This document shows, in pieces, positions 1 through 64,000 of a stretch of DNA of 64,000 nt. Every line of letters begins with the position of its first letter. Within the stretch, counting starts at the first letter, position 1. The notes under the pieces were generated by a model. The model worked only from the letters and a program-made list of their open reading frames with translations. It had not been told where the DNA came from and did no database searches. Position numbers and translations under genes: made by a program. This DNA comes from Candidatus Poseidoniaceae archaeon (GTDB lineage Archaea > Thermoplasmatota > Poseidoniia > Poseidoniales > Poseidoniaceae): the NCBI GenBank assembly GCA_949372875.1, contig CASIAW010000001.1, positions 310,001 to 374,000 on the forward strand, read 5' to 3'.

Positions 1-3000
1 TGATCGTCTTACTTCCTTCAACAAAGTCTTCAGGAGCAAATGCCGTGAACATTTGAGAACGGCTGTCACCCTTAGCGATGTTAATGATTGATTGAGGTGG
101 TGTTACTTCCCAGCCAGCTGGTATATTGTCGGCTAATTCGATGGTGAAAGAGTCATCACCGTTTCCGATGTTAACCAGTTCGAAACCAAAGGAACTACTT
201 CCACCAGACCCAATACCGATTTCGGTTGGGACGTCGTTGAATTCAAACCCGTAGATTTGAGGAACTTGGACCTTCATAGCAATTTCACTGGATGGTGTCC
301 CGTCATTAATCAAACGAACCTTCAGCGAGTGAGGATCTTCTAAGTGCCATGCATCGGATTGATTAGCAACCAAAATTCGAACACGAACTACCGCAGATGA
401 AGCAATACTGGTATCTGAGGAACCATTACCAATTCCAAGTGAAACTTCATGAGATTCAACAAAGTCAGTTCCATTCCAGAATTCAATACTCCATTCTGCT
501 TCATCAGGCGCTACTCCGATTTGTCCGAGAACATCAAACACTTGCACCGTCTCAGTACCCTCGTATTGGATGTTCAAATCCAATTCGATGGCTTGGTAGC
601 CTTCATCTTCAGGTATTGCAAGGTATGCAAGATTTGAATCGTCTTCAACTGTAGCATTGACAATGCTGTTTTCAACGATTGTTATCACTGTATCAGAATT
701 GATGGTTCGTGTGTAAGAAAGGGCTACGGGTGAACGTCCTTCAGCAACAAGAGTAACTGCGCCACCGATGTAATCCATTTCGAGATTCAAATCGTGTTGA
801 ATCGTTACAAAGGATGAATCCATTTCGATTTCGTCTGCAGGCATCAAGATGCTAATACTTCCATCACTGCCTACTGGTATGTCCCATTCAAGGTCTGAAC
901 CAATAGCAAATGTGATCGATACTGATTCGTTAAGCATGGATGAACCATTACCTGATGAACCAGCATGGTGCTCTTCGAGATTGATGTCTGTCCAAGAGGT
1001 CGTGAGGTCAATCCAACCACCGAGAGACATCTCAAGGTCGAGAGTTGCACCATCTGAAATACTTGCATCAAGTAATCCAACTGCAACACCGCCACCGTTC
1101 TCGCCAGCATTGGCTTCTGTTACTACAACAATCCACTCGCCTGGCGCAATAACTGCGGACCAGGTAAGTTGGTCATTTGCAAATACTGAAGTCACTGTTT
1201 GCATTTCTCCTGCCATTCCAGTGGATGGGTAAAGAACCACGGTAGAGCCGTTCAATCGACTCGCATCGTTAATGTCAGTGACGTTACCGGACACGGAAAC
1301 GTTACCGGCAGTAACTTCAATGTCATGTGATTCAGGTTCCGAATAGACTGGGTATGCACTTGAGTTCGAAACATTATACACTTCTGTGCTAAATCCTTCT
1401 TTGCTCACACTGACTTGATATTCATCCTGTATAGGGACAAAGAGTGACCAAACACCGAACTCATCGGTTGTCACATTCGTGTCAATCTCAGAATTATTCA
1501 TTCCAAGAATCGTAACCGTAATGTTTTGGACACCTTCTGTGCCACCTGGAAGGTCATCATCGTTCAAGTCCCAGAATACTTTCCCACCGATTTCGACTTC
1601 CAATTCAGCATAGTATACGCCCAAGTCAAGAACGCCATCAACTGCAGATGCAGTCGAGAATGGTGAAGCAGAAGTGTCGAGGGTCCAGTGACGTTGAGGG
1701 GCTGTTTCGTTGAGGAACAAGCTCCAGTTTCCTGGCATCAACTGTTCGGTGACATTACCATTCAAGTCTGACTTTGGAAGAGTAACGTTACCATAACCAT
1801 CGTGGCTGACAAGCGTGACTCGTATGTCAGACATATTCGATTCAGTGTTCAATTCTTGCAATTGGAAACTCATTTCGACAACGTCAAAAGACATCAATTC
1901 GAGGTTTGTTCGGACAGACGAATCGTTACCAACGCTGAATGGGTAACGGAGTGTCTCGGTGCTATCGTTGTCTGCGAGGAATGGAGCGATGATGGCAACC
2001 CAATCTCCAGCAGGAACATAGGAGGAGAACGTTCCATTGACATCAGAAGCCATGTTGAACCACAGGTCATCAGCTTCGTTACGAAGTAGGAATTGCTTCT
2101 CAACTGCACCACCACTGGAGTTGGTTATTTCTCCTGAAACCAAGTAGTCGTTTCGTAGCGTAAATGCTACAGCTTCTTCGTAGGCATCAAGTCCGACTAA
2201 AATTGGATCAAACACATTTGCTCCAATAAGCGCATAATCTGAAGCATTTTCATCGGAGGCATCCGTAGAGTTCAGAACAAGGCTGTAAAGTCCCGGTTCA
2301 AGAACAACTGTGATGTTTCCAACAGAAGTGTAGTCAAGAGAGGTGTAATTGTGTTGTTTCCCATGACTATTGAGTGGCATGAGAGAGAACGAAGGGCTAA
2401 CTGCAGTTCCGTTCGCAAATACTCCATCGCTTCCTGCATCCATGAAGATGTTGAGTTCTATGGTAACATACTCGGGGTAAACAAACAATTCGACAGGAGT
2501 AGGTGGGGTGTCGACGTCAATCACAATATTATAATTCTCAACATCTGTTGAATTCAACTTCTCTTCATCGACGGAGAAGTCCCATTCTCCTTCCTGTAAG
2601 TAGAATACAAACTCTCCGGAATCGAGGATTACCGAAACCCATTCAAGACCATCACTATCCGTTGCTACAACACTTTGGGAACTGTCGTAACCTGGAACAA
2701 GGCCATCCCACAGGGATGAATTGTCGTAAAGGAATACAAATCCAGTAACACTTGTCGTTGGTTCCAAATACATGAGGCCAAGGTCAATCTCGGCATCTCC
2801 AGTAAGTTCAATCAGTTGACCTCCCGACATTTGGGACGCAATACTAAATGTCGTCATATGGAAGTCATTGCCACTTGGCAAGCGAATACTATAGTTTCCA
2901 TCTGTTTCGACTGTTGTCGAGAATGATAAGTCATTCGAGATGAAATTAATATCCAAACCTGCTGCAGGTTGACTCTGTTCGAGTTTAACATCTGCTCCTT

Positions 3001-6000
3001 CAGCCGCCCAAACGGAGTAGTTCAGGTCATTGTTGAATATTCCACCGTCAACAACACGAATGCTGCCGTTCACCCAAGTACCAATTGCATAGGCACTTGA
3101 AAGACTCAAGTCTTCATTTTCGAGCGATACGTGATCAAACAAGATGTATTCGTCTCCAGCTTCATCAGAAATTGTGTATGCACCCATTGGCAGTTCAATG
3201 TAGACCAGACCGTTTTCATCAGATGTTGCGTTAAGCGGACCGAACAATGGATCCTCGTTGGTAAAGGTCACAATTCGTCCTGCAACGTCTGTGTAAGCAT
3301 CCTGTGTAAGTGGATCGACTGGTGAGGTGAGTTGCAATGTGATATCATGCATCTCTGGAATATCCATCAGCAATGTAAAGTTCTCTGATGCATCTCGAAC
3401 TGTGAATGTTTCATTGAGTTCATACCAGCCATCTCCGTCGACGTCGACGCGATAATAGTATTCACCAGCAGCAAGTGGACCCTCGGAAAAGTTTCCAAAT
3501 TCATCTGTCGTGATTTCTGTTACTGCTGAAAGTCCCAAATCAACATCAACAAGTTCGAAGGTTTCGTTTGCAAAGGCAACTTCATAGAAGTCTTGAAGGG
3601 TATCTTCAAAGATGGAACCCGGCATAGTCATTTGCAAATCATATGAAGGAGAAATATCCACATTCACCGGATCAGGAAGAAGAACTTCCTTTCCGTTATC
3701 AAGTTGAGCAATCATGTTGTAAACTCCAGGAATAAGCCCCGTGATGTAGAATGAACCGGGCTGAACCATTGGCCCAGAGAATTCTCCAGTTCCAATGAAG
3801 AGTCCAGTTCCGTTCAGTGTACCAATACCCTCAAAGGAGCCTGTAGCCTCAAACGAGTCGCCAACGTGCTCAGTAACGAGAGTTGAGATTCCATCAGAGG
3901 TCAGACGTCCATTTGCTTCTATTTCTCCATCCAAAAGATAGATGAGCGGTGATGCTGTAGAATCTTGGAGACAAAGTGAGGCATTTTCTGGCATTGGAGC
4001 AGTTTCATTGTCGAGACATGAAACGACACTTTCGTTCGAGACCCATGATGCTGCAAGTGTTCCCTTGCCGTTCCATGTTCCGTTACTTGTGTAGACACGA
4101 CTGTCAGCGATTGAACGAGTGAACGTTCCTGTGAAGTCATCTGCAAAGGCAACACCGTCGCTCTCAAAGGTTCCATTTTCGGTGAATGTCACTTCACCGG
4201 TTCCTTGGAGGATTCGGCTATCTTCAGATGTGAATGAACCATTGGTCGTAGTCAGTGTGTAATTTTCCGTCATTGACCAGATATTTCGCAGAATAAAGTC
4301 GGTGCTAACCAAAGCATCGCCATCGAATGATTCGTGACCAGCCCAGGTAACTTGTCCTGAAACACCACTGCTTTCTACAGCGATATCGAATGGAATGGAA
4401 ACTTCAACAAATCGATCGGCTTGTTGTGCGGTAATGTTGTGTTGGTATTCACCAAGCCAACTCATGTTTGCAACTTGTCCGAGAACCGCTGTAATATCAT
4501 TCACTTGACGGTCATCGTTTGTGACGGTCAAGATATCACCTAAACCTTGTGAATAGCCTCCAGAGCGGATATTATCTTGAGCTGCTATTGGGTTATAATC
4601 ACCCGCAAATGCACTCACACGAATACGTCCTGCTGGAGCGTCAAAAGACCATTCGCCGTTCTCATCAGCGTCTGTATATCCGATTGGCACCCAATAGGTG
4701 TCAGGGTCAAGGTCTTCTGTGCCTTCGCCAGAGAATGCATCTCGCTCGATAAGCAATCGAACGCCAGGCAACCCCTGGCCGTTATCGCTCATTGTAACTT
4801 GACCCGAGATTTCTGCTCCCGAGTAGTACTTGAGAATCTTGACAAGTGTGTTTGTTGATGCAATTCCAGAAGATTGTTGTTCTGCAGTTACAGAACTATT
4901 GTCTTCGGGGGTATACCAATTTGCGATGACAAAGTGATTTTGCATTGCACCTGGTAGTGGGAGCGCTTGGCCCAATATGCTACCTGGACTTCCGGATTGT
5001 CCGAAATGTTGTGCCGGTTGAGGATTTGAAGAACCTGCATCGACGCCAAGTGAAGAGGCACCGTATCCGACATAAGCTCGTGCAAGCATAGTATCGAAGA
5101 ATGCAGCATTGTGATCTACCCGAACATCTTCCACTTGTAATGGGTCAATGTCCGAACCAGATTGCTGGTTCAGGAAATCTTCCGTAATTGCTCGGTCGAC
5201 TTCTTCTCGAGTCATCTCATCTGGGAATTCTCCACGCATTGTTTCGTAGACTTCATCCATGTAAGTGGAAATATCTTGGCCACTCAAAATGGTAGGTGCG
5301 CCAAAGATACCCATTGGTTGACCTTGATTGTAATTCATATCTTGAGTGTAACGTCCTGCACGAGGATACAATCGGTTGTCGATAGCGAAGTATCGAATTT
5401 CGTGATCACGTTCAACAATTTCTCCTGGAGCACCGTCGTAGTCTTGGACTTTGTAATATCCTTCAAGATTAATCAAATCATCATACATATCGATAATTTG
5501 TTCAGAGTCAAGTGTCAGCGAGAGTAACTGAACTGTCAATGAAAGACGCGTGTTCTTACGGTGAATGTTCGTCCCAACAGAATCATACTCTTCGATGAGG
5601 TCAGCAGTATACCAATAATCACCGATGATGTAATGTGTTGTGTCATACACATTGTCAGCACCTGTACGAATGTTGTTTGTGAAAGTACGATTTGCTTCAA
5701 ACAATTCAGACCAGTCACCATCAACGCAGGTTGCAGAGAGTGAATCAGTACAGATTATACGTTCGCCATCATCATATACTCGCCAGTAGGGAGTCGATTG
5801 GTCAAACACACCATTTGTTTGGTGATAGCCAACCGCTAAGACGACATCGTCGTTTGTTTGGAACACTTCAAAACTGTTGAGTTCAGCAAGTGCAATCATT
5901 TCATCATGGTCAACACTTGTTGACATGGTGGTGAAGAGATCCATTTGTGCATCATTCAGGTAAGAATCAACGATGTTGCTGTATCCTGAGGTGAAAGCTG

Positions 6001-9000
6001 TATCACCTGTTCGAGCCTGATTGTATTCAATATCTCCTTGACCAAGTTGCCAAATAAACATTGAAACCAAATCTTCTTGGCTTCTGGCGAGTAACATGTT
6101 TCCAGTTGCAGGAATTCCGGACTGGAAGTTATCTGAAACTGACGGGTGCTCTCCTGTATCAAGTGCTTGGAAACCATAGTCCCACCATGAGACGAAAGCA
6201 GGACGTTCAGAGTATGCCATGTCAGTATCTTGATTCGCAAGCCACTCATAAGCAGTATTCCAGCCGTTATCATTGAATCCGGAACCAAAAGATCCGAGAT
6301 ACCAATTCCCGTCATAGGTGCTGTCATCGAGGAATGAAAAACCACCAACTTCCCAACGGAAAGCGTCAGGAATGATATTGTAGATTGTTTCATCGATGTC
6401 ATCTTCCGCATTGTTACTACCCGGAATAGCAGCATCCAGACCGTAAGTAAATTGTTGTCCAAACAACATAATCATGACAAGCATGATTGCCGAGAAAGAT
6501 GGTGTTCGCCAAACGGCAACACGTGCACCACGGATACGGTCTTCAGGTGAACGAATACCGAGTTTCTTCCAAGTCTTGACAAGACCTCCCCAATTGGCCC
6601 ACTTCCAGAGTGAAACAATACCCCAAGCACCGAGAACGGCAATTGCAGGTGTTGCGTTGAACATAAATCGAGCAGCAGTCCAAGCCATGAAGGATGCAGC
6701 GAGAATCCAAACACCGAATACGAGGTTCGTTTGCTTGCGCTTTCGTAGAGCCGACCAGATGCAAAGAACACCCATGATAAGTGATAAGACAAAGGTGATT
6801 GGGCCGAATTGAGCAAAGAGTTGTCCTCTGTTTGGTGCGTTTGCTTCAGCAACTGTTCCGAAAATCTTGGTCTTTGTGAAGTATCCGCTACCAGTGAACA
6901 ATACGTCCCATGCATTGGAAATGTTTGCTTGCTTGAGTAGCCACAATGCCAAGAAGAAGACAGCACCTGCAGTCACAAGAACACCCAAGATGAGCAACCA
7001 AGGCTTGTCACGGAATCCAGTTGTTACAAAGCTGATAGCCAGTGTGAACACGAAGATAAACAAGAATGGTTGCAATCCAGTTCCATCCAGAATCAAATTA
7101 ATTTGAGGATGACCATAGAATGGAAGAGCCATCAAGAAATTAACACTAAGCATGGTCAAGAACAGAACATTGAGAGTTGTCGAATCTCGACGGCGGAACA
7201 TGTTAATTGAAACCTGAGCCGCATAAGCCAAGAAGAGAATCGAAGGCCCAACGACGAAACCTTTCCAGCCAAGAGAGACAACACCGAAACTTACACCGGC
7301 CAATACAGCAGATGAAAAGGCGGCCTTTCGTTGAGATATAACCGCTGAGATTGCAGCGATAAAGGCTGCTGGTGTAGCCGAAGAAGAGCGAATCAAACGC
7401 TCTGTTCCTGCATACTTCACAGCCCGAAGCCAGAACATGAATCCAAGAGTGATGAACAGCATGATGAATGCGTCGTGGTCAGCCAGAGCCCATGTTGAGT
7501 GGCTCACGTGAGCCGGCATGAAAGCGATAAGCCATGCTGCAATGACTGCAGCTTTTGCGTTAACGTGTTCACGAGCAATAGCAGCAACAGGGAAAATCGT
7601 AAGGGCCCCGTAAATAGCAGGGAGGGACAAAATAGCCCACCAAACTGCATCTCCGTTTGCGAAGAATGGTTCCAAAATCAGAGCAAGGACAGCAATAGAC
7701 CAAGTAAAGATTGGAGGTCGAGGATTGATTCCACCAACTGGATAGAAGCGGTCAGCGTCAACAATCATGTGTGCATTATTTGCAAGAATGTAGTCGACAA
7801 CACGCTTCATGTACCACGGGTCAGAACCGCCAGTCATGTCCCAGTTTCCGGTTCCGTATGCGTTCATTGAAGGAACGAGATACCACTGAGTTCGAATGAC
7901 TAAACCAAAGAAGAAAGCCAAACCAATCATGACGCTTGCCCAGTGTTGATTCCAAAACAACCGAGCGCCAGAGTATTCGTGATCTTCACGGTTTACCCAT
8001 CCGCCCCACGAATCGTGAGTGGAAATGGAATAAATTCCAACGCCGATGAAGAATGTAGCGCCGAGCCAAATGAGGCTGCCCCAGTTACCATTCAACATCT
8101 CGATAGAGAACATTCCAGCATCATACCAAGTAGAAACTTGATACAATGTCCAAAGAGAACCAAGTGTCATGGCACGTGTGTGCCATCGCTCGGAAAACAT
8201 ACCTGCTACAATCAGAGCCACCATTCCGGTAAAGAAAGCAGACCAGTAACTGAAGTAGCCATGGTATCCATCAACTGTGTTAATTCCAAGTTGATCCGCA
8301 ACTGCAACGCTATCGAAGTGCCACAGACTGCCAATATGGGCGAGTGCCCAAACTACGAGAGCAACCTGTAATGGAAGGTTCTTTTTATTGATGACAGATG
8401 TTGTGTCGTCATTCAAGAAACCAAACCAACCTTCTTTTCCGACGGGGGTCAAAATGCCCCGTGTGAATGTGGCGAAAAGAGTGCCAAGAAGGATAAACAG
8501 GGTGAGGTATGAAAAGAATTGATACCCAACTGCTTGGTGCTTCAAGTTCAAAGTCGATACGAAACTTGCTTGTTCTTCGGCGCCTGCCAAGTTGTAAATC
8601 TCAGGAAGATTCGCTAAAGCGTCCCCTGCCATGATGATTCCAATATTGATTCCAACCGCTGCAAAGATGACGATTGATGCAATCTCGTGTCGTCCTCGAC
8701 CGTTCATGAAATGAACGCCGAAGGTAACAAGAGCAAACATGAGTGCTGTGAAAGCACCGTAATCTTGCCAGTAAATGATTTCTGCACCGATGAGAGCAAC
8801 GGCCAGAGTTGAGAGGGAAAGGGTGGCCTTTGAAATGGATGAAGATTCGGATTGGTTGAGCATCGACGGAAGAAGTCCGAAGATACTTGCGACGATGACG
8901 AAAATCATCGGCGTCATGTTGTCTACATTGAGCTCGAAGTCTACGCCGACGAGCTTGATGGCTGCGATTGCTAGCAGGACTGCAAGGGGGGCAATAAGCC

Positions 9001-9052
9001 ATCCGAGCGGTGCTGCTGGCGCAGTGCTGTGTGTGCCAGTTTTCTGTTCCAT
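1..9052 (-). CDS. aglB: Giant AglB/STT3-type oligosaccharyltransferase, 3' end outside window
   Basis: Catalytic subunit of archaeal N-glycosylation, moving a lipid-linked glycan to Asn in N-x-S/T sites on the outer membrane face. The ATG is at 9052 and the frame stays open for 3017 codons to the window edge. Residues 1 to about 365 form roughly ten membrane segments that precede the usual STT3 fold. The STT3 core then shows the first acidic motif (SDPWY, Asp 411), the second (DHD, residues 525-527) and the signature WWDYG at 956-960. The two acidic motifs are 114 residues apart, a normal spacing for the family. Beyond about residue 1400 there are only beta-rich repeats: carboxypeptidase-regulatory-like units near 1417, 1774 and 2587, an SdrD-B-like unit near 2494, and a NEW3-like domain near 2940-3017. 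N-x-S/T sites are frequent in this tail. Ordinary AglB is about 600 to 1000 residues. The enzyme call is firm; the function of both extensions is unknown. Confidence 0.92.
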   Translation of the reverse strand, partial: MEQKTGTHSTAPAAPLGWLIAPLAVLLAIAAIKLVGVDFELNVDNMTPMIFVIVASIFGLLPSMLNQSESSSISKATLSLSTLAVALIGAEIIYWQDYGAFTALMFALVTFGVHFMNGRGRHEIASIVIFAAVGINIGIIMAGDALANLPEIYNLAGAEEQASFVSTLNLKHQAVGYQFFSYLTLFILLGTLFATFTRGILTPVGKEGWFGFLNDDTTSVINKKNLPLQVALVVWALAHIGSLWHFDSVAVADQLGINTVDGYHGYFSYWSAFFTGMVALIVAGMFSERWHTRAMTLGSLWTLYQVSTWYDAGMFSIEMLNGNWGSLIWLGATFFIGVGIYSISTHDSWGGWVNREDHEYSGARLFWNQHWASVMIGLAFFFGLVIRTQWYLVPSMNAYGTGNWDMTGGSDPWYMKRVVDYILANNAHMIVDADRFYPVGGINPRPPIFTWSIAVLALILEPFFANGDAVWWAILSLPAIYGALTIFPVAAIAREHVNAKAAVIAAWLIAFMPAHVSHSTWALADHDAFIMLFITLGFMFWLRAVKYAGTERLIRSSSATPAAFIAAISAVISQRKAAFSSAVLAGVSFGVVSLGWKGFVVGPSILFLAYAAQVSINMFRRRDSTTLNVLFLTMLSVNFLMALPFYGHPQINLILDGTGLQPFLFIFVFTLAISFVTTGFRDKPWLLILGVLVTAGAVFFLALWLLKQANISNAWDVLFTGSGYFTKTKIFGTVAEANAPNRGQLFAQFGPITFVLSLIMGVLCIWSALRKRKQTNLVFGVWILAASFMAWTAARFMFNATPAIAVLGAWGIVSLWKWANWGGLVKTWKKLGIRSPEDRIRGARVAVWRTPSFSAIMLVMIMLFGQQFTYGLDAAIPGSNNAEDDIDETIYNIIPDAFRWEVGGFSFLDDSTYDGNWYLGSFGSGFNDNGWNTAYEWLANQDTDMAYSERPAFVSWWDYGFQALDTGEHPSVSDNFQSGIPATGNMLLARSQEDLVSMFIWQLGQGDIEYNQARTGDTAFTSGYSNIVDSYLNDAQMDLFTTMSTSVDHDEMIALAELNSFEVFQTNDDVVLAVGYHQTNGVFDQSTPYWRVYDDGERIICTDSLSATCVDGDWSELFEANRTFTNNIRTGADNVYDTTHYIIGDYWYTADLIEEYDSVGTNIHRKNTRLSLTVQLLSLTLDSEQIIDMYDDLINLEGYYKVQDYDGAPGEIVERDHEIRYFAIDNRLYPRAGRYTQDMNYNQGQPMGIFGAPTILSGQDISTYMDEVYETMRGEFPDEMTREEVDRAITEDFLNQQSGSDIDPLQVEDVRVDHNAAFFDTMLARAYVGYGASSLGVDAGSSNPQPAQHFGQSGSPGSILGQALPLPGAMQNHFVIANWYTPEDNSSVTAEQQSSGIASTNTLVKILKYYSGAEISGQVTMSDNGQGLPGVRLLIERDAFSGEGTEDLDPDTYWVPIGYTDADENGEWSFDAPAGRIRVSAFAGDYNPIAAQDNIRSGGYSQGLGDILTVTNDDRQVNDITAVLGQVANMSWLGEYQHNITAQQADRFVEVSIPFDIAVESSGVSGQVTWAGHESFDGDALVSTDFILRNIWSMTENYTLTTTNGSFTSEDSRILQGTGEVTFTENGTFESDGVAFADDFTGTFTRSIADSRVYTSNGTWNGKGTLAASWVSNESVVSCLDNETAPMPENASLCLQDSTASPLIYLLDGEIEANGRLTSDGISTLVTEHVGDSFEATGSFEGIGTLNGTGLFIGTGEFSGPMVQPGSFYITGLIPGVYNMIAQLDNGKEVLLPDPVNVDISPSYDLQMTMPGSIFEDTLQDFYEVAFANETFELVDVDLGLSAVTEITTDEFGNFSEGPLAAGEYYYRVDVDGDGWYELNETFTVRDASENFTLLMDIPEMHDITLQLTSPVDPLTQDAYTDVAGRIVTFTNEDPLFGPLNATSDENGLVYIELPMGAYTISDEAGDEYILFDHVSLENEDLSLSSAYAIGTWVNGSIRVVDGGIFNNDLNYSVWAAEGADVKLEQSQPAAGLDINFISNDLSFSTTVETDGNYSIRLPSGNDFHMTTFSIASQMSGGQLIELTGDAEIDLGLMYLEPTTSVTGFVFLYDNSSLWDGLVPGYDSSQSVVATDSDGLEWVSVILDSGEFVFYLQEGEWDFSVDEEKLNSTDVENYNIVIDVDTPPTPVELFVYPEYVTIELNIFMDAGSDGVFANGTAVSPSFSLMPLNSHGKQHNYTSLDYTSVGNITVVLEPGLYSLVLNSTDASDENASDYALIGANVFDPILVGLDAYEEAVAFTLRNDYLVSGEITNSSGGAVEKQFLLRNEADDLWFNMASDVNGTFSSYVPAGDWVAIIAPFLADNDSTETLRYPFSVGNDSSVRTNLELMSFDVVEMSFQLQELNTESNMSDIRVTLVSHDGYGNVTLPKSDLNGNVTEQLMPGNWSLFLNETAPQRHWTLDTSASPFSTASAVDGVLDLGVYYAELEVEIGGKVFWDLNDDDLPGGTEGVQNITVTILGMNNSEIDTNVTTDEFGVWSLFVPIQDEYQVSVSKEGFSTEVYNVSNSSAYPVYSEPESHDIEVTAGNVSVSGNVTDINDASRLNGSTVVLYPSTGMAGEMQTVTSVFANDQLTWSAVIAPGEWIVVVTEANAGENGGGVAVGLLDASISDGATLDLEMSLGGWIDLTTSWTDINLEEHHAGSSGNGSSMLNESVSITFAIGSDLEWDIPVGSDGSISILMPADEIEMDSSFVTIQHDLNLEMDYIGGAVTLVAEGRSPVALSYTRTINSDTVITIVENSIVNATVEDDSNLAYLAIPEDEGYQAIELDLNIQYEGTETVQVFDVLGQIGVAPDEAEWSIEFWNGTDFVESHEVSLGIGNGSSDTSIASSAVVRVRILVANQSDAWHLEDPHSLKVRLINDGTPSSEIAMKVQVPQIYGFEFNDVPTEIGIGSGGSSSFGFELVNIGNGDDSFTIELADNIPAGWEVTPPQSIINIAKGDSRSQMFTAFAPEDFVEGSKTI

Positions 9053-9177
9053 TTTTTATCCCTCAAAGGTGTTTGCGCGACAGCAGCAAGGCTGAAGCGT
9101 CTTCGCCACTTGAGAGCCTCTTTTAATGACTCCGCTGTATGAACAACATATGAAAGCAACGCTGTGTCGCATTTAAT

Positions 9178-9194
9178 GGGGTGAATTAAACCCC
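9178..9194. other. Short inverted repeat between purD and aglB
   Basis: A perfect 5-base stem (GGGGT / ACCCC) flanks a 7-base loop, with a T run following on the plus strand only. Both neighbouring genes run on the minus strand, so it is badly oriented for a terminator. It may be part of the aglB leader or incidental. No clear TATA box was recognised in 9053-9220. Confidence 0.25.
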
Positions 9195-9220
9195 TTTTTC
9201 GGGCAGGAATAAGGCCGTAT

Positions 9221-10501
9221 TCAAGGGGTTGAAAGGGCACGAAAAGCGATGTCACCACGGTAGTGTGAACCATCCAATTCGATTGATTCTATCAATTCGT
9301 AAGCGAGTTTGACAGAAGCCTCCAGAGTAGGCCCCGAAGCACTGCAAGAAAGCACTCTTCCGCCGGTTGAAATGAGTTGGCCTTGCTCGTCAAAACCCGT
9401 CCCAGCATGATTCACCCAAGCAGAAACACCATCCGATTGAATTGGTTCTAACGACCCTTGAATTGGTCGACCTTTGACAGGAGATTCAGGATAGCCTTCT
9501 GCTGCGAGAACAACAGTTGCAGTAAACATGTCATGGAATTGGACATCGATTTCTGCTAGGCGATCGCTGGATGCAGCTGCAAGGACTTCATACAGATCTG
9601 TCTTCAAAAGTGGGAGGGTAATTTGACATTCAGGGTCTCCAAAACGAACGTTAAATTCAACCACATTGGGTCGACCTGAATCCGGAATCATGAGACCAAC
9701 ATACAGCACGCCACGGTACGGAGTTCCGGTGGAGAGCAGATAATCGTGCATCGGTTTGATTATTGTCTCTACAGTTCTTTGATGGACAATGTCTGAAACG
9801 ACAGGTGCTGGGCAGTAAGCGCCCATTCCGCCTGTATTCGGGCCTTTATCACCATCATATGCTCGCTTGTGATCTTGGCTTGCAGGTAAGCAAACAAACC
9901 CTGAACCATCCATAATGACCAACATGCTTGCTTCTTCCCCTGGTAGAAAATCCTCGAGTAATACTTGCCCATCTTTTTCGATTGATGATTGAATAAAAGA
10001 ATACGCTTCCGTCCTATCTTTGGTAACGACCACTCCTTTCCCACCGGCAAGTACGTCTCGCTTAACAACCCAAGGATGGCCTGAGAAGTCATCCAGTGCA
10101 GCATCGATATCGCTTCCTTTAGAGAGGACATGGAACGGTGCTGTAGGGACATTTGCTGCACGCATGACTTGTTTGGCGTGTAATTTTGAGCCTTCCAGGT
10201 TGGCGAGTTTGGAAACCGGTCCGAAGCATGGGACTTTCATCTGCTCAAGCCTGTCAGCAAGTGCAGCACATAAGGGAGCCTCAGGTCCAACAACCACGAG
10301 ATCAGCATTGATGTTTTTGGTGAGGTCCAACAGACCTTCAATATCGCTTGCGGAGATAGGATGGTTTGTCGCTAGAGAAGAAGTTCCTGCATTGCCTGGC
10401 GCACAGTGGAGTTCAGTTACGTGCTTGGACCGACTCAGTTCCATGCACAGCGCATGCTCACGCCCACCTCCACCAACAACGAGAACAACTTTCTCTGCCA
10501 T
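9221..10501 (-). CDS. purD: Phosphoribosylamine-glycine ligase
   Basis: PurD (GAR synthetase) joins glycine to phosphoribosylamine using ATP, the second step of purine synthesis in the cytoplasm. The 426-residue length is normal. The N-terminal domain opens with a glycine-rich turn and GREHAL (residues 10-18). The ATP-grasp region has the glycine-rich KGVVV loop, and the C-terminal part carries the conserved FNVRFGDPE metal-binding stretch. The ATG start at 10501 is the first in frame. The gene is divergent from carS and upstream of aglB on the same strand. Other purine genes (purE, guaAb) lie 20 kb away, so the pathway is scattered rather than clustered. Confidence 0.96.
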   Translation of the reverse strand: MAEKVVLVVGGGGREHALCMELSRSKHVTELHCAPGNAGTSSLATNHPISASDIEGLLDLTKNINADLVVVGPEAPLCAALADRLEQMKVPCFGPVSKLANLEGSKLHAKQVMRAANVPTAPFHVLSKGSDIDAALDDFSGHPWVVKRDVLAGGKGVVVTKDRTEAYSFIQSSIEKDGQVLLEDFLPGEEASMLVIMDGSGFVCLPASQDHKRAYDGDKGPNTGGMGAYCPAPVVSDIVHQRTVETIIKPMHDYLLSTGTPYRGVLYVGLMIPDSGRPNVVEFNVRFGDPECQITLPLLKTDLYEVLAAASSDRLAEIDVQFHDMFTATVVLAAEGYPESPVKGRPIQGSLEPIQSDGVSAWVNHAGTGFDEQGQLISTGGRVLSCSASGPTLEASVKLAYELIESIELDGSHYRGDIAFRALSTP

Positions 10502-10630
10502 AGTGTGCTTTGGTCGACGCCATCACATAATCCCATCGCGTCTGCATTCAGACAGTTCGCCCTCTCACCTCGTTTCAAAGGGGATGCTTCAAAGACCGTC
10601 TCCCTAGCCACGAGTTATAGGAATGAACCT

Positions 10631-11296
10631 ATGGTGAGTGAAATGAATTTTCTCGGACTCTGTTTGCTAACCCTTTGGCTTTACTTACCTGGATTTTTAG
10701 CCAACACGTTTGCGATGATGTGGGGTAAATGGCTACCAAAGACAGGATATGGACCCTGGCCGATAGATGGGGGGAGGACGCTCAGTGATGGAAAGAGAAT
10801 CCTTGGCGATGGAAAAACATGGAATGGCTTGATAGGCGGTTCACTCACCTCAGGCGTTCTAAGCATGCTGATTGTAGCGTCACTGGGAGAGATTCCTTCT
10901 GCAAATGCTGCTATCGGAGAAAGTGGGATATTCGCACACCCGTTACAGGGAGCAGAAGGTGCTTGGTTTTCCATTGGCGGGGATATGCTCACAGCATTTA
11001 TCCTCGGTAGTTTCCTCGGTTTCTTTTGTCTTGTGGGTGACAGCACTGGCTCTTTTGTCAAGCGTAGAAGAGGCCTTAAACGAGAAGGTGACATCTCATC
11101 GAAAGCACCACTGCTGGATACACTTCCATTTGCCATTATGGTATTCTTAGCAGGCCAAATCTTTCTGGGAACCTCAATTCTCGCCGACTCAGAATTGATA
11201 CTGCCCATGGTGGCACTGGTTGTTTTCACACCCGTCTTGCATCGATCATTCAATCTGCTTGGATACAAGATTGGATGGAAAGACGTCCCATATTGA
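10631..11296 (+). CDS. carS: CDP-archaeol synthase
   Basis: CarS (DUF46 family) transfers CMP from CTP to digeranylgeranylglyceryl phosphate, activating archaeal ether lipid for head-group addition in the membrane. The protein has 221 residues with several hydrophobic segments. It carries the family signature: a Pro-Ile-Asp-Gly-Gly turn at 44-48, DGKR at 53-56 and GDGKTW at 59-64. The start is set at the ATG at 10631. The frame stays open further upstream, but that part overlaps the divergent purD start and does not look like the family. An ATG four codons later is a second option. This gene is the clearest single marker that the genome is archaeal. Confidence 0.92.
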   Translation: MVSEMNFLGLCLLTLWLYLPGFLANTFAMMWGKWLPKTGYGPWPIDGGRTLSDGKRILGDGKTWNGLIGGSLTSGVLSMLIVASLGEIPSANAAIGESGIFAHPLQGAEGAWFSIGGDMLTAFILGSFLGFFCLVGDSTGSFVKRRRGLKREGDISSKAPLLDTLPFAIMVFLAGQIFLGTSILADSELILPMVALVVFTPVLHRSFNLLGYKIGWKDVPY

Positions 11297-11330
11297 ATTC
11301 GGAGAGAAGCCTATAATGTGGGCTCATTCT

Positions 11331-11336
11331 AGAGGT
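11331..11336 (+). promoter_or_regulatory. Ribosome binding site (AGAGGT), with TATA-like box upstream
   Basis: AGAGGT lies 4 bases before the ATG at 11341. A TATA-like CTATAATG sits at 11311-11318. With the usual archaeal spacing the transcript would start at or just before the ATG, so the box and the ribosome binding site compete as explanations. Confidence 0.35.
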
Positions 11337-11340
11337 ATAC

Positions 11341-12987
11341 ATGCGAACCGCTGTCTGCTTTACTCTTCTCCTGATTCTAACATCGATGAGCGCTCTTTCG
11401 GGCGTTCATGCTGAGCCTCCAACAAACGGTGAAAATACGCTCATTAATGCCGATGAAACGTGGAGTGGGAGCCACGCCATGAACGGTGATGTCATTGTTA
11501 AAAACGGTTCAACTTTAACTATTGAAGGGGACGTTACCGTCGCCACAAACAGCCATATCACTGTGGAAGAGGGAGCTTCGCTCTCATTAACTGGTTCACT
11601 CATCGGTGAAGAACTCGATTCGGGACTTGTAATATTGAACGACACCCAACTGCACTTGAATTTTGGCGATTTGGCTGAAAACGGACAATTGCGAGTCGAT
11701 TTTGACCAAACGATTCCTTCTTCGGCAATATTCAACATGACTATTGGAGAGGAAACAAGCGATGCTGCCGGACAGGACCACATATTCATTGATGTGCCTT
11801 TGGATGGAACTGACTTGGTTGCCAATTTCAATATATATTATGCTTTTGAAATTCAAATTATATCAATCCAAGCACTTCACACAGGAAGTGCACAATCGCC
11901 AATACTTCTTGCCAGTGAATTGAATCAAACGAATGCAAGCCTCGTTTGGAACAGTGCTTCGTTTGAACTCGAAGTATTCGGGACTCTACTCCTCAATGAT
12001 GCAACAATCTATGGGGCAGACTTGACCTGTCACCATGTCTGCTCAGTTGAATCAAGCACCTTAATCGGAAGTGCACCAATCAATGTAAATGATGCAGCAA
12101 GTATCGTTGTAAATTCCAGTTCAATTCTTGGAAGTCGCACAGATGAAGACATCATTGTCCATGACCTTGCTGAAATTATCTACACGGATAACCAAGGCAC
12201 TGGAGGATATACCGATGGTTGGATTCGTTTGCTTTCTCAACGCCAAATCCAAACCAATTCCGCCAACATTACAGTTCACCAAACTGGAATTGGCTATGGC
12301 AATTCAACTCGAGACGACATAACCAATTCAAACGGAGTCATCGATATCGGTGGTAGTGAATGGAAGAGGATTGTCGAGTGGGTTGACCAAAACGGAGTCT
12401 ATCATGCTGAAGAAGGTGAATTGACGTTAACACTCAGTTCGGGATGGGGTAATTTTGCCACAACAGTTCCTGCACCACATTCGCCAACTGCAGTCATCAA
12501 TGTCCCATTACCATACATCGAAGTGGTTTCCATAGATGCTGAAGATACAACAGCTGAAGTGAATAAAAAGATTGGTGCAATGGTTACTGTGCGAAATACC
12601 GGCACTGCTGCAGCAACCGTCAACATCTGGTGTTATGTCGGTCAGAACCTTACTGAAACCACTGCTTTGACGACCTCTTTAGTGCCCGGTGAGGAAAAAG
12701 AATTGCCTGTCTCTTGGTGGGCAAACACGGATGGGGGTCAAATTCTCAACTGCCGAACACTTATTCCGAACATATTGACTTCAATCGCTGACGATATTAC
12801 CAATGTCGAAGGCGGAAATTCTCAAGAAGTCGGATGGTATATCGGTGAAGAGACCGAGGATCAACCGTTCATCATCTATGGAGTCCTTGTCATACTCATT
12901 GTCTGTGGAAGCGTTATCGTAGCCCGAAACGCAGCCAAAAGAATCTCAGACAGTGATGTCGCAGAAGTCTTTGAAGATGATGCTTAA
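11341..12987 (+). CDS. Secreted, C-terminally anchored surface protein
   Basis: The 548-residue protein has a clear signal peptide (about residues 1-25, ending in VHA). A Gly/Asn-rich repetitive stretch (about 30-90) follows, with the rhythm of right-handed beta-helix or polymer-forming domains. The middle is beta-rich, and a CARDB-like adhesion domain lies at about 385-480, opening with an AEVNKKIGAMVTVRNTG-type strand pair. A single transmembrane helix near 517-535 precedes a short basic-then-acidic tail. The protein would therefore be anchored in the membrane with its bulk outside the cell. Many N-x-S/T sites make it a plausible AglB substrate. The specific function is unknown. Confidence 0.75.
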   Translation: MRTAVCFTLLLILTSMSALSGVHAEPPTNGENTLINADETWSGSHAMNGDVIVKNGSTLTIEGDVTVATNSHITVEEGASLSLTGSLIGEELDSGLVILNDTQLHLNFGDLAENGQLRVDFDQTIPSSAIFNMTIGEETSDAAGQDHIFIDVPLDGTDLVANFNIYYAFEIQIISIQALHTGSAQSPILLASELNQTNASLVWNSASFELEVFGTLLLNDATIYGADLTCHHVCSVESSTLIGSAPINVNDAASIVVNSSSILGSRTDEDIIVHDLAEIIYTDNQGTGGYTDGWIRLLSQRQIQTNSANITVHQTGIGYGNSTRDDITNSNGVIDIGGSEWKRIVEWVDQNGVYHAEEGELTLTLSSGWGNFATTVPAPHSPTAVINVPLPYIEVVSIDAEDTTAEVNKKIGAMVTVRNTGTAAATVNIWCYVGQNLTETTALTTSLVPGEEKELPVSWWANTDGGQILNCRTLIPNILTSIADDITNVEGGNSQEVGWYIGEETEDQPFIIYGVLVILIVCGSVIVARNAAKRISDSDVAEVFEDDA

Positions 12988-13000
12988 GAGTGAAACGATA

Positions 13001-14218
13001 TCAAGCAGTGCATGGCTTCATTTCGGAACTTGACTCTTCACTATCAAAGTTGAGTTCCCAAGCATTGTCGCTAATGGTTACGCCGTTACCGGGTGAGGCA
13101 TCATTCATGGTTGAGTGGAACTCATTGGTCACAATTATTTGGAAATTGTAACACCCATCATCTTCGAAAAATTCGTCTCTTTCAATGAACTCATACAATT
13201 CATTTTGGTCCAGAGTATTCCCTGGCATAGCTAACCAGCCATTTGTACTACCAAAGTCAGCCAAATTGCTTGACGTCGGGGTCCATGTTGCAGAAAGGCC
13301 ATCGACATCAATTATCGCAGACTCATACGTTTGAGAGCCATCTTGAAGGATTTTCAATTGGATGGTGTAATCAGATGAAATCGGTAAGCGCTTTTGAGAG
13401 GTGCTCGTCATATCATGTTCCCCTCCGTCACTTGCAGCAGCAGTACTGGAGAACATTCCGACTAATGCCTCAACGGTTACGCCAACAACAAGTGTGTCGC
13501 CATCCTCGGTTGTATCAGTTCGCATTATCAACTTAGCAGCAGAGTTTTCCACTTCTCGATTGAGGAGCGTTGGAGATATATCTACGGTTGTAGAATCACC
13601 GCTGTTTGAGGCAACACGTATTGAATAAGAGTTTACTGTACTCAAGAGGTGATTTTGTGAGTTCCCCATAAATATAGTAGCGAGCGGAACTGTGAATTTA
13701 CTTCGGTCATTACTCATATCTTTTGTTTCAGACCAAACAGACTCACCATCGAATAGAATTTCTGCAGATGCTGAAGAAAATGAACCTCGAACCACAAAAG
13801 ATAGCTCATCGCTGTCTTCATTTACAGCGATCTCGGAGACTCCAGGACTGCTTCCTAGTTCGAGTCCTGCAAGATAGGGTACACTCGTCAGTAGCAAATA
13901 TCCGACGGCGAGGGTGATTGTTTTTTGCCGGTCGATAGAATTCCAAACTAAGTAGAATGAACCTGCCATAATCCCTATGATGACGAGACCAAATGGTACT
14001 GGCCCTGTAATATCTTCAAACCAGTAATTATCCAAAAACCACATCAGGATAAAACCAAGCCCAGCTAATCCGAGTCCAATTGGATTTGCAGTGCTAAGGA
14101 AACTTTCGCCTTTTGGCATTGGAGACGCATCGACCACTTTAGTGACTTTTACAGTTACTTCTTCAGCATCGACAGTCTCGGTTTTTGTAGCATTGGCCTT
14201 GTCAAGTAATCCACCCAT
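13001..14218 (-). CDS. Membrane protein with large extracellular domain
   Basis: About 405 residues. A GTG six codons upstream (14236) is the only alternative start; the ATG at 14218 gives MGGLLDKAN. A short Thr/Val/Glu-rich cytoplasmic segment is followed by three closely spaced hydrophobic helices (about residues 42-115). The remaining 290 residues are beta-rich, with an acidic end and a final Cys, and probably lie outside the cell. No known domain was recognised. It is convergent with the preceding surface protein, with a 13-base gap, and lies downstream of another secreted protein on the same strand. The three genes may form a cell-surface cluster. Confidence 0.65.
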   Translation of the reverse strand: MGGLLDKANATKTETVDAEEVTVKVTKVVDASPMPKGESFLSTANPIGLGLAGLGFILMWFLDNYWFEDITGPVPFGLVIIGIMAGSFYLVWNSIDRQKTITLAVGYLLLTSVPYLAGLELGSSPGVSEIAVNEDSDELSFVVRGSFSSASAEILFDGESVWSETKDMSNDRSKFTVPLATIFMGNSQNHLLSTVNSYSIRVASNSGDSTTVDISPTLLNREVENSAAKLIMRTDTTEDGDTLVVGVTVEALVGMFSSTAAASDGGEHDMTSTSQKRLPISSDYTIQLKILQDGSQTYESAIIDVDGLSATWTPTSSNLADFGSTNGWLAMPGNTLDQNELYEFIERDEFFEDDGCYNFQIIVTNEFHSTMNDASPGNGVTISDNAWELNFDSEESSSEMKPCTA

Positions 14219-14318
14219 AGTAATCCCTGTTAACACAGCGTTTAAGGCAGGGGATTATCAAGGCGACCCCTCAAAGAGTCAATTAGAACCCTATTCTCAA
14301 AGGCCGTTACAAGAGCCG

Positions 14319-15248
14319 TCACAGGCCGGGTGCTGAATCATGCCAGACTACGTCCTCTTCGTCTTCACGGTCTTCTGTGAAACGACGACCTGCAGCAGCT
14401 GCGGCAAGAGCAATCATTGAGATGGCGGGAACGACTTCGAAACCTGGCAGATAAACACCACGGACGTAAACTGTAATCATTTGTGATTCACGGATACATC
14501 CACCGTTGTTACAAGCAAACTCTGATTCTGCGAAGAAGTCGAGAACGTGATAAGCATCGCTCCATCCTTGAGTCTTTGGAGTTCGAGCCATGACACGAAC
14601 TTTCGTTGCAGTAGGGATTGCATCGATCTGAACCTTAACCGCTGGCAAGTTGATTGTGAAACCGGCTTCTTCAAGATTTTCACGGCTGGATTCGGTAATA
14701 CCCACCTTCATGAAGTCAATTTGGTTTCCAAGATTGTAAACTTTGAACTCGAAGTTCTTGTCTTTCTTTGGCATCAGTTGAACAAATGGTTCGACTGCTT
14801 CAACTTGAACCAAAGAGTATTGCATGATGTTGACAATCATGTTGTTTTGGGATGAAGCGGTATTAATTGGAGGGAGGGAGTTAATCTCTTGGACGGTTGC
14901 AGAAACTGAGAGCGTCCTACTTTGCATGACCATGTAAGGCGTGGCACGAACGGAGATTTGGAAATCCACTTCAGAGTTACCACCGATGTACATGTCACCA
15001 GGAGCAGCAGTTGCTAAGCCGTCGCTGGTAACGAGAATACTGATTTTTTCTTGGTAAGTCGTTGGATTGTTTGCAGTACAAGTCGTGAAACCGTTGTAAG
15101 TTGAACCTGGCTTCACTTCAATGTTGATTGAAATAGGAGCGCATGAGAGGGAGATAGCCGCAGTTGGTGTCTGTGCAGCCGCAGGAACAGCAACAAGCAA
15201 TACAGAGCAGAGGTAAAGGCCAAGTAAGAACAGAGAGCGCTTCAACAT
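14319..15248 (-). CDS. Secreted protein with PGF-type C-terminal sorting-like signal
   Basis: The protein has about 309 residues. The ATG at 15248 follows an AGGTGA ribosome binding site 5 bases upstream, which decides against the GTG at 15257. Residues 1-28 form a signal peptide ending in AAAQ. The body is beta-rich with paired Cys residues (SLSCAP and TTCTAN near the N-terminus, ACNNGGC near the C-terminus), likely an Ig-like or NEW3-like fold. Near the C-terminus a Pro-Gly-Phe motif leads into a hydrophobic helix and a Gly-Arg-Arg stop, resembling archaeosortase PGF-CTERM signals. An unusual acidic tail of about 20 residues follows the arginines. No enzymatic function was recognised. Confidence 0.7.
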   Translation of the reverse strand: MLKRSLFLLGLYLCSVLLVAVPAAAQTPTAAISLSCAPISINIEVKPGSTYNGFTTCTANNPTTYQEKISILVTSDGLATAAPGDMYIGGNSEVDFQISVRATPYMVMQSRTLSVSATVQEINSLPPINTASSQNNMIVNIMQYSLVQVEAVEPFVQLMPKKDKNFEFKVYNLGNQIDFMKVGITESSRENLEEAGFTINLPAVKVQIDAIPTATKVRVMARTPKTQGWSDAYHVLDFFAESEFACNNGGCIRESQMITVYVRGVYLPGFEVVPAISMIALAAAAAGRRFTEDREDEEDVVWHDSAPGL

Positions 15249-15344
15249 ACAGGTCACCTAGTAGTCTACCCCAGTAATGAGACCCTCATAACCATTGCGC
15301 CATAGTGGTTCTAAAAAACGCCTACGTGGACCTCAAAATAAAAG

Positions 15345-15418
15345 TGGGCCCGAAGGGACTTGAACCCCTGACCCCCCGGTTATGAGCCGGGTGCTCTAAC
15401 CGACTAAGCTACGGGCCC
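15345..15418 (-). tRNA. tRNA-Met (CAT)
   Basis: A full cloverleaf reads on the minus strand. The acceptor stem pairs GGGCCCG with CGGGCCC, the anticodon stem is CCCGG/CCGGG around loop CTCATAA, and the T arm carries TTCAAGT. The discriminator base is A, and CCA is not encoded. The lack of the GGG/CCC anticodon-stem triplet of initiators suggests an elongator. A tRNA-Ile with a modified CAT anticodon cannot be excluded. Confidence 0.9.
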
Positions 15419-15439
15419 TGCGCCAAGGGAATGGGCGCA
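15419..15439. other. 6-bp perfect hairpin abutting tRNA-Met
   Basis: TGCGCC and GGCGCA pair perfectly around a 9-base loop, directly next to the 5' end of the tRNA and 21 bases after the stop of the HD protein gene. It may be a processing or termination structure between the two. No U-tract follows. Confidence 0.3.
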
Positions 15440-15460
15440 AGACAAGAACTTACCTCTGCG

Positions 15461-16804
15461 TCATTCAAACTGAGCGAGTGATGACTGCGAAGGTTTTACC
15501 CATTCACGCACACTGATTTCAAGCTCATCACGGATTTCATCTGGAACAAATATGAGGGCTCTCTCGTTGGGCTGTGTGAGTGAACGGACCAAGGGCGAAT
15601 GGTCTGCAGCATCCCGCCCATCTTCAATCAAAATCCCTTGCTCATATGGCATGTAGCCACGCTTGGAGATTCGAGCGGTAATCACGTCAATAGCCGGATT
15701 GTATCCAGCCTCTTTCACGAAAGATTCCAATCTTGGTAAGACAACATCAACCATTTCTGTAGAAAGCCCTTCGATTCGCAAGGATTTGTGGAAGCCTCGG
15801 CGCGAAAGTAAGCGCATCGCATAGTGGGCCAACACTTTGTCCTCATGTTCAGCCCATTCTGGAAGCGCCACTCGAATGTGTGCATCATTCAAGGCAGCGT
15901 ATCCTTTCGCGTCAAGTGATTCATTCAACAGCATATTTCCCAATGGTGCTGAAAGTTCCAGTTGACCTTCTTGAGCGAGGGCACGAGCACGAGAAAGCAT
16001 TCTGACCAGATAATTTTGAGTCAACATGTTGACTTTGTGAAAATAGACTTGGTGATACATGTGGTAACGGGTAACGAGATATGCTTCAATTGCAGGTAAC
16101 CCCCAAGATTTAACGAAGAAGTGGCCTTCTTCGTTTACTCTAAGTGCTCGAATAACTCGAGCAATGTCAAAACCGCCAATTTGTGCACCAGTATTCGCTT
16201 GGTCCCGAACCATGTAATCCATGCGATCAACATCCAATTGACTCGAAACAATTTCTTTCATGTATGGAGGAATAGGGACTCCATCATGCTCAGAATCTCC
16301 GTCAAGAAGAGCAAACAATCTGTCGCGCCTCTCTGGACCGAGAACTCCAAGCAGGGCAACACCAATTTCAGTGTCTTCGGACTCCAACAAGACTCGGCCC
16401 CAGTGCTCGTGCGAGTGATAGGTCGCAAAGACTTCGGGAGTTTCGAGAAGGTGGGAAAAAGGTGGATGACCGACGTCGTGAAGCAATGCTGCTAACTGAA
16501 TCAGTTCACTGTCCTCGTCGGAAACGAGGTCCGGCTGAACTTCATTCAACGAGGAAATCAAAGTGCCCGCAAGATGGTATGCACCCAAAGAATGTGAAAA
16601 ACGGTTATGATTGGCAGCAGGAAAAACATACTCACATGTTGAAAGTTGCTGGATGGAGCGAAGACGTTGGAATTCACGTGTATCGATAATCTGGGCATGA
16701 CTTGCTGGAACGAAAATGTCCTTGTGAATCTCATCACGAATCACACGGTCACGCATGGCCATCCCCATCAAGCGGTCTACTTTTCCATTAAAAAGGCCCC
16801 GCAC
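15461..16804 (-). CDS. HD-domain phosphohydrolase (SAMHD1/YwfO-like)
   Basis: Probable metal-dependent nucleotide phosphohydrolase of the HD superfamily, related to dGTPase/SAMHD1-type proteins. The family layout is clear: an N-terminal DTREFQRLR stretch, a metal His in NRFSHSLG, the HD doublet in LLHDVGHPPFSH, and a downstream VDRMDYMVRD segment that supplies the last metal Asp. The length (447 residues if the GTG at 16804 is used) fits the family. ATGs at 16768, 16762 and 16756 are equally good starts and would shorten it by 12 to 16 residues. The gene is divergent from the OB-fold protein gene. Substrate is not deducible from sequence. Confidence 0.85.
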   Translation of the reverse strand: MRGLFNGKVDRLMGMAMRDRVIRDEIHKDIFVPASHAQIIDTREFQRLRSIQQLSTCEYVFPAANHNRFSHSLGAYHLAGTLISSLNEVQPDLVSDEDSELIQLAALLHDVGHPPFSHLLETPEVFATYHSHEHWGRVLLESEDTEIGVALLGVLGPERRDRLFALLDGDSEHDGVPIPPYMKEIVSSQLDVDRMDYMVRDQANTGAQIGGFDIARVIRALRVNEEGHFFVKSWGLPAIEAYLVTRYHMYHQVYFHKVNMLTQNYLVRMLSRARALAQEGQLELSAPLGNMLLNESLDAKGYAALNDAHIRVALPEWAEHEDKVLAHYAMRLLSRRGFHKSLRIEGLSTEMVDVVLPRLESFVKEAGYNPAIDVITARISKRGYMPYEQGILIEDGRDAADHSPLVRSLTQPNERALIFVPDEIRDELEISVREWVKPSQSSLAQFE

Positions 16805-16885
16805 GGCGAAAACATCGGTAAACCCGTATTTCGTGACGGAATGATGGATGGCAATACCTAAGCACGGGACGGATGTGAAGCAACT

Positions 16886-18634
16886 ATGGCGGATGCTCTC
16901 AAGGACATTATGCTAAAAATTACGGATGACAATCCTGCGACACGAGGACAGAAATTATGGGTCATGTTTGCCCTGTCCTTATTCTTGGTTGCTACACTAA
17001 ACTGGTATGCCATGGTTCGAGAACCTCAAGTGGTTGATGTCGAAGATTTGATTCAATACAAAAATGAGGTTGTTTTGGTTGAAGGTGAAGTCATCTCATG
17101 GATTGAGGACCGCTATGGAAACGGAGAAGACCGTGTCGATTTGGTCATCGAAGACGACACTGGTGTCATTCAAGTTCGATGGTATTCAACCGGTGAAATT
17201 CCGCCTATTGGAACGAATGTCACAGTCATGGGTGACGTCGTTGATTACAACGGACGCTTTTACATGCAGGCAACAGGCTCAGGAGCATTGTACTGGGAAC
17301 CTGAGGATTTACCATTACTTCAACGGGTTACGCTTACTGACCTAGCCATTGCTCCGGAAGACTATGTAGGGGAAATAGTCACAGTCAACGGATTCATCAG
17401 TGAATCTGTAAATCCAGATGCAACGTTTACAAGCGCCTATATTAGCGACGAAGCTCACCAGATGCAACTTCTCATTCAATCATCTCCTCGAGTATGGATT
17501 GAAGCTGATTCAAAAATTGAAGTGACTGGAATGATCGCTTATCAGGAAACCAGTTTGAGATGGGCGCTCATGACTCAAGGTCCGACCATTCTCCTCGACC
17601 GAAGCCATTCACCTCAAATCAAAATGCTCGAATGGGCTGGAGAATCGACATGGAGTTATGAATCAGGGAGCATGGTCTCCATGGCAGGTAAAGTATCCAT
17701 TACGAATGGTCAATGGACACTTTCTGGACCGAACGGTAACGAAATTTGTATTCTGCCGACTGACGAAGATGCTTCAAACGCCCAAACAGAAGGATATAAT
17801 GATTCAACGTATGAAACAGTAGGTCGCTTATTGTGGAACGATGGTCGGAGCATGTGGTGCATTGATGCGAACAACGGAAATGGAACGAACCTTATCGACC
17901 CAATGTCGGCTATGTCTATGCAGGCAATGCTTTCATCAAATCCAGCCTCTATGCTGATGACACCTGATAAAATATACACGCTCAGCACCTATATGCAATA
18001 TTCATTCGAACCGCTGGATACTGAAGGTTACTTTGTAGACAGCCAAACGTATTCTTTCGGACAAACACGGGTAGCAATGACCTTCCCATCCACACGAACC
18101 GAATGGATCGAAGCAGGACAAGGACTCGTTGCCAATGTTACCGTTTCATGGGATGATGAAAAAATGATGATGCGTCTCATGGTTGACACCTACCAACTTG
18201 TAGGAGAACCTGCGGCACCTGAACAACTTCTTTGGGATGCTGGAGCAACACAATGGGGATATTCTCAGAATAAGTTTGTCCTCATCGACGGGAAAGCGGC
18301 GATGCATGACGACGGTTGGTATCTTGAACGCCCTGGTTCAGAACAATCGATCAAACTCAATGTTCGGCTCAATGCTATAGGTACGGACTCACTTCACGAG
18401 AATCAATCGCTCACATGGAGCGGTCGACTTCGACAAATAGAACATCCAACAGACTTAGCACTCGTATTCTCGCTCGATGAAGCAGATGCATTGGATGCTG
18501 ATGGGGACCGTCTTGCAGACAGTTTTGAAGACGCAACAGGTTTCAATTCCAATACTGAAGATTCAGATGGAGACGGAATTAACGACCGGGAAGAAATGGA
18601 AAACGGAACGGGACCAAATAACGATAATTCCTGA
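16886..18634 (+). CDS. Membrane-anchored extracellular OB-fold protein with calcium-binding tail
   Basis: The 582-residue protein has one N-terminal membrane helix (about 24-43), so the rest should face outside. Residues 53-135 form an OB-fold of the tRNA_anti/replication-protein kind: a VLVEGEV strand, a DDTGVIQVRW strand pair and a final V-M-G-D-V strand. A second such unit spans about 150-235, and weaker copies may follow near 250 and 455. The C-terminus has two DxDGD calcium loops (DADGDR and DSDGDG) of thrombospondin type-3 form. OB-folds normally bind nucleic acid or sugars; an external location is unusual. It is followed 9 bases later by the TctA-family gene, suggesting co-transcription. 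Ligand unknown. Confidence 0.7.
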   Translation: MADALKDIMLKITDDNPATRGQKLWVMFALSLFLVATLNWYAMVREPQVVDVEDLIQYKNEVVLVEGEVISWIEDRYGNGEDRVDLVIEDDTGVIQVRWYSTGEIPPIGTNVTVMGDVVDYNGRFYMQATGSGALYWEPEDLPLLQRVTLTDLAIAPEDYVGEIVTVNGFISESVNPDATFTSAYISDEAHQMQLLIQSSPRVWIEADSKIEVTGMIAYQETSLRWALMTQGPTILLDRSHSPQIKMLEWAGESTWSYESGSMVSMAGKVSITNGQWTLSGPNGNEICILPTDEDASNAQTEGYNDSTYETVGRLLWNDGRSMWCIDANNGNGTNLIDPMSAMSMQAMLSSNPASMLMTPDKIYTLSTYMQYSFEPLDTEGYFVDSQTYSFGQTRVAMTFPSTRTEWIEAGQGLVANVTVSWDDEKMMMRLMVDTYQLVGEPAAPEQLLWDAGATQWGYSQNKFVLIDGKAAMHDDGWYLERPGSEQSIKLNVRLNAIGTDSLHENQSLTWSGRLRQIEHPTDLALVFSLDEADALDADGDRLADSFEDATGFNSNTEDSDGDGINDREEMENGTGPNNDNS

Positions 18635-18643
18635 GGTGTGAAG

Positions 18644-20155
18644 ATGTTTGATGCTTACATGTATGAACTTGGCTGGATGTTTGCGGCCTTGTTTTTTGGC
18701 GTAGGCATGGGTACGCTCACCGGAATTATTCCCGGTTTCCACGTCAACAATGTGGCGCTCATTCTTCTCGCATTAGCACCTGCTTTGTTTAGTTTAGGAA
18801 TACCCCTTTCAGCTGTAGCAGGAATTATTGTTTCGACAAGTACAGTGCATACATTCCTGAATTATATCCCTTCAGCACTGATGGGGGCGCCCGATGCAGA
18901 TCAAGCGCTGTCATTATTGCCCGGTCACAGAATGCTCCTGTCGGGAAATGCTGCCCGTGGCGTTGCTTGGTCCGCTCGAGGCTCGCAACTTGGATTATTC
19001 CTTTCACTTCCACTGATTATTGTCGCACGTATTGCCTTCGGACCTGAACTTGGATGGTATGAAGATTTACGTACGATGTTGCCATTTATTTTACTGACAA
19101 TTTCGTTGCTCTTGCTAGCAACCGAGACGACTCGACTCGATTGGCCTAAGTGGCTACAAACCGCATCATTTGGACGATTTGGAACCGATTCCCGTGTCGC
19201 AGGCTTTTTCTCCGCTACTGCCTTTTTCCTCCTCACTGGATTGTTTGGATGGACCATTATTGGCCCACACTCATTACCTGCTCGCTCACCTCTCGACATG
19301 CCTGGTGCAAGCCTTTTGCTTCCAAGTCTCGCAGGGTTGTTCGGGATTGCCAATCTGCTTGACATCTACGCCACAACCTCCCACCTTCCGCCTCAAAAAG
19401 AAAACTGGGATTTACCACCTGCACGACCTCTGTTGATTCCGTGCTTTTGGTCCGGTGTTGCTGGAGCATCAATGGGGGTTCTTCCCGGCATGACTGCCTC
19501 GCAAGCCACTGTATTGGTGATGGGTGGTCGAAACGTTGCAGCTAAATTACAAGGAAAGCAAGGTTTTGGAATGGACTGGGAAACCCGACGCTTGACTGAA
19601 CTATCTGATGACGAACTACTCGAAATTGCTAAGGCAGAGGCAGATGAAGGCGTCGAAGGTCCACAAACAAAACAAGATTTAGAAATCATCGCTATACTTT
19701 CTGCAGTGAACACTGCAGTTACCGTATGTGTTCTCGGATTCTTGTATATCATCGGACGTTCTCGCTCTGGAGCCACACTTGCACTCAAGGCAATGTACCC
19801 TGTGGACACTTGGAGTAGTCTTGAACCAACTGCTGATTTCATCCGCTTGTTGGCAATAACGCTTGCTGCTGGCTTGATGGCAATGCCAATCATGCGATAT
19901 GTCGGTAAAGGTATGCTACGCCTCCATGCTGCAATCCCACTCCAGCAGATGATCATGAGTGTCATCATATTCGTTGCATCTCTGGTTTTCGTCAGCACGG
20001 GATTCATCGGCTTGGCCGTTATGATTGTGGGAACAATGCTTGGCCTTTTGCCACCTCGACTCGGTATCCGCCGTAGTCACGCCATGGGTGTTATCTTAGT
20101 CCCAATTACCTACCTTTTGTTCAAAAACCTCGTCGATAATGCCGGATTCCTATGA
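18644..20155 (+). CDS. TctA-family membrane transporter
   Basis: The protein is a polytopic membrane protein of about 503 residues and about ten to twelve helices. It carries the hallmark GTLTGIIPGFHVNN loop near the N-terminus and a second copy-like loop, GVLPGMTASQATV, in the middle. Both match the archaeal TctA family (COG1784/DUF112). Bacterial TctA is the large channel subunit of tripartite tricarboxylate uptake, but no TctB or TctC partner is visible. The archaeal proteins may act alone, and the substrate is unknown. The ATG at 18644 is preferred because GAGGTG lies 5 bases before it; a GTG two codons upstream overlaps that site. Confidence 0.82.
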   Translation: MFDAYMYELGWMFAALFFGVGMGTLTGIIPGFHVNNVALILLALAPALFSLGIPLSAVAGIIVSTSTVHTFLNYIPSALMGAPDADQALSLLPGHRMLLSGNAARGVAWSARGSQLGLFLSLPLIIVARIAFGPELGWYEDLRTMLPFILLTISLLLLATETTRLDWPKWLQTASFGRFGTDSRVAGFFSATAFFLLTGLFGWTIIGPHSLPARSPLDMPGASLLLPSLAGLFGIANLLDIYATTSHLPPQKENWDLPPARPLLIPCFWSGVAGASMGVLPGMTASQATVLVMGGRNVAAKLQGKQGFGMDWETRRLTELSDDELLEIAKAEADEGVEGPQTKQDLEIIAILSAVNTAVTVCVLGFLYIIGRSRSGATLALKAMYPVDTWSSLEPTADFIRLLAITLAAGLMAMPIMRYVGKGMLRLHAAIPLQQMIMSVIIFVASLVFVSTGFIGLAVMIVGTMLGLLPPRLGIRRSHAMGVILVPITYLLFKNLVDNAGFL

Positions 20156-20235
20156 ACTTTGGAATCCTGTTCAACGGAAAGACGAGGGGAAAGTGATATG
20201 CCCTTAGACAGAATCCACGGCATGTTGGTGACACC

Positions 20236-23200
20236 ATGAATGCCGTCCTTCGCTCCCTCTGCCTCGCAGTCCTCATGATTATGTCGACGACCGTACCCTT
20301 CGCCGTTTCTTCGCTCGAACAAACTTCTGTTGCGTCGGAAACCTCCAGCCGCTCACTGGCGTGCACAGGTGATATTTGCCTCAATGAAGCATTACCGAAT
20401 CCAAATGGATACGATGATGCAGCATGGCCTGGAGGCGAATGGATGGAAATTCACAATTCAGGAAACTCAACGGTTGATGTCCGTGATTGGTATCTTACGA
20501 ATAAAGCATCAAAGACACTTTACTTCAATTCAACATCAATTGTAGATTATGATGCAGCGGATTCAACCAGTTGGGAAATTGAGCCCGATGAATACATGGT
20601 CATCGCACGTAATGGAGTCTCAAGTTCGATATTCTATCTGGCAAACACCAACGACATCATCACCCTATTTGACGCAAACGGCGTACAACTTGATCAAGCA
20701 ACTTGGACCTTCTCGTCATCTGGCTCACCCTCCGGCTCAAGTCTTGAAGAAGACAGCATGAGTGCAACAAATGATTGGGTTGCAACCAGTGGACCGTCAC
20801 CCGGAGCAATCAATTCTGGCGGTTCTACAGTAGGGCCTACAGTCTACCCATCTGATTTGGTGATCAATGAAGTAATGTCCAATCCTTGGCCTTCGTATGA
20901 CAATGCAACATGGCCCGGTGGAGAATGGGTGGAGGTCTTCAATTCGGGAATGGACGCCATGGAATTGACTGGATGGTCACTTCAAGATGCTGCAGGAAAT
21001 ATTCTTGAATTCGATGCCAATCACTTGGTAGGTTTTACTTCTGATGCGAACTCTACCATCATTCAACCGGGGGATACACGGATTATTGCCGTTAATGGCT
21101 CGGGAAGTTCTGGCGTACTGAATAATGGCGTCGAAACACTGTCATTGTATTGGCCAAATGGTACTCAAGCGCAACACATTTCCTGGACAGATACTGAGGC
21201 TGGATTTTCGCTTGTTGAAAGCACGACTTCACAATACTGGGGCTATGCCGCTTACCCGACACCAAATGCAAGTAATCCCCTTGACTTTACTGTGATTGCT
21301 GCAACCCCTTCTCCGATTGAATTGGCAGAACTGTTATCGAACAGTAGTTCTGATGGCACGGATTTCCCTGATGGCGAATGGATTGAATTACTCAATACTG
21401 GAACCTCAACTGTTGATTTATCGGGATGGTCGATTATCGATGGAATGGGTAATGTGACGTATCTGGACCCAGGTTCGTTGGTCTTCAACCAAACGCAAGG
21501 CTCGACTTCCATCGATGCGGAAGAGCGAAGACTCGTCCAATTCAATTCAGATACCGAACTGTGGGACTATTACAATCAACTTATGCTCCGTGACGCATCA
21601 GGAATGGTTGTTGACACGGCCTGGTATACCACAGATTATGGCGAGAATATCTCCTTAATCCCTGCCGAAAATGATGCGGACCCGTGGGTGCCGTCAACTT
21701 GGATGACGCCGGGTCAGCCGGACCCAGTCGAAACTCCTTCAACTGGACTGGTTATTTTCACAGAAGTATTTCCTGATGCAGTTGGAAGCGATTCACAACA
21801 GTGGCCGTTAGGTGAATGGTTAGAAGTCTACAACAACGGAACCATGGCCTTGGATGTTGGAGGATGGAAGTTACAATCCGCTGGACGTTCTTTGACGCTC
21901 CACCAATTCAACATGCCCTTGCAGTCCACCTCGGTGATTCAACCAGGTGAAGTTGCTCTCATTGCGCTCAACGGAACAACAAGTTTCTACCTCAAGCACA
22001 CAACTCCAGACTCAATTGTTCTCATCGATGCCAACAGTAACACGGTCGATTCGGTGTCTTGGGTATCAACGGTCGAAGGAGAATCATTGATTCCCTCAAA
22101 CAGCACTCATGCTGGTGCAGGACCGGATGGCACCGGTGCTTCGAACAGTTCTGACTGGATTCAATCCGCCTGGGCTACTCCTGGAGAAATCAATCCAGTT
22201 TGGCCTGCTTACTCTGGCTCTCATGAACTCACTCTTACTGAAATTTTAGCATACTGTGACGATGATTCAGTCAATCCCGTTGAAGACTGGATTGAAGTGA
22301 TGAACACGGGTGATGAAGACATCAACATGAGCCGCTGGAGAATTGATTCCGATGATGGCGACCGAAGATTCCTCAGAACCTCCTCGATGTGGAACATGAG
22401 TACTGACACCATGATGCTCGCACCTCAAGAGCGAGCAGTATTCCTCATGGACGACGACATCATATCTGGTTTAGGAGACCAGTTGGTACTTTCGGATCCT
22501 GACGGAACACCTGTCCAAACAGCTCAATGGAACATCGTAAGTGATTGTCAAACAATGGGTCCAGGAGAGGCAGAAACCGATGGATGGCAATTGCTCCTTT
22601 GGCCAACTCCAGGAGCAGAAGAGCCTGATGCGGCTATGTTTGCTGAGGCACAAGACATCGTCTTTAGCCGCTTCATGCCAGAAGGTTCTACTGATATTTC
22701 GAGCAATACGGAATTCCTTGAAATCACAAATATCGGAGACTCACTTGCTTACATGAACGGATGGACATTGACACTGATCAATTCAGCGAATGATGCCACA
22801 GATTATTCTTTTGGAGATGTGGCAATTCCCTCGAACAGTTCCGTTCTTCTCGCATCAGATCCGAGCGGTCTATCTGTGTATGAAGATGGCACAATCCTTG
22901 GATTTGATTCGGCTATGACCACTTCTGGCTTCACACTTCCAGATTCTGGTGCAACCCTCCAAATCTCTACTCCAGCAGGCGTTCTTGCGGACACTGTCGC
23001 CTATGGAAATGGGCCAGTTGAAATCGAAGGATGGAGTGGAATCAGTTTGGTCGAACCTGTATCGAGTATTGCCCTTCTCGTCTACCATCGTGGAGACGGG
23101 TGTGGAAATTTACCAGACACAGACTTGGCACTTGATTGGCAACACCGTTGGGGACGCTTAGGTGCAAGCACATTCTGCGGACCGACTCTTTTCTCTGGAA

Positions 23201-25152
23201 CAAGTACAGTCACACCTCTCATCGGCCCCCAAAGTGGGCTCGTAGACTTGGTGGCATGGATTGACAATGCCAGTGAATCATTGCATGTCCATCTTTACCA
23301 AATCGAACAACCGAATCTTGTTCAAGCACTCGTAGAAGCTCACAACCGAGGTGTTGAAGTCACTGTGGTTCTGAACTATGCTGAATACTGGTGGAACAGT
23401 TATGACAAGAACAACCAAATCGGAACAGCGAATTATTTGGCTACTGCAGGCGTCAGTACTTTTTGGTTCGGTGGACAGAACGATGAGCCATACACATACC
23501 TCCACAGTAAGGTAGCGGTCAAAGATGAACAAAGCGTATGGATTGGTTCAGGTAACTGGAAGAGTTCTTCTCAACCTGCTCCTGATGAACGAGGTAACTC
23601 CGAATGGGGTGTACTTGTTGATAACGTCGACTTCGCTCAGAAAGTGATGGCACAACTTGCCTATGATGAATCTGCAAGTCGAACTTACATTACGCAAGTC
23701 GCACCAGGTTCTGGCCCGTCCGACTGGACAATGGATTCTCTTCGATCTTTGGTCAACGGTTCATTCGCTCAACCAATTACGACAGATGTCTCCGGCCGAC
23801 TTCTCACCTGTCCCGACACATGTGTCGATGGATTGGTATGGATGATTGAGCAGGCTGATGAAGAAATTCTGTTGTCATTGCAATACCTCGACGTTGACTG
23901 GAGCTGGGGATGGGGAGATAATCCGATTGTCTCGGCGCTTGAAGACGCTGCTCAAAACGGCATTCGTATCCGTTTGATTTTGAACGGCGCATACCTGGAC
24001 AAAGATATCCAAGAAGTCGTGGACACCTTTAACGAAGAATGGAACACAACACTCGGCTACGACATCAATGCCATTGTCATGAGCGAAGATGATGAAGTTT
24101 CCAAACTTCACAACAAGGGAGTTATTGTTGACGAAGAGCATGTTCTCATATCCTCAATCAACTGGGGTGATTCTGCAACCACACGAAATCGTGAGATGGG
24201 ACTTATTCTTACCAGTGCTGAAGTTACGGCTCCATTCCTAGCAGGCTGGGACAGAGACTGGGTTCGTACCGACAATGTCACCGATACCGATAACGATGGC
24301 CTTCCAGACTATTGGGAAGTCGCCAATGGCCTCAATAGAACGACTCGTACACTCGGTAGTTTGAATCTGCTTGAAGGCGAGCATGATGCTGATGGTGATG
24401 GCTTGACCAATGAGCTGGAATACATATTCGGAAGTCATGCGACAAATGCAGACACCGATGGTGATTGCATTCCAGATGCTGTTGAAGTCTCATGGGCCCA
24501 ATCGACTGCTCTTGACTCAGAAATAGCTGATGTATCACCGACAGCAGCACTTACACTTGCTGATGCAGACGGAGATGGTGTTAACGAATCAGAAGCACTT
24601 GGTTGCGACCTTGGCGGAATCTTTGTCGACGACGATCAAACTGTCATCGATAATGGCTCATTGGATGATGATGGAGACATGGTAGTCAACAGAGACGATA
24701 CATGCCCCAACACGGCCGCCAATATACCTGTAGACTTCAATGGATGTTCAACTGAGCAGAGGAATTCCAATTCGACCCCAAGTGCCGATACAAGTTCTAA
24801 TTTAGGTACTGGAATGATGCTTTTCTTCATGCTTGGTGGAATTGCTTTAGCCGGTGGTGCATACATGATTCTTCGAAACATTGAGTCTGAAGGCGAGGAA
24901 GTGAAGGATTTGATTACCATTGAAAGCGAAAATCTAGCCGCTCTCGCCAACGGGGATGTGAACAATGATAATTGGCAAATGCCGGTTCTTGACAGTAGCG
25001 GAGACGAAGCAAAGCCTACTGGACTATCACCCGAGGATTTAGCTCGCTGTCCAGGATGGCCTGAAGAAACGATTCAAAAATATCTCGACCAAGGATGGCC
25101 GATTGATGAACTGGCCGCATACTACCAAGAACAAGTCGACCAACACTCTTGA
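20236..25152 (+). CDS. Surface protein: six lamin-tail domains, two phospholipase D motifs, calcium repeats
   Basis: This is a 1638-residue membrane-anchored exoprotein. It has a signal peptide (1-25). Six lamin-tail (LTD) domains start near residues 50, 207, 361, 505, 666 and 808; each has an acidic INE-type first strand, a GEW(I/V/L)E motif and a late W. A phospholipase D-like enzyme unit (about 980-1340) follows, with two HxK(x)4D motifs at His 1090 and His 1292, each followed by an SGNW or SINW signature. Five DxDGD calcium loops lie at about 1350-1500, a membrane helix at about 1524-1546 and a cytoplasmic tail rich in W/E/Q. The start is supported by GGTGA just before the ATG. Two complete HKD motifs argue for an active nuclease or phospholipase outside the cell. 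LTD domains may bind DNA, membranes or the cell wall. Substrate unknown. Confidence 0.88.
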   Translation: MNAVLRSLCLAVLMIMSTTVPFAVSSLEQTSVASETSSRSLACTGDICLNEALPNPNGYDDAAWPGGEWMEIHNSGNSTVDVRDWYLTNKASKTLYFNSTSIVDYDAADSTSWEIEPDEYMVIARNGVSSSIFYLANTNDIITLFDANGVQLDQATWTFSSSGSPSGSSLEEDSMSATNDWVATSGPSPGAINSGGSTVGPTVYPSDLVINEVMSNPWPSYDNATWPGGEWVEVFNSGMDAMELTGWSLQDAAGNILEFDANHLVGFTSDANSTIIQPGDTRIIAVNGSGSSGVLNNGVETLSLYWPNGTQAQHISWTDTEAGFSLVESTTSQYWGYAAYPTPNASNPLDFTVIAATPSPIELAELLSNSSSDGTDFPDGEWIELLNTGTSTVDLSGWSIIDGMGNVTYLDPGSLVFNQTQGSTSIDAEERRLVQFNSDTELWDYYNQLMLRDASGMVVDTAWYTTDYGENISLIPAENDADPWVPSTWMTPGQPDPVETPSTGLVIFTEVFPDAVGSDSQQWPLGEWLEVYNNGTMALDVGGWKLQSAGRSLTLHQFNMPLQSTSVIQPGEVALIALNGTTSFYLKHTTPDSIVLIDANSNTVDSVSWVSTVEGESLIPSNSTHAGAGPDGTGASNSSDWIQSAWATPGEINPVWPAYSGSHELTLTEILAYCDDDSVNPVEDWIEVMNTGDEDINMSRWRIDSDDGDRRFLRTSSMWNMSTDTMMLAPQERAVFLMDDDIISGLGDQLVLSDPDGTPVQTAQWNIVSDCQTMGPGEAETDGWQLLLWPTPGAEEPDAAMFAEAQDIVFSRFMPEGSTDISSNTEFLEITNIGDSLAYMNGWTLTLINSANDATDYSFGDVAIPSNSSVLLASDPSGLSVYEDGTILGFDSAMTTSGFTLPDSGATLQISTPAGVLADTVAYGNGPVEIEGWSGISLVEPVSSIALLVYHRGDGCGNLPDTDLALDWQHRWGRLGASTFCGPTLFSGTSTVTPLIGPQSGLVDLVAWIDNASESLHVHLYQIEQPNLVQALVEAHNRGVEVTVVLNYAEYWWNSYDKNNQIGTANYLATAGVSTFWFGGQNDEPYTYLHSKVAVKDEQSVWIGSGNWKSSSQPAPDERGNSEWGVLVDNVDFAQKVMAQLAYDESASRTYITQVAPGSGPSDWTMDSLRSLVNGSFAQPITTDVSGRLLTCPDTCVDGLVWMIEQADEEILLSLQYLDVDWSWGWGDNPIVSALEDAAQNGIRIRLILNGAYLDKDIQEVVDTFNEEWNTTLGYDINAIVMSEDDEVSKLHNKGVIVDEEHVLISSINWGDSATTRNREMGLILTSAEVTAPFLAGWDRDWVRTDNVTDTDNDGLPDYWEVANGLNRTTRTLGSLNLLEGEHDADGDGLTNELEYIFGSHATNADTDGDCIPDAVEVSWAQSTALDSEIADVSPTAALTLADADGDGVNESEALGCDLGGIFVDDDQTVIDNGSLDDDGDMVVNRDDTCPNTAANIPVDFNGCSTEQRNSNSTPSADTSSNLGTGMMLFFMLGGIALAGGAYMILRNIESEGEEVKDLITIESENLAALANGDVNNDNWQMPVLDSSGDEAKPTGLSPEDLARCPGWPEETIQKYLDQGWPIDELAAYYQEQVDQHS

Positions 25153-25199
25153 ACAACACAAGATTGACAAGGGACCGATTCGTGCTGTGAGCGAGTGCT

Positions 25200-25949
25200 A
25201 TGGCCTACACATCGAGTAACCCCGTTCTTACGAACCGCTTTTGGAACAATATCAGTGGATATGAAACCATGTCCTATGAAGGAACAATGCAAAAGATTGG
25301 GATTCTTTTTGGAACCATGGCATTCTCTGCCCTCATGCTGGTTTCAATTGGCATAACTGTTAACATGAATATTCTCTTTTTAGGGATTTTAATTGGTTTT
25401 ATTGGAGGATTTATCACCTATCTGATTCTCTTGTTTTCACGCCCTGAAAACCCTGCCACTCTCATGATTGCCTACGCAGTTTTCGAAGGACTCTTGATCG
25501 GTGGTTTTTCGATGATGTTTGAATCAATGTATGACGGAATTGTTTTCCAAGCCGCTCTTGGCACTGTTTGTATTACTGGCACAATGTATGGATTATATGC
25601 AACCAGAATCATCAAGGCAACTCCAATGTTCAAGAAAATTATATTCACACTTGCAGGAGGCATCATGATGCTGTATTTGGTCTCGTTCATTTTATTCTTC
25701 ATACCTGGCAATTTCGATGTGCCTTTTCTTCACTCATCCGGCCCTTTTGGGATTTTGGTAACCCTCGCAATCTTAGCTGTTGCCTCATTCCTTCTCATCA
25801 TTAACTTTGATTTCATCGAAAAAGGAATCCAACAACGCTCACCTAAGGTTGGTGAATGGTGGGGCGCATTCGGGTTATTGGTGACCATTGTATGGATTTA
25901 CATCGAAATGCTCCATCTTCTTGCCAAGGTTCGAAGTAACTTTGACTGA
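25200..25949 (+). CDS. Bax inhibitor-1/YccA family membrane protein
   Basis: 249 residues with seven hydrophobic helices. The N-terminal NPVLTNRFW segment and the helix layout match the COG4760 branch of the Bax inhibitor-1/YccA family. Members in other organisms are calcium-leak channels or protease regulators; the archaeal role is not known. The gene lies 47 bases after the lamin-tail protein gene and 11 bases before the oxygenase gene on the same strand, so the three may share a transcript. Confidence 0.85.
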   Translation: MAYTSSNPVLTNRFWNNISGYETMSYEGTMQKIGILFGTMAFSALMLVSIGITVNMNILFLGILIGFIGGFITYLILLFSRPENPATLMIAYAVFEGLLIGGFSMMFESMYDGIVFQAALGTVCITGTMYGLYATRIIKATPMFKKIIFTLAGGIMMLYLVSFILFFIPGNFDVPFLHSSGPFGILVTLAILAVASFLLIINFDFIEKGIQQRSPKVGEWWGAFGLLVTIVWIYIEMLHLLAKVRSNFD

Positions 25950-25960
25950 AAGGTGAGTTC

Positions 25961-26917
25961 ATGCGAAGCATCCCCGTGGTGGATTTTTCCGATTACACCA
26001 GTGGAGAGGTAAAGCGGCAAGAGAAGTTCATTCAAGCCGTAGGTGATTCGCTCAAGGATATCGGTTTTTTTGCTTTAGAAAATCACGGGATACCCTTAGA
26101 ATCGATTGAACAAGCGTATGAGCAAGGTGATGTGTTTTTTTCACTGGATGAATCAGTCAAGAAGTCGTACCTTCAACCGCACATCGCTCACCAGCGAGGT
26201 TACACTCCATTCGGTGTTGAACACGCCAAAAATAATCCTGCTCCTGACTTGAAAGAGTTTTGGCAAAGCGGCCGAAGCCATCCAACCACTGGAGAAGTTC
26301 CGACATATGTCGCCAATGTATGGCCGAATGCTCATGCACCACATTTCAAGCCCGTTATCGATGGTCTTTTCACACAAATGGAGTCCTTATCACAAAGCCT
26401 CTTACACTCGTGTAGCCTCTATCTTGGTAAAGACCAAAATTGGCTCAGTTCAATGTCAGAAGACGGTAATACAATCATGAGAATTATCCACTATCCACCA
26501 CTTGGTAAGGATGTTCCACAGGGAGCAGTACGCTCAGCAGCACATGAAGATATCAATTTCATCACTTTACTTGTCACTGCAACTGCTGATGGACTTGAAG
26601 TCATGGACCATGATGGAAGTTGGATCAAAGTGCAAGGTGATGCGCGTCACATCATTGTGGACTCGGGTGACATGTTGCAGAACCTCACCAACGGCCTATT
26701 CAAATCAACAACGCATAGAGTTGTGAATCCAAGCAATTCCAATGTTCGCCGATTCTCGATGCCAATGTTCGTCCATCCACGAAATGATATTGACCTCACC
26801 CCACGCAGTGAATTTATCGAAATGACTGGTGGAACTTCCAAATTCCAAGCAATAACGGCTGGTGCCTATCTGCACCAAAGACTCGTGGAAATTGGTCTAA
26901 CAGAAGATGAAGGGTGA
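25961..26917 (+). CDS. 2-oxoglutarate/Fe(II) oxygenase, isopenicillin N synthase-like
   Basis: A 318-residue cytoplasmic oxygenase. The N-terminal domain has IPVVDFSDY and the GFFALENHGI stretch typical of the isopenicillin N synthase/plant dioxygenase family. The iron ligands are visible as His 195-x-Asp 197 and His 252, with the cosubstrate-binding pair Arg 264-x-Ser 266. All catalytic residues are present, so it should be active. The ATG at 25961 follows AAGGTGA. It ends 3 bases before the phosphorylase gene, implying co-expression. The substrate is unknown; the pairing with a nucleoside phosphorylase hints at, but does not prove, a role in nucleobase salvage. Confidence 0.88.
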   Translation: MRSIPVVDFSDYTSGEVKRQEKFIQAVGDSLKDIGFFALENHGIPLESIEQAYEQGDVFFSLDESVKKSYLQPHIAHQRGYTPFGVEHAKNNPAPDLKEFWQSGRSHPTTGEVPTYVANVWPNAHAPHFKPVIDGLFTQMESLSQSLLHSCSLYLGKDQNWLSSMSEDGNTIMRIIHYPPLGKDVPQGAVRSAAHEDINFITLLVTATADGLEVMDHDGSWIKVQGDARHIIVDSGDMLQNLTNGLFKSTTHRVVNPSNSNVRRFSMPMFVHPRNDIDLTPRSEFIEMTGGTSKFQAITAGAYLHQRLVEIGLTEDEG

Positions 26918-26920
26918 AGC

Positions 26921-28243
26921 ATGAGCGAGAACCTCACAGAGCGCTTGTGCATCTCAATAGAGAACAATGAGGTTATGCAAAGCACGGACTTGTCCGCATT
27001 CATCCAAGGAGTGGCAAGCCGTTCCATTCCTGTTAACGAAATAGAGATGTGGCTGCGTTGCGTTCACACGCATGGAGTTTCAGTTGAGGAAACCACCTCA
27101 CTTACCAAAGGAATGATGAATTCAGGAGCTGTATTGAATTGGCAGGGTCTCGACAATGTCGTGGATAAACACAGCACCGGTGGAGTTGGGGATAAGATGT
27201 CATTGATTCTTGCACCTGCTCTGGCTGCATGTGGCCTACGAGTGCCCATGCTTGCGGGTCGGGGGCTTGGACATACTGGCGGAACAATAGACAAGCTCGA
27301 ATCGATTCCAGGTTTCAACTGCAACTTAACACCAGTACAAATGCAAGAAGCTGTCAAAAAAGTCGGTTGCTGTATTGCTGCACAAAATGATGCCATTGCA
27401 CCAGCGGATGGTTTACTCTATGCGATTCGTGATGTTACGAATACTGTTGACAGTATCCCTCTGATTACTGCCTCCATAGTCTCCAAAAAAGCTGCAGAAG
27501 GTTTGAACGCCCTTGTTCTGGACGTGAAATGTGGCAAAGCTGCTTTCATGAAAACTGAACATGAAGCCATAGATCTTGCGAAGTCAATGGTTGAGACTTC
27601 GAAGGGACTCGGAATCAATACCGTCGCCCAAATAACGGATATGAACGAGCCAATCGGCAGCCATATTGGAAATGCACTCGAAGTTCTCGGCAGTGTACAC
27701 GTTCTTCAGGGTCAAGGTGCAGATGATACAAGAGACCTCGTTGCCCTCCAAGGAGGCCAACTGTTGGAACTTACTGGCCGTGCATCGAATCATGAAGAAG
27801 GGGTTAAAATGATTCATGAAGTACTTGAAAATGGTAAGGCTTTACGTTGTTTTATCGAAATGTGTGTTCAGCAAGGAACGAACCGAAAAATCGCTGAAGA
27901 ACTTGCCACCTTGCCAGAACAGGTATTGCCCAAAGCCAAACATGTAACGGCTCTTTTCTCACCAGGAACGGGCTATGTTGAATCGATCGATGCAATGGCG
28001 CTTGCGGAAGTGGCTCGAGAACTTGGCGCTGGACGATTTGAAATGAGTGACACAATCAATCATGGAATAGGCTATGTCCTGATTGCCAACAAAAACACCT
28101 ACCTTATGGAAGGCCAAGAATGGATTTCGGTTCACCATGACCTTGATTTAAGTCCTCAACACCTCAAAAAACTTCATCAGGCACTGCAAATTAACAGCGA
28201 ACAATCCGCTGATTTTCAACGCCTCATACGTATCATCACCTAG
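26921..28243 (+). CDS. deoA: Thymidine/pyrimidine-nucleoside phosphorylase
   Basis: Splits thymidine or related pyrimidine nucleosides with phosphate, giving free base and (deoxy)ribose 1-phosphate. The 440-residue length and the signature KHSTGGVGD at 83-91, followed by GRGLGHTGGTIDKLESI, match DeoA/TYMP-type enzymes. It lacks the N-terminal extension of archaeal AMP phosphorylase, which is about 500 residues long, and is thus closer to the salvage enzyme of bacteria and eukaryotes. The start overlaps a GGGTGA ribosome binding site formed by the end of the oxygenase gene. A tRNA-Asn follows 47 bases after the stop. Confidence 0.92.
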   Translation: MSENLTERLCISIENNEVMQSTDLSAFIQGVASRSIPVNEIEMWLRCVHTHGVSVEETTSLTKGMMNSGAVLNWQGLDNVVDKHSTGGVGDKMSLILAPALAACGLRVPMLAGRGLGHTGGTIDKLESIPGFNCNLTPVQMQEAVKKVGCCIAAQNDAIAPADGLLYAIRDVTNTVDSIPLITASIVSKKAAEGLNALVLDVKCGKAAFMKTEHEAIDLAKSMVETSKGLGINTVAQITDMNEPIGSHIGNALEVLGSVHVLQGQGADDTRDLVALQGGQLLELTGRASNHEEGVKMIHEVLENGKALRCFIEMCVQQGTNRKIAEELATLPEQVLPKAKHVTALFSPGTGYVESIDAMALAEVARELGAGRFEMSDTINHGIGYVLIANKNTYLMEGQEWISVHHDLDLSPQHLKKLHQALQINSEQSADFQRLIRIIT

Positions 28244-28290
28244 TTGGCTTGATAGAAGTCGTCATAAAGGTGAGGCTATTCGCCCACTTT

Positions 28291-28363
28291 GCCGATTTAG
28301 CTTAGCTGGTGGAGCGTGGGACTGTTAATCCCAAGGTCGAGGGTTCGAACCCCTCAATCGGCG
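28291..28363 (+). tRNA. tRNA-Asn (GTT)
   Basis: A complete cloverleaf. The acceptor is GCCGATT/AATCGGC, the anticodon arm TGGGA-CTGTTAA-TCCCA, and the T arm carries GAGGG-TTCGAAC-CCCTC. The discriminator base is G and CCA is not encoded. Confidence 0.95.
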
Positions 28364-28365
28364 TC

Positions 28366-28474
28366 TATACTCAAAACGCTACACTGAAAGCCTACCAAGT
28401 ATGAGTATTTTTGGAGTTTTTGGAGCATTATTTTTCAGGGTTGAAACCCCTAAAATCTCTACTTTTTGAGTATA
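28366..28474. repeat. 11-bp inverted repeat flanking the tRNA-Asn/HNH gap
   Basis: TATACTCAAAA at 28366-28376 is the exact reverse complement of TTTTGAGTATA at 28464-28474. The first arm starts 3 bases after the tRNA; the second overlaps the last codons of the HNH gene. It could mark an insertion boundary or form a long-range hairpin. Confidence 0.4.
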
Positions 28475-28878
28475 TCTTTCAACTCTTTTTTGACATTTTT
28501 GAGGAACTTTTTGAACTGTTTTTCAAGACTGTTATTTTCGGATTTTGGAGGTTTGTTTAGTTGCTTTCGGAACTTCGTATTTTCTTGTTCTAAGGCTCGG
28601 ACTTTGCGTTGTATTTTGTCCTCTTCGGATTCATAGAGATTCAACTTCGCCCATGCTTTGGAGGCTGTTGTTTGATTATGACAAGAACGGCAGATGTAAA
28701 CGATGTTTCCTTTATTCGTTATCAAATCCAATTGATTCGTTTTCTTTGCATGACCTTGACTGATAATATGGTGAGGGTCTAACCTCGCATTTCTCTTACA
28801 AATCCTGCATATGGACAGTTGGTTTGTTGTAAGCTGTTGTTGGAGCCCATTGTTTGCCATCCCAAATAAAAGTACCAT
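28459..28878 (-). CDS. Small HNH endonuclease with coiled-coil tail
   Basis: 139 residues. The N-terminal half has the zinc-HNH pattern: CRIC (two Cys), a His-His doublet in DPHHI, an Asn in the middle helix, and CRSCHN. The C-terminal half (about 80-139) is a Lys/Glu-rich coiled coil. The ATG at 28878 is the first in frame; an ATG six codons later is possible. The gene is more AT-rich than its neighbours, lies alone beside tRNA-Asn and has no methylase or restriction partner. These are signs of a mobile or homing-type nuclease, but its activity is not proven. Confidence 0.8.
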   Translation of the reverse strand: MVLLFGMANNGLQQQLTTNQLSICRICKRNARLDPHHIISQGHAKKTNQLDLITNKGNIVYICRSCHNQTTASKAWAKLNLYESEEDKIQRKVRALEQENTKFRKQLNKPPKSENNSLEKQFKKFLKNVKKELKDILKK

Positions 28879-29018
28879 CTGGGCTTTACATGGGTTCGTC
28901 CATAAGAAATCTTAGGTATGGCAGGATCTCAATTGTTTGATTGTAATGGGTATTCGGACTTCAAACCAAAACTGCTCACAGAAAATCAGGCAATTTATGT
29001 TTGAATGGGCTTGAGTGA

Positions 29019-29028
29019 GATATATATC
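29019..29028 (+). promoter_or_regulatory. Candidate TATA box
   Basis: GATATATATC, itself a perfect palindrome, stands in an AT-rich stretch 38 bases before the ATG at 29067. The distance gives a short leader of about 10-20 bases. Confidence 0.45.
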
Positions 29029-29066
29029 GTATAAGTATTCATATCCTCAAGGCCTTTGGTAGTATC

Positions 29067-29369
29067 ATGTCGGAGAAGCGTGTACTGCGTAAGATGAAGA
29101 AACTCGCTTCTCGTATCCATGACAAAATGGAAGCAGTTCGGGATGTCATGGACGATTTGGAAATCGAGTTCGAATTACTTCAAAAACAGATTACGAAACT
29201 TGAATCTAAAAAGGTCTCAACTTCTGATGAGAAAATCATGGAGAAAAAGTCCGCGTCTCATGTTGTCAATGGCTCCAGCGACGAATCGGATTCTGATGAG
29301 GAAGAGGATGACGATGACCTCCTTGACTTGGAGAACACATCCGTCGTAACCGGTCGTCGAAAGTTTTGA
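29067..29369 (+). CDS. Small acidic coiled-coil protein
   Basis: 100 residues, not recognised. Residues 1-50 are a basic-to-mixed heptad-like helix, very likely a coiled coil. Residues 68-92 are a run of Ser, Asp and Glu with no hydrophobic core, followed by a basic VTGRRKF end. The protein has no membrane helix or Cys. The start is backed by a TATA-like box at a sensible distance. It stands alone, divergent from the HNH gene and convergent with a Cys-rich gene. The acidic tail suggests a chaperone or nucleic-acid-mimic role, but this is guesswork. Confidence 0.6.
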   Translation: MSEKRVLRKMKKLASRIHDKMEAVRDVMDDLEIEFELLQKQITKLESKKVSTSDEKIMEKKSASHVVNGSSDESDSDEEEDDDDLLDLENTSVVTGRRKF

Positions 29370-29402
29370 TCAAAAAGTGAGTGCTGATTCTCAATCGGCG
29401 TT

Positions 29403-29936
29403 TTACAATTGAACTTGAGTCCCATCGCCAGTACGGTATTCGAAGGTAAATTCACCGGGGTGGGTGAGCTGATACATTTCACAAATACTCTGGAAAAGAT
29501 TGCTTCTAACTGATTTTTGCACGGATTCAAGGCTGAATCCAATGATGATGAAGTGACGAGTGATTCTGCCACAACTTCGCAAATGCCTTCGCATGATTTG
29601 CCCAAGAGATTTTGAAATCAAGTCAACATGGATGGCACAGGTATCTCGACAACTGCCACCAGGTACACCTGGGTAGCAATTTATTGCACCACATACGCCT
29701 GCATCGTGCAAGAAGGGTTTGGCGAATTCGCCATCGTCAAGACAAGAAGGGTCAATTTTCCATCCATCTTGTGGATGTTGGCAATGGTTGCAAATGACAT
29801 TTCTGTGCAAGATTTTATTGTGTGGCGGTTCAAAACCTCCAGCGCAATAAGGGCCGTTTAGTGTAGTGATGCTTGGCATGTTAATGATGCCAGAACTTAC
29901 TTCAGTCCTGTGTGGTAAAGGGATGTAATTTTTCAT
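29403..29936 (-). CDS. Cys-rich protein of unknown function
   Basis: 177 residues from the ATG at 29936; an ATG at codon 20 is an alternative. Ten Cys residues stand at 31, 49, 52, 65, 82, 87, 96, 100, 122 and 152, including CNHC and CRDTC pairs, so one or two zinc or iron-sulfur sites are plausible. There is no signal peptide or membrane helix. The family was not recognised. The gene lies 38 bases downstream of guaAb on the same strand and could be the last gene of that unit. Reading frames on the other strand in this stretch are shorter and less regular. Confidence 0.55.
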   Translation of the reverse strand: MKNYIPLPHRTEVSSGIINMPSITTLNGPYCAGGFEPPHNKILHRNVICNHCQHPQDGWKIDPSCLDDGEFAKPFLHDAGVCGAINCYPGVPGGSCRDTCAIHVDLISKSLGQIMRRHLRSCGRITRHFIIIGFSLESVQKSVRSNLFQSICEMYQLTHPGEFTFEYRTGDGTQVQL

Positions 29937-29974
29937 ACATTACGAACGAATTCGACACTAATCAAGTATCAAAC

Positions 29975-30925
29975 TCATTCCCATTCTATGGTGCCAGGAG
30001 GTTTGTGGGTGATGTCGTACACAACACGGTTTGCAGCACCTTTGACGGTGTTGGTAATTCGAGTGCTGATCTTCTGTAGGATGGGGTGCGGTATTTCTGA
30101 ATATCTTGCCGACATACCATCCATAGACTGAACTGCACGAACGACAATAGTTTCACCATATGCACGAACATCGCCATGAACACCAACACTTCGAACAGGG
30201 AGAAGTGCTGCGAAGTATTGCCAAGGGATTTCCATCTTACCTTCAGATGCTGCCAATTCAAATTCTTCTTCAACAATGGCGCATGCTTCACGGACAACCG
30301 CAACTCGCTCAGGAGTTAACTCACCTAAGGTTCGAACAGCAAGCCCTGGCCCGGGGAATGGTTGACGTTCAGCCACATTTATTTCGAGGGTTCGAGCAAG
30401 TTCCCTAACTTCATCTTTGTATAAATCTCGGAGAGGTTCTACAATAGTGAGAGTCATGTCTTCCGGCAGTCCACCAACATTGTGGTGCGACTTGATTGTA
30501 TCACGGACACCGCCGCCGGATTCAATCCAGTCAGGTGCAATCGTTCCCTGAACGAGGTATTTAGCGCCACATTTCTTTTGTTCATCCTCAAAGATTCGAA
30601 TAAACAACTCTCCGATGACTTTTCGCTTTTGTTCAGGTTCAGTAACTCCTTTGAGTGCCTCAAAATATCGGTCAGCCGCTTTTACAGTCACTAAGTTTTC
30701 AATACCTTGTTCTGCCAAAAGTGCCTCAATTTCTTCTGTTTCCCCTTTTCGCATGAACCCAGTATCAACATATACACAGTGAAGTAAACCTCCAACTGCT
30801 TGGTTAGCGATAACTGCAGCTACAGTAGAGTCAACTCCACCTGAGCAAGCAATAATAGCGATATCATCTATTGTAGATTTGAGAGTCTCGATTGATTCTT
30901 GAATGAATTCATTCGAGTCAAACAT
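29975..30925 (-). CDS. guaAb: GMP synthase, ATP-pyrophosphatase subunit
   Basis: Adenylates XMP and, with ammonia from a separate glutaminase subunit, makes GMP. The 316-residue protein contains only the ATP-pyrophosphatase and dimerisation domains, as in archaea where GMP synthase is split. The P-loop SGGVDST is at 28-34. The C-terminal VVRAVQSMDGMSA and HKPPGTIEWE stretches are those of the dimerisation domain. The ATG at 30925 lies one base after the purE stop, so the two are translationally coupled. An ATG seven codons upstream, inside purE, is less likely. The glutaminase subunit is not in this window. Confidence 0.94.
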   Translation of the reverse strand: MFDSNEFIQESIETLKSTIDDIAIIACSGGVDSTVAAVIANQAVGGLLHCVYVDTGFMRKGETEEIEALLAEQGIENLVTVKAADRYFEALKGVTEPEQKRKVIGELFIRIFEDEQKKCGAKYLVQGTIAPDWIESGGGVRDTIKSHHNVGGLPEDMTLTIVEPLRDLYKDEVRELARTLEINVAERQPFPGPGLAVRTLGELTPERVAVVREACAIVEEEFELAASEGKMEIPWQYFAALLPVRSVGVHGDVRAYGETIVVRAVQSMDGMSARYSEIPHPILQKISTRITNTVKGAANRVVYDITHKPPGTIEWE

Positions 30926-30926
30926 T

Positions 30927-31406
30927 TCACTGGCCCCCGTTGACATCTCGGTCTTGGGCCTTTACACGTTCGATTTGGTCGAGTTTGTTTTGAATCAATG
31001 CTGCCTCATAATCAGGGTTTTTGAGGGCAAGGATTTGAGTCGCCAGATAACCAGCATTGTCGCCACGGTCTACACCGACTGTGGCTGCAGGAACACCTGG
31101 AGGGAGTTGAACGATTGAAAGAAGTGAATCAAAGGGAACCCTTCCTCCACATGGAACGCCAATAACGGGCTTAGTTGTTAATGCTGCAACTGCACCTGGA
31201 AGAGCCGCTGCGAGTCCTGCCATAGCAACGAAGACTTGACAGCCGTCCTGTTCAGCCTTGTGGATAATATCTTCAACAAACTTCGGAGACCGGTGAGCGC
31301 TAGCAACACGCAATTGGTAACTTACGTTGAAGTGATCAAGAATTTTCGTACATTTTTCGGCGACGGGCATGTCTGATGAAGAGCCCAGCAATATGGTTAC
31401 ATCCAT
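30927..31406 (-). CDS. purE: N5-carboxyaminoimidazole ribonucleotide mutase (PurE)
   Basis: Class I PurE rearranges N5-CAIR to CAIR in purine synthesis, working as an octamer. The ATG at 31406 gives 159 residues, the normal class I length. The signature GSSSD (8-12) and catalytic His 38 in VASAHRSP are both seen, and the ALPGAVAALTTKPVIGVP segment follows. The frame is open 10 codons further upstream, but that part is not family-like. The gene is coupled to guaAb. No purK is visible in the window. Confidence 0.93.
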   Translation of the reverse strand: MDVTILLGSSSDMPVAEKCTKILDHFNVSYQLRVASAHRSPKFVEDIIHKAEQDGCQVFVAMAGLAAALPGAVAALTTKPVIGVPCGGRVPFDSLLSIVQLPPGVPAATVGVDRGDNAGYLATQILALKNPDYEAALIQNKLDQIERVKAQDRDVNGGQ

Positions 31407-31473
31407 GAGACTATGCCGGCGCGGGTGGTTCATCAAGATGCCTCTTCTTTAGAACGAGAATTACAAACGAAAA

Positions 31474-32142
31474 TCATTCTTCTTGAGTGATATTAGTGGA
31501 TTGAAAATCAGGCCAGTCAACACCAAAGTTGAGACTTTTAAATTGCTCTCGAGTTTGACAACCAAACACATCAAATCTCAGAAATGGAACTCCATTTTTT
31601 ATCGCTCCATAGAGTTGAACGAATTGATTGGAATCAAATCGTTTCATTGCCATACATGTTTGCGAATACCGAGCCGACTTCACATCCCAATCACTTAGGG
31701 CATTGACTGGTAATTTTTGTTTTGCATCCCACTCCATCTCAAAAACATAACCTGCATCTTTGAAAATAAAATCAAGTGCTTTTACAAGAAGATAAATCGA
31801 TACCGAAGAATACAGCAAGCCAAACAATACCGATACTGTGTTTTGGGAGACCAGAGCCCATACCATTACACCAAAGCAGATCGAGACCAATGCGATTCCA
31901 ACCTTCGAAGCATTCAGCGTCCCTACTCGGCTAGAAACACCAGCAAGACCCCCGATGAGCATGAGTATCATGCTGAGAGCCCCAAACCATGGAATGAGTT
32001 CACTTGATGCTCCAGAAAACCACATTAACCAAGAAAAAGCGAGGGGTAAAAATCCCCAAGCCATTGGAAAGAGAGCTTTCGATGCTCTGTTTTCAATCTC
32101 GACGGCGCGCCATCCAAACTTGCGCATCTTTCGGAGATCCAT
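31474..32142 (-). CDS. Four-helix membrane protein, unknown
   Basis: 222 residues. A basic N-terminus (residues 1-25, no signal cleavage) is followed by about four hydrophobic helices (about 25-130) and a soluble C-terminal part of about 90 residues with W/D/F-rich strands. No family was recognised. It lies between gcvPB and purE on the same strand, with gaps of 35 and 67 bases, so it may be part of one minus-strand transcript. An ATG at codon 6 is a second possible start. Confidence 0.6.
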   Translation of the reverse strand: MDLRKMRKFGWRAVEIENRASKALFPMAWGFLPLAFSWLMWFSGASSELIPWFGALSMILMLIGGLAGVSSRVGTLNASKVGIALVSICFGVMVWALVSQNTVSVLFGLLYSSVSIYLLVKALDFIFKDAGYVFEMEWDAKQKLPVNALSDWDVKSARYSQTCMAMKRFDSNQFVQLYGAIKNGVPFLRFDVFGCQTREQFKSLNFGVDWPDFQSTNITQEE

Positions 32143-32177
32143 GGCAACGCCACATCTTGGCGCTATATACGCATTTC

Positions 32178-33677
32178 TTATTCATCATCGTAAGGATGGC
32201 GAAGACAGAGGTTACGAGCCGCATAGACTTCATCAACACGTCGAACAGGTGTAGTAATGGGCGCTGCATGAAGGGTTTCTGCATCGATTTTCAGTACCTC
32301 TGCAAAGTGTATTGCAAAGGTATCAAGCGTCTCTTTACTTTCTGTTTCAGTTGGTTCAACCATCATACATTCAGGAACGACAAGTGGGAAGTATACTGTC
32401 GGCGCCATGTATCCTTTGTCCAATAATCCCTTGGCTACATCCATTGCAGAAATGCCATACATCTCTTTCGCCGGTTGTAAGGAAAGCGTAAACTCATGCT
32501 TCGCAACCTTTGCCTCGGCACCATCCTTGACCATAGAATCAACACCTGCTTCTTTCGCTGCTTTGTGTATTGCGTGGCGGAGATAATTTGCATTGAGAAC
32601 TGCGTGTTCTGACATTGTTCTCAGACCACGACCATAGCGACGGTAATATGCCCAGCATCGAATAACAGCACCAGCATTACCATGCCACTGCTGAACCTTG
32701 CCAATACTGTGGGTCGGCTGATACCAAGTATACCACATGTCGTCAATCGCCATTTGAGATTCATCACCAACTGGCGAACGTTTCGCTACCAGAGGGCCGG
32801 GGAGGAACTGAGCAAGATGAGACTTCACACCAATTGGGCCAGAACCTGGACCGCCACCGCCGTGAGGCTGGCTGAAGGTCTTGTGCAAGTTGAAATGGAC
32901 TGCATCGAATCCCATGAGTCCGGGTGAAGTGATGCCCAAAATAGCATTGAAGTTCGCACCGTCATAATACATCTGTCCGCCGACTTCATGAACGATAGCG
33001 GAAGCCTCAACGATGTCTGCTTCAAACAATCCAAGTGTATTTGGATTGGTAATCATCATGACTGCTGTCGTTTCGTCAGCAACAGCTCTCAGAGCGTCGA
33101 GGTCAATACGTCCATCGACACGACTGGGAATTTCAACAATTTCAAAACCGCACATTGCAGCACTTGCGGGATTGGTTCCGTGTGCTGAATCGGGAACGAT
33201 GACTTTCGTTCGCTGGGTTTCTCCACGCAACCTGAAATATTCCTGAACACATCGAACTGCAGTGAACTCACCTTGAGCACCTGCAACTGGTTGCAGGGTA
33301 ACTTGGTCCATGCCAGAGCATACTTCAAGCATGTATTGCATTTCATGGAAGATGGCTAAGAGACCCTGTATGTGGTGTTCAGGTTGGTGCGGATGAATGT
33401 CTGCAATTCCTGGGATTTGCGCAATCACTTCATTGACCCGAGGGTTGTGCTTCATTGTGCACGAACCAAGAGGGTAAAATCCAGTATCGATACCGAAGTT
33501 CCTCTTCGACATCCACGTATAGTGGCGAACCATTTCAGGCTCAGACAAACGGGGCCAGCGAGGGAGGTTTTTACGTGCTAGACTTGGTGGTAAAGCAATT
33601 ACTGACTCTGGCAATACCGGAGCAGGTTGTGAATACCCTTGGCCTTTTGCTCCCTTGTGCTCGAACAAGTGGCTCAT
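32178..33677 (-). CDS. gcvPB: Glycine dehydrogenase (decarboxylating) subunit 2
   Basis: The PLP-bearing half of the split P-protein of the glycine cleavage system, which decarboxylates glycine onto lipoyl-H protein. The 499-residue length fits. FYPLGSCTMKHNPR near 68-80 and the PLP Lys 266 in HKTFSQPHGGGGPG are both present. The ATG at 33677 overlaps the gcvPA stop as ATGA, which fixes this start over the longer open frame. The partner T-protein gene lies at 36313-37431; H and L proteins are not in the window. Confidence 0.96.
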   Translation of the reverse strand: MSHLFEHKGAKGQGYSQPAPVLPESVIALPPSLARKNLPRWPRLSEPEMVRHYTWMSKRNFGIDTGFYPLGSCTMKHNPRVNEVIAQIPGIADIHPHQPEHHIQGLLAIFHEMQYMLEVCSGMDQVTLQPVAGAQGEFTAVRCVQEYFRLRGETQRTKVIVPDSAHGTNPASAAMCGFEIVEIPSRVDGRIDLDALRAVADETTAVMMITNPNTLGLFEADIVEASAIVHEVGGQMYYDGANFNAILGITSPGLMGFDAVHFNLHKTFSQPHGGGGPGSGPIGVKSHLAQFLPGPLVAKRSPVGDESQMAIDDMWYTWYQPTHSIGKVQQWHGNAGAVIRCWAYYRRYGRGLRTMSEHAVLNANYLRHAIHKAAKEAGVDSMVKDGAEAKVAKHEFTLSLQPAKEMYGISAMDVAKGLLDKGYMAPTVYFPLVVPECMMVEPTETESKETLDTFAIHFAEVLKIDAETLHAAPITTPVRRVDEVYAARNLCLRHPYDDE

Positions 33678-35050
33678 GCACTCACCCCCTGAGCTGAAGC
33701 CCAAGCAGCAAGTTTCGAGACAAGCAAATCGATTTGTTTTGCGCTGGTTTGATCCGTGAATGTCGCTAGAATCCAATTCGTCCGTTCAGGATACCAAGCA
33801 GACAAATCAAAACCACCAATAATGCCAATGCCGTCGAGGTGAGCTAGACAATCTTTGCTCGAACCAGGCAATTCGATGACAAATTCGTTGAAATGATGAC
33901 TGTTTGAGTGAGGGAGAACGATGTGCTCAACTTCACTCAACTTCTGCTTTGCTAATATGCAGGCTGTCATATTTCGGACAGCAAGTGATTGAAGACCTTC
34001 AGGCCCCAGGAGAGCCATATGCATAGCACCCATCAATGCAATCAGCGTCTCGTTTGTACAGATATTCGATGTTGCTCGATGTCGGCGAATGTGTTGCTCT
34101 CGAGTCGAAAGGGTGAGGCAGTATGCAACTTTGCCATCAACATCGATACTGCGACCGACAATGCGGCCTGGCATCAAGCGCAGATAGGCTTTCGAACAAG
34201 CAAAAATACCGTAAATAGGACCTCCGCCGGTGATTGGACTTCCAAGAGGTTGACCTTCTCCAACAACGATGTCAGCACCATATTGGCCAGGGGCTTCGAC
34301 AAGGCCGAGTGAAACTGGCTGAACTGCGACGATAAGTGCTGTGTGTTCACCAACTATCTCTTTGATTTGTGATAAGCCACCGTCTAAGATACCGAGTGGA
34401 TTTGGTTGCTCGATGTAAACTCCACAAGAACCTGCAGCTTCAGCCACACTATCCAAATCAAGAGTGCCATCAGCATGATGGCGCAGGAATTTGATTTTGA
34501 TTTCAGCGCCTTGGCAGTAATTATGCATCACTGAAAGTCGGTCAGGTGGAGTCAATTCAGAAACATAAACCGTGTCTTTTTGGGTTGCTTTACGGCTGTG
34601 AACGCGAACTACACACGTCAATGCTTCAGCAGCAGCTGTTGAACCATCATACAGAGATAAATTTGCCACGGGCAGTCCGACAAGTTCCGAAATCAAGGAT
34701 TGAAATTCCCACATTGCTTGAAGCATGCCTTGACTCACTTCAGGTTGGTAAGGTGTATAGGCAGTAAGAAACTCGCCACGAGTAACCAGTTGAAACACGG
34801 ATGCCGGGACATAATTACGATACAAACCAGCACCGAGGAAGGATACACGTTCACCCATAGCCACATTCGCACCAAGAAGCCTACGAGCATCCGCCAATAT
34901 TTCCTCTTCGGATTGTGGAGGTGGTAATGGCAAGTCCCCTGTCATCCGAACTTCGGCGGGAATATCTTCGAATAAGTCTTCGATTGAAGACATACCCATT
35001 GCAGCAAGCATCTCGGCTTCACGGCCCAAATTCGGTAATTGGTCGACCAT
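33674..35050 (-). CDS. gcvPA: Glycine dehydrogenase (decarboxylating) subunit 1
   Basis: The non-PLP half of the split P-protein, 458 residues from the ATG at 35050. The DQLPNLGREAEML start matches the Y-x-P-N-T opening of the family, followed by FLGAGLYRNYVP and the YQPEVSQGMLQAMWEFQ block. A TTG nine codons upstream (35077) is an alternative, but a GTGA element sits 4 bases before the ATG. It overlaps gcvPB by 4 bases, so the two subunits should be made in equal amounts. The gene is divergent from a glycosyltransferase. Confidence 0.94.
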   Translation of the reverse strand: MVDQLPNLGREAEMLAAMGMSSIEDLFEDIPAEVRMTGDLPLPPPQSEEEILADARRLLGANVAMGERVSFLGAGLYRNYVPASVFQLVTRGEFLTAYTPYQPEVSQGMLQAMWEFQSLISELVGLPVANLSLYDGSTAAAEALTCVVRVHSRKATQKDTVYVSELTPPDRLSVMHNYCQGAEIKIKFLRHHADGTLDLDSVAEAAGSCGVYIEQPNPLGILDGGLSQIKEIVGEHTALIVAVQPVSLGLVEAPGQYGADIVVGEGQPLGSPITGGGPIYGIFACSKAYLRLMPGRIVGRSIDVDGKVAYCLTLSTREQHIRRHRATSNICTNETLIALMGAMHMALLGPEGLQSLAVRNMTACILAKQKLSEVEHIVLPHSNSHHFNEFVIELPGSSKDCLAHLDGIGIIGGFDLSAWYPERTNWILATFTDQTSAKQIDLLVSKLAAWASAQGVSA

Positions 35051-35173
35051 ATCATCACTTACGCCACGGGGGTGCAACTTAAACCAAGCGCGAGACGCCC
35101 TTAATTATCGCTCTTCATTTGGATGCTTTCACAAGGCCGAACACCTCATGTTCTCCGACTTCATGGGTTGCAC

Positions 35174-36316
35174 ATGGCGCGTATCGCAATGGTCGTTACC
35201 AACGCCTGTTCGCCAGACCCGCGAGTCTTGCGCCATGCTGAATGGCTCGTACGTGAAGGACACGAGGTCACAGTTCACGCTTATGATCGCCAAGAATTGC
35301 ACCCTTTGAGCGAATCACGCCATGGTGTTCGCATCATGAGATACCATCTCGGTAAGAGTCCTTATGGAGGGCTGATGAAGACAGCCTTGGGAATTCGCCA
35401 GTTTAACAAAAATGTACTCCGGGGATTAACTACGAATCAGCCAGACATCCTGTATTGTCATGACGCTGACACACTCGTGGTCGGAAGTATTTTGAAAAAA
35501 AAATACGGCACTACCGTTGTCTTTGACATGCATGATTTACAACACAGTTGGGTTCGAATGCCAGCACCAAATTCTATGATTCGCAGAATAATCAGCAAAG
35601 GAATGGAGAGTCGAATGCTGAATCGATTAAAGTTTGTTGACAAAATTATCACCTCGAGCGGTAAGATTAGCCCAAACGGAAAGTATGGCGGTTTTCGAGA
35701 ATATCTTGAAGAGCGGGGGCATTCATCTACAGTTGTTGAAAATAGACCGGAACAGGAGACATCTCTTGAGCGACAAGATAAGACGGGATGGTCCGTTGGT
35801 TATGTAGGAAGAGTCCGAGAAGTGGATTCATTCCAATTTCTTCTTGAAGCGATTCTTTTGATTGAAGCCGAAAAAAGGCCAAAAATCCGTATTGCAGGGG
35901 ATGGTGTGGCTTTTCAAAGCGTATCAAATATCCTCAACTCAGCACAAAAGAAACACGGGATAGAAATTGAAATTACGGGTCGGTTTGATGCTGAAGAGTC
36001 TTCTCAAATAATACAAAATATCGACGTCATGTTTGCCATGTATTGCCCGAAAAGGGGGAACATCTTGCAAGGTGCCCTTCCTGTAAAGATGTTTGATGCA
36101 GCGGCTCACGGAGTTCCATCCATTGTGAATTCCGAGTGTATAATGCAAGACATCGTTCATTTAGAAGAAATTGGGGAATCTGTCGAATGGCTCAACCGGG
36201 AAGACTTAGCAAAGTCACTTCTATCACTGAGGGGAGTTCGAGTTGAACTGGCAACGACTTCTGAACGTGAAAGAAAGCGTTTTTCCAAGGCACTAAAGCC
36301 ACTGTTCGACTGTTAG
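35174..36316 (+). CDS. GT4-family glycosyltransferase
   Basis: A 380-residue GT-B-fold glycosyltransferase of group 1 type. The N-terminal MARIAMVVTNACSPDPRVLRHA strand-helix unit and the C-terminal nucleotide-sugar half (SVGYVGRVREVDSF and the GDGVAF turn, then KMFDAAAHGVPSIVN) are family-typical. Both sugar and acceptor are unknown. The start is set at the ATG at 35174; an in-frame ATG at 35123 would add 17 residues unlike the family. The gene sits between the two gcv loci. It overlaps the gcvT stop by 4 bases, tail to tail. Confidence 0.88.
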   Translation: MARIAMVVTNACSPDPRVLRHAEWLVREGHEVTVHAYDRQELHPLSESRHGVRIMRYHLGKSPYGGLMKTALGIRQFNKNVLRGLTTNQPDILYCHDADTLVVGSILKKKYGTTVVFDMHDLQHSWVRMPAPNSMIRRIISKGMESRMLNRLKFVDKIITSSGKISPNGKYGGFREYLEERGHSSTVVENRPEQETSLERQDKTGWSVGYVGRVREVDSFQFLLEAILLIEAEKRPKIRIAGDGVAFQSVSNILNSAQKKHGIEIEITGRFDAEESSQIIQNIDVMFAMYCPKRGNILQGALPVKMFDAAAHGVPSIVNSECIMQDIVHLEEIGESVEWLNREDLAKSLLSLRGVRVELATTSERERKRFSKALKPLFDC

Positions 36317-37431
36317 ATGAAAGGTGGACTGACGACAACAGCTCTCACTGATTTACGTGGGCTAGCGACGATGAGAACCTCATCTCCTTCTGAAACGCTG
36401 TGGAGGTATCCAATTCCAATGCCGACATTATCAAGACTTGGAGCAGGAGCGCCAGATGTGAGTTTCCCTAAAGAAGTGCCTTCAAGCGTAGTAACTTCCT
36501 TTCCAGGACGAGGTAAAGGTCCCTTCTCAAGGTAGCGAATACCCCACCAGCGTGCGTCATTGGCATCATGACCAATAACTCGATGTTTTCCGACGAAATC
36601 ATGCTCGAGGTCAAGTCCAAAGGGAACATTTGTCTCCCACGAGTCTCGAGCCAAGAAGGTTCCATCGACGCCTTCAGATAATGGAGGCCAACAAAAGTCT
36701 ACGCCTGATAACAGGAATCCCTTCTCGAGGCGAAGGGTGTCTCGAGCCCCGAGTCCAATTGGAATCGAACCTGCTTGAATGAGATTTCTCCATAAAAGTG
36801 CAGCATGCGAATTGGGAACAAAGATTTCATATCCAGCCTCACCAGTGTATCCAGTGCCTTGAATCCAACCTTCAATACCATGTGCATTCTCACCAATTTG
36901 TTGCCATTTGAAGCGGCCAACATGATTTGACTCACCCAGTACAGATGAAAGAATAGATTTTGCATCCGGACCTTGAAGTGCCATGATTGAGGTTTCATCA
37001 GAAAGGTCCTCTAAAACAACTGAGCCATCATCCGGCAAGTGAGATGAAAACCAGTCCCACATAACGCCAATCATTGAAGCATTGGGGACGCCGAGAATTT
37101 CTTCATCGGATACAACAGCAAAAATCATGTCATCAATCAGGTGTCCGTCGTGGTCAAGAAAATGAGTATATGCACAACGAGGTGCCTGAATGGCTGTTAC
37201 TTTTTGCGTTGCAATCGATTCCATCCATTGTTTAACATTGGCTCCAGAAAATCGGAAAGAACCCATGTGAGACACATCGAAAAGTCCTGCACTTGTGCGT
37301 GTTGCAAGATGTTCAGCCTTGATATTCGAATACCAAATGGGTAGTTCAAAGCCATGGAAATCGACGATGTTTGCATCTAAGGCGACGTGTTCATCATATA
37401 GCGCAGTTCGAACAGGTGGTGAATCGCTCAT
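36313..37431 (-). CDS. gcvT: Aminomethyltransferase, glycine cleavage T-protein
   Basis: Takes the aminomethyl group from H-protein and passes it to tetrahydrofolate, releasing ammonia. The 372-residue length is usual. Visible family blocks are FHGFELPIWY, GLFDVSHMG, and the C-terminal LGARDTLRLEKGF. Archaea that lack folate use a pterin substitute; this cannot be judged here. The gene is convergent with the glycosyltransferase and separated from gcvPA by it. Confidence 0.94.
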   Translation of the reverse strand: MSDSPPVRTALYDEHVALDANIVDFHGFELPIWYSNIKAEHLATRTSAGLFDVSHMGSFRFSGANVKQWMESIATQKVTAIQAPRCAYTHFLDHDGHLIDDMIFAVVSDEEILGVPNASMIGVMWDWFSSHLPDDGSVVLEDLSDETSIMALQGPDAKSILSSVLGESNHVGRFKWQQIGENAHGIEGWIQGTGYTGEAGYEIFVPNSHAALLWRNLIQAGSIPIGLGARDTLRLEKGFLLSGVDFCWPPLSEGVDGTFLARDSWETNVPFGLDLEHDFVGKHRVIGHDANDARWWGIRYLEKGPLPRPGKEVTTLEGTSLGKLTSGAPAPSLDNVGIGIGYLHSVSEGDEVLIVASPRKSVRAVVVSPPFI

Positions 37432-37486
37432 GCCAGTGGCATGGAGAGCCGCTCCTTAAACTCAAGCAAGATATTCTCTGCCCAAA

Positions 37487-39136
37487 TCAATTTCCACAAT
37501 GAGCGAATTTTTCACTTCGAGTTAGTGCTTCATGGTGAATGAGAAGTGGGAGAACTTCGACGCCATCAGACCATTGACCCATATTTGTGAGAAGAGGAGA
37601 ATTAATCAAATGTTCATAGGCCCAGGATTCAGTAATTGTATCACCTCGACTTCGAGCAACAACCCAATCAGCCTGCGCATCAATACGTCGATATACACCC
37701 CAGTCTGCAAGCGTATCGTGAACAGAATCTGTAGGGAGGTAGTGCGTTCCGACTAATCGAGGGAATCCATATAAATCACTTTGTAATTCGATGAAAAGCA
37801 CGTGCTCTTGAGGCAGCATCGAAAACATGGCTTGGTGGTGAACGCTGTAGCAAGGATCCACAGACATATCATCAATCCCCTGAGCAATGTGAACCATCGT
37901 AGAATCAGGAATCCTTGACATGTTTGGTTGCAATTCTACTTGGTTAGGTCGAGTCCATGGTGATTCAAAATCAATGAATAATGTTTCATTACCCCAATGG
38001 CGTTCCATTGATTCATACAAACTCAAAAAGACGTAAGCACCACCAAGACTGTGCCCCCCAAGCCAGAGGTGAGAGGGGTCAATCGTGTGATTCAAAAGGA
38101 CAGAATCCACTTCCGCCGACCGTTCATCGAGAAGTGCAATCTGTTCAATTTCATCAAAAGCAGCTTCGAAGGCTTTGGCTCTGTAGACATGGTGTGGCCA
38201 GTTTGATGCGCCGTATTCGTCAATGGCTTCAAAATCTTCTTCAATATCTGGCGCGATATCAGACGGGTATTGGATGAAAGCTACAGCCATTCCTTTCGCT
38301 GAAAGGTGAGCAATCCAGTCCGTGTATTCTTCATAGACAGGATAGCCCCAGCCATGAGATAATACAGCAAGAGGAATCGCTTGTGGAGGTATATCTCTCG
38401 GAAGGTAGGGGAGCGTCAAGTATACTGAGAAGTCGATATCGCCTTCAGTTTCTTCGCGTATGTCCTCGACTTCTTGCGGCATTGTGTAAGGATGAATCGA
38501 CAGTGATGTCGTGAAAGGCCCAGGGTCTGCACCGTAGCCTATCGTAGGTGCTGCTGGTGGTGACGGCGCCATTCCGACAAGGGCAGGAATACCGGGCATT
38601 ACCAGCCATGCTGCGAAAAAGACTCCAGCAATGTGAAACACATGTTTGGATACCTGCAATGGCTTTCCATCCTTTGGAATATGAGGAAATCCACCAACCA
38701 TCAAAAGTAGGGAGAGAAGAAGAAATCCATAGAGGGTAGGTAAGAGAAGAAACGCCCCCCTCAGGTAATACTGGTCAAGTGCGAAGAACAAAAAGAGAAA
38801 CCCGGTGAGCAGACCAAGAAGCAATGCTCCTACCGTATTAGCCCAATTTGGATTCACTTGACCTTTGATTTGCCGTTGGAGAACGAGGAAGGTTAGGAAA
38901 AGTAAAACACTCATCAGAAGAGTCAATGTGAAAATGTTCGCTCTCAATGACATCGTCCAAGTCAATGTTCGATAAGCATGGGGCCAAATAGAGTCGCTGA
39001 CATTTTTACCAGATAAGTATCGTAGAATGGGTTCAGCCACCGAAAGAAGAATTCCGATGAGATAGAGAATTGGAAAAAAGGAGTTACTCGAAGAAAACTT
39101 AGCCCATGCGGAAGGGTCCGATTTGACTCCTTCCAT
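37487..39136 (-). CDS. Alpha/beta hydrolase fused to N-terminal membrane domain
   Basis: 549 residues. Residues 1 to about 200 contain six or so membrane helices. The remaining 350 form an alpha/beta hydrolase of the platelet-activating-factor acetylhydrolase/polyester hydrolase type, with an oxyanion turn in LSHGWGYPVYEEY and the nucleophile elbow GHSLGG with Ser 363. Likely acid and base residues are in the IDDMSVD and VGTHYLP segments. The hydrolase probably faces outside the cell. The substrate may be a lipid or ester, but this is not decided. It lies between gcvT and a decarboxylase on the same strand, with no tight coupling. Confidence 0.75.
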   Translation of the reverse strand: MEGVKSDPSAWAKFSSSNSFFPILYLIGILLSVAEPILRYLSGKNVSDSIWPHAYRTLTWTMSLRANIFTLTLLMSVLLFLTFLVLQRQIKGQVNPNWANTVGALLLGLLTGFLFLFFALDQYYLRGAFLLLPTLYGFLLLSLLLMVGGFPHIPKDGKPLQVSKHVFHIAGVFFAAWLVMPGIPALVGMAPSPPAAPTIGYGADPGPFTTSLSIHPYTMPQEVEDIREETEGDIDFSVYLTLPYLPRDIPPQAIPLAVLSHGWGYPVYEEYTDWIAHLSAKGMAVAFIQYPSDIAPDIEEDFEAIDEYGASNWPHHVYRAKAFEAAFDEIEQIALLDERSAEVDSVLLNHTIDPSHLWLGGHSLGGAYVFLSLYESMERHWGNETLFIDFESPWTRPNQVELQPNMSRIPDSTMVHIAQGIDDMSVDPCYSVHHQAMFSMLPQEHVLFIELQSDLYGFPRLVGTHYLPTDSVHDTLADWGVYRRIDAQADWVVARSRGDTITESWAYEHLINSPLLTNMGQWSDGVEVLPLLIHHEALTRSEKFAHCGN

Positions 39137-39188
39137 ATGATGAGGTCAAGCTGGTGGTTCAAAAAAGGTCGTTTCTTCAATGAGCCAA

Positions 39189-40622
39189 TTAAGGTGAAGA
39201 AAACAGATGCTTACTTGGTAATCCTCTCATGACTTCATCGCAATGGTGGGTGATTTCTTCAAGTAAACCGTCAAGCGTTTTTTCAGTGATTTTGGGGTTC
39301 GCCATTACCGCTCTAAAGATGACTTCGTCACCAATATTCGAACGGCTGACCATAAAATTCCCATTTTGCATCATACGGCTACGAATTTCCGAATTGAGTT
39401 CGTTGAGATCGCCGTCATATCCTTTCGGAGTAAATCTGAAACAAACGTTTGTCCACATGCGCGCTGACATCATTTGCATATCGTCTCGTTCATTAACTCG
39501 AGATTCAAGGTAATCTCCTAATTCCATAAAACGATCGACGAGAGATGCCCAACCTGCATCCCCGCATTCACGCCATGCCAACCATAACTTGAGTGCATCG
39601 TTTCGCCGACCACATTGAAGAGAATACCTCCCCGCATCGATGTTTCGTGATTCTTCATGGAACAGATAGTGAGCCACATTACCATGAGCACATACTCGAG
39701 CGAGCAGTTCCGAATCTTTTACTAAAAAGGCGCTGCAGATGAGTGGAAGACCCATCATCTTGTGTGCATCCCAGCAAACGCTATCGGCAAATTCTACCCC
39801 GTCCATTAGAGCGCTGTGTTCAGATGAAAACATTGCGGAACCGCCCCATGCCGCATCAACATGGTGCCATAATCCGTTCGCATGAGCGATATCCCCTATT
39901 TCTTTGATAGGATCAAACGAACCTCGAACAGTTGTCCCCGCTGTTGAAATAACACAAAATGGAACGCCACCTTCTCGGCGTGTCCTTTCGATTTCATCCT
40001 GCAGTGCTGATGCGAGCATGCACCCATTTTCATCACAAGCCACTTTGATGGTGTTATGGTGGCCAATGCCAATTACATTTGCTGCCATGAGGACGGAGTA
40101 ATGAGCTTCGCTTGAAACATAAGCAACCATACTTTGACCGTTGAACCCTGTCTGAGTCGAAGAGGGAAGCATGGCTTGTCGAGCGCATAACATCCCGAGC
40201 ATGTTACCGTTCGAACCACCGGTTGTTAATGTCCCAGCGCCTCCCGAAAAGCCCACTATTTCACCCATTCGACGAAGCAGTGTTTGTTCGATTAAAGTGG
40301 CGAGAGGTGCAAGTTCATAGGTATACATCGAGGTGTTGGTAAGTGTTGCAATAATCTCACCTGCAAGTCCTGCAGTGTTGATTCCACCCCAAAGAGGGTT
40401 CATGAATTCAGGGCGATTTGTCTTCACACATGATTTCAAGTACGCATCAATATCATCGAGGACTGCGTTAATTCCGTTACCCTCGAGAGGCAATTGGAGG
40501 TCAGAAGTTTTCGAGAGCGAGGTGTGAGGGATCGGTTGAGAAACTTTCCCAGGCTCATCACCTGCGTTAAGATAAGCAAAAATACGGTCAGCAATCTCAC
40601 CGATAAACACCTCCAGTTCCAT
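39189..40622 (-). CDS. PLP-dependent group II amino acid decarboxylase
   Basis: A 477-residue enzyme of the glutamate/aromatic/diaminobutyrate decarboxylase family. The PLP Lys 288 is in WDAHKMMGLP, preceded by the HVDAAWGG block that holds the cofactor ring. TTGGSNGNMLGM is the phosphate-binding stretch. The substrate cannot be told; a tyrosine or glutamate decarboxylase in archaea often feeds methanopterin or coenzyme A synthesis. The ATG at 40622 is preferred over a TTG at 40688, which would add 22 atypical residues. A perfect 10-bp inverted repeat lies 49 bases before the start. Confidence 0.88.
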   Translation of the reverse strand: MELEVFIGEIADRIFAYLNAGDEPGKVSQPIPHTSLSKTSDLQLPLEGNGINAVLDDIDAYLKSCVKTNRPEFMNPLWGGINTAGLAGEIIATLTNTSMYTYELAPLATLIEQTLLRRMGEIVGFSGGAGTLTTGGSNGNMLGMLCARQAMLPSSTQTGFNGQSMVAYVSSEAHYSVLMAANVIGIGHHNTIKVACDENGCMLASALQDEIERTRREGGVPFCVISTAGTTVRGSFDPIKEIGDIAHANGLWHHVDAAWGGSAMFSSEHSALMDGVEFADSVCWDAHKMMGLPLICSAFLVKDSELLARVCAHGNVAHYLFHEESRNIDAGRYSLQCGRRNDALKLWLAWRECGDAGWASLVDRFMELGDYLESRVNERDDMQMMSARMWTNVCFRFTPKGYDGDLNELNSEIRSRMMQNGNFMVSRSNIGDEVIFRAVMANPKITEKTLDGLLEEITHHCDEVMRGLPSKHLFSSP

Positions 40623-40670
40623 AGGACTCAAACCAACGGAGTCGGTCGGGGTTCTTAGTGTTCTTGAGTC

Positions 40671-40720
40671 TCTTACGTGGAATCCCAAAAATCAATGACT
40701 TAAATCCAAGCCACGTAAGA
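40671..40720. repeat. 10-bp perfect inverted repeat, candidate operator
   Basis: TCTTACGTGG at 40671-40680 and CCACGTAAGA at 40711-40720 are exact reverse complements, 30 bases apart. They lie 49 bases upstream of the decarboxylase ATG and 266 bases before the ThiR-like gene. Each arm contains ACGT. This could bind a dimeric regulator or form a hairpin in the decarboxylase leader. Confidence 0.45.
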
Positions 40721-40986
40721 AAATTATGAGGGGTGAGTGGAAAATTATGCGGATTGAATAATACTACGTAGCACTCTACTTATCACACAACAGTGATTCT
40801 TTTTAGAGACTTAAACGTTGAAGAATAAAAATTAGGGGCGGTGAATTCGCAAATATACTATTTCCTCCGGTATTTTAGTGTAGAATCAATTTTTGGGCAC
40901 AGAATCGACTCAATCGATTTCGGAAAGTCATGCAAAGCGCATAAATAGCAAGTAACATTGAATAGTAAAGCCATTGAGTCACACAC
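40721..40986. promoter_or_regulatory. AT-rich promoter region of the thiamine module
   Basis: This is most of the only gap in the window longer than 300 bases (40623-40986), and it holds no gene. It is AT-rich. A TATA-like GCATAAATAGC at 40938-40948 stands about 40 bases before the ATG at 40987. No TPP riboswitch core was seen, so control would be by protein. No second inverted repeat stands out near the TATA box. Confidence 0.45.
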
Positions 40987-41847
40987 ATGCTCGGAGAAGT
41001 AGGAGATAAGTGGCTCAGCCGATTACACCAGAATGTTGCCAAAGATTTGCGAACCAAGGGATGGTCTCAAACCGAAATCGCAGAGATGTTAGGTTCGACA
41101 CAGAGTACTATATCTCGTCAAATGCAAAAACCACCCACGGCTTTAGGGTCAAGTGCTGATGAAGCCACAATAGATGGATGGGGGCATGAATTATCACTCG
41201 CACTCAATTCAATGGGTCCTGAATCTCATGTTGTCCGGCAAAGATTAGTCGTCGAATTTCAATTCACTGGCAACAATACCATCCGATATGACAAAACCTT
41301 GACTGGCCTAGATTTAGAGGAAGGACAGGAACAACGAGCGTTGTTGAGAAGACTTGAATGGGCTGCTGGAAGATTAGATGTTCGGCGTATTGAACACTCA
41401 ATACCTGCAGTTGGTCTGAACATTGCATCATGCAGCCCTGGTGCCACCTCAAGTTCCGAAGTCGCAGCATTCCCAGGCCGCATCACGTTGGTCGATGGAG
41501 TGCTCAGACATCATGAAACTCCGAGTTTTGGATCCTCAAACCACCTTGCTGCTGTTTTACTCGACACTCACAAACAAGATTCAACTAAGGTTTCAATTTT
41601 GAACATACGTCCACCGTATGCATCTGACAATGTCGATACCGCACGCGTGATAAAAGTCTGCAAGCAACTTGGATACAACTTTTCACTCGCTCCCAAAGGT
41701 GATATCAATAACCAGGAGTCTCGTATTGATGTTTTACTTGATGAAGGCGATTTTGGTTGGGAGCCGACGCTCTATGTGCTCGCTCACAACCCCTTGGACC
41801 TTATTGACCGAACGCACCAATTACTTACAGCTCTAAGGGGTGACTAA
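40987..41847 (+). CDS. thiR: HTH-ThiN transcription regulator, ThiR-like
   Basis: 286 residues. Residues about 15-48 are a helix-turn-helix with the pattern KGWSQTEIAEMLGSTQSTISRQM. From about residue 110 to the end is a ThiN domain, the thiamine-phosphate synthase fold that senses thiamine phosphates; SVLNI-type strands and the late DLIDRTH helix are visible. HTH-ThiN fusions are known archaeal repressors of thiamine genes (ThiR). The position, directly before thiBPQ with no gap (stop TAA then ATG), fits that role. It most likely represses its own operon when thiamine is plentiful. The domain may keep catalytic activity, which sequence alone does not settle. Confidence 0.86.
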   Translation: MLGEVGDKWLSRLHQNVAKDLRTKGWSQTEIAEMLGSTQSTISRQMQKPPTALGSSADEATIDGWGHELSLALNSMGPESHVVRQRLVVEFQFTGNNTIRYDKTLTGLDLEEGQEQRALLRRLEWAAGRLDVRRIEHSIPAVGLNIASCSPGATSSSEVAAFPGRITLVDGVLRHHETPSFGSSNHLAAVLLDTHKQDSTKVSILNIRPPYASDNVDTARVIKVCKQLGYNFSLAPKGDINNQESRIDVLLDEGDFGWEPTLYVLAHNPLDLIDRTHQLLTALRGD

Positions 41848-42990
41848 ATGTATTCGAAAACAAAAGCGGGTTTCCTTTTCTGCCTTTTAGTGACCTTTTC
41901 ACTTTCAGGGTGCTTATCTGAAGAAGTCCTTGATTCGATAGAATCAACCGATCCATGTGGTGGGGATATCCAAATCAGAGAAAGTGACGGCACCTTGAAA
42001 ATATTAACCTATGATATTGCAGGTTTCTCCGATGAATTGATTGCCCAATTTGTGAATGAAACTGGCGTGTCTGTTGAATTTATTCGAACAGATGATGCTG
42101 GAGGCATATTGGACCAAATGATGTTAACGAAATCCTCACCGCTTGCTGACTTGATGATAGGATTAGACAATACATATTTACCAACAGCGATACAAAATTG
42201 CCTTTTGATGGAAAACAATGTCTCTGATGAGTCATTTACTCAATCATCACTTGAATTCTACCAAGGGCCTCTCGCCTTACCTTTCGATGAAGGCGATGTC
42301 TGTCTCAATTATGATGAAGATGCTCTTGATGCGGCAAATATGTCTGTCCCAACCAGTCTTTGGAATCTTACGGAACCGGAATGGAACGGAAAAATGACAT
42401 TCCCTTCACCGATGACTTCGTCACCTGGTCGTGCCTTTTTAGCAGCGACTGTCGATTACTTTGGCCACTCCCCCGGAAATGAATCTGGAGACGTGGATGC
42501 ATGGTGGAATGCGATTGCTCAAAACGGTGCTATTTTCACATCAGGTTGGACTGAATCTTATGTCACCTACTACACCGGAGGCTATGGCGAATACATGGAG
42601 GGGCATATTGGCGGTGCTTACCTGACTGTTTCGTATTGCCACTCGCCTGGAGTCGAGGCATATTTTGCTGAGAACTATACGCACTCAACTTCGCTCGTAC
42701 TACCACGAGCTTCTTTCCATCAAGTCGAATATACTGGAATCATTAATGGTGCTGCTGAAGTCGATGCTGCAAACCAATTCATTCAGTTCATAACCTCGCT
42801 CGAAGTCAATACGAATATGCCAGATTACAACTCTATGTATTCAATTCAAAAGGGAACTGATTTACCAGAAACGAATGGATACCGTTTCCACGCTGACCAA
42901 GCAATTGTCAGTACTGCAATTACACAAGAGCTCATCGAACAAAATATGGATGGCTGGCTAAGTTCTTGGCAGAGTGCGGTTCAGAGTTGA
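41848..42990 (+). CDS. thiB: Thiamine ABC transporter, substrate-binding lipoprotein
   Basis: 380 residues. The signal peptide ends in the lipobox LSGC (Cys about residue 21), giving a lipid-anchored extracellular binding protein. The mature part follows the ThiB pattern of a two-lobed solute-binding protein: LKILTYD first strand, SPLADLMIGLDN, and SYCHSPGVEAYF. The start directly abuts the stop of the regulator gene. Thiamine is the best call because of the ThiN regulator; a related iron or spermidine binder would be the alternative from the fold alone. Confidence 0.85.
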   Translation: MYSKTKAGFLFCLLVTFSLSGCLSEEVLDSIESTDPCGGDIQIRESDGTLKILTYDIAGFSDELIAQFVNETGVSVEFIRTDDAGGILDQMMLTKSSPLADLMIGLDNTYLPTAIQNCLLMENNVSDESFTQSSLEFYQGPLALPFDEGDVCLNYDEDALDAANMSVPTSLWNLTEPEWNGKMTFPSPMTSSPGRAFLAATVDYFGHSPGNESGDVDAWWNAIAQNGAIFTSGWTESYVTYYTGGYGEYMEGHIGGAYLTVSYCHSPGVEAYFAENYTHSTSLVLPRASFHQVEYTGIINGAAEVDAANQFIQFITSLEVNTNMPDYNSMYSIQKGTDLPETNGYRFHADQAIVSTAITQELIEQNMDGWLSSWQSAVQS

Positions 42991-43001
42991 GGGTGACTGG
43001 A

Positions 43002-44783
43002 GTGGCACGTGCTGCAATTGAACCCACGATGAAAACGTTTTTCTTCCAAGGTGAAAAAACACTGCGTGGCCTTGCCATATTTCTTTTTGCCATTGGCTCA
43101 ACACTCCCCTTCGCCTATGCACTACTCCGGCTCGAATTTGTCACAGGATGGTCCGCTTGGCAAGCACTCAGCGAATTCAGAAACATCTATGGAGCAATGG
43201 ATGCACTAAGGTTTACACTTCTCGAGGCTGTTGCATCATCCTTGCTTACTGTACTCATCGGACTACCAATTGCGTGGTGTTTAAGCCGATATCAGTGGAA
43301 GCGAATCCGAGTCCTAAGGGCTTTGTTGGCAGTTCCCTTTGTTACACCAGCAATAGTTGCAGCCATGGGGTTTCTCAGCCTAATTCGCCAAGATGGTATG
43401 CTTGACACAATAGGAATCGACCTTCGTTTAGAAACTGGTATTATCGGCTGGTTTGCAGATGTATCAGGCTGGCAAAACCCGGGGCACTTTTTAGCACTCA
43501 TTATCGCTCATGCCTGGTTTAACCTTTCTTTAATGATACGATTCGTAGAACCTACGCTCTCGTCACTTGACCCAGCATGGGAGGAACAACTTTCGATGCT
43601 GCCAGGAGGGAAATCGAGATTTTCACGGTTGAAGTATCTGTGGATCCCGGTGGTTGGGCCTGCAGTATTGTGTGCAGCAGCATTGAGTTTCTTATTCTCT
43701 TTCACTTCATTCGCTTTAGTTAAATGGTTAACACCAACCAGTCAGACGCTTGAATCACTCATGGCAGGTGCTGGCTCTTCAGCCGGAATCGAGGGGTATC
43801 GCCTCGATTCAAGTGAACTCATTTACTCAGTTGCTATACTTCAATTCCTCATACTGTTGATGACGTTGTGGATTACATCTCTGTTGCAGAAGCGATATTC
43901 GCAACGGTTGTCATTATTGAGTGAACATGGAGTGAGAAGACACCATGGAGTTCCGTCAGGGACTGCTCGGTTGATCGTAGGGTTCGGTGTAGTATTCACA
44001 ATGCTACCCTTCATCAGTGTATTACAATCATCGCTTCAAGTTCGTCAAATCTCCAATGGCTCAATCGAACACAAATGGACTCTCGATGGCTGGAGGAATG
44101 CATGGGATGGGGACTTATCAACGATGGGAGTGGGTGAGGCCATGTCCAATTCCATCATCTATGCAATTTGCACACTGCTAATCGCTTTACCTCTTGGGTG
44201 GATATTGGCATCGACTATTTTCAAATTAGATACCTCTGGGTGGGTGAAAACTTCGAAACTTTTAGATTTACTCTGCATGTTACCTCTTGCAGTTTCTGCC
44301 CTGATGGTTGGGCTTGGTGTGCTTTTGGGAGGACTAAGATGGTATCCTGAAATGTTTGGTTGGTTCCTGCTACCAGTCTATCCTCATGTTCTTCTCACAG
44401 TACCGTTTGTAGTTCGTGTGATGTTACCTGCATACCATTCACTTGACCCAGTATATTCTGAACAATGTCGAATGTTGAACCTGTCACCTATACAATCGTG
44501 GTATCATGGGACATTGATGTTCTTGCGTGGACCAGCTGTGGTAGCAGGTTCTCTTACCTTGGCTTTTTCCTTGGGTGAATTTGGAGCATCATGGCTACTT
44601 GTCCGTTCAGGCACATGGGACACGCTATCAATAGTCGTCGATCAGCTCATGAGTCGTCCTAATTTCAACCCACTCATTCATCCTACTGCAATGGCTGCTG
44701 CAACAATGCTCATGCTCTTGACATTTTTTCTCTTCATACTGGCTGAAAGGTTCAGGGCACATGATGATAGGAGTGGATTCTAA
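43002..44783 (+). CDS. thiP: Thiamine ABC transporter, permease
   Basis: A fused double permease of about 593 residues with two copies of the binding-protein-dependent transport domain and about twelve membrane helices. The coupling loops are seen as LDPAWEEQLSMLPGGKSRF in the first half and LDPVYSEQCRMLNLSP in the second. This duplicated form is usual for ThiP. The GTG at 43002 is preferred because GGTGA sits 5 bases before it, just after the thiB stop; the ATG at 43029 is the alternative. The end overlaps the thiQ start by one base. Confidence 0.88.
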   Translation: MARAAIEPTMKTFFFQGEKTLRGLAIFLFAIGSTLPFAYALLRLEFVTGWSAWQALSEFRNIYGAMDALRFTLLEAVASSLLTVLIGLPIAWCLSRYQWKRIRVLRALLAVPFVTPAIVAAMGFLSLIRQDGMLDTIGIDLRLETGIIGWFADVSGWQNPGHFLALIIAHAWFNLSLMIRFVEPTLSSLDPAWEEQLSMLPGGKSRFSRLKYLWIPVVGPAVLCAAALSFLFSFTSFALVKWLTPTSQTLESLMAGAGSSAGIEGYRLDSSELIYSVAILQFLILLMTLWITSLLQKRYSQRLSLLSEHGVRRHHGVPSGTARLIVGFGVVFTMLPFISVLQSSLQVRQISNGSIEHKWTLDGWRNAWDGDLSTMGVGEAMSNSIIYAICTLLIALPLGWILASTIFKLDTSGWVKTSKLLDLLCMLPLAVSALMVGLGVLLGGLRWYPEMFGWFLLPVYPHVLLTVPFVVRVMLPAYHSLDPVYSEQCRMLNLSPIQSWYHGTLMFLRGPAVVAGSLTLAFSLGEFGASWLLVRSGTWDTLSIVVDQLMSRPNFNPLIHPTAMAAATMLMLLTFFLFILAERFRAHDDRSGF

Positions 44784-45421
44784 TGCCAAAAAGAATACTT
44801 TGCTTAACGGAAATAACCAAACACTTCGATTCAAAATTAATTTTCCACAAATTGAGTTTGATTGTTCATGAGAATGAAATTGTGGCGCTCATCGGTCCAA
44901 GTGGATGTGGCAAATCTACTCTCTTAAGAATGATAGCAGACTTAGAATCGATTGAAGATGGTTCCATCGAGTTCCCAAATAAAGCTGATGCGAATGTCGG
45001 GTACGTATTCCAAAAACCAATCCTCTACCCACATCTCAATGTAGAAGGTAATGTGGCTCTCGGGATTGGAGAAAAAATGACTCGAATCGAACGCAAGAAA
45101 GTTGTTGAGAGGGAGTTGAAACTTGTTGGACTTGAAGGGTTTTCCTCCCGTAAAGTCGAAGCTCTTTCCGGCGGAGAAGCCCAACGGGTTACCGTAGTTA
45201 GAGCACTGCTTACCCAACCAACATTACTGCTTCTTGATGAACCCTTTTCAGCACTGGACATTCCAACTCGTCGAAAAATAGCTCAAGACACTCGAGCATT
45301 TCTCAAATCCAAAAAAACCTCTGCAATTCATGTAACTCATGATCCGCAAGAGGCTGAAATCATTGCAGACCGGGTGCTCTATTGGAATGAAATCACTGAA
45401 CCATTCTCTGAAGAAGAATAA
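44783..45421 (+). CDS. thiQ: Thiamine ABC transporter, ATPase
   Basis: 212 residues, a compact ABC ATPase that powers ThiBP. It has Walker A GPSGCGKST, signature LSGGEAQRV, Walker B LLLLDEPFSALD and the switch His in IHVTHDPQEA. It lacks the C-terminal regulatory domain of larger sugar or iron importers, which fits the ThiQ group. It shares one base with thiP (TAATG), so translation is coupled. It is the last gene of the thiamine unit. Confidence 0.9.
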   Translation: MPKRILCLTEITKHFDSKLIFHKLSLIVHENEIVALIGPSGCGKSTLLRMIADLESIEDGSIEFPNKADANVGYVFQKPILYPHLNVEGNVALGIGEKMTRIERKKVVERELKLVGLEGFSSRKVEALSGGEAQRVTVVRALLTQPTLLLLDEPFSALDIPTRRKIAQDTRAFLKSKKTSAIHVTHDPQEAEIIADRVLYWNEITEPFSEEE

Positions 45422-45457
45422 TCTGGGGGCCCTAACATCCCAAGGATAGCATAATAA

Positions 45458-46027
45458 GTGGCCACGAACCAATTCATTGTGGTCAACATGGTAGGAACCC
45501 CGCTCGATGTGCTCCCATATGTTCGAGGAATCCAAATGGTCCTCTCCGGATATGAAGGCTATACAAAGGGAAAACGCCGTGATGCCGACCTTGCAATACG
45601 AGAAGAGATTAAGCGGTGTGGAACCCGAGCAAGGAATCACCTCATGAATGTTCATGACAGCAGTTTTCGTGAAAAGAAAATTGACATTACCAAATCCGCT
45701 AAAGCATGTTGTAATACAATTGACCAACTAATCGAAGATGTCGACAAGTCTCCGACTGGCATGACCCATGCCTTCTTTTCCGGACAACGATCGATTTCAA
45801 TTTCTGTCCTCAAGAAACTCATCAAGCATGACCACGACGTCATTGAAATGATGACCAAAGCAGTCAACATCTCAAACAGTGTAGAACACGCCTTCTCCTC
45901 CGATAAAGCGGACAGTGAAATCAAATCCCTCATCCGCCAATGCGAGCAGATGATTACCAGTTCTCGAGGCTACTATGGGGCTCGAGCAACGGTCCTTGAC
46001 GGACTACGACAAAAAAAGAAGGTGTGA
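45458..46027 (+). CDS. Alpha-helical protein, partner of SPFH-like gene
   Basis: 189 residues from a GTG at 45458; the ATG at 45488 is an alternative. It is almost entirely alpha-helical, without a signal peptide or membrane helix, and ends in a Lys-rich tail. Family not recognised. Its stop lies 2 bases before the ATG of the next gene, so the two are translated together and the products probably act as a pair. Confidence 0.65.
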   Translation: MATNQFIVVNMVGTPLDVLPYVRGIQMVLSGYEGYTKGKRRDADLAIREEIKRCGTRARNHLMNVHDSSFREKKIDITKSAKACCNTIDQLIEDVDKSPTGMTHAFFSGQRSISISVLKKLIKHDHDVIEMMTKAVNISNSVEHAFSSDKADSEIKSLIRQCEQMITSSRGYYGARATVLDGLRQKKKV

Positions 46028-46029
46028 AC

Positions 46030-47160
46030 ATGACAGCAAATTTCAGATGGCGAAGTAACCCAAATATTGTAGCACGATTAGTAGATGGAAATGATATTCA
46101 AACATGGAAAGCTCGACAAGTTGTCTTGAAACCAAATGAAGCATGTGCGTTCATTATCGATGGACGTATTGGTGATATTGTTTCGGAAAAAATTGTTCGG
46201 AACATAGGTGGAGGACTTGGTCGGCACATTGCCGACATGGCCGGAGCTACTGCTACAGACCGCCGTATGTTGTTTGCAATGACTGGACCACTTGACCTTT
46301 GGATTCCGTTTTCAGAAAGCCTACATAATGGTTCCAAGGCAGAGGGGCACATGAACCTACGAATTCAATTGCGAAAAGAGGACATTCCTAAATTACTCAA
46401 CATCTTTGCGAACCACGCACCTCTTCTTGACCGAGAAGGATTGATTGGATTCCTTGGACATGAGGTTACGACCCGGTGCATTGTACCGGCAATGGCAAAA
46501 TGCTCAAGCGTTGAAGAATTGAGAAGTTCCGACTTCCAAGAACATCTTGAAATGCATGCTGAGGTGGAAATGCGTCAAACTCTTTCGACACTTGGATTTA
46601 CCTTCCTGCGTGCGTTTATATCGACCAATAAAACGGATCAAGAAAAACTTGCTCGACTCAAAGCAGATCTCGATATGGCGACCAAGACTGAAGGCGTAAA
46701 TGCTGATGCACTTATGGAACGTATCGCTATTCGTGAGGCTGCAACTCTGCGAAGAATCGAATGTGAAGTCAATGTCGAACGTGCAAAAAAACGTGGTGAA
46801 GTCACCATTCAGGCAGAAAGTGAACTTTTGGAATTACGAAAGCAAGAAGAAGTGTGGGATGCAGAACTCAAGCGTGACCAAGGTCAAGCAGACCTCCGAA
46901 TGCAGGAATCATCACACAAGACCGATGAGGCTATGAGGCTCTTTGAACAAGTCCAAGCACGAAAGCGTGACCGTGTTGAACAAAGCCAACAGCACCAAGA
47001 TAAGCGGATGGATAAGCAAAACGATATCCAAGTCAAGATGATGGAAATGGCGGCGGAACATGGTGCATTAACACCAGAAGTGATACAGGAGTTCTTGCGG
47101 CAACAAACAGCTCAAAAAGCAATTGATGGGACTGATTCTCAAGATTCCTCTTCATCATAA
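46030..47160 (+). CDS. SPFH/band-7-like protein with long coiled coil
   Basis: 376 residues. The first 200 resemble the SPFH-like domain of virion-core/YdjI-type proteins: an opening MTANFRWRSNPN, a VVLKPNEACAFIIDG strand pair, then alternating strands and helices. Residues about 205-350 are a charged coiled coil rich in E, K, R and Q, followed by a helical stretch and a Ser/Asp-rich end. There is no membrane helix. The ATG at 46030 is chosen over the GTG at 46024, which overlaps the previous stop codon. SPFH proteins build rings or cages on membranes; what this one does is unknown. Confidence 0.68.
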   Translation: MTANFRWRSNPNIVARLVDGNDIQTWKARQVVLKPNEACAFIIDGRIGDIVSEKIVRNIGGGLGRHIADMAGATATDRRMLFAMTGPLDLWIPFSESLHNGSKAEGHMNLRIQLRKEDIPKLLNIFANHAPLLDREGLIGFLGHEVTTRCIVPAMAKCSSVEELRSSDFQEHLEMHAEVEMRQTLSTLGFTFLRAFISTNKTDQEKLARLKADLDMATKTEGVNADALMERIAIREAATLRRIECEVNVERAKKRGEVTIQAESELLELRKQEEVWDAELKRDQGQADLRMQESSHKTDEAMRLFEQVQARKRDRVEQSQQHQDKRMDKQNDIQVKMMEMAAEHGALTPEVIQEFLRQQTAQKAIDGTDSQDSSSS

Positions 47161-47290
47161 TCTAACAGCAAGACTGGTACACTTCGGATTGATTCAATTC
47201 TACTACCGAAACGATTGTTCACCATTCAAACCGGTCAAATTAACACTTGTCCTGCGTAAGTATTACACCCTGTTTTGAAATCCGAGTTTC

Positions 47291-48049
47291 ATGCTCGTGA
47301 CTTGGTGCTCGAAACCTTGGCGATTATGGCGCACGCACTGGAAGAACCGCTCCGACTTCTACAGTCGTCGAATCAGTGTTGTTATCGTTGGAATGTTGAC
47401 AGTTGCGGCAGCAATACCATATCTCCTCATCAATAGATTTTCTGATTTCATGCAGCGTACAGCGTTTAATCCGGAGGTTCAATTGGATTTAGACATACCA
47501 TTTGTTGCATGGATGGTCATCCCCTACATATCATTATATCTGTATTATCCAGCAGGCGCTTTGCTGGGTAATAAGAATGACATCATGTGGAGGCAAAATA
47601 TCGTATTCCACCAAATGATGCTTCTGTCGTGCTGGATGTGCTTTTTGGTGTTCCTTCTTTTTCCTGTCGAGGTCGACCTTCGGCATCTCGTAACTGGTGT
47701 TGAAGGCACCGGATGGGAATCATGGATAGGTGCAGTCCATGGTGTTGACAAACCGTGGAACGCATGGCCTTCATTGCACGTAGTTCAAAGTACTCAAGTC
47801 GTTTTGATTCTACGCTATTGGTATCCATCAACGACGCGTAAAGTATTGATTTGCCAAACCTTGTTGTTGATTTGTTGGGCCCTCCTTGTTATATCTACGC
47901 TAACCCTCAAACAACACTACATCTGGGATGCTGTAACTGCGTTGCTCTTCACAGGCGTTGCATGGGTATACTGGATGAAGCCATGTTTGGAGCGGCTCAA
48001 AACGCAAGAGTTTCAAGAACAATTCGATGCTAGAATGGCTGAAGATTAA
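47291..48049 (+). CDS. PAP2-superfamily membrane enzyme
   Basis: 252 residues with about six membrane helices. The PAP2 catalytic blocks are seen as WPSLHV, with His 163, and KQHYIWD, with His 209 and Asp 213. This pattern is shared with lipid phosphatases and inositol-phosphate transferases of the Aur1 type. A phosphatidyl or polyprenyl-phosphate substrate is likely. It is convergent with the thioredoxin-CcdA gene and overlaps its end by 4 bases. Confidence 0.8.
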   Translation: MLVTWCSKPWRLWRTHWKNRSDFYSRRISVVIVGMLTVAAAIPYLLINRFSDFMQRTAFNPEVQLDLDIPFVAWMVIPYISLYLYYPAGALLGNKNDIMWRQNIVFHQMMLLSCWMCFLVFLLFPVEVDLRHLVTGVEGTGWESWIGAVHGVDKPWNAWPSLHVVQSTQVVLILRYWYPSTTRKVLICQTLLLICWALLVISTLTLKQHYIWDAVTALLFTGVAWVYWMKPCLERLKTQEFQEQFDARMAED

Positions 48050-49527
48050 CCAAAGAGTTGTCCAACAAGGTCTGGGCGTGTGAGATAGAGTGTCAAACTG
48101 ACACCAGCCATAATCATCATCCACGAGCCTACGAGTTTGATCATACCAGTTGCTCGCTTCAAGAAATTAATCATCACTTGGCGTCCTAAACCAACCGTCA
48201 CAGTAACAAATACCATCAGGAATAACAGACCTATCATGAGTCCGATAATCCCCACACCAGTTGCTGTTTTCCCTAGAGTGCTCAGATAAATGACAAAGGG
48301 GAGAACTGCAGCGGCTGTGCAATCAATAGACGCTGCTGCATAACCAATACCGTAGAGATACATATTTCGACGTGGAGTGAATGTATCATCAGCCTCAGTC
48401 GTGCTATACTTCATGACAAATTTATCGACAAAGCCCATCAAATGCGAAGTGATTCCGAGGAGCATCATTCCGCCAAGTATGACCAGAAGTAAAGCAATAA
48501 AAATCGCAATGTAATGAACCGCTCCTGATTTGGTAAATGCTTCACCCATCAAAATTGCTACGACCCCAATGAGTGCAAAGAATGTCCACATCCCGAATCC
48601 AGAAAGAATTCCGATGACCCAGGAATTCGGCATCTTCTTCGACAACTTTCCAGCTTCCATGAGTTCGTCTTCACGTGCACCCAACGAAAGATAATAGGAA
48701 ATGAAACCTGGAAGAACTGGAAAAGCACATGGCGAGAAATAAACGAGAATCGACAGAACCATCCCCAAGATGAAAACCGCTGCGTATGAAGTCCCTGGTT
48801 CTTCCCAAGCTAAGCGAGACGATATCAAATCTGATGACACCTTAGCGGATGGACTTTCGGACAAAATATCTTCCATTTTGCCATCGAAACTTGACCAGCC
48901 GTCAGTAGGTGTGCCCGTGGATTGTTTCTCGATAATATATCCATCTTCATCGATGATAAGCACAACTGGGATTTGTCCAGTTCCACCGGTCGTAAATAAC
49001 CGAACAGGATCTGTGGTTGAACCATCTTCAAGAATAGCTGCAGTGGTCGAACCAATTCCTGTTGCATAATATGGGACGTGGTAGGACCCGGAAGATTCGT
49101 TGAGGTAAGGGATATCTTCTCCATACCATGCCCCATATGCGAACATATTGAGGGTTTTACCAGATGAATTGGCCATAGAATACCAACTCTCCATCTTACT
49201 TTCCAGGTGTTCTTGTACTGCATGGCAATTGCTGCAGTCATGAGCCATAAGGTCCAGTATGATGATGCTACCACGGTGATCGTCCAAAGAAATCCAGCCA
49301 GTCGAGTTGGCGAGTGGTTGTTCGATATCACTGCGATTCAGTGACTCAAAAATGATATTCGGAATCGGTGCTGGTTCAGCATCGGATGCAAAAACATCAT
49401 CCATGCTGTCAAACATTGAGAGTGCCGCAAAAGAGATGGTCACAAACATGAGCGCACCGATACCGAATGCTTTCCAAGTTTCAGACCTCTTGAACACGCC
49501 AAAATCAGCCTGTTGAATCAGTCCCAT
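48046..49527 (-). CDS. Thioredoxin-like domain fused to CcdA/DsbD-type membrane domain
   Basis: 493 residues from the ATG at 49527; an in-frame start at 49584 adds 19 atypical residues. An N-terminal anchor helix (about 18-38) precedes a thioredoxin-like domain outside the membrane, with the redox pair Cys 98-x-x-Cys 101 in HDCSNCHAV. A membrane domain of six to eight helices follows from about residue 230, with the DsbD/CcdA Cys in YFSPCAFPVLPG and the second in SIDCTAAAVLP. All four redox Cys are present. It should carry reducing power across the membrane to external thiols. The order (thioredoxin first) is the reverse of bacterial DsbD. Confidence 0.84.
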   Translation of the reverse strand: MGLIQQADFGVFKRSETWKAFGIGALMFVTISFAALSMFDSMDDVFASDAEPAPIPNIIFESLNRSDIEQPLANSTGWISLDDHRGSIIILDLMAHDCSNCHAVQEHLESKMESWYSMANSSGKTLNMFAYGAWYGEDIPYLNESSGSYHVPYYATGIGSTTAAILEDGSTTDPVRLFTTGGTGQIPVVLIIDEDGYIIEKQSTGTPTDGWSSFDGKMEDILSESPSAKVSSDLISSRLAWEEPGTSYAAVFILGMVLSILVYFSPCAFPVLPGFISYYLSLGAREDELMEAGKLSKKMPNSWVIGILSGFGMWTFFALIGVVAILMGEAFTKSGAVHYIAIFIALLLVILGGMMLLGITSHLMGFVDKFVMKYSTTEADDTFTPRRNMYLYGIGYAAASIDCTAAAVLPFVIYLSTLGKTATGVGIIGLMIGLLFLMVFVTVTVGLGRQVMINFLKRATGMIKLVGSWMMIMAGVSLTLYLTRPDLVGQLFG

Positions 49528-49660
49528 GTTAAGCAACCATACTATGTCCCACTTCAATATGATGGGACATTGATTACCTTTCAAAAGTTAATATGACTCA
49601 TAAAAAAGATTCAGGACAAAACGGGGATGGAGCAAAATACTTGTTCGACTAGGCCAAAGT

Positions 49661-49906
49661 ATGGAGTTTGCAATATATTCGGTGGCTCTAGTTCTTGGCT
49701 ACGCTATGGCACGCTACATCACAGAGCAGACTTCTTTTCATGTTCGCTTGAAAGGAATTTGGCTGCACCATTGGATTCTTGCTGCTTTGGCCATGGCCGT
49801 GCTGTATGCTCTTGAGATACAGAGTGGTGAGGTGTGGGGGTTACTCACCGGAGTTGCTCTTGAAGGTCTCTCTCGTAAAAATTGGTCCATTAAAGAGAAG
49901 AAGTGA
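49661..49906 (+). CDS. Small two-helix membrane protein
   Basis: 81 residues. It has two hydrophobic helices (about 3-20 and 38-56), a His/Trp pair between them and a Lys-rich end. Family not recognised. It is divergent from the thioredoxin-CcdA gene and convergent with the dehydrogenase gene, 3 bases away from its stop. Confidence 0.5.
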   Translation: MEFAIYSVALVLGYAMARYITEQTSFHVRLKGIWLHHWILAALAMAVLYALEIQSGEVWGLLTGVALEGLSRKNWSIKEKK

Positions 49907-49909
49907 TGA

Positions 49910-51124
49910 TTACGATTCGCTTTCTTCAAGAACATAAATTGTTCCAGCCCAACTAAAAATTAACAAGTCATTATTGTGGCTATGGCCAAAACCAACAATC
50001 ATTGTCCCTGTTTGAGCAACGACTTCACTTTCCCATACGCCACCTTGGTCTCGAATAATCCAAATAGTCCCGGTACAGAAATCTCCATACAGATAACCAT
50101 CACGAAGTGGTTGCGCACCCCAATCCATCCATTCTCCACCAGAAACGGAGCAATTACCACCCTCATGCGGATATACCACAACAGGGTCAGTGTAATTCGA
50201 ATCATTATTGAGCGGTGTCGTTCCACAATCGAGCTCCGGATTGAATTCATGATATCCTTCACGCTTCGACCATCCGAAATTATGAGATTCGTTCATTGGA
50301 ACGTAGTTGATTTCTTCAAAACAGGTTTGACCCACATCAGCAATCCACAATCCGCCCGACGGATCAACATCGAATCGCCACGGATTTCGCAGACCATGGT
50401 GAAGGATGTAGGGGTTCCTCGATAAATCTTCAAGCACAGGGTTTACTTGCCCATTTTGATATTCCATAAGGTGAATTGATCCAAACGGTGAACTCAGGTT
50501 TTGAGCCGTTTTATTCGGTGAATTGGAACCACCACCGTCGCCAAGCCCCCAAAGATACTGATGGTTACCTATACCGAGAAGATGACCTCCATTGTGATTT
50601 CGGAAAGGTTGGGGAACTTCTCTAAGAGCACGAACAGTCGAAATATCGAGCATCCCATCCTCAACACTCACATCGGCCAAAACAAGGTTGGCTTCATAGC
50701 CACAATCAACACCAATATCAACATAGGAAAGGAGTACTTTTTTTGTCACATTGTAATCTTCATCGAAAGCAAAACTGAGTAATCCCTGTTCATTATGGCA
50801 ATTACTTACAAATTCAGACAAATTGGCAACAATCCTACGATTTTCTCCATCCCAGGCTGAAATGACACCGTTGAGGTCAGCAATCCAAACTTCGGCATCT
50901 TGTGGATGTTGTATACTCGCCACAGGAGTTTCAAAATCCGACAGATATTCTCTGCATACAAGCCCGTCCATTAACTGTGTATTACAAGAGATTTCAACTT
51001 TCTCTTGCCATTCAAATCCGGACCTCGGTTCTTCTGGTTCTTCACCAAAGCATCCGCTTAATGTGCATGTGATCAACAAGCACATGAGAAAAATTGCACG
51101 ATTGAACACCGGTTTCCAACTCAC
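49910..51124 (-). CDS. PQQ-type sugar/sorbosone dehydrogenase-like lipoprotein
   Basis: 404 residues. The signal peptide ends in LSGC (lipobox, Cys about residue 25). The mature part is a six-bladed propeller of the glucose/sorbosone dehydrogenase (GSDH/HHIP) family, with the RNHNGG, GLGDGGGSN, GLRNPWRFDVD, WIADVGQ and PRDGYLYGDFC-like blocks. PQQ use is possible but not shown. It starts with GTG, overlapping the stop of the PhnD-like gene as GTGA, so the two lipoproteins are made together. Confidence 0.84.
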   Translation of the reverse strand: MSWKPVFNRAIFLMCLLITCTLSGCFGEEPEEPRSGFEWQEKVEISCNTQLMDGLVCREYLSDFETPVASIQHPQDAEVWIADLNGVISAWDGENRRIVANLSEFVSNCHNEQGLLSFAFDEDYNVTKKVLLSYVDIGVDCGYEANLVLADVSVEDGMLDISTVRALREVPQPFRNHNGGHLLGIGNHQYLWGLGDGGGSNSPNKTAQNLSSPFGSIHLMEYQNGQVNPVLEDLSRNPYILHHGLRNPWRFDVDPSGGLWIADVGQTCFEEINYVPMNESHNFGWSKREGYHEFNPELDCGTTPLNNDSNYTDPVVVYPHEGGNCSVSGGEWMDWGAQPLRDGYLYGDFCTGTIWIIRDQGGVWESEVVAQTGTMIVGFGHSHNNDLLIFSWAGTIYVLEESES

Positions 51125-52194
51125 AAGTCGTATTTTTCAGTGAAATAAGCTTGTATTCCAGGAACACCATCAATCAAATTACCATAGTTACCCAAGTGGT
51201 CAGTCGTATTGACGATGGTAATACCAGGTGTGCTCAAAACGTCATCGAGGACAGTAATTCCAGCGCTGGAAACTGACATTGTAGCAAGAGCCTCTTGAAG
51301 GGCCGAAACATTTGTCGAATCTAAGAATTCAGGATTATACATAATCGGGTGACTCGGAGCTTTGCCAAAAGTAGGAAGTGCGTAGTAATCATCGACGTTG
51401 GTAAACTCACCTTCAAAACACCAGTCTTCATTGTCATCTGGGTCTTCATTTCCACAGTAACTTGGAACAGTTGGGTCTTTGGCGAAGGAGATGTAATCCA
51501 TTCCGCCCTCGGCTAAGCAGCGCAGAGAGCCAATGTAACGGTGATATTTGGTTCCGCTTTCGGGAATGCTAGAATCCTCAGAGAAATGGTTTGTTACAGT
51601 GTTGTGCAATGAGTCGATTTCATTTGGGTCGCCAACAACTTCGATGTATTCATTGGTGATGAGATAACCCATTGGCAGGAGCATGCCGGAACTTCCCAGG
51701 GCAGAAGTATGACAGGAGGTTTTGCCAGCCATCAATTCAAACGGATCTGTTGCAGGATCATCATCTTTGTCGGCCATGGCCATATCTGAATCTTTGTGAA
51801 CCCAAGCGATAGCGTTGTAGAACGGTCGACCGTCTGCTTTTTGCTCTGCTCCGAGGACTTCCAGATCGTAGAGTTGCCAACTTAGCCAAGCAGCACCGCC
51901 ATCGAGGAATCCGATATCTGCATGACCGAAGCGGAGTGCTTCAATCGTTGCAGCGGGACTGCTGACTGGATATATTTCGACTTCCATCCCAAGGAGTTCT
52001 GCAAGATGGTCCGCCATCTTCTGTGGATTTTCATCAGCATTTTGGTATTCTTCTTTTGCTTCGAAAGCAATAACGAGACAATTCGAATCATCTTCACACT
52101 TTTCGAAAGAAACTGGATTAGAGAGGCATCCAGCAAAACCGGCTGAGGAAAAACAGAATACGACGAATAAACATTTGAGCAAATTGTTGAGCAT
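51121..52194 (-). CDS. PhnD-like substrate-binding lipoprotein
   Basis: 357 residues. A signal peptide ends in FAGC (Cys about residue 22). The body follows the phosphate/phosphonate-binding PhnD family, with EIYPVSSPAATIEALRFGHADIGFLDGGAAWL and the GKTSCHTSALGSSGMLLP block. The usual phnC/phnE partners are not in the window, so it may be an orphan binding protein. It is coupled to the dehydrogenase-like gene. A 16-base hairpin, TTTAGG-CCAC-CCTAAA, lies 44 bases before the start. Confidence 0.84.
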   Translation of the reverse strand: MLNNLLKCLFVVFCFSSAGFAGCLSNPVSFEKCEDDSNCLVIAFEAKEEYQNADENPQKMADHLAELLGMEVEIYPVSSPAATIEALRFGHADIGFLDGGAAWLSWQLYDLEVLGAEQKADGRPFYNAIAWVHKDSDMAMADKDDDPATDPFELMAGKTSCHTSALGSSGMLLPMGYLITNEYIEVVGDPNEIDSLHNTVTNHFSEDSSIPESGTKYHRYIGSLRCLAEGGMDYISFAKDPTVPSYCGNEDPDDNEDWCFEGEFTNVDDYYALPTFGKAPSHPIMYNPEFLDSTNVSALQEALATMSVSSAGITVLDDVLSTPGITIVNTTDHLGNYGNLIDGVPGIQAYFTEKYDL

Positions 52195-52237
52195 GGGACC
52201 ACGATTGTTTGGGCGGTATGTAAGGTAGTATCTAAAG

Positions 52238-52253
52238 TTTAGGCCACCCTAAA
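52238..52253. other. 6-bp hairpin upstream of PhnD-like gene
   Basis: TTTAGG and CCTAAA pair perfectly around CCAC, 44 bases before the PhnD-like ATG. It could be an operator half or a leader stem. A TATA-like CTTTAGATA overlaps it on the minus strand. Confidence 0.35.
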
Positions 52254-52311
52254 AAGAACTAGAGGAAACGGACATGTAATGCAAGCATCCTCGAGTGATA
52301 TCGATGAAGAG

Positions 52312-52384
52312 TGGGCTCGGAGAGAATCGAACTCTCGATCTTCGCCATGTGAAGGCGACATCATAACCCCTAGACCACGAGCCC
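52312..52384 (-). tRNA. tRNA-Val (CAC)
   Basis: A complete cloverleaf. The acceptor is GGGCTCG/CGAGCCC, the anticodon arm TCGCC-TTCACAT-GGCGA, and the T arm carries GAGAG-TTCGATT-CTCTC. The discriminator is A, and CCA is not encoded. Confidence 0.93.
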
Positions 52385-52436
52385 TAAGGTATGCTGTCGT
52401 GAAGCCACGGCGATATAAGCCTCCCCTTGAAGCAAG

Positions 52437-53522
52437 TTACCGATGAACATTCAAATGAACCAAACCAACTTCAAGGCGGTCATGTGTGGGATGGACTTCA
52501 ATCAAGTGAACGGGTACATCAACCACTTCTGCCAACTCTTCTGCCAGGGAGAGCGGTAATTCGATTCGGCGATGTTCTGCATTGTAGCGAATCCATCCGT
52601 CAGCAACTCCGAATTCTTCTCTTAACTCTGCGACATCATCTGTTGCGTCTTCCAGAGCAGTGGGTATTGAGCCAAACAGAATAGTATCATCATTACTCAA
52701 GACTTCATAGGGGCGTAAATTAGCTTGTCCCCTTCTCCGAAATCGTGCTCGTAGTTGCCCAGCATCTTTGTATCGGGCAGAACAGAACTTCAGATGAAAG
52801 TTCATATCTTTTGCAGCGTCTTTGAGCCTCAAAGCTAACTCTGCTGAACCCTCTGCTGCAGCCGTTATTCCACCACTCAAATTGAATCCTCGAACATCCA
52901 TATTCTCTTGGTTGCCGACTGTGATTTCCAATTCATTCAGATTCAGGAATTCTATAGGTGAATGATTAATTTCATCGAGTAAAGCAAACAATTGCTCCTC
53001 CTTGTCAGGCTCACACGGCAATTCAATCCCGACAGCGATACCCGCATCGGCACAAGCTTGGATCACAGGGAGATATTTGGTGAGTGTTCCAGCAAGAAGG
53101 TGGAATCGTATTTCATCCAAGCCTGCATTACCAAAATCTGCTGCCCGCTCTGTTTGAAAGGGAATAGAAGTGTAGAGGTGAATGTGGTGTTCCGCACCAA
53201 ATGCTGCTTTTAGTTGAACAACTGCTTCAAGAGATTTATCCATATCCAGCATCGGGTCCCCACCAGTAATACCGGTGCCCGTTGCCCTCATAGCATGGCC
53301 TTCTTCAATGACTTCATCCCATGATGAGCAGCGGCGTTCATTTGCGAACATGTCCGGTGATTCTCGACGATTATCTGAAAGTGGACAATAATCACAACCC
53401 CAGTGACACTTTCCTGTGACGAATAAAACGAGCTTACTACCATGTTGACATTGGACACAACCTTCTGCCTCACCGTCCTCTGCGGGGAGAATTTCGGTTG
53501 CCATTGGCAAAGAGACAGTCAT
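52437..53522 (-). CDS. Radical SAM protein (COG2108-like)
   Basis: 361 residues from the ATG at 53522; an in-frame TTG three codons upstream is less likely. A CxxC pair at 22 and 25 precedes the radical SAM cluster CxxxCxxC at Cys 39, 43 and 46. GGDP-type SAM binding follows (TGITGGDPML). This layout matches the archaeal COG2108 group of unknown substrate. It lies directly downstream of pdxT on the same strand. Confidence 0.86.
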   Translation of the reverse strand: MTVSLPMATEILPAEDGEAEGCVQCQHGSKLVLFVTGKCHWGCDYCPLSDNRRESPDMFANERRCSSWDEVIEEGHAMRATGTGITGGDPMLDMDKSLEAVVQLKAAFGAEHHIHLYTSIPFQTERAADFGNAGLDEIRFHLLAGTLTKYLPVIQACADAGIAVGIELPCEPDKEEQLFALLDEINHSPIEFLNLNELEITVGNQENMDVRGFNLSGGITAAAEGSAELALRLKDAAKDMNFHLKFCSARYKDAGQLRARFRRRGQANLRPYEVLSNDDTILFGSIPTALEDATDDVAELREEFGVADGWIRYNAEHRRIELPLSLAEELAEVVDVPVHLIEVHPTHDRLEVGLVHLNVHR

Positions 53523-53577
53523 TGAACTCAAACCACCCTAATGCCATTGGGGTTTGAACCCCTCGCTCCTTTCAACC

Positions 53578-54264
53578 TTAATTTGTCAATAACGACTGAT
53601 GAAGGAGCCACCGGTGAAACCGATAATCTCCCGTTAGTTCAGGGTGAAAGGTGAGGGCCAAACAGTTTCCGTCCAAGATGCCTACGATTTCCTCACCAAA
53701 TGACGCAACAGGTGTGCATTCAATACTCGACTGAATAAACCTTGGCGCCCTGATGAAAACTCCGGGAAAGAGAGAATCATGTTCAGTCAAAGAGGCCTCA
53801 CCAACTGGAAGAGGTTGATGGTTGAATTTATCTCGAGATACAGAATCTGGTAAAACCTTCATTCCAGATGGGGTTTCCAAAGTGATGACCACATCTGCTT
53901 CAAACGAATCACGTTGACGACCCCATGCATTTCGTGAAATCTCCGCTCGCAAAAAGGAGTCTTTTGAATCTTCAGGACTAGCAAGCAAGATTGCACCAGC
54001 GCAAGTACCGAGAACTGGTCTTCCGGGGAACTCTTCCATCCACGAATACAAAGCGGGAAGCAGAGATTCACTCTGACTGGCTTTTCGCATTGCAGTTGAC
54101 TCGCCACCTGGCAAGACCAGACAATCGAGATGTTCATCCACTTCCATGCCACTTCGCAATTCAACAATTTCAAGGTGAACATCCAGTTGTTTTGATGCTG
54201 CCCGAAGTGCTTCGGCATGCTCATGCCGAGCACCTTGTAGCATTGCGAGTCCCACACGCACCAT
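53578..54264 (-). CDS. pdxT: Pyridoxal 5'-phosphate synthase, glutaminase subunit
   Basis: Supplies ammonia from glutamine to the PdxS synthase of vitamin B6 synthesis. 228 residues. The nucleophile Cys 88 is in GTCAGAILL, and the HPE His-Glu pair sits in ALTFHPELTGD. It is a little longer than the usual 190-200 residues. PdxS is not in the window. The class V aminotransferase, GcvP and decarboxylase in this window all need its product. Confidence 0.92.
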   Translation of the reverse strand: MVRVGLAMLQGARHEHAEALRAASKQLDVHLEIVELRSGMEVDEHLDCLVLPGGESTAMRKASQSESLLPALYSWMEEFPGRPVLGTCAGAILLASPEDSKDSFLRAEISRNAWGRQRDSFEADVVITLETPSGMKVLPDSVSRDKFNHQPLPVGEASLTEHDSLFPGVFIRAPRFIQSSIECTPVASFGEEIVGILDGNCLALTFHPELTGDYRFHRWLLHQSLLTN

Positions 54265-54380
54265 GGACTTCGGTAGAAGCGCTTACCTAAGAGTTCGACG
54301 ACAGAGAAGTTGTGAAAGAGCATCCCGGAATGTAGTACGCTTGCCATGGAGTTGAAGAACCTCCATGTATTGCAGTAACT

Positions 54381-55565
54381 ATGGACATGAGTGAAGACTG
54401 TTTTCTCGTCCCTGGCCCAGTCAGGATGGGAGATACATGCCTCAAAGCGCTTTCAACACCAGTCATGACAGCTCGTGGACCCGAATATCGAGATGTGATG
54501 GCACATCTTAACTCCGGTTTACGAAACGCCTTCAATCTGGCACCATCGGAACCGATTCGTGGTGTTGAGTCTTGGTCAGGTGATGATGATTACAAGGTCG
54601 TTGTTGTATCTGGAAGTGGTACTGCTGCTATGGAAATGGTCATAGCCAACCGGTTTCGTTCAAACGATCTGGTCTTGGTCCCTACAAACGGAAAATTTGG
54701 AGAGCGAGTGGCTGAAATGTGCCAGCGATTCTGTAATGTGAAGCACCTCAAGTATGAATGGGGACGTGCATTTGATCTGTATGAACTTGAACAACAACTT
54801 GAACGTGGATGCTATGAATCACTCTTAATATGTCATAATGAAACCAGTACTGGTATCACTCAGGACGCTGCTGCTATTGCAGAGATGTGTGCACGTCACA
54901 AAACTTCGTTCATTCTTGACGGCATCACCTCGGTTGGTGGAATGCCAGTCCATCCGACAGAGTGGGGCGCAGAGGCAGTTGTTGTAGGTGCACAAAAATG
55001 TACGGCCGGACCTTCGGGCATTGCCGCTATTGCAATCAATTCAAATTTCATTGAACGTGTTCATGCTATCCGAGAGCAAGGTGATTCAAATCCGAACTAT
55101 TACCTTGATTTGGTTTCTGCATTGAAAAAAGGTGCTGATGACCAGACTCCGTGGACTCCCGCAATCAATCTGGCAATGGGATGGGGTGCTGCACTTCAAG
55201 TCTTGAAGGATGAATCAAATATTGAGCGATGGGAAAGATGTGAGAAAATGGCTACAGGTGTTCGAAACCTCTTTTTGGCTCTCGGCTTTGAGTTACTGGC
55301 AGACTCTGCTCAGCGAAGTAATACCGTTACTGCTGTTCTCTACCCTGAAGGTATTGACGATAGTTGGAGAGCGCGACTCAAAGATGATTACAACACCCAA
55401 GTGATTGGAGCTCAAGACCATCTCAAAGGTAAAATGTTCCGAGTTGGTTCCATGGGAGAGACGCCTATTGAAGAAATGGTAGAAGGGTGCAAGCGTATGA
55501 TTGAATGCTTCAAATCATTTGGACTTGACCTTCCAAATATGGATGTCGAATCTTATTTTGAATGA
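54381..55565 (+). CDS. Class V aminotransferase (alanine-glyoxylate/serine-pyruvate type)
   Basis: 394 residues. PLP Lys 206 lies in VVGAQKCTAGPSG, preceded by a DGITSVGG cofactor block and the opening FLVPGPVRMGD. It belongs to the serine-pyruvate/alanine-glyoxylate group; true phosphoserine or aspartate use cannot be ruled out. The start is at the ATG at 54381; an ATG two codons later is equal. It lies divergent from pdxT, 9 bases before nadM. Confidence 0.9.
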   Translation: MDMSEDCFLVPGPVRMGDTCLKALSTPVMTARGPEYRDVMAHLNSGLRNAFNLAPSEPIRGVESWSGDDDYKVVVVSGSGTAAMEMVIANRFRSNDLVLVPTNGKFGERVAEMCQRFCNVKHLKYEWGRAFDLYELEQQLERGCYESLLICHNETSTGITQDAAAIAEMCARHKTSFILDGITSVGGMPVHPTEWGAEAVVVGAQKCTAGPSGIAAIAINSNFIERVHAIREQGDSNPNYYLDLVSALKKGADDQTPWTPAINLAMGWGAALQVLKDESNIERWERCEKMATGVRNLFLALGFELLADSAQRSNTVTAVLYPEGIDDSWRARLKDDYNTQVIGAQDHLKGKMFRVGSMGETPIEEMVEGCKRMIECFKSFGLDLPNMDVESYFE

Positions 55566-55574
55566 GGTGAAAGT

Positions 55575-56126
55575 ATGACCAAATACATCGTTCTCGGACG
55601 TTTTCAGCCCTTCCATATGGGGCACCAATATTTGGTAAAGTCAGCGTTTGAACTGGTTGGAGAAAACGACCAACTCACCATTGTGATAGGTTCCGAACAG
55701 GCCGGTTGGGAGCCCGAAAACCCTTGGACTGCTGAGGAAAGGAAATCGATGATAGAAGATTGGGCTGAAGTGGCAAATATCTCTGCGGAAGTCGTCTCTG
55801 TTGAGGATATCAATGACCCTCCAAACTGGGTGAACCACGCAACAAAAACTCATGGAGAGGGCGTGTTGGTTACCACCGATGGGCCAACTGCGGAGTTGTA
55901 TCGCAATGCTGGATTTGAAGTTCATACTCCAGAAATGATGCAGCGAGAGGAATTTGAAGGTTGGAGAGTCCGACAAACGGCTAAGATGCTTTCAACAGTC
56001 TATGATGACGAGGCTGTTCGAGAAGTTCTCAAAGCAAGCCTCCCTCAACCCATTATTGAATGGCTGATTGAGCACGATGGATTATTCAGGCTCTCAACTT
56101 TTGAAACAGGCGTTCACGCCGGTTAA
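55575..56126 (+). CDS. nadM: Nicotinamide-nucleotide adenylyltransferase, archaeal type
   Basis: Joins NMN and ATP to NAD. 183 residues. RFQPFHMGH (8-16) is the archaeal NadM nucleotide loop, and the late WRVRQTAKML carries the second ATP-binding stretch in place of the more usual ISSTxIR. An AGGTGA lies 5 bases before the ATG. It follows the aminotransferase gene closely. Confidence 0.9.
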   Translation: MTKYIVLGRFQPFHMGHQYLVKSAFELVGENDQLTIVIGSEQAGWEPENPWTAEERKSMIEDWAEVANISAEVVSVEDINDPPNWVNHATKTHGEGVLVTTDGPTAELYRNAGFEVHTPEMMQREEFEGWRVRQTAKMLSTVYDDEAVREVLKASLPQPIIEWLIEHDGLFRLSTFETGVHAG

Positions 56127-56375
56127 TTATTTGCGAAAGAGCTTCTTTTTCGCTTGTTTTTTCATTTGCTCTTTGGCAACAGCATGCATCTTCTCTTCCG
56201 CTTTTGCCTTGATACCACTTGCGACATTCGAGAGTTTCTCTTGTGCTGCTTTCTTGACTGGACTGGTCACTTCATCTATGACTTGCCGCTTTGCAGAACT
56301 CGCAGCAGTCTTGGCTGCCTTCTTTGCTGCACTGCCTGCGGCTTCGGCTGCCTTACCTGCAAATTTCTTCACCAT
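56127..56375 (-). CDS. Lys/Ala-rich helical protein, histone H1-like composition
   Basis: 82 residues, about half Lys and Ala, with periodic AAKKAAK-type segments and a strongly basic C-terminus ending in KKKLFRK. No hydrophobic core and no membrane helix. It may bind DNA or RNA, like histone H1 or bacterial AlgP-type tails, but it is only composition that suggests this. Its stop abuts that of nadM, tail to tail. Confidence 0.6.
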   Translation of the reverse strand: MVKKFAGKAAEAAGSAAKKAAKTAASSAKRQVIDEVTSPVKKAAQEKLSNVASGIKAKAEEKMHAVAKEQMKKQAKKKLFRK

Positions 56376-56412
56376 GTTACGATGAACGCTTCATCGCACA
56401 AGAAACTTGTGC

Positions 56413-56991
56413 TCACTCGTCCGATGCAACAACAACACGTGCGGCTAAGAGAATGCGTTGTTTGTACATGTACCCAGATTCAAGAACGTCAACGACGTTT
56501 CCAGCTGGAAATGCGTCAGACGATGGGATGGTCGTGATGGCTTCCATTTTTGCAGGGTCAAAAGATTGGTCTTTGGCTTCAATGGCTGTGACGCCATCTG
56601 CAGAAAGTTCGTGCCACATTTTATTCCTTAGCAGGCGCAAACCCTGAGCGACAGCTGAAGAATCTTCCGAATCGAGATTTGCTAAAGCACGATCTACATC
56701 GCCAAGAACGGTGAGCATACGTCGTGCAAGACCCATGCCGCTGTATTGAATGAGGTCGGCTTTTTCTGCCATCAAGCGCTTGCGAACATTTTGAATTTCA
56801 GCGTCTTTGTAGGCAATTTCTTTTTCTGCCTTCTCAGCACGTGCGAGGGCTTCTTCCAGTGGGTCAAGTTCTTCCACTTCAATGGCATCTGCCAAGTCAA
56901 GAGTATCCATTCCCTCTTCGATAACTGGTATTGAATCGTCAACATCGTTGATGCTTTCTTTAGGTTCTTCCGAAGGTAATTCGTCAGCCAT
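56413..56991 (-). CDS. grpE: GrpE nucleotide exchange factor
   Basis: Releases ADP from DnaK. 192 residues: an acidic N-terminus (1-50), a long coiled coil (50-100), and the C-terminal four-helix bundle plus beta-wing with FDPAKMEAI and GNVVDVLESGYMYKQRILLAARVVV. dnaK and dnaJ are not in the window. The DnaK system is known in archaea only through transfer from bacteria. Confidence 0.93.
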   Translation of the reverse strand: MADELPSEEPKESINDVDDSIPVIEEGMDTLDLADAIEVEELDPLEEALARAEKAEKEIAYKDAEIQNVRKRLMAEKADLIQYSGMGLARRMLTVLGDVDRALANLDSEDSSAVAQGLRLLRNKMWHELSADGVTAIEAKDQSFDPAKMEAITTIPSSDAFPAGNVVDVLESGYMYKQRILLAARVVVASDE

Positions 56992-57030
56992 TATGTTATG
57001 CGTTACGGAAGTGGTCTTTGAACCCCTCGT

Positions 57031-57711
57031 TTAATCCAGAAGGTACTGTCGCAAATTCCAACGACCGTGTCCCCATAGGTCTGCTTTGAGATGCTCTCTT
57101 CCAAGTATGCTCAGCAATGATGGTTCCCGGGTGCAAAGAGAGATGGTGTAAACCAGTGCTCGGCTAGCCCGGTCATGGGCTTCAAAAGTGGGAACAATTT
57201 TTGGATCTTCATTTTCATCCAAAGTTTCACCAAGTTCTTTTCTACGGTCCATCCAATCCAAACAGACCGACTCTGAGAACTCCTCCTCGGGAATACCATT
57301 CAAGTGCTGTATGAGTTCAGTCCATGTTGATTCTGCATACAATTCATCACTACCGCTAATGGTTCGTTTCAAGGCTACATCAAGATAGAGGAAGGCTCGA
57401 CCCTCCCAGACCTCCCATGAACCTGGACTCGCCCATTCCATGAGATGTAGCAGTCCTTGAGTACCTTCTGGAATCGTTTTGAGAATGTCGATGACTTTTC
57501 CCCCCTTTGAATCCTCGATTGAATCCATCCAATCGAGTATTTCCGCTTCGCAATCAATGTCGAAAGGGCGTTTCAATCGTGAATCATACGTTGGCCGTTG
57601 ATTGCGGAAAGTGCCTTTCTCCATACCAACATAAAGTTCACTCCAAGACTGATTGAGGAGTTCCTGTAAACATGGTTCATCGACAAGCAATAGAACCATT
57701 TCGATGCCCAT
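57031..57711 (-). CDS. Unrecognised acidic protein
   Basis: 226 residues. It is rich in Glu, Asp, Trp and Leu, with no signal peptide and no membrane helix. It is soluble and helical in outlook. Family not recognised. Start at the ATG at 57711, or four codons later. It lies 39 bases upstream of grpE on the same strand, so it may be co-expressed with it. Confidence 0.6.
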   Translation of the reverse strand: MGIEMVLLLVDEPCLQELLNQSWSELYVGMEKGTFRNQRPTYDSRLKRPFDIDCEAEILDWMDSIEDSKGGKVIDILKTIPEGTQGLLHLMEWASPGSWEVWEGRAFLYLDVALKRTISGSDELYAESTWTELIQHLNGIPEEEFSESVCLDWMDRRKELGETLDENEDPKIVPTFEAHDRASRALVYTISLCTREPSLLSILGREHLKADLWGHGRWNLRQYLLD

Positions 57712-57842
57712 GGAGCGTCCAAGAGGCCGTCTCGTTTGATGTCATCGGCTCTGGAAGGAGGAATTGAAAGGACACTCTTCACTGATTCAAGAGAAGAGCA
57801 TTGAAGAAGAACGGTTTACCCGAGACAAATGGAGGCTTTGAT

Positions 57843-58958
57843 ATGGCGACAATCAAGGAGCAGATCGAATTGATCCGCGCCGAGATTGATAAGACACAAA
57901 AAAACAAAGCCACAAACGCTCACATTGGTAAACTTAAAGCCAAAATCGCTCAACTAAAAATCAAGGAAGAACGGGCACATGCTCACTCGAAAGCGAGTGG
58001 TGGCGGTAAAGGATTTGAAGTGAAAAAATCCGGTGACGCTACAGTTGCTCTGGTGGGCTTTCCATCTGTAGGAAAATCCACATTGATCTCGAAAGTTACA
58101 GATGCACATTCAGAGGTTGCAGGCTATGCTTTTACCACGCTAACATGTATTCCTGGCGTCATGGAGCACCGAGGTGCTAAAATTCAGATTTTAGATTTGC
58201 CAGGTCTAATCAAAGGTGCTGCTGAAGGTAAGGGTCGTGGAAGAGAGATTCTCAATGTTATTCGAAGTGCAGACATGGTTTTGTACATCGTAGATCCATT
58301 CCAAGATGCTCACTTTAATGTCCTCCACCGTGAACTGCACAATGCAGGGTTACGGCTCAATGAAACGAAACCTCCTGTCTTCATCAAGCGGACGGAACGT
58401 GGTGGAATTGACGTTCGAACGACGGTAGAACAAACACATCTAACAAATGAAGAAATGAGTGAAATCATACGCTCCTTCGGATTCACATCTGCTATTGTGA
58501 CCCTTCGAAATAATACGACAGCAGAACAAATTGTTGATTGTTTAGCTGAAAATCGAATTTATGAAAAAGCAGTTATTGCAATCAACAAAATCGACATAGC
58601 GACCGAAGAAGACCTCGTTCGCTCCCGTAAATCACTCCCTGCGGATTGGCCAGTTATGCGAATCTCGGCATTCAAGGATATAGGGCTTGAAGATCTGAAG
58701 GATTTCATTTATGATAACCTTGGATTCATGAGAGTTTTTCTAAAACCTCAGGGCCAAGAAGCAGATTTAGAAGAACCATTGATTGTCAAAGACGACTCAA
58801 CTGTTCAGCACATCTGTAACAAATTACACAGAGACTTTGTCAGAAAATTTCGCTATGCCCGAGTCAAAGGACCGAGTGCAAAATTCGACTGGCAGCGTGT
58901 TGGTCTGGACCACCTTTTGAAAGATGGTGACTTGGTCACGATTGTTGTGCGAAGATAA
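57843..58958 (+). CDS. DRG-family GTPase
   Basis: A 371-residue translation-associated GTPase of the Obg/DRG group. An N-terminal helix (2-50) precedes the GTPase domain with G1 GFPSVGKST (72-80), G3 DLPGLI and G4 NKID. A C-terminal TGS domain ends the protein. The ATG at 57843 follows GGAGG by 7 bases; the TTG at 57801 is rejected. It works with ribosomes in archaea and eukaryotes. Confidence 0.94.
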   Translation: MATIKEQIELIRAEIDKTQKNKATNAHIGKLKAKIAQLKIKEERAHAHSKASGGGKGFEVKKSGDATVALVGFPSVGKSTLISKVTDAHSEVAGYAFTTLTCIPGVMEHRGAKIQILDLPGLIKGAAEGKGRGREILNVIRSADMVLYIVDPFQDAHFNVLHRELHNAGLRLNETKPPVFIKRTERGGIDVRTTVEQTHLTNEEMSEIIRSFGFTSAIVTLRNNTTAEQIVDCLAENRIYEKAVIAINKIDIATEEDLVRSRKSLPADWPVMRISAFKDIGLEDLKDFIYDNLGFMRVFLKPQGQEADLEEPLIVKDDSTVQHICNKLHRDFVRKFRYARVKGPSAKFDWQRVGLDHLLKDGDLVTIVVRR

Positions 58959-59276
58959 TTAGTCCCAAATGCCCATATCCATTCGGGCATCTTCCGTAGC
59001 GTGAATTTTTGGATCCCATCGAGGAGCCCAAACCAAATTAATATGGACGCTTTCAAGGCCTTCTGTCTGTAGTGCTGCTCGGTGGGCAGCGGCCATTATT
59101 TCAGGTGCTGCAGGGCAACCAGGCGAGGTGAGAGTCAAATCAATCTCAGCATGAAGCACTTCTTCTTTGATTTCAAAGCGAACATCATACACAAGCCCCA
59201 ATTCTACGATAGATAATTCCAATTCCGGGTCTTCAACTTCATCTAATTGTGTCATTACATCTTGCTTTTCAACCAT
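58959..59276 (-). CDS. sufT: MIP18/SufT-family iron-sulfur assembly protein
   Basis: 105 residues. DUF59 fold with VEDPELELSIVELGLVYDV and a late Cys 54 in SPGCPAAPEI. It helps load iron-sulfur clusters in SUF systems. It ends the SUF operon, 9 bases after sufE, with AGGTGA before the ATG. Confidence 0.88.
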   Translation of the reverse strand: MVEKQDVMTQLDEVEDPELELSIVELGLVYDVRFEIKEEVLHAEIDLTLTSPGCPAAPEIMAAAHRAALQTEGLESVHINLVWAPRWDPKIHATEDARMDMGIWD

Positions 59277-59285
59277 TCTTTCACC

Positions 59286-59696
59286 TCATACAAATTGCCG
59301 GATATCCTTCATCACTTTGTCGAACATATTTCTGAAGCCGTTTGAACGGCTTGGGGAAAGGGAATTGAGAATACCCATCTCCTCGGCGAAGTCAGGAGAG
59401 AGAAGCAACGCTTGTGCGGGTGCACTTCCATTAATGGCGAGCGTGAGAATGCCCATGAGTCCTTGAACCAATTTAGCATCAGCTCCAGAAAGAAGGAGAA
59501 CTTTGCCATCTTCCAACTGAACATGGACATGCGCTTCAGACTGACATCCTTGTACCTTGGTCTGGTTCGTCCATTGTTCCGCAGGGAAAGGGACTACTTC
59601 ATCCGCCATATCAAACACCATTTCAAGGCGTTCCATTTTATCTTCGACATCTTTGAACTCTTCAATTAATTCGGAGAGTTCAGCAGGATACGTCAT
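59286..59696 (-). CDS. sufE: Sulfur acceptor SufE
   Basis: Takes persulfide from SufS and passes it to SufBCD. 136 residues; the acceptor Cys 51 sits in KVQGCQSEAHV. It overlaps sufS by 4 bases (ATGA). The SufSE pair is common in bacteria and less so in archaea. Confidence 0.93.
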   Translation of the reverse strand: MTYPAELSELIEEFKDVEDKMERLEMVFDMADEVVPFPAEQWTNQTKVQGCQSEAHVHVQLEDGKVLLLSGADAKLVQGLMGILTLAINGSAPAQALLLSPDFAEEMGILNSLSPSRSNGFRNMFDKVMKDIRQFV

Positions 59697-60886
59697 CCAA
59701 ACCTCTCCGTAATATCTTTGAGTTGTTCAATGAATTGTTTTGCTTCATCCATTGTGTTGTAGAGGTAAAAGGATGCACGAACTGTGCCCGATATTCCCAA
59801 TCGAGTGAGCAGAGGTTGTGCGCAGTGGTGGCCCGTTCGAACTGCAAAGCCTCGTGAATCAAACAGGTGAGCCAAATCTTCACTGTGTATCGAAGGATGA
59901 AGAAACGATACAACAGCACTGTCTTTCGCTTCATGCCGTCCATAAACTGGAATATCCATTTCTCGCAATTGTTCTGCAACCCAACGAGCAATTCCTATCA
60001 ATCGCTTGTGTTCTTTTTTCAAGTCAAGAGTCGCCATCCAATCAAACGCTGCACACCAGCCGATTGCTTCAGCAATACGGGGAGTTCCTGCTTCGAATTT
60101 ATGTTCATTTGTCTGATAGGTCGAACCGGTAATGGTGACGGTTTCGATCATATCTCCGCCACCCATGAAAGGTTGCATTGTCTCAAACACATCAGCATCA
60201 ATCAGGAGAGCTCCAATGCCAGTTGGACCGCACATCTTGTGTGCAGAAAAGGCCATGAAATCCGCTCCGGATTCTTTGAAGTCTATACGTTCGTGGGGAA
60301 CCCCTTGTGCAGCGTCTACTAACACGAGTGCATCGTTTGAATGGGCTAGTTCGATGATTTCTTCCAATGGATTTCGGACACCTAATACATTTGACGTGTG
60401 GACGACACACACCAATTTTGCATCTTCAAGGGATGCAGCGTATGCGTCCATATCGAGTGTGAAGTCCTCCATCACGGGAACATATCTCAATTCGACATTA
60501 CGTTCTTCAGCTAACATTTGCCATGGAACAATATCTGAATGGTGCTCCATTTCGGTTAATACAATGACATCGCCATCCGTAAGATTAGCACGGCCCCATG
60601 CATGTGCAACGAGGTTGATGGCTTCTGTAGTACCACTTGTCAACACTGCGCGGTCAGCATTAAACCAACTCTTCAAGATGTTTCGGCATGATTCATACCC
60701 TTCAGTAGCTTCACCTGCAAGCGTATGAACCGCTCTGTGCACATTTGCATTTGAGGAAGTGTAGTATTCATTCATTGCATCTATGACGACTTGGGGCTTC
60801 TGTGTCGTTGCTGCATTATCCAAATAAATCAATGGGAAGCCATTGACTTCGCGTTTGAGTATCGGAAAATCATCACGAATCGCCAT
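59693..60886 (-). CDS. sufS: Cysteine desulfurase SufS
   Basis: Removes sulfur from cysteine as a persulfide. 397 residues; PLP Lys 217 in SAHKMCGPTG and catalytic Cys 355 in TGHHCAQPLL. It starts 4 bases after the sufD stop, with AGGTGA before the ATG. Confidence 0.95.
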   Translation of the reverse strand: MAIRDDFPILKREVNGFPLIYLDNAATTQKPQVVIDAMNEYYTSSNANVHRAVHTLAGEATEGYESCRNILKSWFNADRAVLTSGTTEAINLVAHAWGRANLTDGDVIVLTEMEHHSDIVPWQMLAEERNVELRYVPVMEDFTLDMDAYAASLEDAKLVCVVHTSNVLGVRNPLEEIIELAHSNDALVLVDAAQGVPHERIDFKESGADFMAFSAHKMCGPTGIGALLIDADVFETMQPFMGGGDMIETVTITGSTYQTNEHKFEAGTPRIAEAIGWCAAFDWMATLDLKKEHKRLIGIARWVAEQLREMDIPVYGRHEAKDSAVVSFLHPSIHSEDLAHLFDSRGFAVRTGHHCAQPLLTRLGISGTVRASFYLYNTMDEAKQFIEQLKDITERFG

Positions 60887-60890
60887 AGAA

Positions 60891-61931
60891 TCACCTCTTC
60901 AATTCGCATTCAAGGTGAACTGTCAACCTTGTTCGCATCTCTTCGATAAGATGCTTGTTTGTAAGATTTGAAAAAGCATTGAGTAGAAAACCATTGACGA
61001 TGAGTGCCTGGGATTCTTCAGGGCTTAATCCCCTTGACATCAAATAATGCATTTGGTTTTTGTCAACTGGAGCGCTTGCAGCGCCGTGTGCGGCAGAAAC
61101 ATCATCGGCGAGTACTTCCAATTCAGGAATAGCTTCAGCCCTCGCCTTTTCAGAAAGCAAAAGGTTACGGAATACTTGGGATGCATCCGATTTATTTGCA
61201 TTTTCAGCAATCGTGAGAAGACCAGTTCCAATAAAGTGACTGCTTCCGGAGCATGCTGAATTCATCACTAAATCAGAATTCGTGTGCCCGTAGCGGTGAT
61301 GGATTTCGACATGCTCATCGTCATGACGTGGACCGACTGCATTGACGGTAACAGACTGGCGAATAGACGCCCCTGTACCATTCAATGTGCTTCGTAGATC
61401 AGATTTGCATCGAAATCCTCCGACTGACAATGTCGCATGCTCGAGTTCAGCATCCCGTTCTACAACCCAATCTTCGCAACGGAGGAACTTAGTGTTCGAA
61501 TCGAGTTCATTGATGAATCCGAAGGAGAGTTGTGCGTTGGGGTGAACTTTGCCTGTGATGTGAACACCTACCCACTCAGGTTCACCGGAGATATGAACAA
61601 AAACGACTGCAGAGCCTCTGACATCTAAGTCAAGGTGTCCAATTGCGATGTGCCCACTAGCACGAGCATTGATGTGAAGTGGTTCGGAATCACCGTTGAT
61701 GACCAATCGATTTGTCGTGCCACCAGCAGATTGCAAAAAAGCACGTGCAATTTCATCATGAGCGTCTTTTGGTTGTTCAATAATCTCAAAAGAATCGTTC
61801 TGTTTGAGCGTGAAAACCACTGTATCAGCATTGGGGACTTCATCTATTGAACTGGGATGTATTCGAGGCCAAGGAGTGTAGCGCCACAAATGTTCTGACC
61901 GAGGTGGAATTTCCATTTGGAGGTAGTTCAT
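60891..61931 (-). CDS. sufD: Fe-S assembly protein SufD
   Basis: Scaffold partner of SufB. 346 residues of the SufB/SufD beta-helix family, with the family-typical [25 protein letters not shown] segment close to the C-terminus. It overlaps sufB by 4 bases (ATGA). Confidence 0.92.
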
Positions 61932-63334
61932 CCAATGGAACCCTCCATTTCCAACTCGAGTAATTTGTTGAGTTCAACGGCATATTCCATAGGGAGTTCT
62001 CTCGTAAAGGGTTCAAAGAACCCGTTAACAATAAGCCCCATTGCTTCATCTTCGGTAAAGCCACGGCTCATGAGATAGAACAACTGGTCACTCGAGACTT
62101 TTGAAACACTAGCTTCATGCTCTAAATCAGAGGTCGAATTACCGATTTCCATGGTAGGATATGTGTCGGAACGTGAATCCTCGTCCAATATGAGTGCATC
62201 ACAAACAACTTTCGAGCGGCATCCGGTTGACTTCGGAGTTACTTGTAACAGCCCGCGGTAGGAAGAGCGTCCGCCATTCTTGGAGATTGATTTCGAGAGA
62301 ATGTTTGAGGTCGTGTTCGATGCGAGGTGGTGGACTTTAGCACCTGTATCTTGATGCTGGCCTTCGCCTGCATAAGCCACGGAGATGACCTCAGCGTGCG
62401 CCCCTTCACCCTTGAGGAGGACCGAAGGATATTTCATCGTCAATTTCGAACCGATGTTTCCATCGACCCATTCGATTGTCGCATTCTTGTGAGCAACTGC
62501 TCTTTTTGTGACGAGATTGTAGACATTGCTCGACCAATTTTGGACAGTAGAATAGCGAATCTTAGCACCTTCCATTGCAATGAGTTCCACAACTGCTGAA
62601 TGCAGCGAGTCCGTAGAATAACTCGGAGCAGTGCATCCTTCGACGTAGTGAACAGTACTACCTTCATCAGCGATGATGAGCGTTCGCTCAAATTGCCCCA
62701 TATTCTTTGCGTTGATACGGAAATAGGCTTGAACGGGCATCTCGACACTAACGCCTTTCGGTATGTAGAGGAAAGAGCCACCAGACCATACTGCGGTATT
62801 GAGGGCTGAGAATTTGTTGTCACTGTAAGGTATGACAGTTCCGAAATATTTTTTGATGATCTCCGGATACTCCTTCAACCCAGAATCCATATCCAAGAAG
62901 ATGACGCCTTGCTCTTCCAAGTCTTCTCGAATTGAGTGATACACTGCCTCGGATTCATATTGCGCTGTAACCCCGCCAAGCCACTTCTGCTCTGCTTCGG
63001 GAATTCCAAGTCGGTCGAACGTGTTTTTAATGTCGTCAGGAACATCATCCCAAGAGTTCTCTGTTTTGTTTGAGGAGCGAAGGAAGTAGGTTATACTTTC
63101 AAAATCAATCATATTGAGGAGTGAGCAATTGCCCCATTCGGGCATGACGCGCTCAGCGAAGTGGCGGTAGGCCTTGACACGGATGTCAGTCATCCATTCA
63201 GGTTCGTTCTTGAGTTCCGAAATGTCTCGTACAACTTGCTCTGAAAGACCTTTATCAAATCGGATGGTTGAATTTTCAGGGTCGTGGAAACCGTAGCGAT
63301 AATCGCCAATAATTTCTTGTGATTCTTCGGTCAT
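61928..63334 (-). CDS. sufB: Fe-S assembly scaffold SufB
   Basis: 468 residues. It binds the nascent cluster with SufC and SufD. SufB hallmarks such as [31 protein letters not shown] and the VEGCTAP turn are visible. AGGTGA precedes its ATG, 9 bases after the sufC stop. Confidence 0.95.
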
Positions 63335-63343
63335 ATTTTCACC

Positions 63344-64000
63344 TCATGCAGTTACGTCAAGCCAGTCGTATCCTTGATCTTCGAGACGGAGGGCGAGTTC
63401 TGGGCCACCTGTTCGGATAATTACTCCGTCGATCATAGCGTGGACAAAGTCTGGCTTAACAAGGTCCAGTAGCCGTTGATAGTGAGTAATAATCAAGCAT
63501 GCTGAATCTTGAGCCACTTGGTTAATGCCTTGAGCCACGATTCGAAGTGCGTCGATATCTAAGCCAGAGTCAGTCTCATCGAGTAAAGCAAGGTTTGGTT
63601 GAAGCAAGAGCATCTGCAAGATTTCCAAACGTTTCTTTTCACCACCACTGAAACCGTCGTTTACATAACGTGAAAGGAAACTCTTGTCCATAGATAATTG
63701 CTCCATTGCAGCAGTTAATTCTTTTCGGAATTCTCGACCCTTTGGAGGATTTTCACGAACAGAGGAAACAGATTTTTTGAGGAATGTTCCGACTTGAACT
63801 CCGGGGATTGATGCTGGATACTGGAAGGAGAGAAACATGCCAGCACGGGCGCGTTCAAACACAGCGAGTTCTTCCAAAGGTTGACCTTGATAAAAGATAC
63901 TCCCTTGCGTAATTTCGTAGGCGGGGTGGCCCATGACTACATTAGCCAAAGTCGACTTCCCAGCACCGTTTCGCCCCATAATCGCATGGATTTCACCACG
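63344..64000 (-). CDS. sufC: Fe-S assembly ATPase SufC, 5' end outside window
   Basis: ABC-type ATPase. The frame runs past the right edge; Walker [10 protein letters not shown] is close to the edge, and [11 protein letters not shown] plus [16 protein letters not shown] give the signature and Walker B. About 220 codons are visible, missing roughly 25-30. First gene of the SUF operon seen here. Confidence 0.95.

Follow-up and report, generated by a model that had tools for sequence, protein, structure and literature searches.

The window analysed here is a stretch of 64,000 nucleotides (C1:310001-374000), and its left end is occupied by a giant aglB gene on the minus strand (window 2..9052). 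This part encodes residues 1-3017 of 3196 in 3017 open codons with zero internal stops, and 539 nt more lie beyond the left window edge. The original prediction had described a frame of at least 3017 residues that is open to the left and had proposed to extend the contig in that direction; the stop is indeed reached 539 nt further on, at C1:309462-309464. The complete gene (L032:6463-16053, minus strand) measures 9591 nt and encodes a single protein of 3196 residues. In 3196 random codons of the same composition, ca 169 stops would be expected. Tandem DNA repeats were looked for in window positions 1-12000, and none were found.

Just left of the window, on the same strand, are an S8 subtilase for which one membrane helix is predicted (L032:5156-6385) and a 1511-residue beta-helix surface protein (L032:585-5120). 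In both Poseidoniales families, loci that extend far enough show the same succession of genes, purD - aglB - subtilase - surface protein. Of 20 Poseidoniales loci (L032-L051), all contain purD, 19 contain the subtilase and 12 the surface protein; the loci lacking one of the latter two end before or just after the expected place. Further into the window (20236-25149, plus strand) there is a 1638-residue acidic surface-like protein, which shows a modest excess of sequons (25 vs 16.8).

The genome is 94.87% complete and has a single STT3 match, the giant AglB being the only STT3-type oligosaccharyltransferase found in it. The Candidatus Poseidoniales are placed within Thermoplasmatota by NCBI. 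Among the best 80 of 535 named Poseidoniales loci, the closest are those of Euryarchaeota archaeon UBA91 and Candidatus Poseidoniales AG-333-I22 (96% in the core), and several other near loci are titled Candidatus Poseidoniaceae. We infer that our family f1 corresponds to the Poseidoniaceae and f2 to the other Poseidoniales family. A search of viral contigs for AglB relatives gave none that could be confirmed.

Catalytic core and N-terminal block

The STT3 membrane core comprises residues 366-900 (window 6353..7957, minus strand, the end being approximate) and is recognised by both a profile match and a fold match. Both DXD motifs, TIXE and WWDYG, as defined in the available sections of PMC8342417, are present in the expected order on the minus strand, and all were checked letter by letter: GSD 409-411 with D411 (7820..7828), DHD 525-527 (7472..7480), TVAE 733-736 (6845..6856) and WWDYG 956-960 (6173..6187). 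The original prediction of a giant AglB fusion with a complete STT3 core is thus borne out at D411, DHD and WWDYG, to which the TVAE motif can be added. The DK/MI motif is described as difficult to place in the A. fulgidus enzyme AfAglB-L (PMC3703281, available part).

PF02516 matches residues 408-670 with 55.3 bits, well above the cut-off of 24.5. The model for the archaeosortase A-associated AglB, TIGR04154, gives 168.2 bits on residues 375-993, below its cut-off of 450, which places the protein outside that group. We have also built an AlphaFold2 model of residues 1-1185, with alignment rows taken from the loci in the list of relatives. The model is weak (pLDDT 60, pTM 0.40), and the top PDB matches found for it by Foldseek are 7e9s (A. 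fulgidus AglB) and 3wak, with an E-value of 1.2e-6 and TM-scores by target of 0.41-0.42 for this low-confidence model; they indicate an AglB fold, and eukaryotic STT3 is also among the best PDB matches. Hydropathy gives 16 segments ahead of WWDYG, the extra N-terminal block included, where 13 helices are expected for the core; the 1-1185 model is weak. Judged by its sequence, the protein is an AglB/STT3-type oligosaccharyltransferase.

Ahead of the core lies an extra membrane block, residues 1-365 (window 7958..9052, minus strand), with ten long predicted helices and no known relative found. The ca 365 residues of additional membrane helices noted originally are reproduced by AlphaFold2 as ten long helices in residues 1-344, the last part having low confidence. 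The block is present in 20 of 20 Poseidoniales proteins chosen for their long frames (WWDYG at 937-980). Over the block, the window protein shares 18-28% identity with eight proteins from the second Poseidoniales family. Searches against Pfam and the PDB gave no credible match. Compared with eight other families, the block appears to be confined to Poseidoniales, no homologous block being seen in those eight (hhalign probability <1%). Two other options considered, namely that it is a duplicated core or a block common to the eight families, were rejected at the same hhalign probability of <1%. As a guess, the block is a candidate binding site for the lipid-linked glycan or for the translocon.

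Architecture of the tail

After the core follow an extracellular core domain and a first post-core module, residues 901-1450 (window 4703..6352, minus strand), where the sequence from ca residue 1160 aligns with short AglBs as well. The tail proper, counted here from residue 1451, runs to residue 3017 inside the window (2..4702, minus strand) and continues outside it as a chain of Ig/prealbumin-like beta-sandwiches. In an AlphaFold2 model of residues 1186-2380 (pLDDT 76, pTM 0.40), which is mostly beta, this chain starts at ca 1410. Foldseek matches this model best to PDB entries of bacterial surface proteins and pilins that carry Ig or prealbumin-like domains; the lowest E-value is 7.7e-11, and the whole-length TM-scores are low. 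Profile self-comparison reveals internal repeats, such as 1845-1962 with 2332-2446 (probability 96). On this prediction, Ig/prealbumin-like domains make up ca 1700 residues on the outer side of the cell, and at ca 100 residues per domain there would be some 15 of them.

A CarboxypepD_reg domain is matched by Pfam at residues 2506-2562 (window 1367..1537, minus strand), where NOMO1-like_9th and SdrD_B also match, both below their cut-offs. A choice-of-anchor-T-like region at 2920-3031 (2920-3017 in the window, 2..295, minus strand) reaches 32.5 bits, below the cut-off of 70. The C-terminal end has a hydrophobic stretch near 3177, followed by RLARSRSSSSRF, so that the tail is predicted to close with a membrane helix and a basic end. 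STT3 and one CarboxypepD_reg are the only domains above the Pfam cut-offs, and the architecture is therefore easy to overlook. The C-terminal helix is one of three features that had not been part of the original prediction, the others being the co-linear tails across much of Thermoplasmatota and the apparent limitation of the N-terminal block to Poseidoniales.

The dN/dS ratio is 0.02-0.11 along the whole length of AglB (five pairs in six segments, three of the 30 values not being computable), and these values are rough because dS exceeds 1 wherever it could be computed. They suggest, as a rough estimate, purifying selection over the full length.

Distribution among relatives

It is important to consider whether the giant frame could be an artefact of assembly or gene calling, in which AglB has been fused with a second gene. 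Both ends of the frame lie within the contig in 55 of the best 80 (from 535) named GTDB loci of Poseidoniales. Four of the 55 (L098, L136, L146 and L162) are broken, as such an artefact might lead one to expect; some of the 55 also hold unread bases, and L117 ends oddly too. However, the other 51 encode 3145-3321 residues, which answers the earlier call to compare AglB lengths across Poseidoniales. The join is identical in both Poseidoniales families, and 19 further families share it without the N-terminal block. Moreover, the tails are co-linear in all 17 non-Poseidoniales families tested. The AglB of L142, which we take to be a single-cell genome, is complete with 3190 residues. The artefact has a negligible probability and is refuted for the AglB family as a whole, in line with the original view that the fusion is not an assembly error.

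An STT3 match was obtained in 56 of 59 relatives, the own genome counted, with 33 of the 56 matched frames exceeding 3000 residues; in the class the figure is 268 of 292 genomes and in the phylum 329 of 389. When 60 proteins were picked across the phylum, 43 of them, from 21 families, were 2073-3305 residues long, and the long AglBs of the 19 Thermoplasmatota families besides Poseidoniales have 2073-2740 residues. The statement that ordinary AglB enzymes are three to five times shorter therefore holds against textbook enzymes, such as the one of A. fulgidus with 868 residues (PMC3703281, available part), but not against many relatives in the same phylum. A hydrophobic C-terminal helix is present in 42 of 42 complete long AglBs and in 0 of 16 complete short ones. 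Nine groups were compared, and the co-linear span amounts to 1287-1612 columns in eight of them and to 749 in f24; as an example, the Poseidoniales tail aligns with those of six families with an E-value of 1.8e-67 over 1388 columns.

On the core tree, the length of AglB changes at least two times. The AU test does not reject a tree in which all long tails form one clade (p-AU 0.234), and an origin of the long tails as several clades was accordingly set aside. L088, which ends at a contig edge, was kept outside the length counts and the change count, and was placed with the long rows in the p-AU test.

Another option considered was that the tail is a separate gene in related genomes, which would have spoken against the fusion. 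No such case was found, and the option was rejected on the basis of contig-edge fragments and of the matches in genomes with short AglBs. The tail is present in 11 of 20 listed (of 24) class genomes lacking an STT3 match, and in all five of these 11 that were fetched the frame runs off the contig end, which also speaks against an artefact. Among 15 genomes with short AglBs, the sequence matching the tail best belongs to the first post-core module of AglB itself in 12 cases, to a second copy of STT3 in two (both f15), and to a different protein in G315. With three other long proteins fetched from short-AglB genomes, the match to the tail does not exceed 384 columns and is not in register. Two f15 genomes each encode a further STT3-like protein of ca 1130 residues (L205:4964-8425, minus strand, and L206:2085-5489, plus strand).

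Sequon content of the tail

Residues 1451-3160 contain 49 N-x-S/T sequons, 48 of them inside the window, compared with 16.6 after shuffling (z 8.5). The reversed motif occurs 12 times (16.7 shuffled), and three stretches of residues 1-1450 have no sequon excess. The final sequons are located at 2860, 2876, 2897 and 3089, so both membrane-near ends of the tail are sparse. On average, a sequon is kept in the same column by 61% of 57 relatives; for those at 1529, 1539, 1657, 1690, 2269 and 2422 the share reaches at least 98% of the relatives that have a residue in the column.

One can ask whether this excess simply follows from turn chemistry or base composition, as a by-product, with the tail being unglycosylated. 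NG turns are common in beta-sandwiches, and N-G-S/T is over-represented in the tail of the window protein (11 vs 1.6); over 43 long tails, D-G-S/T is mildly raised as well (119 vs 77). However, the excess persists for sequons other than those with x=G (38 vs 15.7), and the window protein shows none for D-x-S/T (26 vs 24.5), N-x-x-S/T (18 vs 18.1) or the reversed motif, which makes the by-product explanation very improbable. Q-x-S/T (9 vs 8.5), G-x-S/T and N-P-S/T show no excess in this tail either. Summed over the 43 long tails, N-x-S/T occurs 1548 times vs 636, and D-x-S/T 856 times vs 802; sequons exceed the shuffled mean in 43 of 43 tails and the reversed motif in 42 of 43.

Outside the order the excess can be small, as in f48_G515 (16 vs 15.0, reversed motif 21), f3_G072 (16 vs 12.8), f42_G475 (14 vs 10.4) and f54_G539 (12 vs 8.4). 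The AglB tails of L059 and L060 (f13 and f20), the latter ending at the contig edge, have 94 and 93 sequons per 1347 residues (z 17 and 13.7). A 2265-residue surface-like protein with a C-terminal helix and 122 sequons is encoded in a short-AglB genome (L204:3251-10084, minus strand).

We have also ranked 275 genes of at least 200 residues in 471 kb of the own genome by their sequon excess, using simple rules of our own for gene finding and for the surface class. AglB, scored as residues 1001-3160 where the others were scored whole, is ranked first (51 vs 19.7, z 8.6), and the next gene has a z of 4.1; scored whole, AglB is still above it (53 vs 25.1, z 6.5). The 46 surface-like genes have 404 sequons vs 329.5 (ratio 1.23) and the other 228 genes 403 vs 391.3. 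Since other surface proteins are also somewhat enriched, with z up to 4.1, the tail could be one acceptor among several.

The tail might instead anchor the enzyme in the surface layer or form part of it, a tethering role suggested originally. It is an acidic, beta-rich chain resembling surface proteins, two S-layer proteins are among the weaker Foldseek matches of 1186-2380 (ranks 25 and 46), and the subtilase and the 1511-residue surface protein follow downstream of aglB. However, no S-layer domain is among the matches listed, sequons are not enriched in the surface protein next to aglB (15 vs 17.5), and the tail ends in a membrane helix and not in an obvious lattice domain. The tethering proposal thus finds no support, and we assign this explanation little probability.

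Resemblance to NOMO

A further possibility is that the tail serves chiefly to handle nascent or acceptor proteins, as an arm comparable to NOMO at the multipass translocon of eukaryotes, and that its glycans are only protective. We made a profile of seven tails drawn from six other Thermoplasmatota families (f30, f38, f49, f53, f45 and f42), and its best match among 177,635 distinct PDB sequences is NOMO2 (E 2.7e-24), followed by SdrD (2.9e-10). NOMO_5th exceeds the Pfam cut-off, as a whole-protein score, in two of eight related AglBs scanned (L057 and L059). In 243 genomes, six of seven NOMO_5th matches and ten of 19 NOMO1-like_9th matches, five of the latter in f1, fall in AglB-family frames, as assigned by comparing places, with five frames checked. 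CarboxypepD_reg, by contrast, is also found in many other genes among the matches listed for the seven NOMO_5th genomes, which have 9 to 112 such matches each; the 112 belong to genome G450 (f39). NOMO carries a single C-terminal helix, and tandem prealbumin-like outer domains with one such helix are found in the window protein by prediction. Prealbumin-like domains occur in NOMO too, and these domains and archaeal TRAP relatives are described in the available part of PMC11186639, which names no archaeal NOMO; the word NOMO is absent from the main text of PMC11417166.

These observations have to be weighed against several others. The per-domain scores are alike, with best i-values of 7.6e-6 for NOMO2 and 4.4e-6 for SdrD, so the summed NOMO2 score partly reflects the number of domains. 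As single matches in the 243 genomes, none of the NOMO_5th and one of the NOMO1-like_9th matches reach the cut-off, and the window protein, with 20.3 bits for NOMO1-like_9th vs a cut-off of 27, lies outside the NOMO domain models. With alignments A3 and A4 of Poseidoniaceae tails as queries, no PDB sequence came up at E-values of 1 or below, and NOMO is absent among the best 50 of 1072 Foldseek matches of 1186-2380. Also, the tail is fused to STT3 and is not a stand-alone protein bound to Nicalin and TMEM147.

Given that single-domain scores do not separate NOMO from SdrD and that the fold search with the window protein's own tail has no NOMO among its best 50 matches, we keep the NOMO likeness of the tails in relatives as a lead that is not proven. 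A tail that serves mainly as a NOMO-like arm is, in our view, a doubtful but serious alternative. We consider it unlikely that the tail is a true NOMO relative, making the protein a natural STT3-NOMO-like fusion in which the arm is glycosylated by the attached enzyme and itself takes care of nascent membrane or surface proteins; in that case, N-glycosylation and the multipass translocon would have been linked before eukaryotes arose. One AglB-family protein with a NOMO_5th match (G423, L177:1308-7655, minus strand; 2116 residues, with 31.5% identity to the f30 protein along its entire length) is without WWDYG and T[IV]AE and is perhaps catalytically altered.

Proposed self-glycosylation

We now return to the preferred reading, in which AglB acts on its own tail. 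The single chain would comprise the ca ten extra helices, the catalytic membrane core, the globular domain, the outer tail of ca 1700 residues and the C-terminal membrane helix. The enzyme part would be inserted and folded first, and the tail would then be threaded out beside the folded enzyme and receive glycans from it, either in cis or between neighbouring AglBs. The outcome would be an arm coated with glycans and fixed in the membrane by its two ends, which would protect the enzyme and keep acceptors close to it by holding or crowding them.

Because the catalytic part precedes the tail, the enzyme can already be in position as its tail threads out. There is also a precedent, in that AfAglB cross-linked to a sequon peptide acts on this peptide intramolecularly (PMC8342417, available sections). 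Together, these two points make self-glycosylation likely, in cis or in trans, and with a tail this unusually rich in sequons the enzyme probably coats its own arm. Among the original suggestions for the tail, glycosylation by the enzyme itself is the best supported, by a sequon-specific excess that concerns predicted sites and not glycans. Substrate scaffolding by the tail is possible, the NOMO-like resemblance in relatives being the one observation behind it. For the whole reading, that is, a one-chain oligosaccharyltransferase that glycosylates its own membrane-pinned arm, with the arm shielding the enzyme and holding or crowding acceptors, we estimate a probability of roughly 60%. We are less sure about the role of the coated arm, which may be shielding, acceptor crowding or the handling of nascent proteins.

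An oligosaccharyltransferase that brings along an acceptor arm so densely set with sequons would add a new architecture to N-glycosylation, present in an abundant group of marine archaea and also, as a shorter chain, in 19 other families of the phylum. It makes two questions testable: does an oligosaccharyltransferase glycosylate itself during its synthesis, and can the NOMO arm of the translocon in eukaryotes be traced back to archaea?

Comparison with known systems

In the available text of the open-licence literature on AglB, Poseidoniales, NOMO and self-glycosylation, this architecture is not described; the available parts of PMC7505659, PMC5898192 and PMC12153357 contain nothing on a giant AglB. 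An oligosaccharyltransferase is mentioned among the highly transcribed genes of a Poseidoniales MAG (PMC9723583, available part).

SdrD, CNA-B and pilin surface proteins have similar tandem Ig or prealbumin-like domains, as reflected in the Foldseek matches, but they are without an attached enzyme and do not return to the membrane through a catalytic partner. NOMO, a subunit of the BOS complex in the ER multipass translocon, has prealbumin-like domains in a row and is the best PDB match of the seven related tails, but it is a separate protein without STT3, and the window protein is below the NOMO1-like_9th cut-off. The other long AglBs of Thermoplasmatota (2073-2740 residues) share the co-linear tail, the C-terminal helix and, in most cases, the sequon excess; they differ by having no homologous N-terminal block (eight families compared), shorter tails and more recognisable CarboxypepD_reg domains.

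AfAglB-L, finally, has the same STT3 core, both DXD motifs, TIXE and WWDYG, and provides the best fold match (7e9s). Even the spacing of the DXD motifs is equal, 114 residues, from 47 to 161 in AfAglB-L and from 411 to 525 in the window protein. The latter is, however, 3.7 times longer, with ca 365 residues before the shared part and ca 1700 beta-sandwich residues and a C-terminal membrane helix after it. The kind of enzyme, AglB/STT3, is thus known, while the giant one-chain form with a sequon-rich arm, common to Poseidoniales, appears to be new.
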